Source of the DNA: Miltoncostaea oceani
GTDB taxonomy: Bacteria; Actinomycetota; Thermoleophilia; Miltoncostaeales; Miltoncostaeaceae
Assembly (NCBI RefSeq): GCF_018141545.1
Contig: NZ_CP064356.1
Coordinates: forward strand, 310,001 to 374,000
Length of the DNA stretch: 64,000 nt
Direction of reading: 5' to 3'
The position numbers and the translations under genes were made by a program. The notes beneath the pieces were generated by a model that was given only the letters and a program-made list of their open reading frames with translations, was not told where the DNA came from and ran no database searches. Of the stretch, positions 1-64,000 are shown in pieces; the stretch's first letter is position 1; each line of letters opens with the position of its first letter.

Positions 1-1
1 C

Positions 2-511
2 GAGAGCGGCCAGGGCAGCGGCGTGATCCTCGAGCCGTCGGGGCTCATCGTGACGAACGACCACGTCATCCAGGGGGCGTCGCGGGTGGTCGTCATCACC
101 CAGGACGAGCGCCGCATCGGCGCCGACGTGGTCAGCACCGACTCGCGTCAGGACCTCGCCGTCCTGCGTCCCGAGCAGGACGCGGGACGCGGGGCCGAGC
201 TGGTCGACGCACCGGACGGGGGCCTGCGCCAGGGGGATCGGGTCTTCGCCATCGGGAGCCCCTTCGGGTTGCAGAACACGGTGACTGCAGGAGTGGTCAG
301 CGCCGTGGGACGCACGAACCCGGAGGGGGTCCCGATGATCCAGATCGACGCCCCCATCAACCCCGGCAACTCGGGGGGCGGCCTCTTCGACCTCGAGGGC
401 CGGCTGGTGGGCATCCCCACCTCGATCCTCGGCCCCATCCCCGGCAACGTCGGGATCGGCTTCGCCGTCCCCGCGTCGCGTGTCCGCGCGCTGCTCGACG
501 GGGCCCCGTGA
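2..511 (+). CDS. HtrA/DegP-type trypsin-like serine protease, 5' end cut by the window
   Basis: Only the C-terminal part of the protease domain is inside the window; the frame is already open at base 2. The piece reads GSGVILEPSG then TNDHV (catalytic His, codon 62-64), QDLAVLR (catalytic Asp) and NPGNSGGGLF (catalytic Ser in GNSGG), which is the chymotrypsin-fold triad of the HtrA family. The frame stops about 45 residues after the serine, so there is no PDZ domain at the C-terminus, unlike classical DegP/HtrA. Any membrane anchor would lie upstream, outside the window. Family role: extracytoplasmic quality-control proteolysis. The stop lies 26 bases before the next ATG and it probably heads the MoxR operon. 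Confidence 0.9.
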   Translation, partial: ESGQGSGVILEPSGLIVTNDHVIQGASRVVVITQDERRIGADVVSTDSRQDLAVLRPEQDAGRGAELVDAPDGGLRQGDRVFAIGSPFGLQNTVTAGVVSAVGRTNPEGVPMIQIDAPINPGNSGGGLFDLEGRLVGIPTSILGPIPGNVGIGFAVPASRVRALLDGAP

Positions 512-537
512 CCACCACCGCAGGAGGACCCGACCGC

Positions 538-1560
538 ATGGACGACCGCCCCGAGCCCACCCTCGTGCCGGCGAGCGGGGCGTCGCCCCGCGAGCGCATG
601 GAGGCCGTGCTCTACGAGCTGCGGCGCGTCGTGGTGGGGCAGGACCGCCTGCTCGACCGCGTCCTCGTGTCGCTGCTCTCCCGCGGGCACGTCCTGCTCG
701 AGGGCGTCCCCGGCCTCGCGAAGACGCTGACGCTGGAGACCGTCGCCCGCGTCTGCGGCGGGCACTTCTCGCGCATCCAGTTCACCCCCGACCTCGTCCC
801 CTCCGACGTCGTCGGCGGCCAGGTCCTCGACCGCGACGGTGGCTTCTCGACCCGCCTCGGTCCCGTCTTCGCGAACTTCGTGCTCGCCGACGAGATCAAC
901 CGCGCGCCCGCGAAGGTGCAGTCGGCGCTGCTCGAGGTGATGGCCGAGGGCCACGCGTCGATCGCCGGCGAGACGCACCCCACCCCGCGCCCGTTCTTCG
1001 TGCTCGCCACCCAGAACCCGATCGAGAGCGAGGGCGTCTACCCCCTCCCGGAGGCCCAGGTCGACCGGTTCGCGATGAAGCTGGTCGTCGGGTACCCGTC
1101 CGTCGCCGACGAGGAGGAGATCGTGCGCCGCATGGCCTCCGACCCGCCCCAGCCGCGGCAGCTCCTCGACCCCGCCCAGATCATCGAGCTGCAGGAGGCC
1201 GCCGACACGGTCTTCGTGGACCACCGCGTCCGCGCCTACGCGGTGCGCCTCGTCAACGCGACCCGCACCCCGTCGGCGGAGGGCCTCGCCCACCTGGAGC
1301 CGTACCTCGACCTCGGCGGCTCGCCGCGTGCGTCGCTGGCGCTGATCCGCGGCGGCCGGGCGCTCGCCGTGATGCGCGGGCGCACGTACGTCATGCCCGA
1401 GGACGTCCACAGCCTGTTCCACGACGTGCTGCGCCACCGCATCGTGCTCTCCTACGAGGCGCTCGCCGCGGACGTGCGCCCCGACCAGGTGCTCGACGCG
1501 ATCATCGACGCCATCCCGCAGCCCGACGTGGAGCTCGGAAGTGGCCGCTCCGCCGGCTAG
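538..1560 (+). CDS. MoxR-family AAA+ ATPase
   Basis: A 340-residue AAA+ protein. Walker A is GVPGLAKT (about residues 57-64), Walker B and the MoxR signature are ADEINRAPAKVQSALLEVM (about 117-135), and ATQNPIE is the sensor 1 region. MoxR proteins act as chaperones that insert cofactors or remodel vWA-domain partners; here the partners are presumably the three downstream products. I chose ATG 538 because AGGAGG lies at 522-527, 10 bases upstream. A GTG at 508 overlapping the protease stop (GTGA) would add 10 residues and is a real alternative. It overlaps the DUF58 gene by 20 bases, so translation is probably coupled. Confidence 0.93.
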   Translation: MDDRPEPTLVPASGASPRERMEAVLYELRRVVVGQDRLLDRVLVSLLSRGHVLLEGVPGLAKTLTLETVARVCGGHFSRIQFTPDLVPSDVVGGQVLDRDGGFSTRLGPVFANFVLADEINRAPAKVQSALLEVMAEGHASIAGETHPTPRPFFVLATQNPIESEGVYPLPEAQVDRFAMKLVVGYPSVADEEEIVRRMASDPPQPRQLLDPAQIIELQEAADTVFVDHRVRAYAVRLVNATRTPSAEGLAHLEPYLDLGGSPRASLALIRGGRALAVMRGRTYVMPEDVHSLFHDVLRHRIVLSYEALAADVRPDQVLDAIIDAIPQPDVELGSGRSAG

Positions 1561-2467
1561 CACGGCCCTCTCGGAGTCGCTCCTGCGGCGCGTGGAGCTG
1601 CGCGTCGCGCGGCGCCTCGACGGCCTGCTGCAGGGTGAGCGCCAGGGGCGGCGCCCGGGACCGGGCGGCGAGCCCGCGCTGACCCGCGCCTACGAGGACG
1701 GCGACGACGTGCGCTGGGTCGACTGGCCGCTCAGCGCCCGCACCGGCATGCCGATGGTGCGCGTCCCGGAGATCGAGCCGGTGCTCACCGCGTGGGCGCT
1801 GGTCGACTGCTCCCCGTCGATGGAGTACGGCACCACCGTCCAGACGAAGGCCGAGCTCGCCCGCGAGGTGCTCGCCGGCGTCGGGGTGGTGCTGCGCCGG
1901 CGGGGCGACCGCCTCGGGGTGATGGCGACGGCCACGGGCGACATCGACCTGATGCGGCCGCCCCGCGCGGACCGGCGCGGCCTGGTCGCCGCGATCGCCG
2001 CGGTCGACCGGATCCGCCCCGTGGAGGGTCGGGGTGGGCGCACCGACCTGGTGCGGGCGATCTCGTCGCTCGGCCGGATCGCCCGCCACCGCGGCGCCGT
2101 CGTCCTCATCTCCGACTTCCCCCTCCTGCCGGGGCTGGAGCAGGCGATCGGCGCGCTCGGGCGCCGCCACGAGGTGATCGCCGTCGAGGTGCGCGACCGG
2201 CGCGAGCGGGACCTCCCCGACGTCGGGCCCGTGCACCTCCGCGACCTCGAGACGGGGCGCCGCCGCCTGGTCGACACCGCCGACCCGCGGTTCCGCACCC
2301 GCTTCGCCGCCGCCGTCGAGGCGACCGACCGCGCCCGCGACGCGATGCTCGCCCGCGCCGGCGCCCGTCACGTCATCGCCGAGACCGGCCTCGACTGGGT
2401 GCTGCCGCTGGCCCGGACCCTCGGACGTCCCGCCCACCGCCGGCGCGCGACGGGGGCGTTCGCGTGA
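1541..2467 (+). CDS. DUF58 domain protein
   Basis: A 308-residue soluble protein. The N-terminal half has the DUF58 hallmark ARAYEDGDDVRWVDWPLSAR-like segment (read here as TRAYEDGDDVRWVDWPLSAR), followed by a vWA-like fold that starts ALVDCSPSM, a MIDAS-like DxSxS pattern. DUF58 proteins almost always sit next to moxR and vWA genes and are thought to be part of the MoxR client complex; the exact role is unknown. The GTG start at 1541 lies inside moxR, and the stop overlaps the next start as GTGA. No membrane segment is apparent. Confidence 0.9.
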   Translation: MAAPPASTALSESLLRRVELRVARRLDGLLQGERQGRRPGPGGEPALTRAYEDGDDVRWVDWPLSARTGMPMVRVPEIEPVLTAWALVDCSPSMEYGTTVQTKAELAREVLAGVGVVLRRRGDRLGVMATATGDIDLMRPPRADRRGLVAAIAAVDRIRPVEGRGGRTDLVRAISSLGRIARHRGAVVLISDFPLLPGLEQAIGALGRRHEVIAVEVRDRRERDLPDVGPVHLRDLETGRRRLVDTADPRFRTRFAAAVEATDRARDAMLARAGARHVIAETGLDWVLPLARTLGRPAHRRRATGAFA

Positions 2468-3411
2468 CGTTCCAGCAGCCGCTGCTGCTGCTCGCCCTGC
2501 TCGCGGTCCCGCTGCTCGCCCTCCTCGTGTGGTGGTGGCGCCGCCGCCGCCCGGCCGTCGGCATCCCCTTCCCGGACCTCGACGTCGTGGCGCGCGCCGA
2601 TCCCGGTCCCCGGCGGCGCCGCCACCTGCCGCTGCTGCTCGCCCTGCTCGCCCTGTCGGCGCTGGTGGTCGCGCTCGCGCGGCCGGAGATGTGGCGCGAC
2701 GAGCCGCGGGAGCGGGCGACGATCATGCTCGCGATCGACGTGTCGGGCTCGATGGCCGCCACCGACGTCGACCCGTACCGGCTGCAGGCCGCGCAGGACG
2801 CCGCGAAGACGTTCGCGGACGAGGTGCCCCGCCAATACCAGGTCGGCCTGGTGAGCTTCTCGGGCTCGGCGAACCTGCTGGTCGCGCCGACCACCGACCG
2901 CGCCGCGTTGCTGCGGGCGATCGACGGCCTCGCGCCCGACGGCGCCACCGCGGTCGGCGAGGCGATCGAGACGTCCCTCGACGCGATCCGCGCGACCCAG
3001 ACGGGCCTGCCCGCCGACGACGCCGGCGCGACGCTGGAGGCGGCCCGCATCGTGGTGCTCTCCGACGGCGCGACGACGGTCGGCATCCCCCCGTCGCTGG
3101 CGGCGGAGGACGCGAAGGCGGCCGGGGTCCCCGTCTTCACCGTCTCCCTCGGCACCCCCGACGGGATCCTCGCGAACGGCCAGCCGGTGCCGCCGGACGC
3201 CGAGGGCCTGCGGGAGGTCGCGGAGATCACGGGCGGTGATGCGTTCGAGAGCGAGGACGCGGCGTCGGTGAGCGCCGTCTACGAGCGGCTCGGCTCGTTC
3301 ATCGGGACCGAGCGCGTGCGCGGCGAGGTGACGGCGTGGTTCGTCGGCATCGCCGCCGCCCTCCTGATCCTGGCCGGTGTCGCGGCCTGGCGGATCTCGC
3401 CGCGCCTGTGA
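2464..3411 (+). CDS. BatA-like membrane protein with vWA domain
   Basis: 315 residues. The layout is an N-terminal membrane segment (LLLLALLAVPLLALLVWWW), a second one after about 60 residues (LPLLLALLALSALVVALA), a vWA domain beginning MLAIDVSGSMAATD with an intact MIDAS DxSxS, and a C-terminal membrane helix before the stop. This is the BatA/BatB arrangement (aerotolerance-type operons), which places the vWA domain outside the membrane between two anchors. GTG 2464 overlaps the DUF58 stop. An open frame continues upstream, but it is the out-of-frame shadow of DUF58; the hydrophobic N-terminus fits GTG 2464. Confidence 0.9.
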   Translation: MTFQQPLLLLALLAVPLLALLVWWWRRRRPAVGIPFPDLDVVARADPGPRRRRHLPLLLALLALSALVVALARPEMWRDEPRERATIMLAIDVSGSMAATDVDPYRLQAAQDAAKTFADEVPRQYQVGLVSFSGSANLLVAPTTDRAALLRAIDGLAPDGATAVGEAIETSLDAIRATQTGLPADDAGATLEAARIVVLSDGATTVGIPPSLAAEDAKAAGVPVFTVSLGTPDGILANGQPVPPDAEGLREVAEITGGDAFESEDAASVSAVYERLGSFIGTERVRGEVTAWFVGIAAALLILAGVAAWRISPRL

Positions 3412-4382
3412 CGTTCCAGTCGCCGATGTGGCTGTGGGCCCTGCTGGCCCTGCCGCTCCTCGCCGTCGCGCTCGTCGCGTGGTCGCGGGCGGGCCGCCGG
3501 GCCGCGGACCGCTGGTCCGACCCGCGGGTGATGGCGGTCGGGCCGCCCGCCCGGACGCGGCGGCTGCGCGCCGCCGCCGCCGCCGTCGCCCTGCTGGCGG
3601 TGGGGGCGGGGGCCGTGGCGATGGCGCGCCCGTCGGTGGAGGAGACGGCGCAGGAGGACCGCTCGAGCGTGATGCTCACCATCGACGTCTCCGAGTCGAT
3701 GGTGAAGACCGACCTCCAGCCGTCGCGGCTGCAGGCGGCGATCACGGCGGCGGAGAGCTTCGCCGACCAGGCCCCGGAGACGACGTCGATCGGCGTGACG
3801 ACGTTCGCGGAGAGCGCCCAGGTGCTGCTCGCGCCGACCCTCGACCGGGACCGGCTGCACCAGGTGCTGGAGGGCGTGACGGACACCCGCGTCGGAACCG
3901 CCCTCGGCGAGGCCGTGACGACGTCGCTGGCGTCGCTCGTCTCGGTGGGTGCGGTGGCGGACCCGCCGCCCGCCGACCCGTCGGACTCGCCGGGGCGGAT
4001 CCTGGTCCTCACCGACGGCGCGAACTCGATCCGCCGGGCGACGTCCCCGGAGGCCGCGGCGGACCGCGCGGCCGTCGCGGGGGTGCCGGTGTACACGATC
4101 CTGCTCGGCGACGACCCGGGCCGCGACGACCAGCCGCTGCCGGCGGAGACGCTGTCGGCGATGTCGACGCGGACCGGCGGGATCTTCGCGCAGAGCATCA
4201 CGACGGCGGATCTGCAGGCCGTCTTCCGGGACATCGGGTCGATCGTCGCGCCGGTCGAGCGGCTGCGGGAGCTGACGGTGTGGGTCGCCGTCGCCGCGAT
4301 CGCGTTGCTGCTGGTCGCGGCGGTGCTGGCGGGCCTCGCGCGGCCCCGCCGACCGCGCCTGGAGGGTCTGCGGGCCTCCTGA
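3408..4382 (+). CDS. BatB-like membrane protein with vWA domain
   Basis: 324 residues, a paralogue of the preceding gene. It opens VTFQSPMWLWALLALPLL, much like its neighbour VTFQQPLLLLALLAVPLL, so a tandem duplication is likely. It has a second membrane helix, then a vWA domain with MIDAS TIDVSESMVKTD (DxSxS kept, Gly replaced by Glu), and ends with a membrane helix and a short basic tail. GTG 3408 overlaps the previous stop as GTGA. It is the last gene of the protease-moxR-DUF58-vWA operon; a dyad and probable promoter of the next unit follow. Confidence 0.9.
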   Translation: MTFQSPMWLWALLALPLLAVALVAWSRAGRRAADRWSDPRVMAVGPPARTRRLRAAAAAVALLAVGAGAVAMARPSVEETAQEDRSSVMLTIDVSESMVKTDLQPSRLQAAITAAESFADQAPETTSIGVTTFAESAQVLLAPTLDRDRLHQVLEGVTDTRVGTALGEAVTTSLASLVSVGAVADPPPADPSDSPGRILVLTDGANSIRRATSPEAAADRAAVAGVPVYTILLGDDPGRDDQPLPAETLSAMSTRTGGIFAQSITTADLQAVFRDIGSIVAPVERLRELTVWVAVAAIALLLVAAVLAGLARPRRPRLEGLRAS

Positions 4383-4386
4383 AACG

Positions 4387-4406
4387 CACCTGCAACGTTG
4401 CAGGTG
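4387..4406. promoter_or_regulatory. 20-bp perfect palindrome, candidate operator or hairpin
   Basis: CACCTGCAACGTTGCAGGTG reads identically on both strands. It is flanked by GAAAC at 4381-4385 and its complement GTTTC at 4411-4415, so the dyad extends to about 35 bp with small asymmetry. A TAGGTT hexamer at 4417-4422 could be a -10 box, which would put the palindrome at the -35 region of the adhesin gene starting at 4525. The central CG with TGCAACGTTGCA is like LacI-family half-sites, but that is only resemblance. There is no T-run, so an intrinsic terminator is less likely. Two further dyads follow: 4454-4466 (GTTCC/GGAAC) and 4469-4496 (GACCGCCA/TGGCGGTC, 12-base loop). Confidence 0.6.
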
Positions 4407-4524
4407 GAGGGTTTCGTAGGTTCGGTCACCCGGCCGGGGTTCACGTACCGGTCGTTCCGGGGGAACCTGACCGCCAATGAGGCCGCAGTGGCGGTCCGGG
4501 CGGACGTTCGGCGAAAGGCGTGAC

Positions 4525-5946
4525 ATGAGACGAGGTCCTCTGGGCCGCTGGCGCGGCACCGCGATCCTGGGGCTGGTGATCGCCCTCGCGGTGCCGGCGG
4601 TGGCCTCCGCGATCGGCATCTCCCTCAACCGCGCGCCCTCGCCCCCGCAGGCGGTGCAGCGCGGCACGGGCACGCAACAGGTCGACTTCTCGATCACGTA
4701 CCAGACGGTCGCCGAGTCCTGGCAGCTGCGCTTCTCCGACCCGTCGGGGAACGTCCTGCAGCAGGAGACGCAGAACGTCGCGGGGCAGCCGAGCCCGATC
4801 AACGGCTCGCGTGGCTTCGTGCCGTCGGCGTCGGCGCCCCCCGGGCGGTACCGCGCGACGGTCGACTTCTTCTCGTCGCCCGGCAGCCTCGAGAGCTCCG
4901 CCCTCGTCACGTTCGACGTGGCGGACGCGCTCGGCACGCTGCAGCTCGTCAAGTTCGAGGACGTGAACGGCAACGGCGCCCGTGACGCGGGTGAGCCGGG
5001 CGTCCCCGGGTGGAGCTTCCGCCTGACGAACCCGCAGGGCAACGGCAGCGTCGCGTCGACCGGCGTCGACGGGACCGTGACGATCGGCAGCGTCCCCGCG
5101 GGCGTCTGGACGGTCTCGGAGGTCGTGGACCCGGCGTGGGTCGCGATCACCCCCGTCACCGGCCAGGTGACGGTGCCCGTCAACGGCGTCGGCACGTTCA
5201 CCGCCGGCAACGTCCGTCCCGCCCCGATCAGCGGCGTGGTCTTCATCGACACGAACCGCAACGGCATCCGCGACGCCGGCGAGGTCGGCCGCGCCGGCGT
5301 GCGCCTCGACCTGACCGGCACCCGCCCCGGCGGCATCACCGTCACGGCGCGCCAGGTGCTCTCGGGCTCCGACGGCAGCTACTCCTTCCCCGACCTGCTC
5401 CCCGGCACGTACACCGTGTCCGTCGCGGTCCCGGGCGGCCTGTCGATCACGACCGCGCGCACCATCGGCGGCATCGGCATCACGTCCGGCACCGGCAGCC
5501 CGAACAACAACTTCGGCCTCGTCGCCGGCGGCGGCGGCGCGAACGCCCAGGGCGGCCCGACGCCGAACATCGGGATCCTGAAGACCGGTCCCCGCACCGC
5601 CCGGGCGGGCGCGACGTTCACGTACCGGATCACGGTGCGGAACCGCAGCACGTTCCCCGCCACGAACGTCGAGGTCACCGACCTCGTGCCGGCGAACCTC
5701 ACGCTCGTCCGCATCCCGTCGGGCGCGACGATCCGCAACGGCGTCGTGACGTGGAGGGTCGGCACCCTGCCGGGTGGCGGCTCCCGCACCCTGACGATGC
5801 CCGTCCGCGTCAACCCGAACGTCACCGGCACGGTCCGCAACACCGCGACCGTCACGGCCGACAACCTGCCGCCGCGGCGTTCGACGGTCCCCACGAAGAT
5901 CGTGGGCCCGCGTCCCGTCGCCCGGACCGGGGGCGTGACCGGCTGA
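4525..5946 (+). CDS. Secreted SdrD-B/DUF11 repeat protein, adhesin-like
   Basis: 473 residues. A basic N-terminus and a hydrophobic stretch ending VASA form a signal peptide (about 1-30). An unassigned beta-rich region follows (about 30-145). Two SdrD-B-like domains come next, each opening with the calcium-loop pattern (FEDVNGNGARDAGEPG and FIDTNRNGIRDAGEVG; about 145-240 and 240-345). A DUF11 repeat (AGATFTYRITVRN ... LTMPVRV, about 350-455) follows. The protein ends PVARTGGVTG, similar to a sortase signal, but without the hydrophobic helix and basic tail a sorting signal needs. ATG 4525 is preceded by AAAGG; ATG 4477 is upstream in frame but would bury the signal peptide. The stop overlaps the next start by one base. 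Confidence 0.87.
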   Translation: MRRGPLGRWRGTAILGLVIALAVPAVASAIGISLNRAPSPPQAVQRGTGTQQVDFSITYQTVAESWQLRFSDPSGNVLQQETQNVAGQPSPINGSRGFVPSASAPPGRYRATVDFFSSPGSLESSALVTFDVADALGTLQLVKFEDVNGNGARDAGEPGVPGWSFRLTNPQGNGSVASTGVDGTVTIGSVPAGVWTVSEVVDPAWVAITPVTGQVTVPVNGVGTFTAGNVRPAPISGVVFIDTNRNGIRDAGEVGRAGVRLDLTGTRPGGITVTARQVLSGSDGSYSFPDLLPGTYTVSVAVPGGLSITTARTIGGIGITSGTGSPNNNFGLVAGGGGANAQGGPTPNIGILKTGPRTARAGATFTYRITVRNRSTFPATNVEVTDLVPANLTLVRIPSGATIRNGVVTWRVGTLPGGGSRTLTMPVRVNPNVTGTVRNTATVTADNLPPRRSTVPTKIVGPRPVARTGGVTG

Positions 5947-6737
5947 TGGCGATGACCCGTCTGCGACCGGCGTCCCTCTGGGGCGCCGGCGCGCTGGCCG
6001 CCTGCGCGCTCGCCCTGGCGGCGGGGGCCGCGTCCGCCGCCGCGCCGGCGTCCGTCCCGGCCACCGCGACCGCCGTCTCCACGGCGACCACGGCGTCCCC
6101 GATCGCGAGCCGGCCGACGACGCGTGAGGCGTGGACCGCCCGCGTGATCGTCCCCGTGCACACCCGGTCGGCGCCGCGCGCCCAGGCCCGCAAGACGTCG
6201 AAGCTCGAGGCGACCGCGCCCTACAACCGCGGCCCCCACGTGTTGCTGGTGCTCGCCGCCCGGAGCACGAAGACCGGCGTCTGGTACCGCGTGCTCCTGA
6301 ACAAGCGGCCGAACGACGCGGCCGGCTGGGTCCCCGCCGAGGCCGTCCAGGTCAGGAAGACCCCGTACCGGATCACCGTCGACCTGAGCTCCCGCACCCT
6401 CCAGCTGTTCAAGGCGGGGAAGGCCGTCGGCCGGTGGTCGGTCGCGGTCGGCACGCCGACGAACCCGACCCCCGTGGGACGGTTCGCCGTCAGCGAGGTC
6501 GTCCGGCAGGACAACCCCTCCGGGTTCTTCGGCACCTACATCATGACCCTGACCGCCCACTCCGAGCGGCTGTCGGACTTCGACGGCGGCGACGGGCGGG
6601 TGGCGCTGCACGGCACGAACCGCGCGAGCCTCATCGGCCAGGCCGTCAGCCACGGTTGCGTGCGGCTGGTGAACGCCGTCGCGACGCGCCTCGGGCGCAC
6701 CGTCCCGCCGGGCGCCCCCGTGGACATCGTCCGCTAG
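5946..6737 (+). CDS. L,D-transpeptidase (YkuD family), exported
   Basis: 263 residues. Signal peptide about 1-33 (ALAACALALAAGAASA), an Ala/Thr-rich linker, an SH3-like region (about 63-135), then the YkuD catalytic domain (about 141-262). The active-site motif is complete: HGTN with His222 and SHGCVRL with Cys238. The enzyme makes 3-3 cross-links in peptidoglycan or attaches proteins to it, outside the membrane. The ATG shares one base with the stop of the SdrD-B/DUF11 gene (TGATG), so the two are translationally coupled; this suggests, but does not show, that it serves that surface protein. An adjacent in-frame ATG (5952) is an alternative start. Confidence 0.92.
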   Translation: MAMTRLRPASLWGAGALAACALALAAGAASAAAPASVPATATAVSTATTASPIASRPTTREAWTARVIVPVHTRSAPRAQARKTSKLEATAPYNRGPHVLLVLAARSTKTGVWYRVLLNKRPNDAAGWVPAEAVQVRKTPYRITVDLSSRTLQLFKAGKAVGRWSVAVGTPTNPTPVGRFAVSEVVRQDNPSGFFGTYIMTLTAHSERLSDFDGGDGRVALHGTNRASLIGQAVSHGCVRLVNAVATRLGRTVPPGAPVDIVR

Positions 6738-7361
6738 ACCGACCGGGCCCCGTGGCCGCCCGTCCGGGTGATCACGGGGCGCGTCGGCGGGGTCGTCGTG
6801 CGCGGTGGCGGGACCGGCGCCGCCGGAGCCGGGACGGGGCCCGCCGGGGTCGCGCGGCGGGTCGCCGGGTCGGGCGGTCCCCGGCCCGCCGGTGATCCAC
6901 CGTCCCTCGCGGAACCACCGGCGCATCGTCCGGTCCGAGGGGATGACCCCGTCGCCGCACCGCGCCGTCGCGTGGATCTCCCGTATCACCTGGGCGGGGG
7001 GCCTCCCGACCGCGAAGGCCTGCTCCGCGCGGGTGCGGAGGGCCGGCCACGAGTAGGAGCCGGGCAGGGGTCGTCCGCTCGCGCCCGACCGCGCCCGCGC
7101 CCGGCGGGTGAGGACGTCCAGCGCACGCTGCCGCCGCGCGGTCATCGACCCCGCCGCCCGCCACGCGTGCCAGAGGGAGACGGCGAGGTCGCGGCCCGCC
7201 CGGGAGCGCTGGAACTCCTCGGAGCGGTGCTCGCCGCAGAGCCACACCGAGACGCCGCACGGGAGGTGCAGCTCCGCCCGCTCCCCCCGACCCGGCCCCA
7301 TGCAGATCAGGCACGGCGGCCGCGACCCGAGGCGTGGTCCCTTGTAGAGGCTCTTCGGCAT
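6738..7361 (-). CDS. Hypothetical zinc-ribbon-like protein without a normal stop
   Basis: From ATG 7361 the minus strand reads MPKSLYKGPRLGSRPPCLIC, then LPCGVSVWLCGEHRS: four cysteines in a CxxC...C...CxxH pattern suggesting a small zinc knuckle. Around codons 115-155 a helical segment (QVIREIHATARCGDGVIPSD then RTMRRWFREGRW) looks like an HTH-type or DNA-binding module. Codon third positions stay GC-rich to about 6780. No in-frame stop occurs at the expected end: the frame stays open through the convergent L,D-transpeptidase gene to 5379. The listed end is therefore the edge of that gene, not a stop. In the other two minus frames stops lie at 6772 and 6734, so a frameshift would give about 196-209 residues. 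I do not recognise the family. Confidence 0.45.
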
Positions 7362-7446
7362 GACCCGAGACTGCCAGCGCCCCCCGTCACGGATCAGCAC
7401 GGGAACGTGCCGGGATCGTGCCGTCCCCGGGTCGGTTCCCCTGGGT

Positions 7447-7658
7447 GCAAATGGACGACGGGGACCGGCCGAGTGGCCGCCGCCTCGACGTGGTCACTCG
7501 GCCGGCCGCGAGGTCCATTCGGCCGGCGCCGGTCCTCCTGGTTTCCCGGATGGCCGTTCGAGCCGTCCGCGACGTCCATTTGAACGGGAACCCCCGGTCA
7601 CGGGGATCCTGGCCGCATCGAGTGGCCACTCGGACCGTCCCCGGCGTCCACTTGCGCC
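7447..7658. repeat. Four imperfect copies of a ~32-bp element, one direct and three inverted
   Basis: Copies lie at 7447-7478 (plus) and 7493-7524, 7549-7578 and 7620-7656 (minus). In a common orientation they share a head (CAAATGGACG or a close variant) and a tail (CCGAGTGGCC or a close variant) 12 bases apart (11 in the second copy). Copies one and four differ at about 4 of 32 positions. The last copy also holds the 12-bp palindrome GAGTGGCCACTC at 7620-7631. The rest of the 7362-7690 gap shows no gene I can support; it lies downstream of glcF and upstream of the zinc-ribbon-like gene. The function is unknown: a regulator binding array, a structured RNA or a small repeat family are all possible. 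Confidence 0.7.
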
Positions 7659-7690
7659 AGACACGGCGCAGGAGGCCCGGGCCGACGACC

Positions 7691-8890
7691 TCAGTCGGGG
7701 GAGAGGAGCTCGGCGGGGTGGGCGACGCGGACGTCGGAGCCGATCTCGCGGAGGCCCGCGGCGATCTGGATGGCGCAGCCGCTGTTCGCGACGGCGACGA
7801 CGGGGGCCCCGGTGGCGGCGATCGCCTCCGCCTTCTGGCGCCGGAGCTGCGCCGACATCTCCGGTTGGAGGACGCTGTAGAGCCCGGCGGCGCCGCAGCA
7901 GCGTCCCCCGTCGCCCAGCTCGGCGCACTCGGCGCCGGCGTCGCGGAGCATGGGGCGCGGCTCGATCCTCTGCGCGTGGAGGTGGTGGCACGCGTCGTGG
8001 ACGGCGACGACGCCGAGGCCCCGGTCACGCACGGGGGGCCTCAGCTCGATCAGGTCGCGGACGCGCCCGGCGACGCGCTCCGCCCGCTCCGCCCACACCG
8101 GGTCGTCCGCGAGGAGCTCCCCGTACGTCCTCACGTGGGCGCTGCAGCCCGACCCGTTCACCACCACCACCTCACCCGACTCCATCTCGGGGATCCGCGC
8201 CCGCGCCATCTCCCGGGCCGCCTCCGGCTGGCCGTAGTGCATCGCCAGCGCCCCGCAGCACCCGCCCGCCCGCGTCCGGACCGCCCGGTACCCGGAGTCG
8301 ACGACGACGCGCATCGTCGCCCGCTGCACCGGCCGGAACGCCACGTCCATGACGCAGCCCGCGAGGACCGCTGCCTCGGGACCCGACCCGAGCTCCGCAG
8401 GAACGGGACGGCGCAGCTCCGCGATCGAGGCGGGCGGCGTCGACGCCCGCTGCGCCGCCGGGGCGAACCGGTCGAGCCGCAACGCCCGCGCGACGGCGAG
8501 GGCCCAGCCCGCCGCGAACACCAGCCGCGGCCGCGGCAGCACCCACGCCAGCCCCAGGCGCCGCACCCCCCGGGCCCGCACGTCGCGGGTCGGCTCCGCC
8601 TGCGCGCGGGCACCCTCGATCATCCTCCCGAACGGCACCCCGCTCGGGCACGCCGCCTCGCACGCCCGGCACGCGAGGCACTCGTCCATCATCGTCGTGA
8701 ACGAGGAGTCCACCTCCGCGAGGCCCTCGTCGACCGCGCGCATCGCGGCGATCCGGCCACGGGGGGACGCCGTCTCGCGCCCCGTCAGCCGGAACGTCGG
8801 GCAGTGCGGCAGGCACAGGCCGCACGCCACGCACTTAACGATGTCCTCCTCGAGCGGTGCCGGCCGGCTCGGATCCCACCCCGCGCTCAC
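7691..8890 (-). CDS. glcF: Glycolate oxidase iron-sulfur subunit
   Basis: 399 residues. It has two 4Fe-4S ferredoxin motifs, CVACGLCLPHCP (Cys 20/23/26/30) and CLACRACEAACP (Cys 71/74/77/81). Two CCG domains follow, marked by AGGCCGAL and DGGRCCGAAG, which bind further Fe-S or heterodisulfide-type cofactors. GlcF passes electrons from the flavin subunits GlcD/GlcE to the membrane quinone pool. GTG 8890 overlaps the glcE stop (GTGA); the open frame upstream is a shadow of glcE. It is the last gene of the glcDEF operon. The family also includes lactate oxidase (LldE/GlpC-like) members, but the glcD-glcE-glcF order favours glycolate. Confidence 0.9.
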   Translation of the reverse strand: MSAGWDPSRPAPLEEDIVKCVACGLCLPHCPTFRLTGRETASPRGRIAAMRAVDEGLAEVDSSFTTMMDECLACRACEAACPSGVPFGRMIEGARAQAEPTRDVRARGVRRLGLAWVLPRPRLVFAAGWALAVARALRLDRFAPAAQRASTPPASIAELRRPVPAELGSGPEAAVLAGCVMDVAFRPVQRATMRVVVDSGYRAVRTRAGGCCGALAMHYGQPEAAREMARARIPEMESGEVVVVNGSGCSAHVRTYGELLADDPVWAERAERVAGRVRDLIELRPPVRDRGLGVVAVHDACHHLHAQRIEPRPMLRDAGAECAELGDGGRCCGAAGLYSVLQPEMSAQLRRQKAEAIAATGAPVVAVANSGCAIQIAAGLREIGSDVRVAHPAELLSPD

Positions 8891-9933
8891 GCCCACGGCA
8901 CCAGCCTCCCGTTCAGGATCCCCGCCGGGTCGAACGCGTCCCGCAGCCGGCGCATCAGGGCGAGACCGGGGGGCGGGGGACCCCACGGGTCCTCGCGCAG
9001 GCCGTCCGGCCCGTCGAGCACCCCCGCGTGGCCGCCGAGGCCGACCGCCCACGACCGCACCCGCGCCACCCCCGCCGCGTCATCGACCGCGACCAGGCAC
9101 GTCCCCACGCCGAACCGCGCCTCGTACGCGAACCCCTCGTCCTCCAGCAGCACCGACAGGTCGCCGAGCCGCGGCGGCGGGACCCCGACCTCCACCACGC
9201 CCGTCCCCACGGGAGCGGGGGGATCGCCGGACGGCTCCATCCCCGGCGGCGGCACCACGTCGTCCGGCGGCCCCGCGAGCTCCACGTCGATCCGCCCCGG
9301 CGTGAGGATCACCGCCGTCGGCCGCCCCGCCCCCGTCACCGCCGCCCGCGCCAACGCGAGCCGCTCCTCCAGCCCGCCCCCGGCGCCGAACCAGCCCCGC
9401 GCCTCCGGCAGCGGCCACAGCTTGAGGGTGACCTGCGTGATCACGCCCAGCGTCCCCCGCGACCCGACGGCGAGGCGCGGGATGTCGAAGCCCGACACGC
9501 CCTTCACCGTCCGCCCGCCCGCGGTGACGAGACGCCCGTCGCCGGTCGCGATCACGATCTGGAGCACCGAGTCGCGGACCGCGCCGGACCGCAGCCGCCG
9601 CCGCCCGCTCGCGCCCGTCGCGAGCACCCCGCCGATCGTCGAGCCGTCCCGCACCTCCGCCTGCGGCCAGTCCTGGCCGGCGCCCGCCGTCAGGGCGACG
9701 GCCTCCGTCACCGGCAGCCCCGCCTCCACGGTCAGCGTCAGGTCCTGCGGCTCGTGGGCGACGATCCGGCGCAGGCCGCCGGTGCGGATCTCCACGTCGC
9801 CCGGCGGTCCCGGCCGCCCCGCCCGCGAGCGGGTGCCCCCGCCGACGACGTCGACGCGGCGGCCCGACGCCGTCGCCTCCCGCAGCATCCCCGCCAGCTC
9901 CTCCGCCGTGGAGGGGGTGAGGACCGTCGTCAC
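8887..9933 (-). CDS. glcE: Glycolate oxidase FAD-binding subunit
   Basis: 348 residues, shorter than GlcD, as is typical. The PCMH-type FAD domain has VVGGGTRSRAG and DGSTIGGVLATGASGRRRL; GSRGTLGVITQVTLKLWPLP is the conserved distal FAD contact. The C-terminus ends DAFDPAGILNGRLVP, the usual FAD-oxidase C-terminal signature. It forms the heterotrimer with GlcD and GlcF that oxidises glycolate to glyoxylate at the cytoplasmic membrane. GTG 9933 overlaps the glcD stop (GTGA). The long open frame extending upstream on this strand is the shadow of glcD. Confidence 0.9.
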   Translation of the reverse strand: MTTVLTPSTAEELAGMLREATASGRRVDVVGGGTRSRAGRPGPPGDVEIRTGGLRRIVAHEPQDLTLTVEAGLPVTEAVALTAGAGQDWPQAEVRDGSTIGGVLATGASGRRRLRSGAVRDSVLQIVIATGDGRLVTAGGRTVKGVSGFDIPRLAVGSRGTLGVITQVTLKLWPLPEARGWFGAGGGLEERLALARAAVTGAGRPTAVILTPGRIDVELAGPPDDVVPPPGMEPSGDPPAPVGTGVVEVGVPPPRLGDLSVLLEDEGFAYEARFGVGTCLVAVDDAAGVARVRSWAVGLGGHAGVLDGPDGLREDPWGPPPPGLALMRRLRDAFDPAGILNGRLVPWA

Positions 9934-11375
9934 AGCCACGTGCCCGGCGGCAGCGACCCGGCGTCCAGCACCAGCTCCCCGCAGCGGCTGCCGAGCGGCA
10001 GGACCTTCGCCGGGTTCATGCGCCCCTCCGGGTCGAAGGCGTCGCGCGCCCGCGCCTGGGCGTCGAGGTCGACGGCGCTGAACGTCAACGGCATGAAGTC
10101 GCGCTTCTCCAGCCCGATGCCGTGCTCGCCGGACAGCACCCCGCCGACCGCGACGCAGGCCTCGATGATCGCCGTCCCCGCGGCGTGCACCCGCTCCACC
10201 TGCTCCGCGTCGCGGCGGTCGAAGGCGATCAGGGGGTGCAGGTTGCCGTCGCCGGCGTGGAACACGTTCATGATCACGAGGTCGAACTCGGCGGCGATCG
10301 CCTCGATCCGCTCCAGCACCTCGATGAGGCGGGTGCGCGGCACGACGCAGTCGTGGAGGTAGTAGTTCGGCGCGACGCGCGCCACCGCCCCGAAGGCGCT
10401 CTTGCGCGCCTTCCAGAACAGCGCCCGCTCCGCCTCGTCGCGGGCGACGCGCACCCGCCGCGCCCCCGTCCGCGCGCCGACCTCCTCCACCACCGCGACG
10501 TGCGCGGCGACCTCGGCCGGCGTCCCGTCGACCTCCACCAGGAGCATCGCGGCGGCGTCGACCGGCAGGTCGGCGTGGACGAAGGCCTCGACGGCGATCG
10601 TCATGCGCTGGTCCATCATCTCCATCGCCGCGGGGATCACCCCGCCGCCGATGATCCCCCCGACGGCCTCCCCCGCGGCCCGCACGGTGGGGAAGTCGAG
10701 CAGCATCGTCCGCACCTGCGCGGGGTCGCGCGTCAGCCGGACGGTGACCTCGGTCACGACGCCGAGGGTCCCCTCGCCGCCGACGACGAAGCCGCGGAGG
10801 TCGTAGCCCGGAGGGTCGGGGGCGGTGCCGCCGAGGCGCAGCACCTCGCCGTCGGCGAGCACGATCTCCATGCCGAGGACGTGCTGGGCGGTGACGCCCG
10901 ACGCGAGGCAGTGGGGGCCGCCGGCGTTGGTCGCGACGTTGCCGCCGATCGAGCAGGCCTGCTGGCTCGACGGGTCCGGGGCGTAGTGGAGGCCGAGGTG
11001 GCGGACGGCCGTCGTCAGGTCGAGGTTCAGCACGCCGGGCTGCACCCGCGCGCACGGCACCTCGGGGTCGATCTCGAGGATGGCGCCCATGCGCGCGACC
11101 GACAGCACGATCGCCCCCTCCAGCGGGACCGCCCCCCCGCAGAGGCCCGTGCCCGACCCGCGCGGCACCACCGCCAGGCCGAGCTCGCCGGCGAGGCGCA
11201 CGCACGCCGCGACCTCCGCCGTCGTCTCCGGCAGCACCACCAGCCCGCAGTCGCCCTGGGCGATCGAGCCGTCCCGGGAGTAGAGCCGCCGCTCGAGGGC
11301 GTGGTCGATCACGCGGGCGGGGTCGAGCAGCCGCTCGAAGGGGTCCCTCAGCGTGCTCACCGGAACGGTCGCCAC
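9930..11375 (-). CDS. glcD: Glycolate oxidase catalytic FAD subunit
   Basis: 481 residues. The FAD-binding PCMH domain has PRGSGTGLCGGAVP and SIGGNVATNAGGPHCL, both diagnostic of GlcD/lactate dehydrogenase-type flavoproteins. The C-terminal FAD-oxidase domain contains VFHAGDGNLHPLI (metal/substrate His) and SGEHGIGLEKR. It catalyses two-electron oxidation of a 2-hydroxy acid, most likely glycolate from photorespiration-like or nucleotide salvage routes. It is first in the glcDEF operon. GTG 11375 is supported by a TAGCCT -10 box 7 bases upstream, giving a leaderless transcript; no Shine-Dalgarno is visible. Confidence 0.92.
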   Translation of the reverse strand: MATVPVSTLRDPFERLLDPARVIDHALERRLYSRDGSIAQGDCGLVVLPETTAEVAACVRLAGELGLAVVPRGSGTGLCGGAVPLEGAIVLSVARMGAILEIDPEVPCARVQPGVLNLDLTTAVRHLGLHYAPDPSSQQACSIGGNVATNAGGPHCLASGVTAQHVLGMEIVLADGEVLRLGGTAPDPPGYDLRGFVVGGEGTLGVVTEVTVRLTRDPAQVRTMLLDFPTVRAAGEAVGGIIGGGVIPAAMEMMDQRMTIAVEAFVHADLPVDAAAMLLVEVDGTPAEVAAHVAVVEEVGARTGARRVRVARDEAERALFWKARKSAFGAVARVAPNYYLHDCVVPRTRLIEVLERIEAIAAEFDLVIMNVFHAGDGNLHPLIAFDRRDAEQVERVHAAGTAIIEACVAVGGVLSGEHGIGLEKRDFMPLTFSAVDLDAQARARDAFDPEGRMNPAKVLPLGSRCGELVLDAGSLPPGTWL

Positions 11376-11382
11376 CCGGGCG

Positions 11383-11388
11383 AGGCTA
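11383..11388 (-). promoter_or_regulatory. TAGCCT -10 box for leaderless glcDEF transcription
   Basis: On the minus strand TAGCCT is followed by 7 bases and then the GTG start of glcD. This TANNNT-N5-7-start layout, with the transcript beginning at or next to the start codon, is characteristic of leaderless actinobacterial genes and recurs at five other genes in the window. No convincing -35 element is visible. Confidence 0.55.
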
Positions 11389-11456
11389 CCTCACCCGGGG
11401 CCCCCGGGGATGCACCACCGGGGCCGGTACGACCACCGCGTGGGGCCGCCCGTCGG

Positions 11457-12722
11457 CTACGAGATGGGCGGCACCGCGTCCGGGGCGGGGTCGGGGCCCC
11501 GGCGGTGGGCGAGGATCGCCTCGGCGGCGGCCTCCCCGGCCTCGATCGCCTCGATCACCGCGGCGCCCGGGGCGAGGTGCAGGCCGTGCAGCTCCGACAG
11601 CCAGAGTGCGGGCGCGCGCACCGCGGGCATCTGGGCGACGTCCGCCACCGGGTAGGCGCGCGGCAGCCGCACCACCTCCAGCAGCCGCGCCGCGGCGGGG
11701 TCGTCGAGCAGCCCGAGCGGGTCGGCGAGCGCCCGGGCGCACGCCGCGGCGAGCTCCTCGTCGCCGAGCGACCAGACCGGGTCGCCCGGCGCCGCCTGGC
11801 AGTAGCACTCCATGCCGAGGACGGTCCACCCGGCGGGGGCGCTGCCCGGCGTCCAGTTGACCGGCTCGAACATGCGGGCGAACGGCACCCGCGGGTCGTC
11901 GACCTGGATCCACGGCTCCGCGGTGAGGCGGTCGCGCTCCAGCGTCACGTAGACGATGCAGACCGCCCGCATGCGCACCCCGCGGGTGGTCGCGCCCGGC
12001 GGGGCGGGCGTCAGCAGCCGCGCCGCGGCGCCCGCGGGGATCGCGACGACGGCCTGGGTCACCGGCACCCGCTCCCCGCCCGGCCCGAGGCGGACCGCCG
12101 CGAGGCGCCCGTCGGGGACCTCGATCGCCGTGACCGGGGTGCCGAGGCGCACGTCCGCCCCCGCGCGCGCGGCCGCGTCGAGCATCGCGTCCATGAGGCG
12201 GCCGATGCCGCCCTCCGGGAAGTCGAACCCGTCGGGGGCGGCCTGGTCCTCGAGCAGCCTCCGTGCGCGGTCGCCGGGGATGCGCTCCAGCGGGACGCCG
12301 TCGATCTTCTCGAGGTAGGCGCGCATCACCGCGTCGACGAAGGGCCCCCCGAAGCGGCTGCCGAGCTCCCCGTGGGCGGAGCCGTCGGGCGTCGCCGGCT
12401 CGTAGACGGCGTCGGGGCGCTGGTCGAGGTAGCGGCCGCGCACGACCTCGCCGCCGCGCACGCACGCGACGGGGCGGTCGACGCGCCGGAGCGCGCCCCC
12501 GAGCAGGTCGCGCAGCCACGCGCGCCGGGCCTCGTCGCGCACGAAGGGGATGTGCCCGCCCAGGTCGTAGGCGTAGCCGTCGCGCCGCCGGGTCACGCAG
12601 AGACCGCCCGGCTCGGCGGCGCCGTCGGCGACGAGCACGCGGGCACCGGCACGTGCGAGGGCCAGCGCGGCGCCGAGGCCCGCCGGTCCCGCGCCGAGGG
12701 TCACCACGTCGGGTCGGTCCAC
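11457..12722 (-). CDS. FAD-dependent amine-oxidase/desaturase-type oxidoreductase
   Basis: 421 residues. An N-terminal Rossmann dinucleotide-binding motif TLGAGPAGLGAALALARAG is followed by the second FAD contact GGLCVTRRRDGYAYDLGGH, as in protoporphyrinogen oxidase, phytoene desaturase and UDP-galactopyranose mutase relatives. The C-terminal FAD segment ends LHLAPGAAVIEAIEAGEAAAEAI. The substrate cannot be told from sequence; haem genes lie further away, so HemY is not supported. GTG 12722 has GGAGG about 9 bases upstream; the open frame further upstream is non-coding. It is divergent from the ctaB operon, with about 120 bases between them. Confidence 0.78.
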   Translation of the reverse strand: MDRPDVVTLGAGPAGLGAALALARAGARVLVADGAAEPGGLCVTRRRDGYAYDLGGHIPFVRDEARRAWLRDLLGGALRRVDRPVACVRGGEVVRGRYLDQRPDAVYEPATPDGSAHGELGSRFGGPFVDAVMRAYLEKIDGVPLERIPGDRARRLLEDQAAPDGFDFPEGGIGRLMDAMLDAAARAGADVRLGTPVTAIEVPDGRLAAVRLGPGGERVPVTQAVVAIPAGAAARLLTPAPPGATTRGVRMRAVCIVYVTLERDRLTAEPWIQVDDPRVPFARMFEPVNWTPGSAPAGWTVLGMECYCQAAPGDPVWSLGDEELAAACARALADPLGLLDDPAAARLLEVVRLPRAYPVADVAQMPAVRAPALWLSELHGLHLAPGAAVIEAIEAGEAAAEAILAHRRGPDPAPDAVPPIS

Positions 12723-12845
12723 GGGGGCAACCTCCGTCGCCCGCTCGGGCCGCGTCAACCCGTCCGTGGCGGTACGACCGTCACGGGTGCCCGGGTGGGG
12801 TGCCCCGCTATGCTCGCGGGCGATGTTCGGACGGGTGACACGACG

Positions 12846-13031
12846 GTGAGACTGACGGCGCTGCTGATCGCCGCCGTGCTGGTGGTGCCCGCCTGCCTGG
12901 CGCTGCTCCGCCCGCACCGGGTCTCCGGCCGCCCCGACGCCGCCGCGCCGCGGCGTCGCATCGACCTCGTGTGGGCCGCCGTGCCCGCGGTGCTCGCCGC
13001 GGTGCTCGCCGCGTTCGCCGTCACCGCGTGA
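12846..13031 (+). CDS. Small two-helix membrane protein preceding ctaB
   Basis: 61 residues from GTG 12846. It has two hydrophobic segments (LTALLIAAVLVVPACLALL and LVWAAVPAVLAAVLAAFAV) joined by a basic Pro-rich loop. The second helix resembles the VVWTVVPAVLLAVVAVWA helix of the nearby oxidase subunit II. The start is uncertain: ATG 12810 in frame would add 12 residues, but TATGCT at 12809-12814, which could be a -10 box, covers that ATG and favours GTG 12846. The stop overlaps the ctaB start (GTGA). It is probably a small accessory protein of oxidase assembly; this is inference from position only. Confidence 0.55.
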   Translation: MRLTALLIAAVLVVPACLALLRPHRVSGRPDAAAPRRRIDLVWAAVPAVLAAVLAAFAVTA

Positions 13032-13924
13032 CCACGGGCGCCGTACCGGCCGCCGTCGCGGCGCGACCCCTCGGGGTCGTGGGCGACTACGTCCGGCTCA
13101 CCAAGCCGCGGGTCATCTCGCTGCTGCTGGTCACCACGGCGGGCGCGATGTGCGTCGCCGCCGGCGGCCTGCCGGGCGGGTGGCTGCTGCTGTGGACGAT
13201 GGTCGGCGGCTACCTCGCGGCCGGCGGGGCCAACGCGATCAACCACTACATCGACCGCGACATCGACGGGCGCATGGCGCGCACGACGACGCGCCCCGTG
13301 GTCGCCGGCCGGGTCGCCCCCGGCCGGGCCCTCGTCTTCGGCATCGCGCTCGGCGTCATCAGCGCCCTCGTCCTCGGACTGGCGGCGAACTGGCTCGCCG
13401 CGGGCCTCGCCCTCGCGGGCCTCGCCCTCTACGTGGGTGTCTACACCCTCTGGTTGAAGCGGACGTCGCTCCACAACATCGTGATCGGCGGCTCGGCGGG
13501 CGCCGTGCCCCCGCTCGTGGGCTGGGCGGCGGTCACCGGCGACCTCGGCCTGTCGGCGTGGCTCCTGTTCGCGATCGTCTTCTACTGGACGCCCCCGCAC
13601 TTCTGGGCCCTCGCCCTGATGCTGGAGCGCGACTACGCCGCGGCGGGCATCCCGATGCTGCCGGTGGTCCGCGGGGTCGAGGAGACCAAGCGGCAGATCC
13701 TCCTCTGGACCCTCGTGATGGTGGGCGTGACCCTGCTGCCGGTCGTCTCCGGCGCCGCCGGTGCGTTCTACCTCGTCAGCGCCCTCGTGCTCGGCGCCGT
13801 GTTCATCGTCCTGGCGGCGCTGCTCGCCCGCGACCCGGCGATCGGCTGGGCACGGGCGACGTTCCACTACTCCCTGCTGTACCTCGCCCTGATCTTCGTC
13901 GCCCTCGTCGTCGACGCCGCGTAG
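13028..13924 (+). CDS. ctaB: Protoheme IX farnesyltransferase (heme O synthase)
   Basis: 298 residues with about nine membrane helices, UbiA superfamily. The first Asp-rich motif is NAINHYIDRDIDGRMARTTT; the second conserved loop contains YTLWLKRTSLHNIVIGGSAG and GAVPPLVGWAAVTG, typical of CtaB rather than quinone prenyltransferases. It transfers farnesyl to haem b, making haem O for the oxidase encoded just downstream. GTG 13028 overlaps the preceding small gene. No ctaA (haem A synthase) is in the window, so whether the oxidase carries haem A or O cannot be decided here. Confidence 0.93.
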   Translation: MTTGAVPAAVAARPLGVVGDYVRLTKPRVISLLLVTTAGAMCVAAGGLPGGWLLLWTMVGGYLAAGGANAINHYIDRDIDGRMARTTTRPVVAGRVAPGRALVFGIALGVISALVLGLAANWLAAGLALAGLALYVGVYTLWLKRTSLHNIVIGGSAGAVPPLVGWAAVTGDLGLSAWLLFAIVFYWTPPHFWALALMLERDYAAAGIPMLPVVRGVEETKRQILLWTLVMVGVTLLPVVSGAAGAFYLVSALVLGAVFIVLAALLARDPAIGWARATFHYSLLYLALIFVALVVDAA

Positions 13925-13934
13925 GGACGCCGGG

Positions 13935-15167
13935 GTGGGCCGCCGCCGGCGCCGCGGGGAGGGGCCGCCCTTCCTCCTGTCGCCCCTCGGCATCGTCTTC
14001 ACGACGGTGGTCATCGACCTCGTCGGGTTCGGCATCGTCCTGCCGATCCTGCCGCTCTGGGCGGAGGACTTCGGCGCGTCGCCCGTGCAGATCGGCCTGC
14101 TCACCGCCTCGTACGCGGTCATGCAGCTCCTCTTCGCCCCGGTCTGGGGCCGGCTCTCCGACCGCTACGGCCGCCGCCCGGTGATCCTGGTGTCGCTCGC
14201 GGGCAGCGCGCTGTCGGCGCTGCTGATCGGCCTGGCGGGGACGCTCCTGATCCTCTGGTTCGCGCGTGTCCTGCAGGGCATCGCGGGGGCGTCGTACGCC
14301 GCGGCGCAGGCCTACGTCGCCGACGTCACCACGCGCGAGGAGCGGGCCCGGGGGATGGGGATGATCGGCGCGGCCTTCGGCCTGGGCTTCGTGCTCGGCC
14401 CGGCGCTCGGCGCCCTGTTCTCGTCGATCGACCAGCGGCTGCCGTTCTTCGTGGCCGCGGGGCTCGCCGCCACCAACCTGGTGATCGCGTGGTTCCGCCT
14501 GCCCGAGTCGCGCCGCCCCGGCGCCGCGCCCGCCCCCGCCCCGCGCCTCGCCCTCGTGCGCCGCGCCCTCACGAGCGACGCCCTCGCGCCGCTGGTGTGG
14601 CTGTCGTTCATCGCGACCTTCGCGTTCGTCGGGATGGAGTCGACGTTCGCGCTGTTCGGGGAGCGCCGCTTCGACTACAGCGTCACCCAGGTCGGGCTCC
14701 TCTTCGTCTACATCGGGGTGCTCACCGCCCTCGCCCAGGGGGTGCTCGTCGGGCGGGTCGTCGCGCGCGTCGGGGAGGCGCGCGCGCTGGTGGGGGGGCT
14801 CGTCGGCACCGCCGCGGGGCTGCTGCTCGTGGGGGTCGCGCGCGACCTGTGGCTCCTGCTCATCGGTCTCGCGGTGCTCGCCATCGCGTCGGGCCTCGTC
14901 TTCTCCACCACCACGGCGATGATCTCCCTCGCCGCCGGCGACCGCGAGCAGGGGCTGATCCTCGGCCTGAGCGCGTCGGTGGGGGGCGCCGCCCGCATCG
15001 CCGGGCCGCTCGTCGCGACCCTGCTGTTCCAGCACGCCGGCATCGCCGCGCCGCTGTTCCTGGGCGCGGCGATCTTCGCGATCTGCGCCGCCGGGGCGGT
15101 GCGCCTCACCGGGCGGCCGCCCGCCGCGGTCGCCTCGGGACCCGTCACGCCCTCCGGGCGGTCCTGA
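13935..15167 (+). CDS. MFS drug/metabolite exporter, TetA-like (12 helices)
   Basis: 410 residues. After a basic N-terminus the first helix reads FTTVVIDLVGFGIVLPILPL, close to the TetA/MdtG branch of DHA1 transporters. Motif A between helices 2 and 3 is GRLSDRYGRRPV. A glycine-rich motif C-like segment MIGAAFGLGFVLGPALGAL lies in helix 5. It is a proton-coupled exporter; the substrate is unknown. It sits between ctaB and ctaC with 10 bases after ctaB, so it may be co-transcribed. Two GC-rich hairpins follow the stop, which makes it the likely end of that transcript. Confidence 0.85.
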   Translation: MGRRRRRGEGPPFLLSPLGIVFTTVVIDLVGFGIVLPILPLWAEDFGASPVQIGLLTASYAVMQLLFAPVWGRLSDRYGRRPVILVSLAGSALSALLIGLAGTLLILWFARVLQGIAGASYAAAQAYVADVTTREERARGMGMIGAAFGLGFVLGPALGALFSSIDQRLPFFVAAGLAATNLVIAWFRLPESRRPGAAPAPAPRLALVRRALTSDALAPLVWLSFIATFAFVGMESTFALFGERRFDYSVTQVGLLFVYIGVLTALAQGVLVGRVVARVGEARALVGGLVGTAAGLLLVGVARDLWLLLIGLAVLAIASGLVFSTTTAMISLAAGDREQGLILGLSASVGGAARIAGPLVATLLFQHAGIAAPLFLGAAIFAICAAGAVRLTGRPPAAVASGPVTPSGRS

Positions 15168-15183
15168 GCGCCACGACCGCCGC

Positions 15184-15230
15184 GGGGGCGGTGGACCGCC
15201 CCCGGGCGGCCGCGCCCGGACGCCGTCCGG
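15184..15230 (+). terminator. Two GC-rich hairpins after the MFS gene
   Basis: GGGGGCGG (15184-15191) pairs with CCGCCCCC (15196-15203) around a 4-base loop, and CCGGAC (15216-15221) pairs with GTCCGG (15225-15230) around a 3-base loop. Neither has a T-run, as is common for actinobacterial terminators. They separate the ctaB-MFS unit from the ctaC promoter. Confidence 0.45.
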
Positions 15231-15339
15231 CCCACGCGGGCGGGGCGGTCCGTCCCCTCCTCCGCCGAGGGGGCCGGACGCCGCTCGCGCAGGGACGTCT
15301 GACCCGTCACCACCCCCTTCCACGGCCCAGGGTGCGTGT

Positions 15340-15345
15340 TAGGGT
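15340..15345 (+). promoter_or_regulatory. TAGGGT -10 box, leaderless ctaC promoter
   Basis: TAGGGT is followed by 7 bases and then the GTG start of ctaC, with no ribosome-binding site between. The layout matches the other leaderless starts in this window. The -35 region is not clear (a weak TTCCAC lies near 15318). Confidence 0.55.
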
Positions 15346-15352
15346 TCCGCCC

Positions 15353-16168
15353 GTGCTGAGGAGCCGCCACACCGTCCCGTTGCTGATCCTGATGGTCGTC
15401 ATCGGGGCCATCTCGGTGTCGGTCGCGCTGTTCATCGACTGGCTCCCGGACCAGGCGGCCGACCAGGCCGAGCGGGTCGACCAGCTCCTGTGGTTCGTCA
15501 TCTGGGTGTCGCTGGCGATCTTCACCATCGTCACCTCGGTCCTCCTCTACGCCGCGATCCGCTTCCGGGTCGGCGAGGACGACGACGCCGACGGGCCCCC
15601 GACGCACGGCAACACGACCCTCGAGGTCGTGTGGACGGTCGTGCCGGCCGTCCTCCTCGCCGTCGTGGCCGTCTGGGCCTACCTGGTGCTGTCCGACAAC
15701 GAGGCCCTCGCTTCCGACCGCCTGGTCGTGGACGTCACCGCCGAGCAGTTCGCGTGGAGCTTCACGTACCCCGACGCGCAGGTGGAGACCGGCGACCTCC
15801 GGGTCCCCGTCGGCCGCCAGGTCGAGCTGAAGATGCGCGCGAAGGACGTCATCCACGACTTCTACGTCAAGGAGTTCCGCGTCAAGCAGGACGTGGTGCC
15901 CGGCATCACGACGCGGCTGATCTTCGACCCGAACAAGACCGGCACCTACCAGGTCATCTGCGCGGAGCTGTGCGGCGTGGGTCACGGCGTCATGCGCGCA
16001 CGCGTGATCGTCATGGAGCCCGGCGCCTACCAGCAGTGGATCGACACGGCCCGTCGCGAGGTCGCCGCGGCGCCCTCCGCCCCGGCCCCGGCCGACGCCA
16101 GCCCCGCCCCCGGCACCGACGCCGCGGGTTCCGGGGACACGCCCGAGGGCACCCCGGCCCAGCCCTGA
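15353..16168 (+). CDS. ctaC: Cytochrome c oxidase subunit II
   Basis: 271 residues. Two membrane helices (PLLILMVVIGAISVSVALFI and LWFVIWVSLAIFTIVTSVLL) lie in the first third with another hydrophobic stretch (VVWTVVPAVLLAVVAVWAYL), then the periplasmic cupredoxin domain. The CuA site is complete: His in IHDFYVKEF and CAELCGVGHGVM (Cys203, Cys207, His211, Met214). The Pro/Ala-rich C-terminus carries no haem-c motif, so the fused cytochrome of classical caa3 subunit II is missing; a separate c-type lipoprotein is encoded at 19581. The start is GTG 15353 next to a -10 box; the long upstream open frame is a shadow of the MFS gene. Confidence 0.94.
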   Translation: MLRSRHTVPLLILMVVIGAISVSVALFIDWLPDQAADQAERVDQLLWFVIWVSLAIFTIVTSVLLYAAIRFRVGEDDDADGPPTHGNTTLEVVWTVVPAVLLAVVAVWAYLVLSDNEALASDRLVVDVTAEQFAWSFTYPDAQVETGDLRVPVGRQVELKMRAKDVIHDFYVKEFRVKQDVVPGITTRLIFDPNKTGTYQVICAELCGVGHGVMRARVIVMEPGAYQQWIDTARREVAAAPSAPAPADASPAPGTDAAGSGDTPEGTPAQP

Positions 16169-16188
16169 CCAGGTAACCGAGGACCCCC

Positions 16189-18951
16189 ATGGCCACCCAC
16201 GCACCCACCCACTCGCACCAGCACGGGCACGACCACCACATGGACCCGCGCCCGCTCTCCTACTGGTGGAAGCGCGCGGTCGTGTGGACCATCGCCGGCT
16301 TCATGCTCGGCATGACGGTCGTCTTCCTCGGCCGCACCCTCTTCGGCAACACGCCGACGTGGGAGCCCCAGGTCTACTGGACCTTCGCGTCCGCGCTCGC
16401 CGCGATCGGCTTCACGATCGGCATCGGCTGCTGGGACTACTGGTGGCGCTGGATGACCGGCCGGCAGGTCGACCCCGAGGACCACTCGCTCCACGGGGCC
16501 GAGAGCTGGAAGGACTACTTCAAGGCCAACACCGATCACAAGGTGATCGGCATCCAGTACATGGTGGCCGTCTTCTTCTTCTTCGCGGTCGGCGGCATCT
16601 TCGCGCTGCTGGTCCGTGCGGAGCTGGCGGACTCCGGCCAGACGATCGGCGACGCCGAGACGTACAACGGGCTCTTCAGCGTGCACGCGGCGCTGATGAT
16701 CTTCCTGTTCGTCATCCCGTCGTTCGTCGGCCTCTCGAACTACGTGCTGCCGATCATGATCGGCGCCAAGGACATGGCGTTCCCGCGCCTGAACGCCCTG
16801 TCGTTCTGGCTGCTGATCCCCGGCGGCGTGATGCTCGCCATCTCGCCCGCCTTCGGCGCCTTCTCCGCCGGGTGGACCGCCTACACGCCGCTCGCGACCC
16901 AGGGCGGCACCGGGACGACGCTCTTCGAGGTCGGCGTCCAGATCATCGGCGCCAGCTCGATCATGGGGGCGATCAACTTCCTGGTCACCATCTTCACGAT
17001 GCGCGCGCCGGGCATGACCGTGTGGCGGATGCCGCTGCTGGTCTGGGCCCAGGCGACGACGTCGGCCCTGGTGGTGTTCGGCACGCCGTTCATCGCCGGC
17101 TCGCAGTTCATGACGCTCTTCGACCGCGTCATGGGGACGAACTTCTTCGACCCCACCGGCGGCGGCGACGTGATCATGTACCAGCACGTCTTCTGGTTCT
17201 ACTCGCACCCGGCCGTCTACATCATGATCCTGCCCGGGTTCGGGATCATCAGCGAGGTCATCGCGACCCACTCGCGCAAGCCGATCTTCGGCTACCGGGC
17301 GCTCGCGTTCTCGACCGTCGCGATCGCCGTCCTCGGCTTCGGCGTCTGGGCGCACCACATGTTCGTCAGCGGCATGGCCGCGTGGCTGCGCGTGCCCATG
17401 ATGATCACCACGATCATCATCGCGGTGCCCACGGGCGTGAAGGTGTTCTCGTGGCTCGGGACACTGTGGGGCGGGAAGATCCACCTGCGGACGCCGATGC
17501 TCTTCGCGCTCGGCTTCATCACGACGTTCGTGATCGGCGGCCTCTCCGGGGTCATGCTCGGCACGATCCCCGTGGACATCCAGGTGACCGACACCTACTT
17601 CGTGGTGGCCCACATCCACTACGTGTTCGTCGGCGGCAGCCTCTTCACGATCATGGCCGGCGTGTACCACTGGTTCCCGAAGATGACCGGCAGGATGTAC
17701 AACGAGCGCCTCGGGGTCCTGAGCTTCTGGATCACGTTCGTCGGCTTCAACGCGACGTTCCTGCCGATGCACTGGCTCGGCCTGCACGGCATGCCCCGCC
17801 GCGTCGCCACCTACGACGACCGCTTCGGCACGCTCAACGCGATCATCAGCGGCGCCTCGCTGATCATGGGCGTCGGGATGCTGGTCTTCGCCTACAACAT
17901 CATCCAGTCGTGGCGGAAGGGCCCCGCCGCCCCGTGGAACCCCTGGCGCGGCCGGTCGCTCGAGTGGCTCGTGTCGTCCCCGCCGTCGCTGTTCAACTTC
18001 GAGGCGACGCCCCAGGTGGTCGGCGGCCCGTACCAGTACGGCGTCCCCGGCGCGCGCCACGCGGTCGTGTTCGCCCCCGAGGAGATCGGCGGCGAGCTCA
18101 CCGAGACGGAGCGGCGCACGATCCTGGTCATCGCCCGCGAGACCGTCGCGTCCGGCGCGCTCATCGACGAGCTCCGCCGCCGCGCCGGGGAGGGCCTCTG
18201 GCGCTTCACGATCGCCGTCCCGACCGAGGGTTCCGACCGCAGGGCCGCCGAGCGCCGCCTGCAGGTGACGCTCTCCGTGCTGGCCGAGGCCGGCATCGAC
18301 GCGAGCGGCATCGTGGTGGACGGCGACCCGTTCGCGGCCTACGCCACCGTCAGCACCGACGAGGACCTCCACGAGGTCATCCTCGCGACCTACCCGACGG
18401 GCCGCTCCGGCTGGATGGCCGACGACATGGTCGACCGCCTCCGCAAGGTCACGAACCTCGGCATCACCCGCGTCGTCGTGCGGCCCGAGGAGGCGACCGA
18501 GCCCCTCGCGCGTCCCGGCGTCACCCGGGTGGCCGTCGTCGCGGACGACGCCCTCGGCGGCTCCGCGCTGGTCGAGGCCCTCCGCGACCGCGCCGACGCC
18601 CAGCCGCTGGCCGCCGTCATCCTCTACCCGATGGCCCTCGACGGCCCCGGCTGGACGGACGAGGCCGAGGAGACCCGGTCCGCCGCCACCGAGCGCGTCC
18701 GGCGCGCCATCGAGGGCCTGCAGGCCGTCGGCGTCCAGGCGCGCGGCGAGGTGCTGGACGGCGACGCCGCCGTCGCCGCCCGCGTCGCGACCGCCGACCA
18801 CGCAGCCGACCTCATCCTGATCGCCGCCACCCGTGGCGGGAGGCTGGCCTCCGACGACGCGCTGGCGGCCGTCCGGAGCGCGGCGGGCGCCACGCCCGTC
18901 GAGCAGATCGTCGTCGATGCGGGGGCCCCGGCCTCCCCGTCCGGGAGCTAG
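16189..18951 (+). CDS. ctaD: Cytochrome c oxidase subunit I (type A2) with C-terminal tandem UspA-like domains
   Basis: 920 residues, against 530-600 for ordinary subunit I. Residues 1-115 hold a His-rich start (HSHQHGHDHH) and two extra membrane helices (about 31-52 and 63-82). The oxidase core (about 116-610) has all ligands: His166 and His477 (haem a), His475 (a3), and His340, His389, His390 (CuB). The motif YSHPAVY (338-344) keeps the cross-linked Tyr344 and has YS with Ala where type A1 enzymes have the D-channel Glu, so this is type A2. Residues about 643-760 and 777-914 are two soluble alpha/beta domains resembling universal stress proteins (TILVIARETVASG; VTRVAVVADDALGG). GAGGA precedes ATG 16189. 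It reduces O2 and pumps protons; the role of the tail is unknown. Confidence 0.95.
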   Translation: MATHAPTHSHQHGHDHHMDPRPLSYWWKRAVVWTIAGFMLGMTVVFLGRTLFGNTPTWEPQVYWTFASALAAIGFTIGIGCWDYWWRWMTGRQVDPEDHSLHGAESWKDYFKANTDHKVIGIQYMVAVFFFFAVGGIFALLVRAELADSGQTIGDAETYNGLFSVHAALMIFLFVIPSFVGLSNYVLPIMIGAKDMAFPRLNALSFWLLIPGGVMLAISPAFGAFSAGWTAYTPLATQGGTGTTLFEVGVQIIGASSIMGAINFLVTIFTMRAPGMTVWRMPLLVWAQATTSALVVFGTPFIAGSQFMTLFDRVMGTNFFDPTGGGDVIMYQHVFWFYSHPAVYIMILPGFGIISEVIATHSRKPIFGYRALAFSTVAIAVLGFGVWAHHMFVSGMAAWLRVPMMITTIIIAVPTGVKVFSWLGTLWGGKIHLRTPMLFALGFITTFVIGGLSGVMLGTIPVDIQVTDTYFVVAHIHYVFVGGSLFTIMAGVYHWFPKMTGRMYNERLGVLSFWITFVGFNATFLPMHWLGLHGMPRRVATYDDRFGTLNAIISGASLIMGVGMLVFAYNIIQSWRKGPAAPWNPWRGRSLEWLVSSPPSLFNFEATPQVVGGPYQYGVPGARHAVVFAPEEIGGELTETERRTILVIARETVASGALIDELRRRAGEGLWRFTIAVPTEGSDRRAAERRLQVTLSVLAEAGIDASGIVVDGDPFAAYATVSTDEDLHEVILATYPTGRSGWMADDMVDRLRKVTNLGITRVVVRPEEATEPLARPGVTRVAVVADDALGGSALVEALRDRADAQPLAAVILYPMALDGPGWTDEAEETRSAATERVRRAIEGLQAVGVQARGEVLDGDAAVAARVATADHAADLILIAATRGGRLASDDALAAVRSAAGATPVEQIVVDAGAPASPSGS

Positions 18952-18954
18952 CGC

Positions 18955-19584
18955 ATGGCCACGACCGAGCACGAGGTCCACGCGCCGGCGTCGGGGGCCA
19001 CGCCCCCGCCCTCGCGGGGCAGCCAGATCAGCATGGGCATGCTCTCGATGATCTTCTTCATCGGGTCCGAGGTGATGCTCTTCGGCTCCCTCTTCGCCGC
19101 CTACTTCTTCGTGCGCTTCAACGTCGCCGACCAGTGGCCGCCGCTGAACGCCGAGGGCGAGCCGTTCGAGCTGCCGAAGGTCCTCACCGGCCTCAACACC
19201 CTGATCCTGGTCGCCTCCAGCTTCACGCTCCACTGGGGCGAGCACCGGCTCAAGCACTACAACGACCGCAAGGGCCTCGAGCGCGGCCTGCTGGTCACGC
19301 TGTTCCTGGGCGCGACCTTCCTGATCATCCAGATCAACGAGTACATCCACCTGGGCTTCACGCCCCAGGACCAGGCGTTCGGCGCGACCTTCTACACGCT
19401 GACCGGCTTCCACGGCCTGCACGTGTTCGTCGGCCTGACGCTGCTCACCCTCGCGTTCATCCGGGTGAAGAAGGCGCACGACTTCACGCCCCAGTGGGCG
19501 ACGCCGCTCGCGGCCGCCAGCCTGTACTGGCACTTCGTCGACGTGGTCTGGGTCCTGCTCTTCGTCCTCGTCTACCTCATATGA
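18955..19584 (+). CDS. ctaE: Cytochrome c oxidase subunit III
   Basis: 209 residues with five predicted membrane helices, the short five-helix bacterial form. Signature stretches are IGSEVMLFGSLFAAYFFVRF, GFHGLHVFVGLTLL and LYWHFVDVVWVLLFVLVYL at the C-terminus. ATG 18955 is 3 bases after the ctaD stop. It stabilises subunit I and sustains proton uptake. The stop overlaps the next gene as ATGA, so ctaC-ctaD-ctaE-cytochrome form one operon. No separate subunit IV gene is seen; the extra helices at the N-terminus of CtaD might replace it (inference). Confidence 0.94.
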   Translation: MATTEHEVHAPASGATPPPSRGSQISMGMLSMIFFIGSEVMLFGSLFAAYFFVRFNVADQWPPLNAEGEPFELPKVLTGLNTLILVASSFTLHWGEHRLKHYNDRKGLERGLLVTLFLGATFLIIQINEYIHLGFTPQDQAFGATFYTLTGFHGLHVFVGLTLLTLAFIRVKKAHDFTPQWATPLAAASLYWHFVDVVWVLLFVLVYLI

Positions 19585-20030
19585 GAGGGGCTCGTGTGCG
19601 TCACACCGGCCGCGTGGCCGTGGCCATCGCGCTCGGAGCAGGCGTGCTCGCGCTCGCCGGCTGCGGGGGCGACGACTTCGCGGACGCCGACCTGGAGGCG
19701 GGCAAGCAGACCTTCGCGACCGCCTGCGCGGGTTGCCACACGCTGAACGACGCGGGGACGCCCCCCGCGAACATCGGCCCGAACCTGGACGACTCGTTCC
19801 GCGCCGCCCGCGAGGTCGGGATGAGCGACGAGCAGTTCGCCGGCGTGGTGCAGCGCTGGATCCGCATCGCCCAGAAGCCCATGCCGCGCGACCTCGTCGT
19901 CGGTGAGGACGCCCGCAACGTGTCCGCCTACATCGCCGCGGTCGCCGGGGTCGGTGGCGAGAGCACCGTGCGGCCGGCGAACCCGACCCCCGAGGTCCCC
20001 CGGGAGTCGCGCCAGGACCAGAACGACTAG
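19581..20030 (+). CDS. Cytochrome c lipoprotein, probable electron donor to the oxidase
   Basis: 149 residues. A type II signal peptide ends LALAGC (lipidated Cys28), then a single class I cytochrome c domain with haem motif CAGCH (Cys49, Cys52, His53) and a probable distal Met ligand in QKPMPRDLV. The C-terminus is a Pro/Glu-rich tail. It is anchored to the outer face of the membrane and most likely carries electrons from the quinol oxidising complex to CuA, replacing the cytochrome domain missing from CtaC. ATG 19581 overlaps the ctaE stop; GTG 19596 is an alternative. Its maturation depends on the ccm genes at 25.9-28.2 kb. Confidence 0.9.
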   Translation: MRGARVRHTGRVAVAIALGAGVLALAGCGGDDFADADLEAGKQTFATACAGCHTLNDAGTPPANIGPNLDDSFRAAREVGMSDEQFAGVVQRWIRIAQKPMPRDLVVGEDARNVSAYIAAVAGVGGESTVRPANPTPEVPRESRQDQND

Positions 20031-20069
20031 GGCGCGACGCGCCGCCTCCCGCCGGATGGGCCGATCGGC

Positions 20070-20774
20070 GTGAGCGGCCGCCTGGAGGGGACGAGGATCG
20101 TGGTGACCGGGGCCTCCCGCGGCCTCGGCCGCGCGGTGGCGGAGGGCGTCGCCGCGGAGGGTGCGTCGCTGGTCGTGACGGCGACGTCGCCGGAACGCCT
20201 GGAGGCGACCCGCGCCGCGGTGCGCGCCCGCGGCGGCGAGGCGCACCCGGTGGGACTCGACCTGCGCGACCGCGTCTCGGTGGCCGCGGCCGCCGCCCAG
20301 TCGCTGTCCGCCCTCGGGCGGGTCGACGTGCTCGTCAACAACGCGAGCCTGCTGGGCGAGCGCATGCCCCTCGAGACGTACCCCGCGGAGACGTGGGACG
20401 AGGTCATGGCCGTCAACGCCACCGGCACCCTCGCGCTGATCCAGGCGCTGCTGCCGGGGATCGCCGACGACGGCGCGATCGTGAACGTCACCTCCGGGGC
20501 GGCGGGCCGCGCGGGGTGGGGCGCCTACGCCGTCTCCAAGCTCGCGCTCGAGGGGATCACGGGGATGCTGCGGGAGGAGCTCGCCGACCGCCGCATCCGC
20601 TGCGTCGCGGTCAACCCCGGCGGCCTGCGCACCACCATGCGCGCCGCCGCCTACCCGGACGAGGACCCCGCCACCGTCCCGCACCCCTCCACCGTCGTCG
20701 AGCCGTTCATCGCGATCGCCGCGGGCGCCGACCCCGGCCCCCGCATCGACGCCGCCACGTGGGGCGGCCGGTGA
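20070..20774 (+). CDS. Short-chain dehydrogenase/reductase (SDR)
   Basis: 234 residues, classical SDR. NAD(P)-binding TGASRGLGRAV at the N-terminus, NNAS motif, catalytic Ser in VNVTSGAAGRAG and YAVSK with Tyr and Lys. An Arg-free beta2 end (TATSPERLEAT) makes cofactor preference hard to call. Substrate unknown. GTG 20070 lies 39 bases after the cytochrome gene, and the stop overlaps the dipeptidase start (GTGA). The two may form a unit, but no shared pathway is obvious. Confidence 0.88.
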   Translation: MSGRLEGTRIVVTGASRGLGRAVAEGVAAEGASLVVTATSPERLEATRAAVRARGGEAHPVGLDLRDRVSVAAAAAQSLSALGRVDVLVNNASLLGERMPLETYPAETWDEVMAVNATGTLALIQALLPGIADDGAIVNVTSGAAGRAGWGAYAVSKLALEGITGMLREELADRRIRCVAVNPGGLRTTMRAAAYPDEDPATVPHPSTVVEPFIAIAAGADPGPRIDAATWGGR

Positions 20775-21448
20775 GGCCGATCCCGCCCCTCGCGTCGACC
20801 GAGGGCTGGCGCGAGGTGGACATCGTCCCGCGCGCCGAGCCGCTCGTGCGGGTCGCCGACATCGGGGGGCGCGTCCACGACGACCCCCGGTACCTCGCCG
20901 CCGGCCTCCCCGGCGCCCTGCCGGAGGGGTGGGTGCGGGAGGACGTCGCCCGCCGCCTCGCCGCCGTCGCCGCGGGGCTGCCGGACGGCATGACCCTCGT
21001 CGTGTGGGACGGCTACCGCCCCATCGCGACGCAGGCCGCGCTGTACGACACGTACCTCGACGAGCTCACGATGGTGCACCCCGACTGGCCGGCCGACGCC
21101 CTCGAGGACGCCGCCGCCCGCTACGTGACCCCGCCCTCGCGGTCGGTGGAGGCGCCCCCGCCGCACCTCACCGGCGGCGCCGTCGACCTCACCCTCGGCG
21201 ACGCCGACGGCCGACCCCTCGACATGGGGACGTCGTTCGACGCCTTCGTCGCCGAGGCCGGCGCCCGCGCGCTCGAGGACGTCCCCGGCCCCGCCCGGGA
21301 CCTGCGGCGCATCCTGTTCTGGGCGATGTCGGAGCACGGCTTCACCGCCTACGCCGAGGAGTGGTGGCACTACGACCACGGCGACCAGTTCTGGGCGCTC
21401 GCGACCGGCCGCCCCGCCCACTACGGCGCCGCCGACCCCCCGGGGTAG
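20771..21448 (+). CDS. D-alanyl-D-alanine dipeptidase, VanX/DdpX family
   Basis: 225 residues. The zinc-dependent M15D motif is present: PPHLTGGAVDL (SxHxxGxAxD-type, with His and Asp ligands) and EEWWHYDHGDQFWAL (catalytic Glu and third His ligand). VWDGYRPIATQ supplies the conserved Arg. It hydrolyses D-Ala-D-Ala. In the absence of vanH/vanA neighbours, a role in peptidoglycan recycling or D-Ala nutrition is more likely than glycopeptide resistance. GTG 20771 overlaps the SDR stop. No signal peptide, so it is cytoplasmic. Confidence 0.88.
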   Translation: MRPIPPLASTEGWREVDIVPRAEPLVRVADIGGRVHDDPRYLAAGLPGALPEGWVREDVARRLAAVAAGLPDGMTLVVWDGYRPIATQAALYDTYLDELTMVHPDWPADALEDAAARYVTPPSRSVEAPPPHLTGGAVDLTLGDADGRPLDMGTSFDAFVAEAGARALEDVPGPARDLRRILFWAMSEHGFTAYAEEWWHYDHGDQFWALATGRPAHYGAADPPG

Positions 21449-21497
21449 GCCGGAAGGTCGAGGGGGATCCCTCACGCGCCGACCGCGGCCCCGGCAC

Positions 21498-21503
21498 TAG
21501 CGT
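21498..21503 (+). promoter_or_regulatory. TAGCGT -10 box upstream of two small genes
   Basis: CTAGCGT lies 38 bases before ATG 21541. The same CTAGCGT heptamer precedes the DsbA-like gene (37355) and the acetoacetate-decarboxylase-like gene (41343), and TAGCGT precedes the minus-strand MFS gene (46265). That repeated use supports it as this genome's vegetative -10 sequence. Confidence 0.45.
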
Positions 21504-21540
21504 CGGGCCGCAACGGTGGCCAGTGAGGGGAGCGCGAGCG

Positions 21541-21750
21541 ATGAGTGCCCGGCACGACGAGCGGTGGACCTCCGCGTCCCGCGACGAGGCGCGCGAGGAG
21601 CCGGTCCTCGACCGGCTGGGTCCCCCCGGCTGGCGGGAGTTCACCGCCGCCCGCCACCGGTTCGAGACGACCCTCGCGGTCCAGGGGCTGGAGCGCGCGT
21701 TCGCGCGGAACGGAGCCGCCGACGCGCCCCGCCGGCGCGCCGACCCGTGA
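21541..21750 (+). CDS. Small hypothetical protein, 69 residues
   Basis: A short charged soluble protein (MSARHDERWTSASRDEAREE start) with a middle segment LGPPGWREFTAARHRFETTL. AGGGGAGCG lies 8-14 bases upstream of ATG 21541 as a ribosome-binding site. No known domain. GTGA couples it to the next gene, and a TAGCGT promoter precedes it. The coupling and GC-rich third positions support a real gene, but function cannot be assigned. Confidence 0.55.
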   Translation: MSARHDERWTSASRDEAREEPVLDRLGPPGWREFTAARHRFETTLAVQGLERAFARNGAADAPRRRADP

Positions 21751-22187
21751 CCCTCACCGGCGCCGTCGCGCGCTACCACGACGCCTGGAACGACCACGAC
21801 GCCGCGGCCTGCGCGGGCTGCTTCACCCCTGACGGCGTCCGCACGTGGTTCGTCCGCCCGCCGGGGTCCGCCCCGGGCGACCCCTTCCCGACCTTCACCG
21901 GGCGCCCGGCGATCGCCGAGGGGATCGCGGACTTCCTGCAGGGGGTGCCGGACCTCGTGCTCGAGGTCGACGCCCTGAGCGAGGGGAGCGACGAGAGGGT
22001 GTGGACAGAGTGGCGGGTGACCGGCACCCTGGGCGCGGCGTGGAGCGACCCCGCGGCGCGCGGACGCACCCTCGACCTCGTGGGGGTGTCGGTCTTCCGT
22101 GTGGCGCCCGGCGGCCTCGCCGAGGAGCGCGTCTACTGGGACTCCGTGCTGCTGACACCGGGGTCGGAGCGCGCCTTCACCGCCTGA
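21747..22187 (+). CDS. SnoaL-like/NTF2-fold protein
   Basis: 146 residues. It opens VARYHDAWNDHDAAACAGCF, the typical NTF2/SnoaL-like helix-1 pattern, followed by FTGRPAIAEGIADFLQGVPD and a beta sheet ending FRVAPGGLAEERVYWDS. These proteins bind small hydrophobic ligands or catalyse isomerase-type reactions; the substrate is unknown. GTG 21747 overlaps the preceding small gene. The last 11 bases overlap the convergent LuxR gene. Confidence 0.8.
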   Translation: MTLTGAVARYHDAWNDHDAAACAGCFTPDGVRTWFVRPPGSAPGDPFPTFTGRPAIAEGIADFLQGVPDLVLEVDALSEGSDERVWTEWRVTGTLGAAWSDPAARGRTLDLVGVSVFRVAPGGLAEERVYWDSVLLTPGSERAFTA

Positions 22188-24957
22188 GCGCCCCGGTCGC
22201 GACGTGGCGCGCCAGCTCGGTGCGGGACCGCACGCCGAGTTTGCGGTAGATGCTCCCGAGGTGGCGCTCGACCGTCTTCTCCGAGAGGAAGAGGCGGCCG
22301 GCGACCTCCCTGTTGGTCGCGCCCTCGGCGACCGCGAGGGCGATCTGCAGCTCCCGCGGCGACAGATCCTCGCCGGGGCGCCCCCCCGCGCGCGGTCGCA
22401 GGCGGGCGCCGCTCGCGGCGATCTCCTCGCGCGCCTGGCGCGACCACGGCTGGGCGCCGAGGTCCTCGAAGACCGCCAGCGCCCGCTCGAGGTGCATCCG
22501 CGCGTCCGTCCGGCGTCCCGCGCGCCGCAGGCGGGCGCCGTACGCGAGCTCGGTGCGCGCCCGGTCGAACGGGAGGGGGAGGCGCCCGTGCAGCCGGAGG
22601 GCCTCGCCGAAGTGGCGGTCGAGGTCGTCATCGATGAGCCCGCGGCACCGGTGGGTCACCGCCAGCGCCCAGACGCCGCCGGTGCGGTGGGCCTGCTCGG
22701 ACAGGGTCGCGAGCACCCGGCGGGCGTCGTGGACGCGCCCCGCACGCACGTAGGCCTCCACCAGATCCGGCTGCCACGGGACCGTGGCGGGCTCCGCGAG
22801 TCCGTGCCGCAGTGTGTCCGCCTCCAACCGGGCCAGGTCCCCGACGGCCCGCTGCGGGTCGCCCTCCCCGAGCGAGGCGAAGCCCAGGGCGGCGCGGGCG
22901 TAGGTCTCCGCCGACGCGACGCGCAGCCGTTCCGCGACCTCCAGGGTCTCGGACGCCCGCCGGCGCGCGTCGTCGGTCAGGCCCAGGCCCCCCTCGACGC
23001 AGGCCAGGGACGCCGCGGCGTACCCCGACGGACCCATCTGACCCGTCTCGGCGAGCAGGGCGAGCGCCTCCTCGCCGCGGGACCGGGCACGGCCCCATCG
23101 CCCGAGGCGGAAGTCCATCTCGCACCCGAAGGCCAGCACGAAGCCGAGGAACCCCACGGCGGCGGATGCCCTTCCCTGATCGATCCACTGATCCAGTCGT
23201 GCATCGGTCACCTCGTAGTCGCCGAGCCAGCCGCGCCAGGACGCCGACAGGACGACCATCTGGCCGACGGGCGAGGTGACGTCGACCTCCGCCGTGAGGA
23301 CGTCGAAGCGCTCGAGCAGGGGGCGCGCGGCCCTCGCCTGGCCGCGGAGGACGAGCGTCCCGGCCAGGTATCCGACGAGGCTGGGCACGCGGGTGGGCCC
23401 CTCGGGATCGATGGCGAAGGCCTGCCGCGCGACGGCGAGCGCGGTGTGGCAGTCCCCCGCGATCGTCCGGGTGAGCACCGCGTCGGCGAGCATCGCGGCG
23501 GCCGCCGTCGGCGAGCGGGCCGCCTCGTGCCGGGCCCCCTCGACGAGGGTGCGGAAGGCGCCGTCCAGGTCCCCGGCGAGCAGGGTGACCAATCCGCGCA
23601 GATGGGTCGCGGCGGCTCCGCCGTCGCGCGCGCCCTCGAGCAGGGAGAGGCTCCACGCCGGGCGTCCGGCGGCCATCGCGAGCTCCGTCGCCCGGAGGCG
23701 GCGCGCCGTCGCCGCCGCGGGGTCGCGCGAGAGCGCCGCGGCCCTCTCCAGGGCACCTGCGGCGGCCGAGTACGCCGTGCGCGCGGCGGCCGCCATGGCC
23801 GCCTGCTCGAGGGCGGCCGCGGCCTCCTCGTCGGGACCCAGGGTCGCCTCGGCCAGGTGCCATGCGCGCGCCTCCGCGTCGGAGGCGGGATCGAGCGCGT
23901 CCGCGATCGCGCGATGCGCCGCGCGCCGCTCGGCGGGCGTGGCCAGCTCGCGAACCACCGACCGGAGCACGGGATGCCGCATGCGGGCGGTGCCGCCGGC
24001 GATGACCACCAGCCCGGCCGCCTCCGCCGTGGCGAGGTCCTCCCGGCGTCCGCCCTCCCGCGCGAGGGCGGCGTCGAGCGCGGAGGACCCGGCGTCCTCG
24101 CTGATCGCCACCATGAGGCACGCACGCCGTGCCGGCGCGGGCAGCCGGGCGAGCAGGCTCCGGTAGCTGCGCACGAGGGCCTCGCCCGCCCGCGGCGGCC
24201 GCGGCGGCGCCCTGACGCCGGCCCGTTCGTCCTCGTCGAGGCCGCGGGGCAGCTCGACGAGCGCGAGCGGGTTGCCGCCCGCGTCGTCGAGGAGCGTCCG
24301 GAGCAGGGACTCGTCCGCCCCGGGGAGCGCCGCCCGCAGGAGCCTCCGAGACGACGCCTCGTCCAGTGGCCCCAGCGCGATCTCGTCGATCCCCCCGATG
24401 TCGAGGTCGTCGTGCGGGGCACGACGCGAGGTGGCGACGATCGCCACCGGATCGTCCCCGAGCCGCCGTGCGCAGAACAGCAGGGCCTCGCGGCTGGGGA
24501 CGTCGAGCCAGTGGACGTCATCGACCAGGACGAGGAGCGGGGCCTCAGCGGCGACGACCTCGAGGAGGCCGAGGGCCGCCGCGTACGCCGCGAAGCGGTC
24601 CGGCACCGCCGGGGGGCCGAGGGCCATCGCCGCCTCGATCGCCGTGCGCTGCGCCGGCGGGAGGGCGCCACGCCGGTCGAGGACGGGTCGGAGCACGTCC
24701 GCGAGTCCGGCGAACGCGAGGCTGGCCTCGGACTCGACCCCGCGCGCCGAGAGCGCGCGGACGCCGGTCGCCGCGCTGCGCAGGTCGTCGAGCAGCGCCG
24801 TCTTGCCGATTCCCGGCTCTCCGCGGATCACCACCGCCGCCCCGCGCCCGCGGCGGATGTCCGCGAGGACCTCGCGGAGTCGCGCCCGCTCCCCATCCCG
24901 GCCGATGAGCACGCCCCGATGATCCGACCTCCAACCCCCTCCTGTCGAGATCCGCAT
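22177..24957 (-). CDS. LAL-type LuxR family transcriptional regulator with AAA ATPase domain
   Basis: 926 residues from ATG 24957. N-terminal AAA-16 ATPase with Walker A RGEPGIGKTALL and Walker B LLVLVDDVHWLD, a long helical TPR-like middle, and a C-terminal LuxR/GerE helix-turn-helix: LSPRELQIALAVAEGATNRE, then LSEKTVERHLGSIYRKLGV. LAL regulators act as ATP-dependent, signal-gated activators. The start is uncertain: GTG 24912, immediately before LIGRDGERA, has GGAGG 15 bases upstream and is equally plausible; 25065 is less so. It is divergent from the prenyltransferase-ccm-hem operon, but nothing shows that it regulates that operon. Confidence 0.9.
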   Translation of the reverse strand: MRISTGGGWRSDHRGVLIGRDGERARLREVLADIRRGRGAAVVIRGEPGIGKTALLDDLRSAATGVRALSARGVESEASLAFAGLADVLRPVLDRRGALPPAQRTAIEAAMALGPPAVPDRFAAYAAALGLLEVVAAEAPLLVLVDDVHWLDVPSREALLFCARRLGDDPVAIVATSRRAPHDDLDIGGIDEIALGPLDEASSRRLLRAALPGADESLLRTLLDDAGGNPLALVELPRGLDEDERAGVRAPPRPPRAGEALVRSYRSLLARLPAPARRACLMVAISEDAGSSALDAALAREGGRREDLATAEAAGLVVIAGGTARMRHPVLRSVVRELATPAERRAAHRAIADALDPASDAEARAWHLAEATLGPDEEAAAALEQAAMAAAARTAYSAAAGALERAAALSRDPAAATARRLRATELAMAAGRPAWSLSLLEGARDGGAAATHLRGLVTLLAGDLDGAFRTLVEGARHEAARSPTAAAAMLADAVLTRTIAGDCHTALAVARQAFAIDPEGPTRVPSLVGYLAGTLVLRGQARAARPLLERFDVLTAEVDVTSPVGQMVVLSASWRGWLGDYEVTDARLDQWIDQGRASAAVGFLGFVLAFGCEMDFRLGRWGRARSRGEEALALLAETGQMGPSGYAAASLACVEGGLGLTDDARRRASETLEVAERLRVASAETYARAALGFASLGEGDPQRAVGDLARLEADTLRHGLAEPATVPWQPDLVEAYVRAGRVHDARRVLATLSEQAHRTGGVWALAVTHRCRGLIDDDLDRHFGEALRLHGRLPLPFDRARTELAYGARLRRAGRRTDARMHLERALAVFEDLGAQPWSRQAREEIAASGARLRPRAGGRPGEDLSPRELQIALAVAEGATNREVAGRLFLSEKTVERHLGSIYRKLGVRSRTELARHVATGALRR

Positions 24958-25024
24958 GCCGGAACGTGCGCGTCGCGAGACGATCGGCCGGGTGGGCCCG
25001 TCCGCCGCGCCGGCGGGCCGCGGG

Positions 25025-25030
25025 TAACAT
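25025..25030 (+). promoter_or_regulatory. TAACAT -10 box, leaderless promoter of the prenyltransferase-ccm-hem operon
   Basis: TAACAT followed by 7 bases and GTG 25038. No ribosome-binding site fits between, so transcription probably begins at the start codon. This would drive the whole operon to about 33.4 kb, since all following genes overlap or nearly touch. Confidence 0.55.
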
Positions 25031-25037
25031 CGGAGCG

Positions 25038-25928
25038 GTGACCACCTCCCCCCCGGAGGCCGCACCGCGGGCGGCGGGCCTCGGGCTGATCCCGGCCCTC
25101 CTGAGCTTCGTGCGCTTCTCGCACACGATTTTCGCGCTGCCCTTCGCGCTGGCCTCGGCCGTCCTCGCCCGCCTCGAGGTCCCCGCCGCCGCGACGCTCG
25201 GGTGGATCCTCCTCGCGATGGTCGGGGCCCGCACCCTCGCGATGGCCCTGAACCGCGTCATCGACGCCGACATCGACGCCGCCAACCCGCGCACCGCGTC
25301 CCGCGAGCTGCCGTCGGGCCGCCTCGCGCTCGGCCAGGTCGCCGGGCTCTGCGCCGTCAGCCTGGCGATGCTGCTCGTCGCCGTCTCCCAGCTCCCCGAG
25401 GAGACGTGGGTGCTGTGGCCCGTCCCCGTCGCCGCCTTCGTGCTCTACCCCCTCGCCAAGCGGGTGACGTGGGCCTGCCACCTCGCGCTCGGCCTCACCA
25501 TCGGGATCGCGCCGATGGGGGCGTGGCTCGCCGTCACCGGCGACCTCGGCGCGGCGCCCGTCATGCTCGGCCTCGGGGTCGCCCTCTGGATCGCGGGCTT
25601 CGACATCATCTACGCGCTCCTCGACGTCGACTTCGACCGCTCACACGGCGTCCACTCCGTCCCCGCGCGCTTCGGCGAGGCGCGCGCGCTCTGGGTCACC
25701 CGCGGGCTGCACGCCGGGGCGATCGCCCTGCTCGCCGCCGCGGGCGCCGCCGCCGGCGCCGGGTGGTGGTACGCCGTCGGCGTCGCCCTCTGCGCCCTCG
25801 TGCTCCTCTACGAGAACGCGATCGTCCGGCCCGGCGACACCCGCCGCGTGCAGGCGGCCTTCGCGCAGTCGAACGGGCTGCTCGCCGTCGTCTTCCTGGC
25901 CTTCACCCTCGCCGACGTCACGCTCTAG
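25038..25928 (+). CDS. mqnP: UbiA-family polyprenyltransferase, MqnP-like (menaquinone synthesis)
   Basis: 296 residues with 8-9 membrane helices. The opening FVRFSHTIFALPFALAS, the first Asp motif NRVIDADIDAANPRTASREL and the second motif DIIYALLDVDFDRSHGVHSV match the 4-hydroxybenzoate-type branch of UbiA used as MqnP in the futalosine menaquinone pathway (established family knowledge). The gene symbol rests on this pattern and on the quinone/cytochrome context; UbiA proper is the alternative. First gene of the operon; ccmA follows with no intergenic base. Confidence 0.78.
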   Translation: MTTSPPEAAPRAAGLGLIPALLSFVRFSHTIFALPFALASAVLARLEVPAAATLGWILLAMVGARTLAMALNRVIDADIDAANPRTASRELPSGRLALGQVAGLCAVSLAMLLVAVSQLPEETWVLWPVPVAAFVLYPLAKRVTWACHLALGLTIGIAPMGAWLAVTGDLGAAPVMLGLGVALWIAGFDIIYALLDVDFDRSHGVHSVPARFGEARALWVTRGLHAGAIALLAAAGAAAGAGWWYAVGVALCALVLLYENAIVRPGDTRRVQAAFAQSNGLLAVVFLAFTLADVTL

Positions 25929-26642
25929 ATGACCGGTCCGCCGGCCGAGCTGGTGCGGGCGACCGGTCTGGTGAAGCGCTTCGGGGACCGGACCGCCGTC
26001 GACCGGGTCGGCCTGGCCGTCGCCGGCGGCGAGTGCCTCGCGGTGCTCGGCCCGAACGGCGCCGGCAAGAGCACGCTGCTGCGGATGGTCGCCACGCTCC
26101 TGCGTCCCGAGGCGGGGGAGGTCGAGGTCTGCGGGCACCCCCTCCCGGCGCGCGCCAACCGCGCCCGTGCCGAGATCGGCTACCTCGGGCACGACCCCAT
26201 GGTCTACCTCGACCTCACCGCGCGGCAGAACCTCGAGCTCTACGCCGACCTCTTCGGCCTGGACGACGCCCGCGACCGGGTCGACCGGGGCCTCGACCGG
26301 GTCGGTCTGCTCGCCCGATCATTCGACCCCGTCCGAACGTTCAGCCGCGGGATGGCGCAACGCCTCGGCCTCGCGCGGGCCCTCCTGCACGAGCCGCGGG
26401 TGCTGCTGCTCGACGAGCCCTACTCGGGCCTCGACGCCGCCGGCGCCCGCCTGCTCGACGCCGTCCTGGCCGACCTCGGCGACGACCGCGCCGCGATCAT
26501 CGTCACCCACGAGGTCGAGCGGGGCGTCGCCCTCGCCGGCAGCGTGCTCGTGATGCGGGCCGGGCGGACGGTGCTGCGCGAGTCGCTCGCCGGGGCCGAG
26601 GGCCCCGCCTTCCGGCGCCGCTACGAGGAGCTCGTGGCGTGA
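25929..26642 (+). CDS. ccmA: Haem exporter ATP-binding subunit
   Basis: 237 residues. ABC ATPase with Walker A GPNGAGKST, signature FSRGMAQRLGLARALLHEP (CcmA-type replacement of LSGGQ), Walker B VLLLDEPYSGLD and switch His in IVTHE. With CcmB it powers the system that loads and releases haem from the chaperone during cytochrome c maturation. ATG directly follows the prenyltransferase stop; its own stop overlaps ccmB (GTGA). Confidence 0.88.
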   Translation: MTGPPAELVRATGLVKRFGDRTAVDRVGLAVAGGECLAVLGPNGAGKSTLLRMVATLLRPEAGEVEVCGHPLPARANRARAEIGYLGHDPMVYLDLTARQNLELYADLFGLDDARDRVDRGLDRVGLLARSFDPVRTFSRGMAQRLGLARALLHEPRVLLLDEPYSGLDAAGARLLDAVLADLGDDRAAIIVTHEVERGVALAGSVLVMRAGRTVLRESLAGAEGPAFRRRYEELVA

Positions 26643-27337
26643 GCGCCGCACGCCCCGCCTGGCGGCGCCAGCTCCGCGCCCTGCTGCTGAAGGACCTGCG
26701 GCTCGAGCTGAGGACGCGGGACACGGTCGTCGCCATGCTGCTTTTCGCGATCGTCGCGATGACCATCTTCCAGTTCGCCGTGGGGTCGCGCGGCGAGGAC
26801 CTCACCCCCGCCGCCGGGGGGATCCTGTGGGCCGTGCTCGCCCTCACGGCGGTGCTCGGCGTCGGGCGCTCGTGGGTGCCGGAGCGGGAGCAGCGGGTGC
26901 TCGACGGCATCCTCGGCGCCCCCGTCCCCCGCGACGTCCTGATGGCGGCGAAGGCGGGGGCCATCTACGCCTACCTCCTGGCCGTCGAGATCGTCGCCGT
27001 GCCGGTGATGGCGCTGTTCTTCATCCGGGAGCCCGACCCCGTCGACCTGCTCCTGATCGGTGTCGTATGCCTCATTGCGAACGTCGGGATCGCGGTCCTC
27101 GGATCCCTGCTCGCCGTGCTCGCCCTCTTCGCCCGGGCGCGCGAGCTGCTCCTGCCGGTCCTGTTCCTCCCCTCCCTGCTGCCCGTCGTCATCGCCGCGG
27201 CGGGCGCGACGCACGCCGTCGCAGCGGGGACGAACGACCTCGCGGAGTACCGGGGCTACTGCCTGTTCCTCGGGGTGTATGCGGTAATCTTCGGGCTTGT
27301 GGCCTACGCGACGTACGAGCACGTCTTCGATGACTGA
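26639..27337 (+). CDS. ccmB: Haem exporter membrane subunit
   Basis: 232 residues with six membrane helices. LLLKDLRLELRTRDTVVAML and the loop VPEREQRVLDGILGAPVPRD are typical for CcmB, as is the C-terminal helix before YEHVFDD. It is the permease part of CcmABCD. The start is GTG 26639, overlapping ccmA; the frame upstream is a shadow of earlier genes. It overlaps ccmC by 8 bases. Confidence 0.88.
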   Translation: MSAARPAWRRQLRALLLKDLRLELRTRDTVVAMLLFAIVAMTIFQFAVGSRGEDLTPAAGGILWAVLALTAVLGVGRSWVPEREQRVLDGILGAPVPRDVLMAAKAGAIYAYLLAVEIVAVPVMALFFIREPDPVDLLLIGVVCLIANVGIAVLGSLLAVLALFARARELLLPVLFLPSLLPVVIAAAGATHAVAAGTNDLAEYRGYCLFLGVYAVIFGLVAYATYEHVFDD

Positions 27338-28025
27338 CGCGCGTCCGTCCCGGCGTCTGGCGGTCACCGGCGGCGTGTCGGCGGCCCTCGTGCTGCTGGC
27401 GACCTACGGGGTGTTCTTCGTCGCGCCCGAGGACGCCGACCAGGGGATCATCCAGAAGATCTTCTACTTCCACGTGGCCATCGCCATCGTCGGCCTCGGC
27501 GCCTTCGGCGTCGCCGCGATCTACGGCATCCGCTACCTCCGCTCCCGCGACGAGCGCTTCGACGAGATCTCCTCGATCTCGATCGGCATCGGCCTCGCCT
27601 TCTCCGTCCTGGTGGTCATCACCGGGTCGATCTGGGCGAAGGCGTCGTGGGGCACCTGGTGGGTCTGGACCGACCCGCGCCTCGTGACGTTCCTGATCGT
27701 CCTGCTGCTCTACGCCGCCTACTTCGTGCTCCGGTCGTCGGCCGAGGGCGAGCGCCAGGCCCGGTACTCGGCCGTCTACTCGGTCGCCGCCTTCGCCTCC
27801 GTGCCGCTGTCGTTCTACTCGGTGCGCGTCGCGCGCTCGTTCGTGCACCCCGTCGTCTTCACCCAGAACGGGGCGGACATGCCGAACTCGATGCTGATCT
27901 GGTTCGTCGTGACGCTCCTCGCGACGGTCGGCGTCTTCCTGACCCTGCTGCAGATCGAGCTCGTCCAGCGCCGCGCCGACCGCGCGCTGCGCCGGGTCAA
28001 GGCGCGCCTGGAGGCGACGGCGTGA
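27330..28025 (+). CDS. ccmC: CcmC-type haem-handling protein of cytochrome c maturation
   Basis: 231 residues, six helices. The tryptophan-rich haem-binding motif SWGTWWVWTDPRL is intact, with flanking conserved histidines in FYFHVAIA and FVHPVVF. It delivers haem to the chaperone CcmE in system I. No CcmE gene is in the window, so the rest of the pathway must lie elsewhere. ATG 27330 lies inside the ccmB end. Confidence 0.9.
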   Translation: MTDARPSRRLAVTGGVSAALVLLATYGVFFVAPEDADQGIIQKIFYFHVAIAIVGLGAFGVAAIYGIRYLRSRDERFDEISSISIGIGLAFSVLVVITGSIWAKASWGTWWVWTDPRLVTFLIVLLLYAAYFVLRSSAEGERQARYSAVYSVAAFASVPLSFYSVRVARSFVHPVVFTQNGADMPNSMLIWFVVTLLATVGVFLTLLQIELVQRRADRALRRVKARLEATA

Positions 28026-28213
28026 GCTCCGGCGGCGAGTACGTGGTCGCGGCGTACGGGGTCGTCCTCTTCGCCCTCCTCGTCTACGTCGTCGTGATCG
28101 GGCTCAAGTCGGCGCGCCAGGCGCGCGAGACGGAACTGCTCGCGAAGCTCATCGAGAGCCGGGCGGATGCCGAGGACGACGTCATGGACGCATTGGAGCC
28201 GGTGGACCGGTGA
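28022..28213 (+). CDS. CcmD-like small membrane protein
   Basis: 63 residues with a single helix (YVVAAYGVVLFALLVYVVVIGL) followed by a charged cytoplasmic tail. Position immediately after ccmC, size and topology match CcmD, which helps release holo-CcmE. Sequence conservation in this family is weak, so the name rests on context. GTG 28022 overlaps ccmC and the stop overlaps the next start (GTGA on both sides). Confidence 0.75.
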   Translation: MSSGGEYVVAAYGVVLFALLVYVVVIGLKSARQARETELLAKLIESRADAEDDVMDALEPVDR

Positions 28214-28878
28214 CCCACGCGCCGGGATCCCCACGCCCCCTCTACCCGATGTTCGTCGACATCGGCGGCCGCCGCTGCCTCGTGGTGGGCGGCGGGACGA
28301 TCGCGACCGACAAGGCCCGCAAGCTCGTCGAGCACGGCGCCGTCCTGCGCGTCGTGAGCCCCGACGTCACCGCCGAGCTGGCCGCCATGACCGCCGCCGG
28401 CGGCGCCGAGCACCGCGGCCGCACCTACCTGCCCGAGGACCTCGACGGCTGCACCCTGGCGTTCGCGGCGACCGACCGCGCCGACGTGAACCGCGCCGTC
28501 GCCGCCGACGCGCGGGAGCGGGGGATCCCCTGCAACGTCGCCGACGCCCCCGCCCGCGGCGACTTCACCGTCCCCTCCGTCGTGCGCCGCGGCGACCTCG
28601 CGATCGCCGTGTCGACCGGCGGGGCGAGCCCCGTCGTCGCCCGGCACGTCCGGCGGCGGATCGAGGAGGCCTACGGACCCGAGTGGGAGGCGCTGATCGC
28701 GTTGCTGCGCGACCTGCGCGGCGACCTCAAGGCCCGCCACCGCGACATGCCCGGCCGCCGGGCCGCGGTCGAGCGCCTGATGGAGTCCGACGTCCTGCGG
28801 CGCCTCGCCGAGGGCGACGACGACGGCGCCCGCGCGCTCGCGCGCCGCGTGCTCGACCTCGAGGGGGTGGCGGCGTGA
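28210..28878 (+). CDS. Precorrin-2 dehydrogenase/sirohydrochlorin ferrochelatase (Met8/CysG N-terminal type)
   Basis: 222 residues. It starts PLYPMFVDIGGRRCLVVGGG, the Rossmann NAD-binding loop of the CysG-N/Met8 family, and continues AATDRADVNRAVAADARERG and FTVPSVVRRGDLAIAVSTGG. It oxidises precorrin-2 to sirohydrochlorin and inserts iron to make sirohaem, using product from CobA encoded downstream. GTG 28210 and the stop both overlap neighbours. Confidence 0.9.
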   Translation: MTHAPGSPRPLYPMFVDIGGRRCLVVGGGTIATDKARKLVEHGAVLRVVSPDVTAELAAMTAAGGAEHRGRTYLPEDLDGCTLAFAATDRADVNRAVAADARERGIPCNVADAPARGDFTVPSVVRRGDLAIAVSTGGASPVVARHVRRRIEEAYGPEWEALIALLRDLRGDLKARHRDMPGRRAAVERLMESDVLRRLAEGDDDGARALARRVLDLEGVAA

Positions 28879-30164
28879 ACCTCCTCGTCCTCGGCCTCTC
28901 CCACAAGACCGCGCCGGTCGAGCAGCGCGAGAAGGCGGCGCTCTCCGACAGCGCCGCCCGCCAGATGCTCCGCGAGCTGATGGCCCACGGCACCGTCGAC
29001 GAGGCCATCGCCCTCTCGACCTGCAACCGCACCGAGGTCTACGTCGGCACGCCCGACCCCCTCCGCGCCGAGGACGCCGTCGCCGCCGCGATCGTCGCCC
29101 ACACCAAGATCTCCGGCGAGGAGCTCGCCTGCGCCCGCTACGTGCTGCGCGACGACCGCGCCGCCGCGCAGCTCTTCCGGGTGACGTCGAGCCTCGACTC
29201 GATGGTCATCGGAGAGAGCGAGATCCAGGGTCAGGTGCGCTCCGCCTGGGACCTCGCCGTCGAGGAGGGCAGCGCCGGCCCGCTCCTCAACCAGCTGTTC
29301 CGCCAGGCGATCGAGGTCGGCAAGAGCATCCGCACGCGCACGCGCATCGGGTCGGGGTCGTCGTCGGTCCCCGCCGTCGCGCTCGACCTGGCCGAGGACG
29401 TCCTGTCCGACCTGCCGGGCCGGCGGGTGCTGGTGATCGGCGCGGGCCGCATGGCCGAGGCGACGACCCTCGCCCTCATGCAGCACGGCGTCCGCGACGT
29501 CGTCGTCGCCAACCGGACCGTCGGGACCGCCCGCACCCTCGCCGAGCGCTTCGGGGGCCGCGGCGTGGGCTTCGACCGGATCGACGAGGAGCTGCGGGGC
29601 GCCGACATCGTCATCTCCTCGACCGACGCGCCCCACCCGATCCTCGGCCCCGACGAGATCTCCCCCGTCATGGCCGACCGCGCCGACCGGCCGATGGTCG
29701 TCGTCGACATCTCCGTCCCCCGCGACGTGGACGCCGCCGTCGCCGCGGTGCCCGGGGTCGCGCTCTACGACATCGACGACCTCGAGCGCGTCGTCGAGGC
29801 CAACATCAACGGCCGCCGCCTCGAGGCCGAGCGCGGCGAGGGCTTCGTCATCGGCGCCGTCCAGGGCTTCTCGGCGTGGCGCCGCGGCCTGTCCGCCACC
29901 CCCGCGATCACGTCGCTGCGCCAGCGCGCCGAGGCGATCCGCCGGGGCGAGCTCGAGCGGATCGAGAGCCAGTGGGACTCCCCGCTCACCGACGCCGACC
30001 GCGAGCGCCTCGAGGCCCTCACCAAGAGCATCGTCAACAAGCTCCTCCACGAGCCGACCGTACGCGTGAGGGCGGCCGCCGAGGGTGGCGACGGCGAGGC
30101 CCTGCGCCACCTCGAGAGCCTGCGTCACCTCTTCGGGCTCGAGGCGCAGACCGGCACGAACTAG
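28875..30164 (+). CDS. hemA: Glutamyl-tRNA reductase
   Basis: 429 residues. Catalytic Cys50 lies in ALSTCNRTEVY; GESEIQGQVRSAW and the NADPH loop VLVIGAGRMAEATTLAL are present, and the C-terminal dimerisation helices reach LHEPTVRVR. It commits glutamyl-tRNA(Glu) to tetrapyrrole synthesis by the C5 route. GTG 28875 overlaps the Met8-like gene. The N-terminus VNLLVLGLSHKTAPVE is a standard HemA start, so the upstream open frame is a shadow. Confidence 0.95.
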   Translation: MNLLVLGLSHKTAPVEQREKAALSDSAARQMLRELMAHGTVDEAIALSTCNRTEVYVGTPDPLRAEDAVAAAIVAHTKISGEELACARYVLRDDRAAAQLFRVTSSLDSMVIGESEIQGQVRSAWDLAVEEGSAGPLLNQLFRQAIEVGKSIRTRTRIGSGSSSVPAVALDLAEDVLSDLPGRRVLVIGAGRMAEATTLALMQHGVRDVVVANRTVGTARTLAERFGGRGVGFDRIDEELRGADIVISSTDAPHPILGPDEISPVMADRADRPMVVVDISVPRDVDAAVAAVPGVALYDIDDLERVVEANINGRRLEAERGEGFVIGAVQGFSAWRRGLSATPAITSLRQRAEAIRRGELERIESQWDSPLTDADRERLEALTKSIVNKLLHEPTVRVRAAAEGGDGEALRHLESLRHLFGLEAQTGTN

Positions 30165-30169
30165 CCGCC

Positions 30170-31051
30170 GTCCGCATCGTCATCGCCACGCGGCAGTCGC
30201 CGCTCGCCCTCGCCCAGACCGGCCTGGTGGCGGACGCCCTGCGCGCGGCCGGCCACACGCCGGAGCTGCTCGGGCTGACCACCACCGGCGACCGCTGGAG
30301 CGCATCCGGCACCGGCCCCGCCCCCGACAAGGGGCTGTTCGTGAAGGAGCTCGAGGAGGCCCTCCGCGACGGCCGCGCCGACGTGGCCGTCCACTCCGCG
30401 AAGGACCTCCCCGGCGAGCTGCCGGCGGGGCTCGCGGTGCTCGCCGTCCCCCCGCGGGAGGACCCCCGCGACGTGATCGTCGGCCCCGGCGACGGGCTCG
30501 ACGGCCTGCCCGCCGGCGCGCGCGTCGCGACGGGCAGCCCGCGCCGCGCCGCGCAGGTGCTCGCCGCCCGCCCCGACCTCGTGATCGTCCCGATCCGCGG
30601 CAACGTCGGCACCCGCCTCGACAAGCTCGCCCGGGGCGACGCCGACGCCCTCGTGCTCGCCGCCGCGGGCCTCCGCCGCCTCGGCCTCGCGCCCGCCGGC
30701 ATGGTGGCCCTGCCCGTCGCGGTCTCGACCCCCGCCCCTGGCCAGGGCCTGCTCGCCGTCGAGGGCCGCCCCGGCGCCCCCGCCGCCGCGGCCGCCGCGG
30801 CGGTGCTCGACGACGCCGACGCCCACGCGTGTCTGCGCGCCGAGCGCGCCGTCCTCGCGGCGCTCGGCGGCGGCTGCCTCGAACCGATCGGCGCCCTCTG
30901 CGAGGTCCACGCCGGCGGGCTGCGGATGACCGCCTTCGCGGGATCCGCCGACGGGTCCCGTGGCGAGCGCGTCGTCGTGGAGGGCCCGCGTGACGACCCC
31001 GAGGGGCTCGGGGCGGCCGCGGCGGAGCGCCTCGCGGGGGTCCGCCGGTGA
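30170..31051 (+). CDS. hemC: Porphobilinogen deaminase (hydroxymethylbilane synthase), no canonical start codon
   Basis: About 293 residues from the natural N-terminus RIVIATRQSPLALAQTG. The catalytic Asp lies in VHSAKDLP, and the dipyrromethane-cofactor Cys in GGGCLEPIGAL. It polymerises four porphobilinogens. The odd point is the start: the conserved N-terminus is preceded by GTC (30170) and the frame has no ATG, GTG or TTG close by; the nearest in-frame GTG I find is 29972, about 200 bases inside hemA. A GTC or ATC start, or a sequence error, is therefore likely. No Shine-Dalgarno is visible. Its stop overlaps the next gene. Confidence 0.85.
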   Translation, partial: VRIVIATRQSPLALAQTGLVADALRAAGHTPELLGLTTTGDRWSASGTGPAPDKGLFVKELEEALRDGRADVAVHSAKDLPGELPAGLAVLAVPPREDPRDVIVGPGDGLDGLPAGARVATGSPRRAAQVLAARPDLVIVPIRGNVGTRLDKLARGDADALVLAAAGLRRLGLAPAGMVALPVAVSTPAPGQGLLAVEGRPGAPAAAAAAAVLDDADAHACLRAERAVLAALGGGCLEPIGALCEVHAGGLRMTAFAGSADGSRGERVVVEGPRDDPEGLGAAAAERLAGVRR

Positions 31052-32574
31052 GCGGGTTCGTCCACCTCGTCGGCGCGGGACCGGGCGACCCCGGCCTGCT
31101 GACCGTGGCGGGCCGGAGGGCCCTCGAGCGGGCGGAGGTCGTCGTCTACGACCGCCTCGGCACCGAGGAGCTGATGCCGCTCTGCCCGCCGGACGCGGTC
31201 CTGCTCAACGCGGGCAAGTCACCGGGCCGCCAGGCCATGACGCAGGACGAGATCAACGCGGCGCTCGTCGAGCACGGCGCGGCGGGGCGCCGTGTGGTGC
31301 GCCTCAAGGGCGGCGACCCCTTCGTCTTCGGCCGGGGGGGCGAGGAGGCGGAGGCCCTGCGCGCCGCCGGCGTCGAGTACGCCGTCGTCCCCGGCATCAC
31401 CAGCGCCATCGCCGCCCCCGCCTACGCGGGCATCCCCGTCACGCACCGCGGCGTGGCGACGTCGTTCACCGTCGTCACCGGCCACGAGGACCCGACGAAG
31501 GAGTCCGAGCAGACCGACTGGGATGCGCTCGCCCGCGTCCCCGGGACGCTCGTGATCCTCATGGGCATGGGGCGCCTCGCGGCCATCTCGGCGGCGCTGA
31601 TCGCCGGCGGCCGCCCGCCCGGCCAGCCCGCCGCCGCCGTGCAGTGGGGCACGACCCCCCGCCAGCGCCGGGTGGTCGCGACCCTCGGCGACCTGCCGGC
31701 ACGGGTCCGCGAGGAGGGCCTCGGCTCGCCCGCCGTCGTGGTCGTCGGCCCCGTCGCCGGGCTCGCGGAGGGCATCGACTGGATCGAGCGCCGGCCGTTG
31801 CGCGGCCGGACGGTGGTGGTCACGCGGGCGCGCGCCCAGGCCAGCGAGCTGTCGGACCGCCTCCGCGCCCTCGGCGCCGCCGTCGTCGAGCTGCCCGCGA
31901 TCCGCATCTCCCCGCTGCCCGGCACGCCGGAGCTCGACGACGCCCTCACGCGCCTCGACGGCTACGGCCTGATCGTGCTGACGAGCGTCAACGGCGTCGA
32001 CGCCCTGTTCGCGGCGCTCGCCGCCCGCGGACGCGACGCACGCGCGCTGCCCGCCGCCGCGACGGTCGTCGCGATCGGCCCCGCCACCGCCGAGCGGCTC
32101 GCCGCGCACGGGGTGCGCGCCGACCTGGTCCCGGAGCGCTTCGTCGCCGAGGGCATCCTGGAGTCGCTGGCGCAGACGCCCCTCGACGGCGTCCCGGTGC
32201 TCGTGGCGCGGGCCCGCGGGTCCCGTCCGGAGCTCGTCGACGGCCTCCGCGCACGCTGCGCCCACGTCGACGAGGTGGAGCTCTACGAGGCGGTGCCGGA
32301 GCCCGCCGACCCGGACGCGGTCGCCGCCGCCCTCGCCGCGAGCCACCTGACGTTCACGGCCTCCTCGACCGTCCGCAGCTTCATGGGCCTCCTCGGCCCC
32401 GGCGAGCGCGCCGCCCTGCGCGGCGGCCCGCGGGTCGTGTCCATCGGACCGGTCACCAGCGACACCGCCCGCGCCGAGGGCCTCGAGGTGCACGCCGAGG
32501 CCGCCGAGCACACGATCCCCGGGCTGGTCGCGGCGCTCCTCGCCGACGTGGCCGCGGCGGCACCCGCGCCGTGA
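31048..32574 (+). CDS. Fused uroporphyrinogen-III C-methyltransferase and uroporphyrinogen-III synthase
   Basis: 508 residues, CobA-HemD fusion. Residues 1-245 are the SUMT domain: FVHLVGAGPGDPGLLTVAG, the SAM-binding stretch RLKGGDPFVFGRGGEEAEAL and VVPGITSAIAAPAYAGIPVT. Residues about 250-500 are the HemD domain (TVVVTRARAQASELSDRLRA ... LTSVNGVDALF ... LTFTASSTVRSFMG). One protein thus closes the uroporphyrinogen-III ring and methylates it to precorrin-2, at the branch between haem and sirohaem. GTG 31048 overlaps hemC. Fusion of these two enzymes is well known in Gram-positive bacteria. Confidence 0.92.
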   Translation: MSGFVHLVGAGPGDPGLLTVAGRRALERAEVVVYDRLGTEELMPLCPPDAVLLNAGKSPGRQAMTQDEINAALVEHGAAGRRVVRLKGGDPFVFGRGGEEAEALRAAGVEYAVVPGITSAIAAPAYAGIPVTHRGVATSFTVVTGHEDPTKESEQTDWDALARVPGTLVILMGMGRLAAISAALIAGGRPPGQPAAAVQWGTTPRQRRVVATLGDLPARVREEGLGSPAVVVVGPVAGLAEGIDWIERRPLRGRTVVVTRARAQASELSDRLRALGAAVVELPAIRISPLPGTPELDDALTRLDGYGLIVLTSVNGVDALFAALAARGRDARALPAAATVVAIGPATAERLAAHGVRADLVPERFVAEGILESLAQTPLDGVPVLVARARGSRPELVDGLRARCAHVDEVELYEAVPEPADPDAVAAALAASHLTFTASSTVRSFMGLLGPGERAALRGGPRVVSIGPVTSDTARAEGLEVHAEAAEHTIPGLVAALLADVAAAAPAP

Positions 32575-33398
32575 GCGCCCCCGGCCCCCGGCCGGTGGTC
32601 GCGTTCCTCACCGACTTCGGCGCCGGCAGCGAGCACGTCGGCGCCCTCCACGCCGTCGTCGCCGCCGGATGCCCCGCGGCCGACCGGATCGACCTCGCCC
32701 ACGACCTCGTCGCCGGGGACATCCGCGCCGGGGCGCTCGTCCTGGCCCGCCTCGTCCCGTTGCTGCCGGGCGCCGTCCACGTCGCCGTCGTCGACCCCGG
32801 CGTCGGCACCGACCGCCGGGCCGTCGTCGTCTCCCTGGAGGGGGGCGGCGCCCTCGTCGGCCCCGACAACGGTCTGCTCGGACCCGCCGCGACGGCGGTG
32901 GGGGCCACCGGCGCCGTGGCGCTGCACCCCCTGCCGGACGACGCCCCCGCGACGTTCCACGGCCGCGACCTGTTCGCGCCGGCGGCCTCCCGCCTCGCCG
33001 CGGGGGAGTCCCCCGGCGCGCTCGGCACGCCCGTCGACCCGGCGGGGCTGCGGATGCCCGACCTGCCGCCGCCCCGCGTCGGCGACGGGACCCTCGCCGC
33101 CGAGGTGGTGCTCGTCGACCGCTACGGCAACGTGCAGCTCCTCGCCGGCGCCGCCGACCTGGAGCGCGCCGGGTTCACGGCGGGGGACCGCATCAGCGCG
33201 TCCGTGACCGACCGTCCCCACCCCGTCACCGTGGCGCGGGCGTTCGGGGACGTCGCGCCGAAGGGGATGCTCGTGCACGTCGACTCCCACGGCATGGTCG
33301 CGATCGCCGTCAACGGCGGGGACGCCGCACGCCGCATCGGCGCCGCCCCCGGCGACCTGCTCACCCTCGCGCGGTGGCCCCTCCCCGCCGCGCCGTGA
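32571..33398 (+). CDS. SAM hydroxide adenosyltransferase (DUF62 family)
   Basis: 275 residues. VVAFLTDFGAGSEHVGALHA, AVHVAVVDPGVGTDRRAVVV and FHGRDLFAPAASRLA are the three signatures of the family, with conserved Asp, Arg and His (ARDLF-type motif). Family members hydrolyse S-adenosylmethionine to adenosine and methionine; halogenases of the same fold need extra residues that I cannot confirm. GTG 32571 overlaps cobA-hemD, so it belongs to the tetrapyrrole operon and may moderate SAM supply for methylation (inference). The 3' end overlaps the convergent ATP-grasp gene by 38 bases. Confidence 0.88.
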   Translation: MSAPGPRPVVAFLTDFGAGSEHVGALHAVVAAGCPAADRIDLAHDLVAGDIRAGALVLARLVPLLPGAVHVAVVDPGVGTDRRAVVVSLEGGGALVGPDNGLLGPAATAVGATGAVALHPLPDDAPATFHGRDLFAPAASRLAAGESPGALGTPVDPAGLRMPDLPPPRVGDGTLAAEVVLVDRYGNVQLLAGAADLERAGFTAGDRISASVTDRPHPVTVARAFGDVAPKGMLVHVDSHGMVAIAVNGGDAARRIGAAPGDLLTLARWPLPAAP

Positions 33399-34242
33399 TG
33401 GCCGCCGCCATCGTCGCGGCCGTGCCCGGCACGTGGGCGAGGAACAGGGACGGCTCGACGAGCTCCAGCTCCAGCACCACCGGCGCCCCGTCCGGACCCG
33501 GCACGAGGTCGACCCGGGCGTAGAGCAGGTCGGCGGCGCCCCCCGGGACCGCGGCGAGGGCGAGGGCCCCGACCCGCATCTCGTCGGCGGTCGCCGTCGC
33601 CGGGCGGATGTCCTCCTCGACGAACAGGTCCCCCACGACCTGCAGCCCCGGCACCAGCATCGGCCCCTTGCGCGCCGCGTGGCTGAACGCGCCGCCGATG
33701 TGGACGAGGGCCGTCTCGCCACGGACCCCCTCCACCGCGGCCAGGTAGGGCTGCGCCATCGCCGTGCGCCCGTCGGCGTGGAGCCGCGCGACGTGCTCCG
33801 CCGCCGCCGCGCGCTCGTGGGCGCCGTACCGCGCCGTGTCGATCGACCCGGCGGAGACCGCGGGCTTCACCACGACCTCCCCGCCGGGCCAGTCCATCGC
33901 CTCGCCGGGCTCCGCGAAGGCCGTCGGCACCACCGGCACCCCGGCGGCGGCCAGGTCGGCGAGGTACCGCTTCTCGCTGCTCCACGACAGCACCCGCGGC
34001 GGGTTCGCGAGGTCCGTGACCGCCGCCGTGCGCGCCGCCCAGGCGAGCATCTCGTCACGGCGCCGGGGGTAGTCCCAGACGGAGCGCACCACCGCGAGGT
34101 CGAACGCCGCCCAGTCCACCGCCGGGTCGTCCCAGTCGACCAGCTCCCACGGCACCCCGTGGGCGTCGAGCGCGGCGGTGAGCGGGGGCAGGTCGTCGTC
34201 GAGGCCGCGGGCGACCGCCGCCGTGACCAGCGCCACCGTCAC
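33361..34242 (-). CDS. ATP-grasp domain protein
   Basis: 293 residues. GGEVVVKPAVSAGSIDTARY is the ATP-grasp nucleotide loop, and VVLELELVEPSLFL gives the metal-binding Glu residues near the C-terminus. The N-terminal pre-ATP-grasp domain contains FDLAVVRSVWDYPRRRDEML. Such proteins resemble glutathione/cycloserine-type ligases that join a carboxylate to an amine or thiol; the substrate here is unknown. GTG 34242 overlaps the histidine kinase stop, so it is the third gene of the TrxR-kinase operon. Confidence 0.85.
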   Translation of the reverse strand: MTVALVTAAVARGLDDDLPPLTAALDAHGVPWELVDWDDPAVDWAAFDLAVVRSVWDYPRRRDEMLAWAARTAAVTDLANPPRVLSWSSEKRYLADLAAAGVPVVPTAFAEPGEAMDWPGGEVVVKPAVSAGSIDTARYGAHERAAAAEHVARLHADGRTAMAQPYLAAVEGVRGETALVHIGGAFSHAARKGPMLVPGLQVVGDLFVEEDIRPATATADEMRVGALALAAVPGGAADLLYARVDLVPGPDGAPVVLELELVEPSLFLAHVPGTAATMAAAITARRGGATARG

Positions 34243-35615
34243 GCGGTGACCGGCAGCCGCACCTCGAACCGCGTCCGCCCCGGCGCCGACTCGAGGCGCA
34301 CCTGGCCGCGGTGGTTCTCGACGATCCGGCGGACGATGTCGAGCCCGAGGCCCGTCCCCCCGCCGACGTCCTTCGTGGTGAAGAACGGCTCGAACAGCCG
34401 GCTCTGCAGCTCGGGGGGGACCCCGGGGCCGTCGTCGATGACCGACACCGAGATCGCGTCGCCGGCGCGGGCGGTGCGGATCGTGATCGTCCCGTGGCCG
34501 TCGACCGCGTCGATGGCGTTGTCGATCAGGTTCGTCCAGACCTGGTTGAGCTGGGACGCGTGGACCGTGACGGGCGGCAGGTCGCGGTCGTAGTCGCGCT
34601 CCACCCGCACGTCCCCCCGGCGCAACTCGTGCGCCAGCATCGTGAGGGTGCTCTCGATGCCGTCGTGGACGTCGATCGTCTGGGTCCGCGCCTCGTCCAT
34701 GTGCGTGTAGTCCTTCACCGACGCGACGATCGCCGAGATGCGGCCGGTGCTCTCGTGCAGGTCGGCGACGAGGCCGCGGGCGGTCAGCGACGCCGCGACC
34801 CACTCGAGCGCCGGGCCGAGCGCGGAGCCGGCGTGGGCGGCGACGCGGTCCACCCACTCGGCGCCGACCCCGGCCTCGGCGAGCGGCGGGGCGAGACGCC
34901 AGCCCTCCAGGCCGCGGGCGTCGAGGAGGTCGGCGAGGGCGTCCTCGCGGTCCGCGGCCTCCATCGCCCCGCCGGCGCCCCCCTCGGCGACGTGGGCGGC
35001 GGCCTCCTGCTGCAGGGCGACGAGCGCCTCCGCGTCGACGCGCTCGACCCCGCACGACACGAAGCTGCGCAGCGTGCTGTCGAGGGTCTCCAGCGCCCGG
35101 CCGAGGTCGGACGCGCTGCGGCGGGCGGCCGCCGCCGGGTTGTTGAGCTCGTGGGCGAGGCCGGCGGAGAGCGTGCCGAGGGCGATCAGCTTCTCGCGTT
35201 CCCGCAGCACCGCCTCGGCCCCCTGGTGGACGGGGGCGATCAGGCCGAGCGAGCCCCGCAGGACGCTCGGCACGTCCCGCAGCAGGCGCCGGAACTCGTC
35301 GCCCGGCACGACGATCATGCGGGCGTCGCTGACGATCCGCCCCGTCGCCGCCGATGGCTCGTCGGTGAGGAGGTTCATCGCCCCGAAGTAGGTGGGGGCG
35401 GGCCGCGAGGCGAGGACCACCTCCTCGCCCCCGATGTCGCGGACCCACTCGATGACGCCGGACGTCAGCACGCAGAAGCGGTCCGCGGGACCGCCCTCGC
35501 GCACCGCCACCGCCCCGGCCGGCAGGTCCTCCTCGTGGGCGGAGGCCGCCAGCGCGGCGAGGCACTCCTCGCCGACCTCGGCGAACAGGTCGACCCGTCG
35601 CAGCGCGTCGATCAC
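34239..35615 (-). CDS. Histidine kinase with N-terminal cyclic-nucleotide-binding-like sensor
   Basis: 458 residues. Residues 1-120 form a cNMP-binding-like beta roll (LFAEVGEECLAALAASAHEE, VREGGPADRFCVLTSGVIEW). Phosphoacceptor His155 is in LSAGLAHELNNP. The HATPase-c domain has NLIDNAIDAVDG (N box), DDGPGVP (G1), FEPFFTTKDVGGGTGLGLDI (F/G2). No membrane helix: a soluble sensor kinase. The adjacent receiver-TrxR fusion is the obvious partner. GTG 35615 overlaps that gene's stop (GTGA); a very long upstream open frame is a shadow. Confidence 0.9.
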   Translation of the reverse strand: MIDALRRVDLFAEVGEECLAALAASAHEEDLPAGAVAVREGGPADRFCVLTSGVIEWVRDIGGEEVVLASRPAPTYFGAMNLLTDEPSAATGRIVSDARMIVVPGDEFRRLLRDVPSVLRGSLGLIAPVHQGAEAVLREREKLIALGTLSAGLAHELNNPAAAARRSASDLGRALETLDSTLRSFVSCGVERVDAEALVALQQEAAAHVAEGGAGGAMEAADREDALADLLDARGLEGWRLAPPLAEAGVGAEWVDRVAAHAGSALGPALEWVAASLTARGLVADLHESTGRISAIVASVKDYTHMDEARTQTIDVHDGIESTLTMLAHELRRGDVRVERDYDRDLPPVTVHASQLNQVWTNLIDNAIDAVDGHGTITIRTARAGDAISVSVIDDGPGVPPELQSRLFEPFFTTKDVGGGTGLGLDIVRRIVENHRGQVRLESAPGRTRFEVRLPVTA

Positions 35616-37309
35616 GCGAGCGTCCCCAGGTACTGGTGCACGAGCTGCACCGCCATCGACCCGTCGCCGACGGCCCCCGCGACCCGCTTGATCGACTGGT
35701 GCCGCACGTCGCCCGCCACGAACACGCCGGGCAGGCTCGACTCGAGCAGCAGCGGCGCCCGCTCCAGCGGCCACGCGGGGCGCACCCCGGGGGCGCGCAG
35801 GTCGGGCCCGGCGAGGATGAACCCGTGGTCGTCGCGGGCGACGACGCCCGACAGCCACTCCGTGTTCGGGTGGGCGCCGATGAAGATGAACATCGCCCCG
35901 GCGGGGACGCGCTCCTCGGCGCCGGTGTCGCGGTCGCGGATGGTGATCCCCTCCAGCCCGCCGGACCCGTCGACCGCCACGACCTCGGCGCGGAGCCGCA
36001 CGTCGACGCCGGGGGAGGCGTCGATGCGGTCGGTCAGGTAGCGGGACATCCCGTCGCGCAGGTCGCGGCCGCGGCACAGGATCGTCACCCGCTCCGCGAA
36101 CCCGGCGAAGTAGAGCGCCGCCTGCCCGGCCGAGTTCGCGCCGCCGACGATGTAGACCCGCTCGCCGCGCAGGCCGGGCGCCTCGGCGCGCGAGCCGCCG
36201 TAGTAGACGCCGCGACCGGTGAGCGCGTCGGCGCCCGGCACGTCGAGCCGCCGGTACTGCACCCCCGTCGCGACCACGACCGCGTGCCCCGCGATCTCGT
36301 CGCCGCCCGCGAGTCGCAGCACCCGCGCCGGCCCGCGCGCCTCCAGGCCCACGGCGTCCTGCACGGAGAGGAGCTGCGCGCCGAACCGCTGCGCCTGGGC
36401 GGTCGCGCGCCGCGTCAGGTCGGCGCCGGAGAGTCCGACCGGGAAGCCGAGGTAGTTCTCGATGCGCGAGCTCTGGCCGGCCTGCCCGCCGGGCGCGTCC
36501 CGCTCGACCAGCACGGTCCGAAGGCCCTCGGAGGCGCCGTACACCGCCGCGGCGAGGCCGGCGGGGCCGCCCCCGACGACGACCAGGTCGTGGAACGGCG
36601 CGTCGGCGCGGGTCGTGAGGCCGACCCGCTCCGCGACCTGCAGCGTCGTCGGCGCGCTCAGCACCCCGCCGTCGGGGAACACCAGCACCGGCAGACGCGA
36701 CGGGTCGGCCCCCCCGGCGTCGAGCAGCACCCGGGCCTCCGGGTCGAGCTCCGCGTCGAGCCAGCGGTACGGGACGTTGTTGCGGGCGAGGAAGTCCTTC
36801 AGCTCGTGCGACTCGCGGGAGAGGCGGTGGCCGACGACGCGGATGCCGACCTCGCCCGTCACGCCCGCCTGCCAGTCCGACAGGAGGTCGTCGATGACGG
36901 GGTAGAGCTGCTCCTCCGGCGGGTCCCACGGCTTCATCAGGTAGTGGTCGAGCGCGACGCGGTTGATCGCGTCGATCGCCGCCTGGGTGTCGGCGTACGC
37001 CGTGAGGAGCACCCGCTTCGCCTCGGGGACGACCCCGAGGGCGCGCTCCAGGAACTCGACGCCCGTCATCGCCGGCATCCGCTGGTCGGCGAGCAGCAGC
37101 GCGACCCGCTCCTCGCGCAGCGCGACCTGCCCGAGCATCTCCAGGCCCTGCGCGCCCGACTCGGCCCGCAGCACCCGGAACCGCTCGCCGTACTGCCGGC
37201 GCAGGTCGCGCTGGACGGCGCGCGACACGCCGGGGTCGTCGTCGACGCTGATCATCACCGGCTTGACGTCGCGCGGGGTCGCCGGTGCGGTGTCGGGCGG
37301 GTGGGGCAC
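35612..37309 (-). CDS. Fused response-regulator receiver/glutaredoxin-like/thioredoxin-reductase-like flavoprotein
   Basis: 565 residues. Receiver domain 15-140 with acidic pocket DDD (23-25), phosphoacceptor Asp75 (LLADQRMP), Thr103 and Lys126 (MKPW). A glutaredoxin-like segment (about 155-232: RLSRESHELKDFLARNNVPY ... LPVLVFPDGG) has SRES where the CPxC would be. A TrxR-type FAD/NAD domain (about 240-565) has GGGPAG, ATGVQYR, GGANSAG and FVAGDV, but the redox CxxC is replaced by GVYYGGSRAEA (367-377). It may thus be an NAD(P)H oxidase or sensor-effector rather than a disulfide reductase. GTG 37309 start; ATG 37255 (MISVDDD) is possible. Confidence 0.9.
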   Translation of the reverse strand: MPHPPDTAPATPRDVKPVMISVDDDPGVSRAVQRDLRRQYGERFRVLRAESGAQGLEMLGQVALREERVALLLADQRMPAMTGVEFLERALGVVPEAKRVLLTAYADTQAAIDAINRVALDHYLMKPWDPPEEQLYPVIDDLLSDWQAGVTGEVGIRVVGHRLSRESHELKDFLARNNVPYRWLDAELDPEARVLLDAGGADPSRLPVLVFPDGGVLSAPTTLQVAERVGLTTRADAPFHDLVVVGGGPAGLAAAVYGASEGLRTVLVERDAPGGQAGQSSRIENYLGFPVGLSGADLTRRATAQAQRFGAQLLSVQDAVGLEARGPARVLRLAGGDEIAGHAVVVATGVQYRRLDVPGADALTGRGVYYGGSRAEAPGLRGERVYIVGGANSAGQAALYFAGFAERVTILCRGRDLRDGMSRYLTDRIDASPGVDVRLRAEVVAVDGSGGLEGITIRDRDTGAEERVPAGAMFIFIGAHPNTEWLSGVVARDDHGFILAGPDLRAPGVRPAWPLERAPLLLESSLPGVFVAGDVRHQSIKRVAGAVGDGSMAVQLVHQYLGTLA

Positions 37310-37355
37310 TCGGCGGAGTTCTACTCCCCCGGGGGCGCGTCGTGCCCGGGGTCGC

Positions 37356-37361
37356 TAGCGT
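37356..37361 (+). promoter_or_regulatory. TAGCGT -10 box, leaderless DsbA-like gene
   Basis: TAGCGT, 6 bases, then ATG 37368, with no room for a ribosome-binding site. The divergent minus-strand gene starts only 58 bases away, so the two promoters must overlap; TAGAAC with 8 bases to its GTG (37309) is a weak mirror candidate. Confidence 0.6.
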
Positions 37362-37367
37362 CGCGGG

Positions 37368-38219
37368 ATGACCGCCGTCCGCATCACCGAGTTCACCGAC
37401 CCCGCCTGCCCCTGGGCCTACAGCGCCGAGCCGTTCCGCCGGCGCCTCGACTGGCTCTACGGCGACGCCCTCGAATGGGACGTCCGGATGGTCGTGCTGA
37501 GCGACTCCCCCGAGCACTACCTCGAGATGGGGTTCACGCCCGAGAAGCTCTCCGCCGCGTACCGGCGCATCGCCCACGATCACGGGATGCCGATCGACAC
37601 GGCCGTCCGCCCGCGCATGTCGGCGTCGCTGCCGGCGTGCCGCGCCGTCGTCGCCGCCCGCCTGAACGCGCCGGAGCGCATGCGGCCGCTGCTGCGCCGC
37701 CTGCGGGTGCGCACCATGCGCGGCGAGCTGCTCGACGAGCAGGCGACGATCGACGGGGCCGCGCGCGACGCCGGCATCGACCCCGTGGAGCTCGCGGGCT
37801 GGGCGGCGGAGCAGGCCACCGAGGACGCCCTCCGGGAGGACATGGCGGCCGCCCGGCGCCCCCTGCCGGCGGCCCTCGTGCTCGACGAGCGCCTCGCGAA
37901 CTGGTCGGGCGGGCGCCGCTACACCTGCCCGTCGTACGAGATGACGCGGATCGAGGACGGCGTGCGGATCGCGGTCCCCGGGTTCCAGCCGTTCGCCGCC
38001 TACGACGTGATCATGGCCAACCTCGTCCCCGGCGTGCGCCGCGCCGCCCCCGCCGCGAGCGCGGAGGAGGTGCTGGGCTGGACCGGCACGCCGCTCGCCA
38101 CGAAGGAGGTCGCCGTCGTCCGCGACATCCCGTTCGAGGAGGCGCGCGAGGAGCTCGGCCGCGTCGCGGTCGAGGAGCACGTCGGCTCCGACGGGTTCTG
38201 GACGCTGCCCGGCGGCTGA
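37368..38219 (+). CDS. DsbA-family protein (FrnE/2-hydroxychromene-carboxylate isomerase-like)
   Basis: 283 residues, thioredoxin fold with helical insertion. The active-site position reads DPACPWAYS: Cys14 kept, second cysteine replaced by Ala (CPWA), so classical disulfide exchange is unlikely; many FrnE-like proteins keep CPWC. The C-terminal part contains VPGFQPFAAYDVIMANLVPG. No signal peptide, so it is cytoplasmic. It lies divergent from the receiver-TrxR operon, hinting at a shared redox response, but this is inference. Confidence 0.82.
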   Translation: MTAVRITEFTDPACPWAYSAEPFRRRLDWLYGDALEWDVRMVVLSDSPEHYLEMGFTPEKLSAAYRRIAHDHGMPIDTAVRPRMSASLPACRAVVAARLNAPERMRPLLRRLRVRTMRGELLDEQATIDGAARDAGIDPVELAGWAAEQATEDALREDMAAARRPLPAALVLDERLANWSGGRRYTCPSYEMTRIEDGVRIAVPGFQPFAAYDVIMANLVPGVRRAAPAASAEEVLGWTGTPLATKEVAVVRDIPFEEAREELGRVAVEEHVGSDGFWTLPGG

Positions 38220-38229
38220 GCGCAACGGC

Positions 38230-38259
38230 CCGGTAACGCCGGGCGCCTATCGTTACCGG
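38230..38259. promoter_or_regulatory. Dyad CCGGTAACG-N12-CGTTACCGG over the regulator promoter
   Basis: The two 9-base arms (38230-38238 and 38251-38259) are perfect reverse complements. TATCGT at 38248-38253, a possible -10 box, runs into the right arm. A protein dimer bound here would block the promoter of the MalT/BTAD regulator at 38283, which suggests autoregulation. A GTAACG...TAGCGT pair with nearly the same spacing recurs at 41328-41349 before the next gene. Confidence 0.6.
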
Positions 38260-38282
38260 CCACCTCCCGGACCGAGGCGGCG

Positions 38283-41200
38283 ATGCACCGACCCCGAGGG
38301 CTGATCCACTCGAAGACGCTCGTCCCCGCGGTCGGCGAGGGGACGATCGCGCGGCCGCGGGTGCTGCGCGCCCTGGCGGAGGCGGCCGAGGGGCGGCGGA
38401 TCCTGCTGGTGGTGGCGCCCGCCGGATCCGGCAAGACCACGGCGGTCGCCCAGCTCGTGCGGGCCCGCGCCGGCCCCCACGCCTGGTTGTCGCTGTGGGA
38501 CTCCGACGACGGCCCCGGCCGGTTCACCAGCTACCTCGCCGCCGCCGTCGCCGCGATCGACCCGGAGGCGGCGGCCCGCACCCGCCGCTTCCTCGAGGAC
38601 GGGCTCGCGCCGGAGGACTGCGCGGCCCTGCTCGGGGAGGAGCTGCCGCCGGGGGCGACGGTGGTGCTCGACGACCTCCACCACGTCGAGGCGCGCGCCC
38701 CCGTCCTGCGCGCCCTCCGCGCGTTCCTCGACGCCGTCACCGGGGGGACGCTGGTGGTGCTGGTGTCGCGCCGGCTGCTCCACGTCGACCTCGGCCGGGA
38801 CCTGCTCGCCGGTCGCGTCGGGGAGGTCTCCGAGGACGAGCTCGCCTTCCGCCCCGACGAGGTCGCGGCCCTGCTCGACGCCCGTGGCCTCGCCGCGCCC
38901 CCGGGGGGCGTCGCGTCCTCCGGCGGGTGGGCGGCGGGCATCGTCTTCGACGCCCTGCGCGGCGGCCCGTTCGCCGAGGCCGGCCCCGCGGCGGACGACC
39001 CGTTCTTCGCCTACCTCGGGTCCGAGGTCCTCGGCGCGCTGCCCCCGGCGCTCCGGACGCGGGTGCTGAGCAGCGCGCTGCTCGACGTGGTCGACGCACG
39101 GCGCCTCGCCGCGCTCCTCGGCGTCCCGTCCGCCGACGCCGAGTACGCGGAGATCTGCCGCCACCACCTCCCCGGGACCCTCTCGGAGGAGGGGCTGCGG
39201 TACCACCCCCGCTTCCGCGAGTTCCTGCTCACGGTGCTCGCGCGGGAGCACCCCGGCGACCTGCGGGCGGTGCGCACCCGGTACGCCCGGGCGCTGCTCG
39301 CGGACGGCCACGCCGAGGAGGCGGCCGACGCGCTGATCGCCGCGGGCGAGCTCGCCGAGGCGCAAGACGTCGTCGCCGGCGCGGCGGGGGCCGTGATGCG
39401 CCGCGGCGACTGGGACAAGGCGCTCGCGTGGTGCGCGGCCCTCGGCGAGGACGCCCTCGCGCGCCGCGACGACCTGCGCGCGGTGCAGGTCCGCGCGCTG
39501 CTGATGAGCCGCCGCCAGGACGACCTGGAGGACCTGGTGCGCCGCATGCGGGCCGGCGGGGAGTTCGACCGGCTCCGGGAACGCGCCCCCGACGTCGCCG
39601 CCTGGGCGGCGTGGGCGCTCCACGTCTCGGGCGACTGGGCCGGGATGCTCGCGTTGACGCCCCCGGACGAGGCGACCCGGCGCGCTCGCGTGATCCGGTA
39701 CATCGCGTGGACGGCGATCGGCGACACCCCTCCCCGGCCGTTCGCGGGCGACGAGCTCGACCGCGCGTGGCCGCTCCACGTCGCCCTGCAGTCGGCGCTC
39801 TACTACCGGGGCGCGTTCGCGGAGGTCGAGCGCCTCGCGTGGGCGGCCGCGGAGCGCGGGCCGGTCACGGCGACCCTCGCCGAGATCTACCGCATCGCCG
39901 TCCTGCGGGCGCGCGGGGACCTCGCCGACGCGCGGGCGGTGCTCGACGCGACCGCCCCCCGCATCCGGGCGTCCCGCTTCATCGAGTTCTGGCAGCAGGC
40001 CGACGCCGAGCTCTCGTTCGCCGAGGGCGACCACGACCGCGGGCTCCACCTGATCCGCGCCGCCCGGATGACCTCGCGCCAGCACGGCTACCGCCTGGCG
40101 GACCGCGCCGTCCTCGCGGTCGTCGAGGGCCGGATGCTCGTGCGGACGGGCCAGCTCCCCGAGGCGCTCGAGGTGCTCGGCGCGGCGCGGACCTGGTGCG
40201 CCGACCGCGGCCTCGCGTGCTTCCGCGAGTGGGCGGACACCTGGTACGCCATCGGCCGCCTCGCGCTCGGCGGCGACCCCGACGGCCCCCATGACATGCT
40301 CGTCGCGGCGATCGCGGGGATGGAGCGCGCCGGCCGGCGCCTCGAGCTCCCTGCCGCCCGGGTGGCCCTCGCCGAGTGCCTGTGGCGGCGGGGGGACGAG
40401 GCCGGCCACGACGCCGCCGCCGACGCCGCCCACGCGGCCGCGGTGCAGATGGGCACCCTCGGGCCGCTGCTCGTCGCGTTGTCGACGATGCCCGACGTCC
40501 TGGCGCGCCGCATCGACGCGTCACCCGCCGACGACCCCCGGTGGCGGTCGCTGGCGTCGGCCGGACGGGGCGACCTCGGGCCGCACCACCCTCCGCGGCG
40601 CGCGCGTCGTGGTGCGCACCCTCGGGGTCGCGGCGCTCGAGGCCGACGGCGCGACGCTCGCCGGCCTGTCCCCGAAGGCCGTCGAGCTGGCGGCCGCGGT
40701 GGCGCGCGCCGGCCCGGGCGGAGCGGACCGCGCGGCGCTCGCGGGGGAGCTGTTCGAGGGCAGCATCGACGGCGCCAACCACCTGCGCCAACTCGTCCAC
40801 CGGCTCCGCCGTGCGCTGCCCGACGGCGTGACGCTCGCGTCGTCGCCGGGGCACCTGACGTGGCAGCCGGCGGGCGCCGTGGTCACGGAGGACCGGCTGC
40901 TGGAGGCCCTGCTCTCGCGCGGGCGCCGCGAGGTGGGCGCGGCCCGGCGGACGACGCTCGCCGCGGCGATCGCGATGGCCGACCGCGGCCCGTTCCTGCC
41001 GGGGGCCGAGGGGGACCTCGCCGTGCGCCGCCGCGCCGAGCTGGACGCGCGCGTCGCCGACGCCCGCCGCGAGCACGCACGCGACCTGCTCGCCGCCGGC
41101 CGTCCCGCGCAGGCCGCCGAGGCCGCCCGCGCCGCCGTCGTCGCCGACCCCTACCGTGAGGACGGCTGGCAGATCCTCATGCGCGCGCACGCGGCGGCCG

Positions 41201-41331
41201 ACGGCCCGGCGTCGGCGCTGCCGCCCTACCTGGAGTGCGCGGAGGCGCTCGCCGGCGTCGGGCTGACCCCCTCCACCGAGACGCGGGCGCTGCTGGAGCG
41301 GCTGCGCGGCGGCGGCGCGACGGGCGTGTAA
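38283..41331 (+). CDS. MalT-like ATPase/TPR regulator with C-terminal BTAD domain, interrupted by a frameshift
   Basis: The first frame (from ATG 38283) has a MalT-type start LIHSKTLVPAVGEGTIARPR, Walker A APAGSGKTTAVA, Walker B TVVLDDLHH and a long TPR-like helical region to about 40560. From about 40590 the coding sense moves to the +1 frame: RVVVRTLGVAALEADGATLA, LSPKAVELAAAVARAG, HLRQLVHRLRRALPDG (OmpR-like winged helix) and a BTAD domain to the stop at 41331. The first frame itself runs on as non-coding to 41159. Rejoining needs one extra base skipped near 40560-40609; total about 1,015 residues. It is a mutation, a sequence error, or two coupled genes with a GTG at 40609. ATP-dependent transcription activator of unknown targets. 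Confidence 0.75.
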
Positions 41332-41349
41332 CGGATCGGGGCCTAGCGT
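41328..41349 (+). promoter_or_regulatory. GTAACG-N10-TAGCGT element before the acetoacetate-decarboxylase-like gene
   Basis: GTAACG (41328-41333) and TAGCGT (41344-41349) are 10 bases apart. The same pair, GTAACG and TATCGT 9 bases apart, lies in the dyad before the adjacent regulator at 38233-38253. TAGCGT is likely the -10 box; GTAACG overlaps the regulator stop and may be a regulator half-site. Confidence 0.45.
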
Positions 41350-41383
41350 CCCCGGCGGTACCGCACCCCACGAGGAGGCCCCC

Positions 41384-42211
41384 ATGCCCGGGACGCCCGG
41401 ACGTCTCACGCCCGACCGGTTCGGCTTCTCCATGCCCCCGAGCGATCCGCCGTTCGACAAGCCCCCGTACTACTACCGCGGCATCGAGATGATGGCGTTC
41501 GCGTACGAGACCGACGACGACGCCGCCGCGGCGATCGTGCCGGAGGGGCTCACCATCGCCCACTCGCCGGCGATCGCGCAGCTCATCTTCACCAACTTCC
41601 ACTTCTCCACCCTCGGCGCGTACACCGAGGCGATCCTCGGCGTGAGCTGCCTCTGGGAGGGGGAGCCCGTCACGTACTGCTCCAACCTCCTCGTCACGAA
41701 CGAGGTCGGCCTGATCGGCGGCCGCGAGCCCTACGGCTTCCCGAAGCTGTTCGGCGAGGTCGAGTGGGTGAAGGAGCACGAGATCATCTCGGCGTACGCG
41801 GAGCGCCCGAAGGGCAAGCGCATCTGCACCGGGGTGATGCGGCCCCGCGACATCCTCGCGCCCGAGGACGTCGTGACCCCGCCGCTCGTGACGCTGAAGA
41901 TCATCCCCAGCCCCGAGGAGGGCGCGCCGCCCGAGGTCTGCGAGCTGGTGCGCACGCCCCTCGAGTTCGAGCTGATCGTCGGCTCCGACGGGCGCGGCGA
42001 GGGCTTCGCCGGGCCCGGCAACGTGACCTTCGACTCGCCGTCGGCCATCGACCCGTGGCACCGGATGCCGGTGCGGCGGATGGTCGCGTCGAGCTGGGGT
42101 CGCTACAACTTCGTGCTGCCCTACGGCCAGGTCATCAAGCGGTACGACGTGGCCCGCACCGCCGAGCCGGTCGAGCAGGCCGACGAGCCGGTGGTCGCCG
42201 CGGGCGCCTGA
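41384..42211 (+). CDS. Acetoacetate decarboxylase family protein
   Basis: 275 residues. ADC-fold signatures include NLLVTNEVGLIGGREPYGFP followed by Lys121, the position of the Schiff-base lysine (GFPK), and SSWGRYNFVLPYGQVI near the end. Acetoacetate decarboxylase makes acetone; family members also include aldolase-dehydratases in specialised metabolism, so the substrate is open. GAGGAGG lies 7 bases before ATG 41384. It is a single gene downstream of the BTAD regulator and shares promoter elements with it, so it may be its target (inference). Confidence 0.85.
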   Translation: MPGTPGRLTPDRFGFSMPPSDPPFDKPPYYYRGIEMMAFAYETDDDAAAAIVPEGLTIAHSPAIAQLIFTNFHFSTLGAYTEAILGVSCLWEGEPVTYCSNLLVTNEVGLIGGREPYGFPKLFGEVEWVKEHEIISAYAERPKGKRICTGVMRPRDILAPEDVVTPPLVTLKIIPSPEEGAPPEVCELVRTPLEFELIVGSDGRGEGFAGPGNVTFDSPSAIDPWHRMPVRRMVASSWGRYNFVLPYGQVIKRYDVARTAEPVEQADEPVVAAGA

Positions 42212-42269
42212 CCGCGAGGGGGCCGGCGGGCGGTGCACCCGCCGGCCCCGGGCGTCGCATGAGAGCCGT

Positions 42270-42302
42270 CTCACGTCCGGCTCACGTCCCCCTCACGCGC
42301 GG
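42270..42302 (+). promoter_or_regulatory. Three 11-bp direct repeats (CTCACGTCCGG type)
   Basis: CTCACG recurs at 42270, 42281 and 42292, an exact 11-base period, with tails TCCGG, TCCCC and CGCGG. Direct repeats at one helical turn are how OmpR/PhoP-type winged-helix regulators bind. They lie 45-77 bases upstream of the secreted protein gene at 42347. Confidence 0.5.
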
Positions 42303-42346
42303 CTGCCAGCCTGCCGGTCCGGATCGAGATGACGGGGGGACGCGAC

Positions 42347-42856
42347 ATGAGGGCACGCAGGATCGTGGGGGTTCTGGCGACGGCTGCCGTGGGGGCCGGT
42401 CTGCTGACCGCCGCCGGGCCGGCGGTGGCCGACGAGCGCGTCTGCCGCGGGTCCATCGGCGCACGGACCGTCGACGGCGACGTGAAGGTGCCGGCCGGCG
42501 CGCGCTGCGTGCTGACGGGCACGCGGGTCGAGGGCAACGTCACGGTCGCCCGGGGCGCGCGCCTGCTCGCCCGCGACGTGGTCGTGGACGGGAACATCCA
42601 GGGTGAGCGGCACCGCTCGGTGGTCGTGGTCGGCGGGTCCGTCGACGGCGACATCCAGCTCGAGGACGGCCGCGCAGCGACGGTCCGCAACGTGCGCATC
42701 GAGGGGGACCTGCAGTCCTTCTCGAACCGCGGGGTCCAGGTCTTCCGGGCGAACCGCATCGACGGGAACCTGCAGTGCACATCCAACCGCCCGGCGCCCC
42801 GCGGGGGCGCCAACAGGGTGGAGGGCAACAAGGAGGACCAGTGCCGGCGCCTCTGA
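42347..42856 (+). CDS. Secreted beta-repeat protein of unknown function
   Basis: 169 residues. Signal peptide about 1-28 (VGVLATAAVGAGLLTAAGPAVA then D). The mature part is a chain of short repeats around a V-x-G-N/D pattern (VDGDVKVPAGARCVL, VEGNVTVARGARLLA, VDGNIQGERHRSVVV, VDGDIQLEDGRAATV, IEGDLQSF, IDGNLQCTSN), which predicts a right-handed beta-helix, like bactofilin or polymer-forming proteins but exported. Three cysteines could form disulfides. ATG 42347 has GGGGGGA 6 bases upstream. Function unknown; probably a cell-surface or secreted structural protein. Confidence 0.72.
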   Translation: MRARRIVGVLATAAVGAGLLTAAGPAVADERVCRGSIGARTVDGDVKVPAGARCVLTGTRVEGNVTVARGARLLARDVVVDGNIQGERHRSVVVVGGSVDGDIQLEDGRAATVRNVRIEGDLQSFSNRGVQVFRANRIDGNLQCTSNRPAPRGGANRVEGNKEDQCRRL

Positions 42857-42903
42857 GCGCGCCCGCCTGACCGGCAGGCGGGGCGGTGGGCGTCTCCCGC
42901 CGG

Positions 42904-42941
42904 GGGTCGTCACGGGTGGATAGGATCACCCGTGACGACCC
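42904..42941. promoter_or_regulatory. 38-bp dyad with 15-bp perfect arms over the bioY promoter and start
   Basis: Left arm GGGTCGTCACGGGTG (42904-42918), 8-base centre GATAGGAT, right arm CACCCGTGACGACCC (42927-42941). The centre holds TAGGAT (42921-42926), a -10 box, and the right arm holds the GTG start of bioY (42932), 5 bases after it. A dimer bound here would cover promoter, transcription start and start codon, as expected of a biotin repressor operator. If the transcript is leaderless, only the right arm is in the mRNA, so this acts as DNA rather than as an RNA hairpin. Confidence 0.75.
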
Positions 42942-43615
42942 GCCGACCCCCGGGAGGACCCATCTCCACCGACCGCTACGCGCCCGTCGAGGGCACGCTC
43001 CTCGACAGCGCCATCCCCCGCCCGTCCGCGCGCACCTCCGCGATCGCGCTCGACGTGGCCCTCGTCGCGAGCGGCGTGCTCCTGATGACGATCGCCTCGC
43101 AGATCAGCATCCCCTGGTACCCCGTGCCGCTCACGGGGGGCACCTTCGGCGCGCTCCTGATCGGTGGCCTCCTCGGCCTGCGCCGCGCGTTCCTGTCGCT
43201 CGCCGTCTACCTCGGCCTCGGCGTCCTCGGGCTCGGCGTGTTCGCCGAGTGGAGCGGCGGCTGGGACTACTTCACCGCGTCGACCGGCGGCTACCTCGTG
43301 GGCTACCTCGTCGCGGCGTGCATCGTCGGCTGGTTCGCCGACCGCGGCGCGACCCGCAGCATCACCACGATGATCGGCGTCATGCTCATCGCGAACGCGA
43401 CGATCTACCTGTTCGGCGCCTCCTGGCTCGCGAACTGGACGCCGCCCGGCGCCGAGGCGGCCCTCGGCTGGGAGGCCGCGTACGAGCTGGGCATCCAGCC
43501 GTTCGTGCCCGGCGACATCGTGAAGCTCTTCTTCGCCGCCTGCCTGCTCCCCGGCGGCTGGCAGCTCCTGCGCGTGCTCGACCGCGTGCGCGGCGACGCG
43601 CCCCGCGGGGGGTGA
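42932..43615 (+). CDS. bioY: Biotin transporter substrate-binding protein (BioY, ECF S component)
   Basis: 227 residues with six membrane helices after a 35-residue hydrophilic N-terminus. The BioY signature PLTGGTFGALLIGGLLGLRR, then GYLVGYLVAACIVGWFADRG and QPFVPGDIVKLFFAACLLPG near the end are diagnostic. It binds biotin and works with ECF energising subunits, none of which is in the window, or alone. GTG 42932 is leaderless and lies inside the dyad described separately. Its stop overlaps the next gene (GTGA). Confidence 0.93.
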   Translation: MTTRRPPGGPISTDRYAPVEGTLLDSAIPRPSARTSAIALDVALVASGVLLMTIASQISIPWYPVPLTGGTFGALLIGGLLGLRRAFLSLAVYLGLGVLGLGVFAEWSGGWDYFTASTGGYLVGYLVAACIVGWFADRGATRSITTMIGVMLIANATIYLFGASWLANWTPPGAEAALGWEAAYELGIQPFVPGDIVKLFFAACLLPGGWQLLRVLDRVRGDAPRGG

Positions 43616-44484
43616 TCGAGCTCCGGCTCGACGACCTGCGCGAGGCCTTCGGCTTCGGGGTGGCCGGCAACTTCGCCGGCCACCTCGAGCAGGCCGGCGA
43701 GGCCGCCGACTTCGCGGGCGTCGCGACCGGCGCCGGCGAGGCGCCGAAGGGCATCTTCCCCTGGTACGTCCCGGGGGCCGACACGTTCCTCGGGGTCTTC
43801 CCCCTGTCGCACGACCGGCTCGTCCGGCCCGCGGCGGAGGACGGCCCCGTCAACCTGCAGATCGAACCCGAGGTCGGCCTGCTGTGCGACGTCGTGTACG
43901 CACCCGACGGCGGGGTCGAGACGCTGGTGCCGCGGGCGCTCGGCGCGTTCGACGACTGCTCCATCCGCCGGCCCGGCGCGCCGAAGATCAGCCACAAGAA
44001 GAACTGGGGCCGCGACTCGAAGGGCGTCGCGCGCCGCATGTTCCCCGTGACCGACCTGTCGCCGGACGGGCCGACGGCCGGCTTCCGGCTCGCGAGCTTC
44101 CTGCGCCGCGACGGCGTCGCCCACGACTACGGCATCGACAGCCCGCTGCCCGGCTACTCGTACTACGGGGAGACCCTCCTCGCGTGGATGGCGGAGCGCC
44201 TGCGGGCCCAGGCGGGGTCGCCGGACACACCGCTCGAGCCGGTCGGCGAGTACCTCGCCGCCGCCGGGGGACCCGCCACGGTGCTGATCGGGATCGGGGC
44301 GACCCGCTACACGGCGCTCGGCGAGTCGACCTACCTGGAGCCGGGCGACGAGGCGATCGTGATCGTCTACGACGCGGCCGCCTCCCTACCCGAGGACGTC
44401 CGCGCCTCGGTCGCGGCCGGTGCGGAGGACACGCTCGCCCGCGCGTCCGTCCTGCGTCAGCGCGTGGTGTCCGCCGGGGGCTGA
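43612..44484 (+). CDS. DUF5718-like protein of unknown function
   Basis: 290 residues, soluble. The start reads FGFGVAGNFAGHLEQAGEAA, then GIFPWYVPG, LQIEPEVGLLCDVVY and APKISHKKNWGRDSKG, which I recognise as the DUF5718 pattern with moderate confidence. The N-terminal segment and PEVGLLCDV are reminiscent of fumarylacetoacetate-hydrolase-like folds (metal-binding Glu). Coupled to bioY by a GTGA overlap, so co-transcribed with biotin uptake. The 3' end overlaps the convergent alkyltransferase-like gene by 28 bases. Confidence 0.7.
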   Translation: MIELRLDDLREAFGFGVAGNFAGHLEQAGEAADFAGVATGAGEAPKGIFPWYVPGADTFLGVFPLSHDRLVRPAAEDGPVNLQIEPEVGLLCDVVYAPDGGVETLVPRALGAFDDCSIRRPGAPKISHKKNWGRDSKGVARRMFPVTDLSPDGPTAGFRLASFLRRDGVAHDYGIDSPLPGYSYYGETLLAWMAERLRAQAGSPDTPLEPVGEYLAAAGGPATVLIGIGATRYTALGESTYLEPGDEAIVIVYDAAASLPEDVRASVAAGAEDTLARASVLRQRVVSAGG

Positions 44485-44789
44485 GGCACCCGGCGCCGCG
44501 CGGGGTCGGCCCTGCCGTCGGGGCCGAACCGCAGGCCCTCCGCCGCGAGCCGGGCGCGGGCGGCGGCGGGTCCCCGGCCGTCGGCCTCCCGGTAGCCGTC
44601 GGCGACCCGGCCGTCGGCGCGCATGACCCGGTGGGCGTCGGGGATCCCCCCGGCGGCGAGGAGGCGCGCCGCCCAGCGCGCCCCGCCGGGCCGCCCCGCC
44701 GCCTCGGCCACGTCGCCGTAGCTCGCCCACCACCCCGGCGGGATCGCGGCGCAGACCGCGCGCAGGGCGTCGTCGGCGGTCCCGGGCAC
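44457..44789 (-). CDS. Alkyltransferase-like (ATL) DNA repair protein
   Basis: 110 residues. It has the O6-alkylguanine-DNA alkyltransferase C-terminal fold: IPPGWWASYGDVAEAAGRPG, then ARWAARLL. The active-site PCHRV is replaced by DAHRV (51-55), so it cannot transfer the alkyl group itself. ATL proteins instead bind alkylated guanine and flag it for nucleotide excision repair (established for the family). GTG 44789; the end of the MFS gene lies 8 bases upstream, and the two are likely co-transcribed. Confidence 0.87.
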   Translation of the reverse strand: MPGTADDALRAVCAAIPPGWWASYGDVAEAAGRPGGARWAARLLAAGGIPDAHRVMRADGRVADGYREADGRGPAAARARLAAEGLRFGPDGRADPARRRVPQPPADTTR

Positions 44790-44797
44790 CGCGGTCG

Positions 44798-46252
44798 CTA
44801 CGTGCGGGCGGGTTCCGCCACGGCCGTCCGCGGCGTCGCCGTCCGGCGGGTCCGCATGAAGACGAGCGTGAGCACGATCGACACGCCGTAGGCCGCCGCC
44901 GACAACGCGAGCGCGACGCGCATGCCGTCGATGAACGCGTTCGCGGCGATCAGCGACCCGAGGATCGCCACCCCGAGCGCCCCGCCGGTCTGGCGGGCGG
45001 CGTTCAGCAGGCCCGACACCATCCCCGACTGGTCCTGCGGGGCGGCGGCGATCACCGCGACCGACAGCGGCGCGGGCGTCAGGGCGCCGGCGCTGAGCAG
45101 GGCGAGCCCCGGCACGAGCGCCCAGTACGGGGTGTCGGCGCCCGCGGCGAGGAGCAGGAGCAGGAGGCCGGTCATCCCCACGCCGAGCCCGATCACCATC
45201 GGCCGCGCCGGTCCCCACCGGGCCGTCATCCGTCCCGCCGCCCACGAGATGAAGAACGTGCCCGCGAACGCCGGCAGGAACGCGAGACCCGCCTGCAGGG
45301 GCGAGTAGCCGAGGACGTCCTGGAAGTAGAGCGACAGCACGAAGAGCTGCCCGTAGTAGGCGAGGTTGATCAACGCGCCGATGACGGTGCCGGCGGCGAA
45401 CGCCGATCCGCGGAACAGGTCCATCGGCACGACGGGGTCGTGGTGCCGGGCCTCGACCACCAGCAGCAGCGCCAGGGCGACGACCGCGATCAGGAGCGGC
45501 CCCCACACCCACACCGACCCCCACGCGTGCTCGCCCGACTCGATCAGGCCGCCGGTGAGGCCGACGAGGACCACGACGGCAAGGGCCTGGCCGGGGAGGT
45601 CGAGGGCGCGGCCGGCGGCGAGCGGGACCGGCGGGATGTGCCGCCGGCCGACCCAGACGCCGGCGACGACGACGGGGAGGTTGATCAGGAACACCGCCCG
45701 CCAGTCGACGTACTCGACGAGCACGCCGCCGATGATCGGCCCCAGGGACGCCGCGATGCCGCTCGCCCCCACCCAGATCCCGACGGCCGTGGCGCGCTCG
45801 CGCGGGGCGGGGAACGTGTGGGCGATCAGCGACAGGGAGCTCGGCACCATCACCGCCGCCGCCAACCCCTGCAGCGCCCGGCCCGCGATCAGCAGGCCGA
45901 GGACGGGGGCGATGGCGCAGAGCAACGACGCGACGCCGAAGCCGATCAGCCCGCCGCAGTAGACACGGAGCGTGCCGAGCCGGTCGCTGAGCGCGCCGCC
46001 GCTCAGCAGCAGCGCCGCGAAGGCGATGGTGTAGGCGTTCACCACCCACTGCAGGTCGCTCGTCGACCCGCCGAGGTCCTCGCCGACGCGTGGGAGCGCG
46101 ACGTTCAGGATCGTCGTGTCGAGCAGGACGAGGAAGAACCCGACGCAGATCGCCGCGAGCGCCAGGCGCGGCCGCGTCACGGGGCCGCCGTTGCCGCCGG
46201 GCCCGGTCACCGGCCGGGGGCCGGGGGCGGTGGGCGGGTCGTCGCGGCTCAC
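44798..46252 (-). CDS. MFS multidrug efflux transporter, DHA2 (EmrB/QacA) family, 14 helices
   Basis: 484 residues. The first helix FFLVLLDTTILNVALPRVGE is the DHA2 motif D1; motif A is GALSDRLGTLRVY; GIWVGASGIAASLGPIIGG is motif C of antiporters. It exports hydrophobic or cationic compounds in exchange for protons. Start: two adjacent GTGs, 46255 and 46252, follow TAGCGT at 4 and 7 bases; 46252 fits the leaderless spacing seen elsewhere. The frame open further upstream has no ribosome-binding support. Confidence 0.9.
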   Translation of the reverse strand: MSRDDPPTAPGPRPVTGPGGNGGPVTRPRLALAAICVGFFLVLLDTTILNVALPRVGEDLGGSTSDLQWVVNAYTIAFAALLLSGGALSDRLGTLRVYCGGLIGFGVASLLCAIAPVLGLLIAGRALQGLAAAVMVPSSLSLIAHTFPAPRERATAVGIWVGASGIAASLGPIIGGVLVEYVDWRAVFLINLPVVVAGVWVGRRHIPPVPLAAGRALDLPGQALAVVVLVGLTGGLIESGEHAWGSVWVWGPLLIAVVALALLLVVEARHHDPVVPMDLFRGSAFAAGTVIGALINLAYYGQLFVLSLYFQDVLGYSPLQAGLAFLPAFAGTFFISWAAGRMTARWGPARPMVIGLGVGMTGLLLLLLAAGADTPYWALVPGLALLSAGALTPAPLSVAVIAAAPQDQSGMVSGLLNAARQTGGALGVAILGSLIAANAFIDGMRVALALSAAAYGVSIVLTLVFMRTRRTATPRTAVAEPART

Positions 46253-46259
46253 CACGGCG

Positions 46260-46265
46260 ACGCTA
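46260..46265 (-). promoter_or_regulatory. TAGCGT -10 box of the MFS-ATL unit
   Basis: On the minus strand TAGCGT is followed by CGCC and two consecutive GTG codons. With the second GTG (46252) the spacing is 7 bases, the leaderless layout seen at glcD, ctaC and the 25.0 kb operon. Confidence 0.55.
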
Positions 46266-46401
46266 CGCCTCCCGCCGCGGACCCGCCCGGCGCCGGGCCG
46301 CGCGCGACGGTCCACTCCGTGCGGGCGGACTGGGGACGCGCGGGCGCGGGTATCGGAGGACCCCGCCCCCGGACCGGGGCGGTGAACGGGGGGACGTGAG
46401 C

Positions 46402-47571
46402 ATGGGAACGGAACCGGACGCGACGCCGGCGACGCTCACCGAGATGGCCGACCGCGCGCCCTCGCGCGAGATCGTCATCCGGCCGCGGACGCTGCTGAGC
46501 GTGATCGCGGTGGCGGTCGGGGCGGGCGTCGTCGTGTGGGTGATGCTGCAGGCCTGGCAGATCCTCTCGTGGATCGTGATCGCGACGGTGCTGGCCGTCG
46601 CGCTCATGCCGGTCGTCGACGCCCTGACCCGCCGGGGCGTGCCGGCGAGCGTCGCCGTCACCGTCGTCGCGGCGCTGGTGCTGGCGGTGATGGGCCTCGT
46701 CGCGTGGGCCGTCGTGCCACCGCTGGTGAACCAGACGACCGAGGCCGTGCAGGCCGCGCCCGACGCCATCGACGAGATCACGCGGGGGGAGGGGCCCCTC
46801 GGGTTCCTCGAGCGCGACTACGACATCGTCGAGCGCACCCGCGAGGCGGCGGCGGGCACGACCGGCGAGAGCCTCCTCGGCATGACCTCGCCGGCGATCG
46901 GGATCGTCCGCGGCATCCTCACGCTGATCGCCGCGACGCTGTCCGTCTTCTTCCTGACCCTCTTCATGCTGCTCGAGGGCCGGCGCTGGGTGGACGGCGG
47001 ACTCGACCTGCTGCCGGCCCGCAGCCGGCCGCGCTGGGAGCGGGTCGCCGCCGGCGTGGCACGCACCATCCGCGGCTACGTGGCCGGCAACCTCGCCATC
47101 AGCGTCGTCGCCGGGACGGTGGCCTGGGTCACGCTCGTGTCCCTGGGGATCCCCTATGCCGTCCCGGTCGCCGTCGTCGTGGCGGTCCTCGACCTCGTGC
47201 CCCTCGTCGGCGCGACCCTCGGGACGGTCGCCGCCGGCCTCGTGGCCCTGTCGGAGGGCGTCGTGCCAGCCCTCATCGTCGTCGCCGTCTTCATCGTCTA
47301 CCAGCAGCTCGAGAACCACCTGCTGCAGCCGCTCGTCTACGGCCGGGCCGTCAGCCTCTCGCCCCTGCTGGTGGCGGTGTCGATCCTGATCGCCACCGCG
47401 GTCGCCGGCCTCGTCGGGGCGCTGCTCGCGATCCCCGTCGCCGGCTCCCTGCAGATCCTCGTCGATGAGCTCCGCACGCCGGGGGGGACGCGGATGGCGG
47501 AGGACCCCGAGGAGCCCGCCGCCGTCCCGGTCAGAGGGTCCGCGGCGGGTCGGGCCGGTCCCGCGGGGTGA
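46402..47571 (+). CDS. AI-2E family transporter (PF01594)
   Basis: 389 residues with about eight membrane helices in the 2+1+5 pattern of the family: ILSWIVIATVLAVALMPVVD and a following helix, a long soluble loop, then IRGYVAGNLAISVVAGTVAW, PLVGATLGTVAAGLVALSEG and VYQQLENHLLQPLVYG (signature). Members export autoinducer-2 or act as Na+/H+ antiporters; which applies cannot be told. ATG 46402 has GGGGGGA 7 bases upstream; GTG 46396 is too close to it. The 3' end overlaps the convergent yihY-like gene by 41 bases. Confidence 0.87.
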   Translation: MGTEPDATPATLTEMADRAPSREIVIRPRTLLSVIAVAVGAGVVVWVMLQAWQILSWIVIATVLAVALMPVVDALTRRGVPASVAVTVVAALVLAVMGLVAWAVVPPLVNQTTEAVQAAPDAIDEITRGEGPLGFLERDYDIVERTREAAAGTTGESLLGMTSPAIGIVRGILTLIAATLSVFFLTLFMLLEGRRWVDGGLDLLPARSRPRWERVAAGVARTIRGYVAGNLAISVVAGTVAWVTLVSLGIPYAVPVAVVVAVLDLVPLVGATLGTVAAGLVALSEGVVPALIVVAVFIVYQQLENHLLQPLVYGRAVSLSPLLVAVSILIATAVAGLVGALLAIPVAGSLQILVDELRTPGGTRMAEDPEEPAAVPVRGSAAGRAGPAG

Positions 47572-48478
47572 GCTGGATCTGCTCGGTCGCGCCGGGCACC
47601 CCGTCGCGGATCTCGGCGCTCCGCTCTCGCTCGGCGTTGAACTCGGCGCCGAGCAGAAGCGCCACGTTCGTCAGCCACAACCAGACCAGCAGTACGACGA
47701 CGCCGCCGAGGGTGCCGTAGGTGCGGTCGTACGACGCGAACCGGCTGACGTAGAAGGCGAAGCCCGCCGACGCGGCCAGCCACACCACCAGCGACAGGAC
47801 GACCCCGGGGATCATGTCGGCGACGCGACGTGGCCGCACGTTGGGGGTCGCCCAGTAGAGGATCGTGAACATGAGGACGACCACGGCGGCCAGGACCGGC
47901 CACTTGGCGACGTCCCAGACCGCAAGCACCTGGGATCCGATCCCGAGCGCGTCGCCGACGGCGTCGACCACCGGACCCGTGAGGGCGATGGCGAGGGTGA
48001 CGAGGGCGATGAGCAGCACCATCACGAGCGTGATCACGATCTGGACGGGCCGCAGCTTCCAGAACGGGCGTCCCTCCCGCGTCTCGTAGATCGCGTTCGA
48101 CGCCCGCCCGAACGCGCCGATGTACCCCGACGCCCCCCACAGGGCCCCGGCCAGGCCGAGCACCAGGGCGACGCCGGCGGCCCCGGTGTTCGTCGTGATC
48201 GACTCGATGGGGCCCGCGAGGGCGTCCGCCGCCGACGGCGGCGCGATCTCCAGCACCACGTCCGTGATGTCCCGGGGGTCCGCGAACAGGCCGACCACCG
48301 ACGCCAGGGCGATGAGCGCCGGGAAGAGCGACAGCAACCCGTAGTAGGTGAGCGCCGCGGCCCAGTCCGTCAGGCCGTCCTCCCGGAACTCAGCGACCGT
48401 CCGCCGGACGGTCGCCCACAGGGAGCCGTCCGCGCCGACGCCCTGCGGGCGGTGCATGCCCCCCGGCGCCGCGCTCAC
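47531..48478 (-). CDS. YihY/BrkB family inner-membrane protein
   Basis: 315 residues with six membrane helices. The family signatures are DWAAALTYYGLLSLFPALIA near the N-terminus, GYIGAFGRASNAIYETREGR in the middle and SYDRTYGTLGGVVVLLVWLW at the end. The protein was once annotated as ribonuclease BN; its true function is unknown, with lipid or osmotic roles proposed. A charged C-terminal tail follows the last helix. GTG 48478 overlaps the alcohol dehydrogenase stop (GTGA), so it is under the same stress-type promoter at 49.7 kb. Confidence 0.88.
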   Translation of the reverse strand: MSAAPGGMHRPQGVGADGSLWATVRRTVAEFREDGLTDWAAALTYYGLLSLFPALIALASVVGLFADPRDITDVVLEIAPPSAADALAGPIESITTNTGAAGVALVLGLAGALWGASGYIGAFGRASNAIYETREGRPFWKLRPVQIVITLVMVLLIALVTLAIALTGPVVDAVGDALGIGSQVLAVWDVAKWPVLAAVVVLMFTILYWATPNVRPRRVADMIPGVVLSLVVWLAASAGFAFYVSRFASYDRTYGTLGGVVVLLVWLWLTNVALLLGAEFNAERERSAEIRDGVPGATEQIQLTPRDRPDPPRTL

Positions 48479-49659
48479 GGCTGCAGCAGGATCTTCACGG
48501 CGCCGTCCTCCTTGGCCTGGAACGTCGCGTAGGCCTCGGGGGCGGCGTCCAGCGGCAGCCGGTGCGTCGCGAAGTCCTGCGTGCCGAGCGGGTCGTCGTC
48601 GCCGAGCAGCGGGAGGATCTCCGGCACCCAGTGGCGGACGTTCGCCTGTCCCATCCGCAGCTGGATCTGCTTGTCGAACAGCGTCAGCATCGGCATCGGG
48701 TCGGCGGTGCCGCCGTAGACGCCGAGGAGCGAGATCGTCCCGCCGCGGCGCACGATGTCGATCGCCGCGTAGAGGGCGCTCAGCCGGTCGAGGCCGGCCT
48801 TCTCCATCAGCTTCTGCGCGACGGCGTCGGGGAGCACCCCGACCATCGCCTGGGCGATCTTTCCGACCGGCGCCCCGTGCGCCTCCATGCCGACCGCGTC
48901 GATGACGGCGTCCGGCCCGCGACCGCCGGTGGCCTCGCGGATCACGTCGCCGAGGTCCTCCTCGTGCTCCGTGAGGTCCATCGTCTCGACGCCGCGGGCG
49001 GCGGCGCGGGCGAGCCGCTCCGGGACGAGGTCGACGCCGATGACCCTCTCGACGCCCTGGTGCAGCGCGATGCGGCACGCCATGTCGCCGATCGGCCCGA
49101 GGCCGAGGACGACGAGCGTCCCGCCGCGCGGCACGTCCGCGTATCGCACGCCCTGCCACGCCGTCGGCAGCACGTCGGAGAGGTAGACGAAGCGGTCGTC
49201 CGGCGGGCCGTGCGGCACCTTCACCGGGAGGGTGTCGCCGAACGGCACGCGCAGCAGCTCGGCCTGCCCGCCGGGGACCTGCCCGTAGAGCTTGGTGTAG
49301 CCGAACAGCGACGCGCCCATCCCCTGCTCCCGCACCTGCGTGGTCTCGCACTGGGACTGGAGCCCCTGGTCGCACATGAAGCAGGTGCCGCACGAGATGT
49401 TGAACGGCACGACCACGCGGTCGCCGGCGACGAGGGTGCGCACCCCGGGCCCGACCTCGCGGACGATGCCCATCGGCTCGTGGCCGAGGATGTCGCCCTC
49501 GTCGAGGTAAGCGCCCATCACCTCGTAGAGGTGCAGGTCCGACCCGCAGATGCCGGTCGAGGTGATCTCGACGATCACGTCCGTCGGGTCGATGATCGAG
49601 GGATCGGGGACCTCCTCGACGCGGACGTCGCGCTTCCCGTGCCAGGTGACCGCTCGCAT
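48475..49659 (-). CDS. Zinc-dependent alcohol dehydrogenase (MDR superfamily)
   Basis: 394 residues. Catalytic zinc ligands are in STGICGSDLHLYE and GHEPMG; the structural zinc loop is CGTCFMCDQGLQSQC with four Cys; NAD binding is VVLGLGPIGDMACRIAL. The stretch TTQVREQGMGASLFGYTKLY marks the branch close to glutathione-independent formaldehyde dehydrogenases and sorbitol-type enzymes. It oxidises an alcohol or aldehyde adduct; the substrate is not determined. ATG 49659 has GAGGAGG 7 bases upstream. A sigma-B-like promoter (GTTT-N15-GGGTAC) precedes it. Confidence 0.9.
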   Translation of the reverse strand: MRAVTWHGKRDVRVEEVPDPSIIDPTDVIVEITSTGICGSDLHLYEVMGAYLDEGDILGHEPMGIVREVGPGVRTLVAGDRVVVPFNISCGTCFMCDQGLQSQCETTQVREQGMGASLFGYTKLYGQVPGGQAELLRVPFGDTLPVKVPHGPPDDRFVYLSDVLPTAWQGVRYADVPRGGTLVVLGLGPIGDMACRIALHQGVERVIGVDLVPERLARAAARGVETMDLTEHEEDLGDVIREATGGRGPDAVIDAVGMEAHGAPVGKIAQAMVGVLPDAVAQKLMEKAGLDRLSALYAAIDIVRRGGTISLLGVYGGTADPMPMLTLFDKQIQLRMGQANVRHWVPEILPLLGDDDPLGTQDFATHRLPLDAAPEAYATFQAKEDGAVKILLQP

Positions 49660-49705
49660 GAAGGCTCCTCCTCGTGGACGGCGCGGTGTGCGCCGGACCC
49701 GCGAC

Positions 49706-49731
49706 GTACCCTCCGCCGCCCCGGGGAAACG
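49706..49731 (-). promoter_or_regulatory. Sigma-B/F-like promoter of the alcohol dehydrogenase-yihY operon
   Basis: Minus strand: CGTTT (49731-49727), exactly 15 bases, GGGTAC (49711-49706), then the start codon 46 bases on. It matches the GGTTT-N15-GGGTA-type pattern of actinobacterial general stress sigma factors. The divergent promoter at 49760-49785 uses the mirror arm of the inverted repeat CCCGGGGAAAC/GTTTCCCCGGG (49720-49730, 49761-49771). Confidence 0.6.
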
Positions 49732-49759
49732 ACGGCGGGCGAGCGGCGACCGCCGAGCG

Positions 49760-49785
49760 GGTTTCCCCGGGCCCGGGTGGGGGAA
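49760..49785 (+). promoter_or_regulatory. Sigma-B/F-like promoter of the epimerase gene
   Basis: GGTTT (49760-49764), 15 bases, GGGGAA (49780-49785), then GTG 49796. The -10 departs from GGGTAA at one base, so it is weaker than its neighbours. The 10 bases to the GTG mean a nearly leaderless transcript. Confidence 0.45.
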
Positions 49786-49795
49786 CCGGCGGCCC

Positions 49796-50827
49796 GTGCG
49801 GATCGTCGTCACCGGAGCCACCGGCAACATCGGGACGGCGCTCCTGCGCGTCCTCTCGGTCGCGACCGGCGTGACGGAGGTCGTGGGGGTGTGCCGCCGC
49901 CCGCCCGCCACGGCACCCCCTCGGACGCGCTGGGTACGCGCCGACGTCGGAGCCGACGACCTCGGGCCCGCGATGGAGGGCGCCGACGCCGTCGTCCACC
50001 TCGCGTGGGCGATCCAGCCCTCCCACGACGAGGCCCGGCTCCGGCGCACGAACGTCACGGGCACGGGGCGGGTGATCGCCGCCGCCGCGGCGGCGGGCGC
50101 CCGGGTCCTCATCCATGTCTCGTCGGTCGGCGTCTACTCGCCCGGACCGGTCGACCGGGCGGTCGACGAGGAGTGGCCACGCGACGGAGTGCCCTCCAGT
50201 TCCTATTCCCGTCACAAGGCGGAGGTGGAGCGCCTCCTCGACGCCGCCGCCGGGGACGTCCCGGGGATGCGCATCGTCCGCGTCCGGCCCGGCCTCGTGT
50301 TCTCCCGGCGGGCGGCGACGGGCGTGCGCCGCCTGTTCGTCGGCCCGCTCGTCCCGCGGGCGCTGCTGGCGCCCTCGCGGATCCCGGTCGTGCCGCGGGT
50401 CGACCGGCTGAGGTTCCAGGCGGTCCACTCCGACGACGTCGCCGACGCACTCCACCGGGCGCTCACCCGGGACGTCGCGGGGGCGTTCAACCTCGCGGGC
50501 GACCCGGTGCTCGACCCCGACGTCCTCGCGGCGGCGCTCGGCGCGCGCGCGGTCCCCGTCCCGGCGCTGCTGGCGCGGGCCGTGGTCGCCGCGACGTGGC
50601 ACGCCCGCCTCCAGTCGACGTCGCCCGGCTGGCTCGACCTGGCGCGCGCGGCGCCGGTCATGGACACGACCCGTGCACGCACCCTGCTCGGGTGGGCGCC
50701 GCGGGTGCGGAGCACCGACGCCCTGCGGGAACTGCTCGAGGGGATGGCGGACGGGGCCGGCGCGCCCACTCCGCCGCTTTCGCCGATCCGGCACGTTCCC
50801 CGGTTCGGCGGCGCCCGCCCGGGGTAA
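49796..50827 (+). CDS. NAD-dependent epimerase/dehydratase family protein (extended SDR)
   Basis: 343 residues. Rossmann loop VTGATGNIGTALLRVL, catalytic SSVGVYSPG (Ser) and YSRHKAEVE (Tyr and Lys), and VHSDDVADALHRAL of sugar-nucleotide-type epimerases. It is atypical after residue 230, so a nucleotide sugar substrate is likely but not certain. Position before four glycosyltransferases suggests a role in supplying a sugar donor. GTG 49796 follows a stress-type promoter; the frame upstream is a shadow of the divergent gene. Confidence 0.83.
   Translation: MRIVVTGATGNIGTALLRVLSVATGVTEVVGVCRRPPATAPPRTRWVRADVGADDLGPAMEGADAVVHLAWAIQPSHDEARLRRTNVTGTGRVIAAAAAAGARVLIHVSSVGVYSPGPVDRAVDEEWPRDGVPSSSYSRHKAEVERLLDAAAGDVPGMRIVRVRPGLVFSRRAATGVRRLFVGPLVPRALLAPSRIPVVPRVDRLRFQAVHSDDVADALHRALTRDVAGAFNLAGDPVLDPDVLAAALGARAVPVPALLARAVVAATWHARLQSTSPGWLDLARAAPVMDTTRARTLLGWAPRVRSTDALRELLEGMADGAGAPTPPLSPIRHVPRFGGARPG
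50802..50827 (+). promoter_or_regulatory. Sigma-B/F-like promoter of the glycosyltransferase operon
   Basis: GGTTC (50802-50806), 15 bases, GGGTAA (50822-50827). The -10 box contains the TAA stop of the epimerase gene. It lies about 155 bases before the mini-ORF at 50983, so a leader of that length would be transcribed. Confidence 0.55.
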
Positions 50828-50982
50828 GCGGGGACGCGGTCCTTTCGGCCGCATGCGCGGGACGTCGGTCGACGGACCCCGCGACACCCCTCCGGCCCTG
50901 TCCCCGCCGGGGCGGGGCGACGGCCCGGGAGGCCCCGCACCGCCGCCCGGGGGAACGGCGACGACGGCGCGAAGGAGCGGGG

Positions 50983-51015
50983 ATGACGACACATCGCGGG
51001 GGACCGGCCCGATGA
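50983..51015 (+). CDS. Ten-codon leader ORF before the glycosyltransferase
   Basis: ATG 50983 with a good ribosome-binding site GAAGGAG (50971-50977) encodes MTTHRGGPAR and stops at 51015. Its TGA overlaps the ATG of the glycosyltransferase (ATGA at 51012). The larger gene has no Shine-Dalgarno of its own, so its translation may depend on this leader. No run of a single amino acid is present to suggest classical attenuation. Confidence 0.4.
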   Translation: MTTHRGGPAR

Positions 51016-52094
51016 CCGGCCGCCCCCGGGGACTGCGGATCGGCATGATCGCCGGGTCGCGCTTCCCCGTCGCCGAGCCGTTCGCGGGCGGCCTCGAGGC
51101 GCACACCTGGCTGCTCGCCACCCGCCTCGAGCGGCTCGGCGACCGCGTCACCGTGTTCGCGCCGCCCGGCAGCGACCCGCGGCTGCGGCTGCTGCCCCTG
51201 CCCGCCCCGGTGCGCCTGTCGGACGCCGCCCGCGCCGACGTGTCGGCCGGACCCGCGAGCGTGATGGCCGAGCACCACGCCTACCTCGGCGTGATGCTGC
51301 GGCTGCAGGCCGCGACCCCCGAGTTCGACGTCGTCCACAACAACTCCGTCCACCACCTGCCGGTCGCGATGGCGCGGGCGACGCCGGTGCCGATGGTCAC
51401 GACGCTGCACACCCCGCCGACCCCGTGGCTCGAGTCGGCCCTCGCCCTCTGCCCGCCGCCCGCCGCCTCGGCGTTCGTCGCCGTCTCCCGGCACACCGCC
51501 GCGGCCTGGTCGCACCTCGTCCCCGGCATCCGGGTCATCCCGAACGGGATCGACATGGACACGTGGACACCGGGGCCCGGCGGCCGCGACCTCGTGTGGT
51601 GCGGGCGGATCGTCCCGGAGAAGGCGCCGCACCTCGCGATCGACGCGGCGCGCGCCGCCGGCATGCGCCTGCGCCTCGCCGGCCCGGTCCACGACCCCGC
51701 CTACTGGCTCGCCGAGATCGCCCCGCGCCTCGGGCCGGACGCGCGCTGGGTCGGCCACCTCGCCGGGGCGGCCCTCCGGTCCCTGGTCGGGGCCTCGGCG
51801 GCGATGCTGATCACGCCGGAGTGGGACGAGCCCTACGGCCTGGTGGCGCTCGAGTCGCTCGCCTGCGGGACCCCCGTCGCGGCCGTCGGCCGGGGCGGCC
51901 TCCGCGAGATCCCCGACGCGGGGTCCGGCGTCCTCGTGGACGGCGGCGACGTCGACGCGCTCGCCCACGCGGCGCGGGCCGCCGCCCGGCTCGACCGCCG
52001 CGCGTGCCGCCGCCGCGCGCGGGACATCGGCTGCGCCGGGAGGATGGCGGCGGGGTACCGCCGCGTGTACGCGGAGCTGGCGGAGGCGGCGTGA
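51012..52094 (+). CDS. Glycosyltransferase, GT4 type
   Basis: 360 residues, GT-B fold. N-terminal acceptor domain IAGSRFPVAEPFAGGLEAHT, then PMVTTLHTPPTPW, SRHTAAAW and VIPNGIDMDTW at the domain border. The C-terminal donor domain has WCGRIVPEKAPHLAIDAA and the GT4 EX7E-type segment EWDEPYGLVALESLACGTP. It transfers a sugar from an NDP-sugar to a surface glycan or lipid. It leads a three-gene glycosyltransferase operon; translation is apparently coupled to the ten-codon leader ORF. Confidence 0.9.
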   Translation: MTGRPRGLRIGMIAGSRFPVAEPFAGGLEAHTWLLATRLERLGDRVTVFAPPGSDPRLRLLPLPAPVRLSDAARADVSAGPASVMAEHHAYLGVMLRLQAATPEFDVVHNNSVHHLPVAMARATPVPMVTTLHTPPTPWLESALALCPPPAASAFVAVSRHTAAAWSHLVPGIRVIPNGIDMDTWTPGPGGRDLVWCGRIVPEKAPHLAIDAARAAGMRLRLAGPVHDPAYWLAEIAPRLGPDARWVGHLAGAALRSLVGASAAMLITPEWDEPYGLVALESLACGTPVAAVGRGGLREIPDAGSGVLVDGGDVDALAHAARAAARLDRRACRRRARDIGCAGRMAAGYRRVYAELAEAA

Positions 52095-53086
52095 TCGGCT
52101 ACTACGTCCACCACGACGGCCGCGGCCACCTGGCGCGCGCGAGCGTCGTCGCCGACACCCTCGCGACGCCCGTCACCGGCCTCAGCTCGCTGCCCCGCCC
52201 CGACGGGTGGCGCGGCGACTGGGTGCTCCTGCCGCGCGACGACGACGGCGCCCCCCGCGACCCGGAGCGCGGCGGCGCGTGGCACTGGGCGCCCCGTGAC
52301 CACGCGGGGTTCGGCGCGCGGATGCGGGCCATCGCCGACTGGATCGTCCGCGCCCGCCCCGCCGCGCTCGTCAGCGACGTGTCGGTGGAGGTGCTCGCCC
52401 TCGCCGGGCTGCTCGGCGTGCGGACCGCGGGCGTGCTGCTGCACGGCCGCCGCGACGACCCCGCCCACCGCCTCGGGCACGCGACCGCCGACGTGCTCCT
52501 CGCGCCGTGGCCCGCCGGGCACCGGCGCCCCTGGCACGACGACCTGCCGACCCCCCTCGTGACGACGGGCGGGTTCGGGCGGTACGACGACCGCGCGCCG
52601 ACGCCTCCCCCGGGGGACCGCCGGGTGCTGGTCCTGGCGGGGGGCGGCCCGCACGCCATCGCACCCGGCGACGTCGCCGCCGCGGCGCGCGCGACGCCCG
52701 GCTGGACCTGGGACGCCGCGGGCCTCGGGACCGCCGGCCCCGCCCCGGTCGGGTGGCGGGGGTGGCGCGACGAGACGTGGGACCTTCTCGGCGCGGCGGA
52801 CGTCGTCGTCGCCACGGCCGGCAACGGCGTCGTCTCCGAGATCGCCGCGGCCCGCCGTCCCGCCGTCCTCGTGCCGCAGGAGCGCCCGTTCGGCGAGCAG
52901 GCCGCCCTCGCGGAGGGCGTCGCCCTCCGGTGTCCCGTGCGCGTCGTCGCCGGCTGGCCCGCGCCGGCGGCGTGGCCCGGCCTGCTGGACGACGTCGCCG
53001 CCCGCGACGGCGCGGCATGGGCGGACCACGTGGACGGCGGCGGCGCGGACCGGTTCGCGGGCGCCGTCGCGGAGCTCGCGGCATGA
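52091..53086 (+). CDS. Glycosyltransferase, MurG/GT28-like
   Basis: 331 residues, GT-B. Glycine-rich start GYYVHHDGRGHLARASVVAD (GxGH-like loop), and C-terminal nucleotide-sugar loop ATAGNGVVSEIAAARRPAVL, then VPQERPFGEQAALAEGVALR, matching the family 28 C-terminal domain. Acceptor and donor unknown. GTG 52091 overlaps the preceding glycosyltransferase, so it is part of the same operon. Confidence 0.8.
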   Translation: MIGYYVHHDGRGHLARASVVADTLATPVTGLSSLPRPDGWRGDWVLLPRDDDGAPRDPERGGAWHWAPRDHAGFGARMRAIADWIVRARPAALVSDVSVEVLALAGLLGVRTAGVLLHGRRDDPAHRLGHATADVLLAPWPAGHRRPWHDDLPTPLVTTGGFGRYDDRAPTPPPGDRRVLVLAGGGPHAIAPGDVAAAARATPGWTWDAAGLGTAGPAPVGWRGWRDETWDLLGAADVVVATAGNGVVSEIAAARRPAVLVPQERPFGEQAALAEGVALRCPVRVVAGWPAPAAWPGLLDDVAARDGAAWADHVDGGGADRFAGAVAELAA

Positions 53087-54318
53087 GCACCCGCACCGCG
53101 TCCCCGCGCGCACCCGCCGGCGTGATCCGCGTCGCGTCGCTGCCCGCCGAGCACGTCTACGTGCGCCACATCGCCGACCCCGGGGGGAGCGACGGCGTCG
53201 TGCGCCTGCCCGAGCCCTTCCGGGGCGGACCCGCGGGGGCGTCCTGGTACCCGTCGCCGATGCTCGACCCGCGGTGGATCGCGCGCAACGCCCACGCGTT
53301 CGACGTCATGCACGTCCATTTCGGGTTCGACCACCTGCCCGCGGAGCGGCTGCAGGCGGCGGTCGACGCGGTCCACGCGGCGGGGCGGCCGCTGGTCTTC
53401 ACGGTCCACGACCTGCGCAACCCGCACCACCTCGACCCGGCGGCCCACGACCGCGCCCTCGACGTGCTGGTCGCCGCCGCCGACGCCCTCATCACGCTGA
53501 CGCCGGGCGCCGCCGCCGAGATCGCCCGGCGCTGGGGGCGGGAGGCGCGGGTCGCCCCCCACCCCCACGTGGTGCCGGAGGCGCTCGTCGGGCGCCGCCC
53601 CCGTCGCGGCGGCCCGTTCACGGTCGGCATCCACCTGAAGAACGTGCGCGCCAACATGGTCGCCCTGCCGGCGGTCGAGGCCGTGCTCGCGGGGGTGGCG
53701 GCGGTCGGCGGCGGCGCCCGCCTGCGGATCGACATCCACGAGCGCCCCGACACGCCCGGCGACCCCCTGCACGCGCCGGAGCTGATGGTGCGGTTGCGCG
53801 AGCTGGCGCGCGACCCGGCCGTCGACCTCCACGTCCACCCCTTCTTCGACGACGACGCCCTGTGGGCGTACCTCGCGTCGCTCGACGTCAGCGTCCTGCC
53901 GTACCGGTTCGGGACGCACTCGGGCTGGCTGGAGGCGTGTCACGACCTCGGCACGGCGGTGGTCGCGCCCGACTGCGGCCACTACGCCGAGCAGCACGAC
54001 GTCGTCGGGTTCCGGTCGACCACCGACGCGGACGTCCGGCGGACCCTGCCGGGCGCGATCGCGCGGGCGCACGCCCGCGGCGCGCCCGTCCCCGCCGACC
54101 CGGCGGAGCGCCACGCCGAACGCGTCGCGCTCGCCGCCCTGCACCGCCGGGTCTACGCCGGGGTCATCGCCGCCGCCGCGTCCGCGCCGGCGCGGCGCGC
54201 GGCGTCGATCTCGCCGGGGGTGGGGTCGCGCAGCACCCGCACGTCGTCGCCGTCCCACGCGATCAGCCCGAGCCGGGCGAACCCGTCGAGCCAGCCGCCC
54301 ATCGGCCACCAGCCGTGA
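53083..54318 (+). CDS. Glycosyltransferase family protein (GT-B)
   Basis: 411 residues. FDVMHVHFGFDHL, FTVHDLRNPHH, ITLTPGAAAEIARRW and VAPHPHVVPE are GT4-like acceptor-domain landmarks; the donor-domain part (VSVLPYRFGTHSGWLEACHD) keeps a degenerate GT4 motif. The last 50 residues (from about 54170) are read antisense to the convergent GT2 gene, with Ser/Arg/Pro-rich unusual composition, so the true C-terminus is this odd tail or the two genes overlap by 166 bases for real. ATG 53083 overlaps the previous gene. Confidence 0.78.
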   Translation: MSTRTASPRAPAGVIRVASLPAEHVYVRHIADPGGSDGVVRLPEPFRGGPAGASWYPSPMLDPRWIARNAHAFDVMHVHFGFDHLPAERLQAAVDAVHAAGRPLVFTVHDLRNPHHLDPAAHDRALDVLVAAADALITLTPGAAAEIARRWGREARVAPHPHVVPEALVGRRPRRGGPFTVGIHLKNVRANMVALPAVEAVLAGVAAVGGGARLRIDIHERPDTPGDPLHAPELMVRLRELARDPAVDLHVHPFFDDDALWAYLASLDVSVLPYRFGTHSGWLEACHDLGTAVVAPDCGHYAEQHDVVGFRSTTDADVRRTLPGAIARAHARGAPVPADPAERHAERVALAALHRRVYAGVIAAAASAPARRAASISPGVGSRSTRTSSPSHAISPSRANPSSQPPIGHQP

Positions 54319-55037
54319 CGGTCGCGGAAGACGCGCGCGTTCGCGAGGGTCGCGCGGAACTGCTGGAGCGGCGGGTCCCAGACGTCGTGGTGCTGGTGGA
54401 GGACCTCGGCGCCGGCGACGACGCGGAGCGGCACGCCCGCGGCGCGCGCACGGATCGCCAGGTCGGTGTCCTCGCCCGCGTACCCCTGGAACCCCTCGTG
54501 GAACCCGCCGAGCTCCAGGAAGCGGTCGCGCCGCATCGCGAAGCAGGTCCCCCACACCAGCTCGTGGCGGTCGCAGGCCGCGACCCCCGCGGCCGGGGGC
54601 GCCGGCCGCCCCGGGTGGCGCCGGCCGAGGGCGCGCAGCCCCCCGGCGGTCCAATCGTCGCCGACCGCCCCCGGGGGCAGGTAGAGGATGTCGCCGATGG
54701 CGATGGCGTCCTCGTCGGCGAGCGCCGCGTCGAGGGCCGCGACGAGCCCCGGCCCGGGGATCGCGTCCGCGTCGAGGAAGCAGACCGCCGACCCCGTCGC
54801 GGCGGCCGCCGCCCGGTTGCGCGCCGCCGAGTAGGGGATGACCTCGTCGTCGCCGGGGAGCTCCTCGACCACCACGCGCACGCGCCGGGCCGCCGCCAGC
54901 ACGGGCGCCGGGTCCTCCCCGCCGGCCCGCACGACGACAAGCTCCCGCGGCGGCACGGTGGATCGCTCGAGCCCCTCCAGCACACGGCGCAGCAGGGCGT
55001 TGCGGTTGCGCACCAGCGTGCAGACGCTCAGGGACAT
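54153..55037 (-). CDS. Glycosyltransferase family 2
   Basis: 294 residues, GT-A fold. SLSVCTLVRNRNALLRRVLE at the start, DDEVIPYSAARNRAAAAATG, the metal-binding FLDADAIPGPG (DxD-like), WGTCFAMRRDRFLELGGFHE and EGFQGYAGEDTDLAIRARAA (ED acid/base) match GT2/GT27-type enzymes. ATG 55037 has GAGGAG 5 bases upstream. It is convergent with the previous glycosyltransferase (166-base overlap) and divergent from the sulfotransferase with only about 23 bases between. Confidence 0.9.
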   Translation of the reverse strand: MSLSVCTLVRNRNALLRRVLEGLERSTVPPRELVVVRAGGEDPAPVLAAARRVRVVVEELPGDDEVIPYSAARNRAAAAATGSAVCFLDADAIPGPGLVAALDAALADEDAIAIGDILYLPPGAVGDDWTAGGLRALGRRHPGRPAPPAAGVAACDRHELVWGTCFAMRRDRFLELGGFHEGFQGYAGEDTDLAIRARAAGVPLRVVAGAEVLHQHHDVWDPPLQQFRATLANARVFRDRHGWWPMGGWLDGFARLGLIAWDGDDVRVLRDPTPGEIDAARRAGADAAAAMTPA

Positions 55038-55060
55038 CGGTGCTCCTCGGCGGTGGTGGG

Positions 55061-55795
55061 GTGACCCGGTCGGTGGTGGTGCTCGGGGCGGGCCGCAGCG
55101 GGACGAGCATGGTCGCGGGCCTCCTCGCGGACGCCGGACTCGACCCGGGCGGGGACCTGATCCCCGCCTCGCCCGCGAACCCCACGGGCTACTTCGAGGA
55201 CCTCGGGGTGAACCGGCTCAACGACGACCTGCTGGCGCCGTGCCTCGCGGATTCGCGGGTGAGGGTGCCGCGGCGCCTCGGGTGGCTCGCGGCGCTGCCG
55301 GACCCCGGCGGCATCGCGCCGACCCCCGCCCAGCGGGCGCGGATGCGCGCCCTGCTGCCGGAGGGGCCGTTCTGCCTGAAGGATCCGCGCCTGTCGTACA
55401 CCCTCGCCGCGTGGCGACCGGTGCTTCCGCCCGGCACCGCCTTCGCCTGCGTCTTCCGGGACCCGGCCCGCGTCGTCGCGAGCGTGCAGCGGGACGCGCG
55501 GCGCGACCCCACCTACTACGAGGGGTACGACCCGACGCCGGAGGCGGTCTTCGCGACGTGGGAGTGCGCCTACCGGGCGATCCTCGACCGTCACGCGGTC
55601 ACCGGGACGTGGGCGTTCATCGACGCCGACGACCTCGTGGTGCACGGGGACACCGGCGCGCTGTCGCGGCTCGCCGGCTGCGAGGTGGCGGCGGGGCGGA
55701 TCGACGCCGCGCTGCGGCGCAGCGCCCCCGCGGAACGGCCCCCCGCCGCCGTGCGGCGGCTCCACGACGAGCTGCGCCGGCGGGCCTCCTCCTGA
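55061..55795 (+). CDS. Sulfotransferase family protein
   Basis: 244 residues. The PAPS-binding P-loop is GAGRSGTSMVAGLL, and the 3'-phosphate region is FACVFRDPARVVASV. LKDPRLSYTLAAW is a further family landmark. It would transfer sulfate from PAPS to a sugar hydroxyl, probably on the glycan built by the neighbouring glycosyltransferases. Start chosen at GTG 55061; GTG 55040 would add seven residues (LLGGGG). The promoter must lie inside the divergent GT2 coding sequence. Confidence 0.85.
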   Translation: MTRSVVVLGAGRSGTSMVAGLLADAGLDPGGDLIPASPANPTGYFEDLGVNRLNDDLLAPCLADSRVRVPRRLGWLAALPDPGGIAPTPAQRARMRALLPEGPFCLKDPRLSYTLAAWRPVLPPGTAFACVFRDPARVVASVQRDARRDPTYYEGYDPTPEAVFATWECAYRAILDRHAVTGTWAFIDADDLVVHGDTGALSRLAGCEVAAGRIDAALRRSAPAERPPAAVRRLHDELRRRASS

Positions 55796-55812
55796 GCGCG
55801 TGACCGCCGGGG

Positions 55813-56217
55813 TCACGGCGGGGGGACGGGCACCTCGGCCCATGCCCGCGCCCCCGCGGCGCCGGAGACGCCCCACCGGCTGCTGAGGGCCGCGGTCGTC
55901 CGCAGCCCGGCGTCGTCGTGCGCCCCGCCCGCCGCGCCGGGGGACGCCGACAGCTCCGACGCCTGGTCCGAGACCTCGACCCGTACGACGTCCGCCGAGC
56001 GCCGCAGCCGGAGGCGCAGCACCCCGCCCGGCCGGGCCCCCGACCGGACGCAGTGCGCGACGAGCTGGGAGGTGACGAGGACGAGCGTCTCGTGGGCCCC
56101 GCCGGGCGCGAGGTCCGCGAGGTGCGGCCGCACCGCCCGGCGCGCCTCGCCCGGCGCGTCCGGGCCCGCGACGACACGCAGGCAGACGGTGCGGTTCGTG
56201 CGTGGTCCGGCGGGCAT
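55813..56217 (-). CDS. Anti-sigma-factor-type ATPase (HATPase, RsbW/SpoIIAB-like), degenerate
   Basis: 134 residues. Size and order match RsbW-like serine kinases: RVVAGPDAPGEARRAVRPHL, then the N-box helix VTSQLVAHCVRSG, where the usual E-x-x-x-N is Q-x-x-x-H, then VRVEVSDQASELSASPGAAG in place of the DxGxG loop. Key ATP-binding residues are therefore absent or changed, and kinase activity is doubtful. It may be a binding-only partner. ATG 56217 is preceded by a sigma-B/F-like promoter, and STAS and PP2C genes lie within 7 kb. Confidence 0.78.
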   Translation of the reverse strand: MPAGPRTNRTVCLRVVAGPDAPGEARRAVRPHLADLAPGGAHETLVLVTSQLVAHCVRSGARPGGVLRLRLRRSADVVRVEVSDQASELSASPGAAGGAHDDAGLRTTAALSSRWGVSGAAGARAWAEVPVPPP

Positions 56218-56229
56218 GGGAGACAGGCG

Positions 56230-56255
56230 GTTCCCCCCCGGCGGCGCGGCAAACC
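56230..56255 (-). promoter_or_regulatory. Sigma-B/F-like promoter of the HATPase gene
   Basis: Minus strand GGTTT (56255-56251), 15 bases, GGGAAC (56235-56230), then ATG 56217 after 12 bases. The 15-base spacing is identical to six other sites in this region. Confidence 0.5.
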
Positions 56256-56286
56256 ACGCCGGTCACCGGGGGACGCCCGGCGGCCG

Positions 56287-58380
56287 TCAGCGCCGCCGGA
56301 TCACCGCCATCGACCGGCCGTCGAGCGTGACCTCCCCACCGCCGGCGATCTCGCCCGGTACGCCGTCGTCGCTCGACAGGATCCTCTCCCATGCGCCGCC
56401 GAGCCCCTCCGGCAGGCGGAACGGCACCGGCTCGTGGTGGGCGTTGATGAGCAGGGCGAAGGTGTCGTCGGTCACGGGGCGCCCGCGGCGGTCGCGCTCG
56501 CCGATGGCGTCGCCGTCCAGCACGAGGCCGACGGCGTGGTGGTGGGCGTCCCAGTCGTCGTCGGCCATCTCCTCGCCGTCGGCGCGCAGCCAGATCGAGT
56601 CGGGCGGCCGGTCGCCCTGCGTTCGACCGCTGAGGAACAGCCGCTGCCGGAAGACGGGGTGGTCGCGCCGCAGGGAGATGACGTCGCGCGTGAACGCGAG
56701 CAGCGACTCCTGCTCATCGTCGAGCTCCCAGTCGAACCAGCTGATCTCGCTGTCCTGGCAGTAGCCGTTGTTGTTGCCCTGCTGGGTGCGGCCCATCTCG
56801 TCGCCGCCGAGCAGCATCGGGACGCCCTGCGACAGCAGCAGCGTCATGAGCAGGTTGCGCTGCTGGCGGGCCCGGAGCGCGATGATGCCGGGGTCGTCGG
56901 TCGGCCCCTCGGCGCCGTGGTTCCAGCTGCGGTCCCCGTCGGATCCGTCGCGGTTGTCCTCGCCGTTGGCCTCGTTGTGCTTCTCGTCGTACGACACGAG
57001 GTCGCGCAGGCAGAAGCCGTCGTGGGCGGTGATGAAGTTGACCGACGACGTCGGCCGCCGCCCGTCCCCCTCGTACAGCTCGCTCGAGGCGGTGAGGCGG
57101 GCCGCGATGTCCGGGGCGCCGGGGCCCTCGCCGCGCCAGAAGTCGCGCACCGAGTCGCGGTAGGCGCCGTTCCACTCGGCCCACTGGACCGGGAAGTTGC
57201 CGACCTGGTAGCCGCCGGGGCCGACGTCCCAGGGCTCGGCGATCAGCTTCACCTGCGACAGGACCGGGTCCTGGTGGACGACGTCGAAGAAGCCCGAGAG
57301 CCGGTCGACCTCGTAGAACTCGCGGGCGAGGCTCGACGCGAGGTCGAAGCGGAAGCCGTCGACGTGCATCTCGGTGACCCAGTACCGCAGGCTGTCCATG
57401 ATGAGCCGCAGCACGCTCGGGTGGACCGGGTTGAGCGTGTTGCCCGTCCCCGTGAAGTCCATGTAGTGGGCGTCGTCGTCGGGCGGCCGCCGGTAGTACG
57501 AGTGGTTGTCGACGCCCTTGAACGAGAACATCGGGCCCAGGTGGTTGCCCTCGGCGGTGTGGTTGTAGACGACGTCGAGGATCACCTCGATGCCCGCCGC
57601 GTGCAGCGCCTTCACCATCCGCTTGAACTCGGCGACCTGCTCGCCGCGGACCCCGCCGGAGGCGTAGCCGGCGTGGGGGGCGAGGAAGCCGATCGACGAG
57701 TAGCCCCAGTAGTTCGTGAGCCCCCGCTCGACCAGCGCCTGCTCCGAGATGAAGTGGTGGACGGGCAGCAGCTCGACGGCGGTGACGCCGAGGGACCGCA
57801 GGTGGGCGATCGACGCGTCGCTGCCGAGGCCGGCGTAGGTGCCGCGCAGCTCCTCCGGGACGCCGGGGTGGCGTCGGGTGAAGCCCTTGACGTGGACCTC
57901 GTAGATGACGCTCTCGCTCCAGCTCACGGCGGGCGGGGCGTCGTCGCCCCAGTCGAAGGCCGGGTCGATCACGACGGACTTCGGGACGGCGGGGGCGCTG
58001 TCGCGGTCGTCGATCCGGGTGCCGGTCTCGTCGCCCGCGACGTACGGCAGGACGGGCGCGGCGTCCCAGGCGACGTCGCCCTCGATCGCCTTCGCGTACG
58101 GGTCGATCAGCAGGCGGGCGGGGTTGAAGCGGTGGCCCTGCTCGGGCGCCCACGGCCCGTGCACGCGGTAGCCGTACCGCTGGCCCGGTCCGACGCCCGG
58201 GACGTACCCGTGCCAGTGGAACTGCGTCCGCTCCGTCAGCCCGATCCGGGTCTCGGCGCCGTCGTCGTCGAAGAGGCAGAGCTCGACGCCCTCGGCGTTC
58301 TCGGAGAAGAGCGCGAAGTTCGTCCCCTCACCGTCCCAGGTCGCCCCCAGCGGGAACGGCCGCCCCGGCCATGACTCCAT
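56287..58380 (-). CDS. glgX: Glycogen debranching enzyme GlgX (isoamylase family, GH13)
   Basis: 697 residues. N-terminal CBM48 ([20 protein letters not shown]), then the GH13 barrel with conserved regions [12 protein letters not shown] (I), [12 protein letters not shown] (II, nucleophile Asp), LIAEPWDV (III, acid Glu) and [10 protein letters not shown] (IV). The segment [18 protein letters not shown] is typical of GlgX. It hydrolyses alpha-1,6 branches of limit dextrin and can feed trehalose synthesis. The start is ATG 58380 with GGAGG 10 bases upstream; GTG 58386 is possible. Preceded by a sigma-B/F-like promoter. Confidence 0.94.
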
Positions 58381-58424
58381 CTGCACGTGTCCTCCTGTCG
58401 GCACCGGCTCGTCGTCGCAGCGGA

Positions 58425-58450
58425 GTGCCCGCACGGACGCAGATCGAACC
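58425..58450 (-). promoter_or_regulatory. Sigma-B/F-like promoter of glgX
   Basis: Minus strand GGTTC (58450-58446), 15 bases, GGGCAC (58430-58425). It lies in the 71-base gap before glgX, directly after the hydrolase stop, so glgX has its own promoter although both genes point the same way. Confidence 0.5.
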
Positions 58451-58451
58451 G

Positions 58452-59159
58452 TCACCCGCCGGCGAGGGCCGCCGTCGCCTGCGGTGAGGCGTCCACGCCG
58501 GTCACGCGGCGGACCTCGTCGCGCACGATCCGGGTCCAGGCCCCCGCCCGCGGCAGCGGCACGAGGCCGCCCCACGGCGCCCGCACGGCGATGCCGTGGA
58601 CGGCGCCGCGGATGACGGTGCGCTCCACGTCCACGCCGAGGCCGCGGGCCCGCCGGGCGGCCGACTCCGACACCCCGGGGTCGATGCCCGGCAGCAGGGG
58701 GCCGCGCCCGTCGAGCGTGCCGTGCGCGATCCGCAGACGCCGCCCCGCGAGCCGGCCCAGGTCGACGGTCGGCGGCAGCCACGGCGCGAGGGCGACGACG
58801 GCCTGCACGGCGGGATCGTCGGCGAGCGCGACGGCGATCGCGCCGCCGAGCGAGAACCCGACGGCGGCGCGGACCGGGCTGCCCATCGACCGCAGCGCCC
58901 CCCGGACGAGCCGGCCGTCCTCGACGCTCGCGTCCATGCGCCGCCACGACCCGTGGCGGTACCGCACCTCGGCGACCAGCAGGTCGGCCCGGCGCGTCGC
59001 GAGGCGGGCGGCGAGCCACTCGGTGCTCGGGCTCCAGACGCCCGGCCGGTCGTCGCGGGAGCTCCCACCGAGCAGGAGCACGCACGGCGCGTCCCCGGGT
59101 CCGCGCAGCCGCAGCTCGGGGCCGCCGGGGATCGTGATCGTGCGGGTCTCGCTGCGCAT
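58452..59159 (-). CDS. Alpha/beta hydrolase
   Basis: 235 residues. Nucleophile elbow GFSLGGA (Ser), [17 protein letters not shown] as the oxyanion-hole side, and GAVHGIA carrying the catalytic His. The lid is small. The reaction is not determined; an esterase or dienelactone-hydrolase-like activity is possible. ATG 59159 has GAGG 12 bases upstream; ATG 59171 in frame is an alternative. Divergent from the manganese catalase, with stress-type promoters for both. Confidence 0.78.
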
Positions 59160-59199
59160 CGGGGCGTGCATCCTCGGGTCGCGGACGTGACGAGCGCAC

Positions 59200-59225
59200 C
59201 TGCCCGGCGGGGCGGTCCGCAAACC
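59200..59225 (-). promoter_or_regulatory. Sigma-B/F-like promoter of the alpha/beta hydrolase
   Basis: Minus strand GGTTT (59225-59221), 15 bases, GGGCAG (59205-59200). The divergent catalase promoter begins 35 bases away. Confidence 0.5.
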
Positions 59226-59260
59226 CCGGGGGGGCCGGTCGGGCACCGGGCACCGCGCGC

Positions 59261-59286
59261 GGTTTCGGGCCGGGCGGCGGGGGTAG
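59261..59286 (+). promoter_or_regulatory. Sigma-B/F-like promoter of the manganese catalase
   Basis: GGTTT (59261-59265), 15 bases, GGGTAG (59281-59286), the best match to the GGTTT-N15-GGGTA pattern, with GAGGAG and GTG 59316 following at normal leader distance. Confidence 0.62.
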
Positions 59287-59315
59287 GTCGCCGACCCCCA
59301 GCCGAGGAGTCACCC

Positions 59316-60383
59316 GTGATCCGCCGCATCGACCGCCTGCAGACCGAGCTGCCGCCGCCGTCCGACCCCGACCCCGACGGCGCCGCCGCCGTCCAGGAGC
59401 TGATGGGCGGTCGCTTCGGCGAGATGTCGACCCTGATGAACTACACGATGCAGTCGTTCAACTTCCGCGGCCGACAGAAGGCCCGGCCGTTCTACGACCT
59501 CGTCGCGAACATCGCGGCCGAGGAGTACGGCCACATCGAGCTGGTGGCCGCGACCATCAACACGATGCTCACCGGCGCCGGTGAGGGTGCCGCGCCCGAC
59601 GCGGCCCTCGAGGGCGTCAAGGGCGTCCGCAACGTGCAGCACTTCCTCGCCGGGGGGCAGGGCGCGCTGCTCCAGGACTCGATGGGCCGCCCGTGGACGG
59701 GCGACTACGTGTTCTCGTCCGGCGACCTCGTCGAGGACCTGACGCACAACTTCTTCCTCGAGACCGGGGCCCGCAACAACAAGCTGAAGGTCTACGAGAT
59801 GTGCACGCACCCGGCGGCGCGTGCGCTGACCGGCTACCTCCTCGTGCGCGGCGGCGTCCACCAGGTCGCCTACGCCCGCGCGATCGAGCTCCTCACCGGC
59901 GCGGACCTCATGAAGATGTTCCCGTCGCCGCGCATCCCGACGGAGCTGATCCCCGAGTGCCGGCCCCACATCGACCGCGGCGAGCACCTGAGGCTCTACC
60001 GCTTCTCGCCCGAGGACTACCTGGAGCTGACCGCGGTCTTCCGCGGCCCGCACCCCGAGACCGGCGAGGACCTCGTCGTCGTGGACGACGCCCCCGAGGG
60101 CGCCCCCGCCCACGACCTGCCGCCGCAGACGGCCGTCTTCGCGCCGGACTACGCGCCGGAGGAGATCGCGGAGATCGCGGTGCGCCTGCGCCGCGAGGCC
60201 GGTCTGTCGGACGAGCCGAGCGGCGTCGTCGCGAGCACCCCCGGCAGCCGCGGGGCGAGGAAGGCGACCGGCGGCAGGCCCGCCGCGAAGAAGGCCGCGG
60301 CGGCGAAGCCCGCCGCGAAGACGACCGCCGCGAAGAAGCCCGCGGCGCGCAAGCCCGCCGCGAAGGGCGCGAAGCGCAGCTGA
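59316..60383 (+). CDS. Manganese catalase with lysine/alanine-rich histone-like C-terminal tail
   Basis: 355 residues. The four-helix ferritin-like core has the dimanganese ligands: Glu36 in [20 protein letters not shown], Glu70 and His73 in [15 protein letters not shown], and a Glu/His pair further on ([30 protein letters not shown]). It splits hydrogen peroxide. Residues 311-355 are a tail with PAAKK-type repeats, ten Lys and five Arg in 45 residues and no acidic residue, like histone H1 or HupB tails; this is not part of the known enzyme. GTG 59316 has GAGGAG 7 bases upstream. A strong stress-type promoter precedes it. Confidence 0.92.
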
Positions 60384-60403
60384 CCGGCGCGAGCCGGTCG
60401 CGG

Positions 60404-60432
60404 GGCGGCGCCGGGACGATCCCGGCGCCGCC
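60404..60432 (+). terminator. 13-bp GC hairpin between the catalase and ferritin-like genes
   Basis: GGCGGCGCCGGGA (60404-60416) pairs perfectly with TCCCGGCGCCGCC (60420-60432) around CGA. No T-run follows. It could end the catalase transcript or protect its 3' end while allowing partial read-through to the next gene. Confidence 0.6.
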
Positions 60433-60457
60433 GTCCACCGACGAGGAGGCACACACG

Positions 60458-60946
60458 ATGGCCGAGCTCACGAAGCTCGAGGACAAGCTGGGCGAGGTGC
60501 TCGGGCTGGCGAAGGCCGCCCGTGAGGCGACGGGGCGGGTGGCCCGGCTCCTCGATGACGACGAGATGGCCGGCACGCTGCGCGCCATGGGCGACGAGGC
60601 GGCGGAGACCGCCCGCCGCTGCGAGGCCGTGGCCGGCGGCCGGACCGGTCGCAAGACCGCGATCATCGAGAAGGCCCGCGAGACGACCGCCGAGGCGAAG
60701 GACATGATGGCGACCTACCTCGGGGAGGACCCGGAGGGCCTCGACGGCCTCGAGTTCCTGAGCATGGCCGAGGCGGGCGAGGTCTGCCACGTCGAGGTGC
60801 TCGGCGCGCTGGCCCGCACGGCGGGTGACGCGGAGGTGCTCGACCTGGTCGCCTGGGCGCTGCCGATCCAGGAGCGCCACCTCGCGACGGTCCGCGAGAG
60901 CGCCGTCGACCTGGCGGCCGACGAGGACCCGGAGGAGACCGCCTAG
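60458..60946 (+). CDS. Ferritin-like/four-helix protein of unknown function
   Basis: 162 residues, almost all helical. Repeated Glu/His-containing helices (MGDEAAETARRCEAVAGG, EFLSMAEAGEVCHVEVLGAL, WALPIQERHLATVRESAV) suggest a ferritin-like bundle that could hold a metal pair, but the ExxH motifs are not a confident match to a named family. GAGGAGG lies 8 bases upstream of ATG 60458. Placed directly after the manganese catalase, so an oxidative-stress role is plausible by context. Confidence 0.68.
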   Translation: MAELTKLEDKLGEVLGLAKAAREATGRVARLLDDDEMAGTLRAMGDEAAETARRCEAVAGGRTGRKTAIIEKARETTAEAKDMMATYLGEDPEGLDGLEFLSMAEAGEVCHVEVLGALARTAGDAEVLDLVAWALPIQERHLATVRESAVDLAADEDPEETA

Positions 60947-60957
60947 CACCGCCGGTC

Positions 60958-60994
60958 GACCACCCGCCGGGGCGCGACGGCCCGGCGGGTGGTC
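60958..60994 (+). terminator. 14-bp perfect hairpin after the ferritin-like gene
   Basis: GACCACCCGCCGGG (60958-60971) pairs with CCCGGCGGGTGGTC (60981-60994) around a 9-base loop, 12 bases after the stop. It is followed by TCCCC rather than a T-run. The best terminator-like structure in the window. Confidence 0.7.
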
Positions 60995-61015
60995 TCCCCG
61001 CCGTCGCTGCGGGAA

Positions 61016-61044
61016 TAGAGTCCGGTCCGCATCCCCGGACCGGA
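61016..61044 (+). promoter_or_regulatory. TAGAGT -10 box and 5' hairpin overlapping the STAS ribosome-binding site
   Basis: TAGAGT (61016-61021) is a likely -10. TCCGGTCC (61021-61028) and GGACCGGA (61037-61044) are perfect reverse complements with an 8-base loop, and the right arm runs into the Shine-Dalgarno GGAGG (61042-61046) of ATG 61055. In RNA the hairpin would hide part of that site; as DNA it could be an operator at the transcription start. Confidence 0.5.
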
Positions 61045-61054
61045 GGCGATCCTG

Positions 61055-61420
61055 ATGGCGACGGACGACGTGGGCGTGGACCCGGCGAACGACCGGCTCG
61101 GCCCTGCCCTGGAGGGGCGGCTGGGCGCGGACGGCGACGCCGCCGTCTACGAGATCATCGGCGAGCTCGACCTGGGCGGCGCGGCCGCGCTCGCGGCGCG
61201 GCTCGAGGAGGTCGTGGACGCGACCGGCGGGGACCTGGTGCTCGACCTGTCCCGGATGCCGTTCGTCGACTCGACGGGCCTGCGGATCCTCATCGACGCG
61301 CGCCGCCACCTCGACGCGCGCGGCCGCCGCCTCGTGCTCCGCGCGATGCAGCCCGACGTCGAGCGTCTCCTGCGCCTGACGGCGATGGAGGCGTGGTTCG
61401 AGCCGGGGGGCGGCCGCTAA
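61055..61420 (+). CDS. STAS-domain anti-sigma factor antagonist (RsbV/SpoIIAA-like)
   Basis: 121 residues. The STAS fold includes YEIIGELDLGGAAAL and the phosphorylation loop MPFVDSTGLRILIDARR with Ser73 as the predicted phosphoacceptor. Unphosphorylated antagonists bind the anti-sigma kinase and free the sigma factor; a PP2C phosphatase (62932) would dephosphorylate it. The HATPase at 55813 is the nearest candidate kinase but is degenerate. The end overlaps convergent nhaA by 4 bases. Confidence 0.9.
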   Translation: MATDDVGVDPANDRLGPALEGRLGADGDAAVYEIIGELDLGGAAALAARLEEVVDATGGDLVLDLSRMPFVDSTGLRILIDARRHLDARGRRLVLRAMQPDVERLLRLTAMEAWFEPGGGR

Positions 61421-62778
61421 CCCGGCGGCGCCGCGGGGCCGCGTCGTCCCGCGCGCGCCAGCAGCAGCAGCCCGATCGCCGCGGCCACGAGCGAGCCGCC
61501 GAGCACCCCGATCTTCGCGGCGTCGATGATGTCGGGGTCGGTGAAGGCGAGCTCGGTGATGAACAGGGACACCGTGAAGCCGATCCCGGCGAGGGCCCCG
61601 ACGCCCAGGATGTGCGCCCACGAGACGCCCGGGGGCAGGGTGCTCAGGCCGAGCCGCACCGCGAGCGCCGTGCCCGCGGTCAGCCCGATGGTCTTGCCGA
61701 CGACGAGCGCGACGGCGACCGCGACCGCGACGGGGGTCTCCGCGGCGGCGGACAACGACCCGCGGTCGAGGACGATGCCGGCGTTCGCGAGCGCGAACAC
61801 GGGGAGGACGGCGAAGCTCGACCACGGGTGCAGTCCGTGCTGGACGCGCTCGAGCGGCGAGATCGCCTCCCGCGACAGCCACGACAGCCGCCGCCAGCGG
61901 CCCGCGTCGGCGTCGGGGTCGTCGGGCGCGTCGTCGGTCTCCTCGGCGGTGCGGATCGCCTCGGCGCTGACGACGCGGGGGTCCTGGAACGGGCGCACGG
62001 GGGTGATCAGGCCGATCGCGACGCCGGCGATGGTGGCGTGGACACCCGACTCGAACGTCGCGAACCACGCGACGAGGCCGAGGGCGACGTACGGCACGAG
62101 GTACCGCACCCCGACCCGCTGGAGCGCGTACATCGCGGCCAGCGCGATGAGGGCGGTCGCGAGCCACGCGAGGACCACGGCGTCGGTGTAGTAGACCGCG
62201 ACGACGAGGATCGCGACGATGTCGTCGATCACGGCGACGCCCAGCAGGAACGCCACGAGGGCCGTCGGCACGCGGCGCCCCAGGGCGGCGAGGGCGGCGA
62301 GGGCGAACGCCACGTCGGTCGCCATCGGGATGCCCCAGCCCCGGGTCGCGTCGCCGCCGCCGCTGAGGGCGACGTAGATCAGGGCGGGGAGCACGACCCC
62401 GCCGAGCGCGGCGAACAGCGGCAGCAGGGCCGCCTGGCGGGTCGACAGCTCCCCCGTGACGAGCTCCCGCTTCACCTCGAGCCCGATCACCAGGAAGAAG
62501 ATCGCCATCAACCCGTCGTTGACGACGTGCTGGAGGTCCTCGGTGACGCTCCAGTCGCCGAGGGCGACGGTGAACTCCGTGGACCAGAGGTCCAGGTAGG
62601 AGGCCGTGGCGAGGTTGGCCCACAGGAGCGCGATGATCGAGGCCCCGAGCAGGACGATCCCGCCGGAGACCTCCGTGTGCAGGAACTGCTGCACGGGGCG
62701 CACGACGCGGCGGGGCACCGCGCGGTCCGAGCGCGACCAGGGGCGCCGCACCGGCGGCGGGGTGGCTCCGGGGGTCAT
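61417..62778 (-). CDS. nhaA: Na+/H+ antiporter NhaA
   Basis: 453 residues with 11-12 membrane helices. The ion-binding aspartates sit in GVAVIDDIVAILVVAVYYTD (adjacent Asp pair, as Asp163-Asp164 in E. coli NhaA), and GWGIPMATDVAFALAALAAL holds the conserved TDxAFAL assembly. FLHTEVSGGIVLLGASIIAL is the standard first helix. It expels sodium in exchange for protons. ATG 62778 fits the family N-terminus but lacks a visible ribosome-binding site; GTG 62883, near a TACCGT box at 62894-62899, would add a Pro-rich 35-residue extension. Confidence 0.92.
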   Translation of the reverse strand: MTPGATPPPVRRPWSRSDRAVPRRVVRPVQQFLHTEVSGGIVLLGASIIALLWANLATASYLDLWSTEFTVALGDWSVTEDLQHVVNDGLMAIFFLVIGLEVKRELVTGELSTRQAALLPLFAALGGVVLPALIYVALSGGGDATRGWGIPMATDVAFALAALAALGRRVPTALVAFLLGVAVIDDIVAILVVAVYYTDAVVLAWLATALIALAAMYALQRVGVRYLVPYVALGLVAWFATFESGVHATIAGVAIGLITPVRPFQDPRVVSAEAIRTAEETDDAPDDPDADAGRWRRLSWLSREAISPLERVQHGLHPWSSFAVLPVFALANAGIVLDRGSLSAAAETPVAVAVAVALVVGKTIGLTAGTALAVRLGLSTLPPGVSWAHILGVGALAGIGFTVSLFITELAFTDPDIIDAAKIGVLGGSLVAAAIGLLLLARAGRRGPAAPPG

Positions 62779-62931
62779 CGCGGGGCCGCGGGGCGGCGGC
62801 GGGGGCGGGGGGCGGGGGGGCGCGGCATGTGACGTCCCATTCCGGGGGTCGACGGCGTGTTCGCCGACCAGACTTCCCGGCACACCGCGGGGGACGGTAG
62901 CAGCCCCGCGGTCACGCCCGGCGCCCGCCCC

Positions 62932-64000
62932 TCAGGCGGGGCGGAACCTGAGGCAGACGAGGACGGCGTCGTCGGAGTTGCCGGTCTCCCGGATCATCGC
63001 GGCGACGACGCGGTCGCACATGTCGGCGACGGGCGCGTCGCGCAGGTCCTCCGCGGCCGCGCGGAGCCGCCCGAGGCCGACGTCCATCGACTCCTCGCGC
63101 CGCTCGACGAGGCCGTCCGTGTAGAGCAGCAGCACCGCGCCGGCGGGGAGGACGGTGGAGGCGTGCCCGCGATCGCGTCCCGACCCCGGCCGGCACAGGG
63201 GCATCGAGCGACCTCCCTCCAGCCACGCGGCGGGACCGTCGGGCGGCAGCAGCAGCATGGGCGGGTGCCCCGCGTAGGCGTAGTCGAGGCGCCCCGTCGC
63301 GGGGTCGAGGGCCGCGAAGCCGACGGTGGCGAAGTCGGTCCCGTTCGGGCCGTCGGCGAACTGCTGCAGGCGGGCGAGGAGCGCGCCCGGTGACGGGGTG
63401 TGCGGCGCGAGCGCGGCGAGGGCGGTCCGCAGGCGTCCCATCGTCGCGGCGGCCTCCAGGCCGTGGCCGACGACGTCGCCCACGGCGATGCCGATGCGCC
63501 CGTCGGGCAGCGGCAGCGTCTCGTACCAGTCCCCGCCGACCTCGAGGGCGTCGCCCGCGGCGGTGTAGCGCGCCGCGACCTCGATCGCGGCGTGCTCCAG
63601 CAGGCGCTCGGGCAGCAGGGCCCGCTGCAGCGACAACGCCACCCGCCGCTCCTCGTCGTGGATCCGCGCGCTCGCCAGGAGCACCCCCGCCCGCCCCGCG
63701 AGGTCGGTGAGGAACGGCATGTCCTCCGCGCCGTAGGCGGGGCGCTCCGGGTTGGTGAGCGACAGCACGAGGCGCCCCGACCGGGGCCCTCCGACGTCGA
63801 GCGGCAGGGTCACGACCGAGTGGGCCCGCAGCGGCGTCCCGGGGCCGGGGTCCTCACCGGGGATGCGGATCGCGGCGTGGTCGGCGACCCGCGGGGCGAG
63901 CATCGCCACGAGGCGCTCCGCCCGCCCCTCCGCGCCCTCGACGGCCTCGAGGCCGCTGACGATCTCGGCGATCAGCTCGGCCCGCCGCCGCGCCCGCCGC
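62932..64000 (-). CDS. PP2C-type (SpoIIE/RsbU) phosphatase with GAF-like sensor, 5' end beyond the window
   Basis: At least 356 residues are visible; the frame stays open to the window end, so the N-terminus is missing. A GAF-like segment comes first (about the first 140 visible residues), then SLQRALLPERLLEHAAIEVA, the linker of RsbU-type enzymes, then the PP2C domain: VGGDWYETLPLPDGRIGIAV and GDVVGHGLEAAATMGRLRTA (metal Asp), LDYAYAGHPPMLLLP, LLLYTDGLVERRE and NSDDAVLVCLRF (Asp). It dephosphorylates STAS antagonists and so starts the general stress response. The STAS gene at 61055 is the obvious substrate. Confidence 0.92.
   Translation of the reverse strand, partial: RRARRRAELIAEIVSGLEAVEGAEGRAERLVAMLAPRVADHAAIRIPGEDPGPGTPLRAHSVVTLPLDVGGPRSGRLVLSLTNPERPAYGAEDMPFLTDLAGRAGVLLASARIHDEERRVALSLQRALLPERLLEHAAIEVAARYTAAGDALEVGGDWYETLPLPDGRIGIAVGDVVGHGLEAAATMGRLRTALAALAPHTPSPGALLARLQQFADGPNGTDFATVGFAALDPATGRLDYAYAGHPPMLLLPPDGPAAWLEGGRSMPLCRPGSGRDRGHASTVLPAGAVLLLYTDGLVERREESMDVGLGRLRAAAEDLRDAPVADMCDRVVAAMIRETGNSDDAVLVCLRFRPA

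What the first reader, a model, noticed from the sequence alone, without database searches (positions are those of the whole stretch)
42904..42941. 38-bp perfect-armed dyad across the bioY promoter and start codon
Two 15-base perfect arms flank a centre containing the TAGGAT -10 box; the GTG start of bioY is inside the right arm. The arms are far longer than chance would give and cover all of promoter, transcription start and start codon. This is a candidate operator for a biotin-responsive repressor, possibly not one of the known BirA, BioR or BioQ sites.
Basis: partly seen in the sequence, partly recalled or inferred. Interest (0 to 1): 0.55.

Follow-up and report, generated by a model that had tools for sequence, protein, structure and literature searches.

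The report
BirA-type biotin operator before bioY
A mirror-image DNA site over the promoter of a biotin-uptake gene, kept in many relatives of this bacterium, is most likely the switch by which the biotin-sensing protein BirA shuts the gene off; the gene itself seems to begin with the very rare start codon AUC.

Summary
The dyad is real: perfect 15-bp arms round GATAGGAT. Arm length alone is weak evidence window-wide (5 of 30 shuffles reach 15), though 0 of 4000 shuffles of the 106 bp before the gene do. Conservation settles it. GTCACGG-N14-CCGTGAC with at most 2 mismatches lies before bioY in 21 of 33 relatives' loci, reversed control 0 of 33; in three of these it lies between divergent birA and bioY. 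It also precedes bioB in three genomes. The own genome holds GTCACG-N16-CGTGAC once, at bioY. The site goes with an N-terminal HTH on the biotin ligase BirA: 15 of 16 HTH genomes have it, 0 of 11 HTH-less; four genomes checked afterwards lack the site, and three show ligase-only BirA, the fourth being cut. Own BirA has the HTH. Best reading: a BirA operator with a diverged half-site, covering the -10 box of bioY in a genome without detectable bioB. Binding and expression were not tested.

The parts
42904..42941 (.). full 38-bp dyad, 15-bp perfect arms, 8-nt centre
42909..42936 (.). conserved operator core GTCACGG-N14-CCGTGAC (predicted BirA site)
42921..42926 (+). TAGGAT, predicted -10 box in the operator spacer
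   Evidence: TANNNT in the spacer of 23 of 25 operators listed (no control run); promoter activity inferred
42932..42934 (+).
   Evidence: out of frame in G001 and G003
42952..42957 (+). GGGAGG, predicted Shine-Dalgarno
   Evidence: GGAGG kept in all four genus members
42962..42964 (+). ATC, predicted bioY start codon
   Evidence: ATC-TCC 4 or 5 nt behind GGAGG in 4 of 4 genus genomes; four relatives aligned have ATG at nearly this place
42962..43615 (+). bioY (Pfam BioY, 9.4e-35), with stop codon
   Evidence: scanned from 42932
43612..44484 (+). DUF5718 gene overlapping the end of bioY by 4 nt, probably co-transcribed
   Evidence: 6e-77; overlap; co-transcription inferred

Best explanation
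The dyad is the operator of the biotin-dependent repressor BirA (biotin protein ligase with an N-terminal HTH). With enough biotin, BirA holds biotinyl-5'-AMP, dimerises, and its two HTH domains grip the two GTCACGG half-sites; the dimer then lies over the -10 box and the start of transcription and keeps RNA polymerase off, so BioY is not made. In this genome, which shows no bioB, bioY is the only place with the exact site. Translation then starts at an AUC codon behind a strong Shine-Dalgarno. Shown here: conservation, gene set, HTH co-occurrence, AUC context. Inferred: BirA binding, biotin response, transcription start, use of AUC.
For: Core with 2 or fewer mismatches of 14 before bioY in 21 of 33 loci; the reversed control never below 4, so 0 of 33. 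Same dyad before bioB in G002, G005, G007; the G007 run reads radical-SAM/BATS, class III aminotransferase, class I/II aminotransferase, AAA_26, HTH-BirA. Dyad between divergent birA and bioY in G006, G010, G017. One GTCACG-N16-CGTGAC in the own genome, at bioY; with TANNNT at the own offset, one in each of the 4 genus genomes, none in the other 57, control 0. HTH_11 in the own BirA, 3.4e-10. Operator versus HTH among 27 genomes: 15 both, 1 HTH only, 0 operator only, 11 neither, Fisher 9e-7. Afterwards, as a test: four more relatives without the site (best 6 mismatches) have BirA frames of 244, 245 and 259 aa that begin with the ligase, one cut. Delta-proteobacterial BirA sites such as TTGTcAACC-[N14]-aGTTgACAA share the spacer (PMC545781). 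Own genome has no bioB over the cut-off.
Against: Half-site TCGTCACGG agrees with TTGTAAACC in 4 of 9 letters (5 of 9 with TTGTcAACC), by hand. G012 has the HTH but a degenerate right arm (4 mismatches); at that threshold two HTH-less genomes (G018, G048) pass too. BirA was not found or was cut in 6 of the 21 operator genomes. The Fisher test ignores kinship; by genus it is 4 against 6 (1 in 210, by hand). The exact GTCACG-N16-CGTGAC also occurs 16 times away from bioY and bioB in the 61 genomes, reversed control 6 in all (places not examined). With 2 mismatches the own genome has 60 matches against 16 for the control, so weaker sites elsewhere are not excluded. G010 and G017 have no TANNNT in the spacer. 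No -35 box is evident by eye. The N14 spacer was built into the scoring pattern; only the free dyad search speaks for it independently.
Confidence: 0.87

Rival explanations
1. The dyad is a biotin-gene operator, but its reader is another DNA-binding protein (a BioQ-like TetR or a GntR), not BirA.
For: BioQ regulates biotin genes in Corynebacterium glutamicum and Mycobacterium smegmatis (seen as reference titles and one passage of PMC4877710); the half-site is diverged from the BirA consensus.
Against: The operator follows the HTH of BirA; birA and bioY diverge from the site in three genomes. BioQ-like proteins were not searched.
Confidence: 0.08
2. The dyad acts in RNA as a hairpin (attenuator or start-site lock), not as a DNA operator.
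For: 15 perfect bp with an 8-nt loop would be a very stable hairpin (not folded here; arms).
Against: The predicted -10 box is the loop, so a transcript from that promoter would lack the left arm; no T-run follows the right arm; in relatives the perfect arms range from 7 to 16 bp on the same centre and core letters stay.
Confidence: 0.03
3. bioY is leaderless and starts at GTG 42932, inside the right arm. (This concerns the start codon and can be true together with the BirA reading.)
For: GTG is in frame in G000 and G002; it lies 6 nt behind the -10 box.
Against: In G001 and G003 it is out of frame and no ATG, GTG or TTG lies in frame between the -10 box and ATC (G003 has a CTG there); a GGAGG stands before ATC in all four.
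Confidence: 0.1

Closest known systems
BirA operator TTGTAAACC-[N14/15]-GGTTTACAA (passages of PMC545781; its source, Rodionov 2002, is not held)
   Same: inverted repeat with 14-bp spacer before biotin genes; sometimes between birA and its target; TGTcA core shared with several delta-proteobacterial sites
   Different: half-site TCGTCACGG (genus) or GTGTCACGG (genus g10): 4 of 9 letters agree with the consensus
bioY-BirA sites of Lactococcus lactis and Streptococcus suis (passages of PMC4861984 and PMC4877710)
   Same: BirA site over the bioY promoter or transcription start; biotin taken up, not made
   Different: AT-rich half-sites, ATG start; gel shifts were done there, not here
Loss of the BirA HTH and of its regulon in alpha- and beta-proteobacteria (passages of PMC5343134)
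   Same: regulon absent where BirA lacks the HTH
   Different: here seen among genera of one family
BioQ (TetR) regulons of Corynebacterium and Mycobacterium (reference titles only)
   Same: biotin genes under a repressor in Actinobacteria
   Different: separate repressor, not BirA
infC, which starts at AUU in E. coli (recalled)
   Same: natural start codon outside ATG/GTG/TTG
   Different: different gene and codon; no link to biotin known to me

Membership tests
BirA regulon (group II biotin protein ligase) | BirA has an N-terminal HTH besides the ligase domain | tested here: met
   own BirA: HTH_11 at residues 9-63, 3.4e-10; BPL_LplA_LipB 8.7e-15
BirA regulon (group II biotin protein ligase) | site stands before biotin synthesis and/or uptake genes | tested here: met
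   bioY in 21 of 33 loci scored, 0 of 4 scored later; bioB in G002, G005, G007
BirA regulon (group II biotin protein ligase) | inverted repeat with 14-15 bp between 9-nt half-sites | tested here: met
   free dyad search gives GTCACG-N16-CGTGAC on one centre, that is N14 between the 7-nt cores; the later scoring fixed N14, so it adds nothing here; consensus from PMC545781
Classical BirA box | half-site letters TTGTAAACC | tested here: not met
   TCGTCACGG, 4 of 9 letters, by hand; so filed as a variant, not as the classical box
BirA regulon (group II biotin protein ligase) | biotinyl-AMP-dependent binding and repression | not testable with these tools
   needs purified BirA
BioQ regulon | TetR-type BioQ bound at bio promoters | not tested
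   no search for BioQ-like proteins was made
BioR regulon | TTATMKATAA-type site (recalled, from no call) | tested here: not met
   no such letters in the dyad (by eye)

The most novel reading that the evidence does not exclude
In this genus bioY is under two brakes: a BirA operator whose half-site has shifted to GTCACGG together with the HTH of its BirA, and translation from an AUC codon kept in four species, which would hold a high-affinity vitamin transporter at a very low ceiling.
Probability: 0.65. Interest if true: 0.5.

Novelty: new variant of a known kind. Interest (0 to 1): 0.4.

Why it matters
It gives a testable BirA regulon, with exact sites, to a family of the class Thermoleophilia; in the listings of four searches (all capped and none exhaustive) I saw no paper on one. 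Site and HTH come and go together among genera of one family, and the half-site letters have changed while spacer and genes stayed: a natural series for how a repressor and its site change together. A conserved AUC start on a transporter gene, if real, would be missed by gene callers that accept only ATG, GTG and TTG.

Tried and rejected
An RNA hairpin was rejected because the -10 box is the loop. A loose pattern (2 mismatches) hit all 61 genomes and was not used. The pattern had a wrong spacing (mine) and hit nothing; corrected. Whether infC also starts at a rare codon stayed open: no ATG or GTG in frame in front of the conserved N-terminus in the four genomes, a TTG is possible. Searches for AUC starts in print (listings only; 25 of 35 papers shown) gave mostly mitochondrial genomes, nothing on bioY. 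Dyads with 12-17 bp spacers before birA in 8 same-class genomes of other families showed no common site. Before bioB in 9 genomes (6 outside the family; G040 left out) one box resembling the consensus stood out, in G041; equally good or better dyads without that likeness also turned up there, for example in G038. In one search the G000-G003 codon comparison ignored a one-codon gap and was dropped. In one search the row of G034 was mis-parsed and dropped.

Full report
Observation. The 38-bp dyad is exactly as described. Its arms are the longest in the window for loops up to 30, but 5 of 30 Markov shuffles of the window held an arm of 15 or more, so length alone proves little; in 4000 shuffles of the 106 bp before the gene none did.

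Setting. The gene is BioY (Pfam 9.4e-35), followed by a DUF5718 gene that overlaps its end. The named relatives found by a scan of genome contigs are metagenome-assembled genomes, two titled Solirubrobacterales, one Thermoleophilia, two actinobacterial without closer name, and one titled Bifidobacterium breve. The own genome (4.54 Mb, 3 contigs) has one BioY, one BirA and no bioB over the family cut-off, so it is probably a biotin auxotroph; bioA, bioF and bioD were not searched in it.

Conservation. Before bioY of many relatives the same dyad appears in a free search. Scored on GTCACGG-N14-CCGTGAC from 200 nt before to 15 nt behind the projected query start, 21 of 33 bioY loci have 2 or fewer mismatches of 14; the reversed pattern is never below 4. 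Of 46 genomes with a bioY match, 13 more distant or cut ones were not scored, nor was a second bioY of G022. Four further relatives at 48-50% identity (L034-L037), scored later, have no site (best 6 mismatches), so the tally with them is 21 of 37. A TANNNT stands in the spacer of 23 of 25 operators listed (22 bioY, among them the degenerate G012, and 3 bioB); G010 and G017 lack it; no control was run for that.

Other genes with the site. The dyad precedes bioB in G002, G005 and G007. In G007 the run is bioB, class III aminotransferase, class I/II aminotransferase, an AAA_26 protein (bioA, bioF, bioD by order and domain, my reading) and BirA with HTH. In G006, G010 and G017 birA and bioY diverge with the site between them. 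Genome-wide, exact GTCACG-N16-CGTGAC occurs in 27 of 61 genomes, 35 places. By my count of the listed places, 19 of them in 18 genomes are the bioY or bioB sites, and 16 lie elsewhere and were not examined; the reversed control gave 6 places in 5 genomes. In the own genome the bioY site is the only one. With TANNNT at the own offset the pattern occurs once in each of the four genus genomes and in none of the other 57, control 0.

The reader of the site. The own BirA has HTH_11 and ligase domains; of 36 BirA scanned 24 have HTH_11. Reading the alignment, 17 with an HTH belong to the family and share SRA(A/S)VHRHV(E/D/N)AL. Of 27 genomes with a scored bioY and a known BirA N-terminus, 15 have operator and HTH, 1 (G012) HTH with a degenerate operator, 11 neither, none operator without HTH (Fisher 9e-7, kinship ignored; one of the 11, G048, is outside the family). 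If 4 mismatches are allowed, G012 passes but so do the HTH-less G018 and G048 (Fisher 1.2e-5). In 6 operator genomes BirA was missing or cut. By genus the split is g1, g4, g8, g10 against g2, g6, g7, g9, g12, g23. A later check fits: in the genomes of the four site-less relatives the BirA frames are 244, 245 and 259 aa long and match the ligase profile from position 4 or 5, leaving no room for an HTH; the fourth is a fragment (judged by frame length, not scanned with Pfam).

Comparison with what is known. The consensus TTGTAAACC-[N14/15]-GGTTTACAA and sites such as TTGTcAACC-[N14]-aGTTgACAA (Geobacter sulfurreducens bioB) were read in passages and a table of PMC545781. The spacer is the same; the half-site here keeps T.GTcA and loses the rest. 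Same-class genome G041, whose BirA has another recognition helix (TRSAVWKHIGKL), has TTGTCGACG-N14-AGTTGACAA before bioB. BirA binding to bioY promoters was tested by gel shift in L. lactis and S. suis (passages of PMC4861984 and PMC4877710). That the liganded E. coli BirA dimerises and binds both half-sites is from passages of PMC6391492. Loss of the regulon with loss of the HTH is described for Proteobacteria (passages of PMC5343134).

Start codon. In all four genus genomes a GGAGG stands 4 or 5 nt before ATC-TCC. In G003 and G001 no ATG, GTG or TTG lies in frame between the -10 box and ATC; G003 has a CTG there, and G001's only upstream GTG lies before the promoter. The next such codons lie at codon 24 (G001, G002), 32 (G000) and 34 (G003), which would cut off a stretch alignable among the four. 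Between G001 and G002, 29 aligned codons of 2-31 differ in 5, all synonymous; counted ungapped over the first 30 codons, 5 synonymous and 1 not. In the five other pairs nonsynonymous changes outnumber synonymous ones, so that test is clear only for the closest pair. ATG at codon 24 could serve in G001 and G002 but has no counterpart in G000 and G003. Four relatives from two other genera aligned (G012, G013, G021, G035) start with ATG at nearly the same place. AUC is the best reading, unproven.

Mechanism. Repression by covering the -10 box and start point, relieved when biotin is scarce. Binding, response and start point are inferred.

Noticed in passing
window 43612-44484 (+): DUF5718 gene overlaps the end of bioY; perhaps translationally coupled and under the same operator.
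   Followed up: no
L174-L177: infC of the four genus genomes shows no ATG or GTG in frame in front of the conserved N-terminus; TTG or a rarer codon is possible.
   Followed up: partly
L119, L145 (G002): One genus member has bioB (cut by the contig end) with the same operator, while the own genome shows no bioB: loss or gain within one genus.
   Followed up: partly
L113 (G041): Box resembling the classical BirA consensus, TTGTCGACG-N14-AGTTGACAA, before bioB in another family of the class.
   Followed up: partly
L037 (CAMDLG010000006.1): Record titled Bifidobacterium breve encodes a BioY 48% identical to the one here; perhaps mislabelled.
   Followed up: no
window 60958-60994: Second perfect dyad, 14-bp arms with 9-nt centre.
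   Followed up: no

What the first reader, a model, noticed from the sequence alone, without database searches (positions are those of the whole stretch)
59316..60383. Manganese catalase with a histone H1-like basic tail
The last 45 residues contain ten lysines and five arginines, no acidic residue and PAAKK-type repeats, as in H1/HupB tails. The core enzyme has its manganese ligands. A DNA-binding tail would place peroxide removal on the nucleoid, a Dps-like protective idea achieved with a catalase. The gene is under the best stress-type promoter in the window.
Basis: partly seen in the sequence, partly recalled or inferred. Interest (0 to 1): 0.6.

Follow-up and report, generated by a model that had tools for sequence, protein, structure and literature searches.

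The report
Manganese catalase with positively charged tail
A stress enzyme that destroys hydrogen peroxide carries a flexible, strongly positive tail like those DNA-binding proteins use, and since several related bacteria have tails of the same charge, it may be held next to DNA or another negatively charged target, which nobody has yet tested.

Summary
Window 59316-60383 (+) encodes a 355-residue manganese catalase of the Thermus type with all five Mn ligands. Its last 45 residues contain 10 Lys, 5 Arg and no acidic residue. That tail ranks first of 1,086 predicted genes (28% of the genome) in terminal lysines, and accidental read-through does not produce such tails there. AlphaFold leaves it disordered. 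Among 46 class Thermoleophilia orthologues a C-terminal extension is usual, but its type switches: basic in 16, acidic/amphipathic 'KVKDxLS' in 13, short or absent in 12. Charge recurs, sequence does not. The one other family orthologue has a shorter basic tail; the three other genus genomes lack the gene. A SigB/SigF-type promoter sits at a near-fixed distance upstream in 12 of 43 orthologues (0.04 expected). The next gene encodes a ferritin-like protein, recalling yciGFE-katN. Best reading: a stress-induced hexameric catalase whose six basic tails tether it to a polyanion, most likely DNA. DNA binding is inferred, not shown; polyphosphate, RNA, membrane or no target remain possible. New variant of a known kind.

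The parts
59262..59285 (+). SigB/SigF-type promoter, GTTT-N15-GGGTA, first base 54 bases before the start codon (GGTTT from 59261)
   Evidence: Pattern at -72..-48 in 12 of 43 orthologue upstream regions, 1 elsewhere in the 150 bases, shuffles mean 0.04, max 1
59316..60203 (+). Manganese catalase core, residues 1-296, ligands E36, E70, H73, E149, H182
   Evidence: PF05067 E 2.9e-69; 2cwl/2v8t; ligand columns invariant; AlphaFold pLDDT mostly 85-97 in the core
60204..60245 (+). Class-specific linker [14 protein letters not shown] (consensus LPxEPTGEVAN), residues 297-310
   Evidence: Same motif after the core in most orthologues of the class, absent in the homologues outside it
60246..60380 (+). 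Basic H1-like tail, residues 311-355, K10 R5, no acidic residue, predicted disordered
   Evidence: pLDDT block means 42-52; imperfect 15/45-bp tandem repeat
60458..60946 (+). Downstream ferritin-like gene (162 aa), about 75 bases after the catalase stop, probably co-transcribed
   Evidence: AlphaFold pLDDT 95.2, five helices; VIA-align Z 17-18 to bacterioferritins, Klebsiella 7tmv and YciE 3ogh; top Foldseek row YciF 4eru, E 2.5e-3; co-occurs with the catalase in 28 genomes, Fisher 2e-9
61055..61420 (+). STAS anti-sigma factor antagonist (stress-regulation neighbour)
   Evidence: PF01740, TIGR00377 above cut-off
62932..63909 (-). SpoIIE-type phosphatase (stress-regulation neighbour)
   Evidence: PF07228 E 4.1e-44

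Best explanation
This is a general-stress manganese catalase whose six subunits (hexamer inferred from the solved family members, own knowledge) each carry a flexible polycationic tail. The catalytic core is acidic (net -15), so the tail (net +13 with the linker, +15 over the last 45 residues) acts as a separate electrostatic anchor that holds the enzyme on a polyanion, most likely chromosomal DNA, so that peroxide is removed next to it. Shown: catalase core with all ligands, tail composition, rarity and predicted disorder, repeated presence of basic tails in orthologues, conserved stress-type promoter, ferritin-like neighbour. Inferred: oligomeric avidity, DNA as the target, protection in the cell.
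For: Tail is the extreme of the genome sample; read-through does not make such tails. Charge is kept while sequence drifts: tail net +4 to +31 in 16 orthologues against -5 to +2 in all others of the class, on cores of equal charge; basic tails occur in seven family codes. The other PAKK-type tails met in this genome are on Ku, a DNA-binding protein, and on one unknown protein with a weak match to histone H1-like HC2. Such tails bind DNA in HupB and Ku and occur in TopA of actinobacteria (PMC7398561) and bind DNA in AlgP/PhaF (PMC9239181). Loss of the last 16 residues of M. smegmatis Dps abolishes DNA binding without breaking the dodecamer (PMC13319912), and MsDps1 is driven by stress sigma factors SigH and SigF (PMC2779847), so the design has a precedent. 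Stress-type promoter conserved; SigB/SigF-family sigma gene just upstream of the catalase in G271.
Against: No binding data. Tail type is labile: 13 class orthologues have acidic/amphipathic tails and 12 short or none, so tethering is not needed by the enzyme in general. This genome's HU has no long basic tail (it ends TKKK). The target could be any polyanion. Most basic tails in relatives are only about 15-25 residues long.
Confidence: 0.5

Rival explanations
1. The tail is a polyanion anchor, but the physiological partner is polyphosphate, RNA or a storage granule rather than the chromosome.
For: AlgP, with a KPAA-repeat H1-like tail, sits on polyphosphate granules and depends on its C-terminus for granule spacing (PMC9239181). 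The sequence cannot tell polyanions apart.
Against: Nothing found in the window points to polyphosphate or storage granules as the partner; the one other clearly recognisable PAKK-tailed protein met in this genome is Ku.
Confidence: 0.2
2. The tail has no localisation role. It is a slippage-prone low-complexity extension, tolerated or mildly useful for solubility or stability, in a lineage whose catalase C-terminus evolves freely.
For: DNA under the tail is a 15/45-bp imperfect tandem repeat; tail length and sequence vary greatly and types switch.
Against: Lysine is 1.2% of the proteome and no read-through stretch looks like this. Acidic residues are nearly absent from the basic part of such tails and charge is kept across divergent sequences.
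Confidence: 0.2
3. Both tail types are membrane anchors: basic tails bind anionic lipid, and the KVKDxLS tails bind as amphipathic helices, placing the catalase at the membrane.
For: The two types replace each other at the same place after the same linker; the amphipathic tails have hydrophobic moments of 0.35-0.54.
Against: The basic tails have almost no hydrophobic residues to insert; the amphipathic tails carry no net positive charge.
Confidence: 0.1

Closest known systems
Thermus-type manganese catalase (2v8t, 2cwl)
   Same: Whole core, five Mn ligands, aligned over residues 1-294
   Different: The solved enzyme ends where the core ends: no linker, no basic tail
Mycobacterium smegmatis MsDps1
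   Same: Oligomeric stress protein of oxidative defence; its C-terminal tail binds DNA and its promoter is read by stress sigma factors
   Different: Ferroxidase nanocage, not a catalase; its tail function is experimentally shown
H1-like tails of HupB, Ku, actinobacterial TopA, AlgP/PhaF
   Same: Lys/Ala/Pro low-complexity C-terminal tail
   Different: Mounted on DNA-handling or granule proteins; no paper found reports one on a catalase
yciGFE-katN locus of enteric bacteria
   Same: Stress-sigma-controlled manganese catalase gene beside a ferritin-like gene
   Different: Here the downstream protein shares only the fold (YciE/YciF tie with bacterioferritins), has no Pfam family, and the sigma type differs

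Membership tests
Manganese catalase (PF05067) | Profile match above the gathering score | tested here: met
   233.7 bits against cut-off 27
Manganese catalase (PF05067) | Five Mn ligands Glu, Glu, His, Glu, His | tested here: met
   E36, E70, H73, E149, H182 invariant in the alignment
Manganese catalase (PF05067) | Hexameric assembly and catalase activity | not testable with these tools
   Needs purified protein
NCBIfam ManCatBAC equivalog (NF052557) | Score above the curated cut-off | tested here: not met
   150 bits against cut-off 350: it belongs to the other, Thermus-like branch
H1/HupB-like basic tail | Lys-rich, Ala/Pro-rich, no acid, disordered C-terminal stretch | tested here: met
   Composition; pLDDT 42-52
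H1/HupB-like basic tail | DNA binding by the tail | not testable with these tools
   Needs gel shift with a truncation
Dps family | Dps/ferritin profile (PF00210) | tested here: not met
   The catalase matches only Mn_catalase in Pfam; the likeness to Dps is one of proposed function only
General-stress (SigB/SigF) regulon | GTTT-type/GGGTA-type promoter conserved upstream of orthologues | tested here: met
   12 of 43 in the -72..-48 zone, shuffled mean 0.04; transcription itself not tested
YciF/YciE (DUF892) for the downstream gene | Sequence-family match | tested here: not met
   No Pfam family at E<=1 for the window protein
YciF/YciE (DUF892) for the downstream gene | Fold match standing above other ferritin-like proteins | tested here: inconclusive
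   YciE 3ogh Z 17.3 and 7tmv 17.9 tie with bacterioferritins at 17-18

The most novel reading that the evidence does not exclude
In Thermoleophilia, stress-induced manganese catalases have repeatedly acquired or switched short targeting tails: polycationic ones that put peroxide removal on the nucleoid, and KVKDxLS amphipathic ones that put it elsewhere. This would be a catalase counterpart of Dps with swappable addresses.
Probability: 0.3. Interest if true: 0.65.

Novelty: new variant of a known kind. Interest (0 to 1): 0.45.

Why it matters
Catalases are usually pictured as diffuse cytoplasmic enzymes. A catalase held on DNA would show that cells position peroxide removal at the molecule that most needs it, as Dps does by removing iron and peroxide. 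The natural set of orthologues with basic, amphipathic and no tail makes the question directly testable with matched enzymes.

Tried and rejected
Tail as accidental read-through of a lost stop: rejected. Tail as ordinary for a high-GC genome: rejected (first of 1,086; an earlier gene prediction, missed the catalase, most likely by choosing a too-early start, and was redone). Common origin with this genome's HU tail: HU ends TKKK without a PAKK tail. Other peroxide or iron proteins with such tails: the haem catalase (C1:859458-860621) and four ferritin-family proteins have none. Downstream gene as a proven YciF: not supported beyond fold. Literature on a tailed manganese catalase: no paper found in the held library, which is not proof of absence. 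Plasmid records hold related enzymes under 60% identity; the fifteen best rows match only the first 291-302 residues of the query. The other 72% of the genome was checked only for the PAKK-type codon pattern.

Full report
What is there. The window lies in a 4.5-Mb genome of about 76% GC (G000:C1:310001-374000). Contigs of equal length and position link its class to named Solirubrobacter and Gaiellasilicea records; Solirubrobacter is class Thermoleophilia, phylum Actinomycetota. At 59316-60383 (+) a 355-residue protein begins with GTG behind an AGGAG-like ribosome site. Residues 1-296 are a manganese catalase of the Thermus type, with all five metal ligands invariant among 31 homologues. Residues 297-310 are a linker seen, among the homologues compared, only in this class. 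Residues 311-355 are the tail: K10, R5, no acidic residue, rich in Ala and Pro. AlphaFold gives pLDDT mostly 85-97 in the core and 42-52 in the tail.

Is the tail more than chance? I predicted 1,086 genes over 1.25 Mb, 28% of the genome. Lysine is 1.2% of residues. The catalase has the most lysines of all in its last 45 residues and shares the highest net charge with an Arg-rich end of another predicted gene. The binomial chance of ten lysines in 45 is 1.5e-10. None of 2,701 stretches read past stop codons has six lysines without acid. The DNA is an imperfect tandem repeat of 15 and 45 bases, so it probably grew by slippage, but retention of AAG codons at 76% GC argues for selection (inference). 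A genome-wide pattern search for an A-K-K-x-A codon pattern found 16 sites against 4 for the reversed control. Only this catalase (two sites) and one uncharacterised protein with a five-fold KPAAK tail carry basic repeats there; that protein's tail has a sub-threshold match to histone-H1-like HC2. Ku, which the pattern missed, ends KKKAPAKRRKAS.

Is it conserved? The class search found matches in 64 of 399 genomes; the phylum and family searches added more. In a tree of 82 cores, the 46 class members form one fully supported clade on a long stem, and in this tree only they carry the linker and tails (a few apparent extensions elsewhere look like frame or read-through artefacts). Within the clade 16 tails are basic, 13 end in an amphipathic KVKDxLS-type segment with no net positive charge, 4 are other, 12 are short or absent, and one is unreadable. 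The basic state needs about 8 changes on the tree (7-9 in bootstraps, at least 3 forced by starred branches). Core charge is the same in all types (median net -11 to -13), while tail charge splits cleanly: +4 to +31 against -5 to +2. So what recurs is the charge, not the sequence. In the window's own family only one of 41 other genomes has the gene, and its tail is basic but short (AKKRPASRSRKAAAKP); the three other genomes of the genus lack the gene.

Regulation and neighbours. GTTT-N15-GGGTA begins 54 bases before the start. The pattern G[GT]TT-N13-16-GGG[TC]A falls at -72 to -48 in 12 of 43 orthologue upstream regions, once elsewhere in the 150 bases, and on average 0.04 times in mononucleotide shuffles. 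This is the form recognised by SigB/SigF-type sigma factors (established knowledge). In G271 a SigB/SigF/SigG-family sigma gene lies directly upstream of the catalase. The window has a STAS anti-sigma antagonist at 61055-61420 and a SpoIIE phosphatase at 62932-63909. The next gene, 60458-60946, has no Pfam family. Its confident model is a ferritin-like helical bundle tying in Z with bacterioferritins, YciE and Klebsiella 7tmv; Foldseek's first row is YciF, though at E 2.5e-3. Relatives occur in 63 of 399 class genomes, 28 of them with the catalase (Fisher 2e-9, not corrected for kinship). It directly follows the catalase in G271, lies about 1.1 kb downstream in G278, and follows a decayed catalase in G299. 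The pair recalls the RpoS-controlled yciGFE-katN locus (katN is a Mn catalase promoted by RpoS, PMC5363993), but membership beyond fold is not shown.

How it most likely works. Lysine-rich C-terminal domains are required for DNA interaction in Ku and HupB, and KPAA-repeat peptides of AlgP bind DNA. In M. smegmatis Dps, removing the last 16 residues abolishes DNA binding while leaving the dodecamer intact, and that protein is also under stress sigma factors. By analogy the six tails of a catalase hexamer would give avidity for DNA and place peroxide removal on it. I hold this at about 0.5. Polyphosphate or RNA as target (AlgP sits on polyphosphate granules), no target, or membrane binding remain open. 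No experiment here tests binding.

Verdict. A real, selected-looking and recurrent feature on a known enzyme; a new variant of a known kind, with an untested but directly testable function.

Noticed in passing
L008, L010, L027, L029-L031, L034, L039, L040, L043, L046, L048, L067 (tails listed): Orthologues without a basic tail often end in a recurrent amphipathic segment, GxVxKVKDxLS/T. A distant manganese catalase subfamily (L097, L098) ends the same way (DKxKDKLT), suggesting a targeting or docking peptide of unknown target.
   Followed up: partly
L234:5778-6707 (-), G000:C1 about 2,356,800: Uncharacterised protein whose C-terminus holds KPAAKKPAAKKPAAKKPAAKKPAAK, with a sub-threshold match to histone H1-like HC2; possibly another nucleoid or granule tether.
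   Followed up: partly
G000:C1:11500-12495 (-): Ku protein (by sequence likeness, not searched) with a lysine-rich end, KKKAPAKRRKAS.
   Followed up: no
L236:4162-4839 (-), genome G299: A decayed catalase with large internal deletions joined in frame to a remnant of the downstream ferritin-like protein.
   Followed up: no
window 60458-60946 and L200-L228: A ferritin-like family of about 160 aa with no Pfam entry and invariant E105, E108, H111, Q138, H141, in 63 of 399 class genomes; G271 has two copies.
   Followed up: partly
L058, L061, L062, L065 (family f12): Catalases with basic tails of about 100-145 residues, net +19 to +31, giving whole-protein pI above 9.
   Followed up: partly
L021:3-425 and on (uncultured Terriglobus, Acidobacteria): A partial, distant manganese catalase (about 38% identical) also ends in a lysine-rich stretch, SSSSAKKSSKKK, hinting that basic ends arose independently outside the class.
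   Followed up: no
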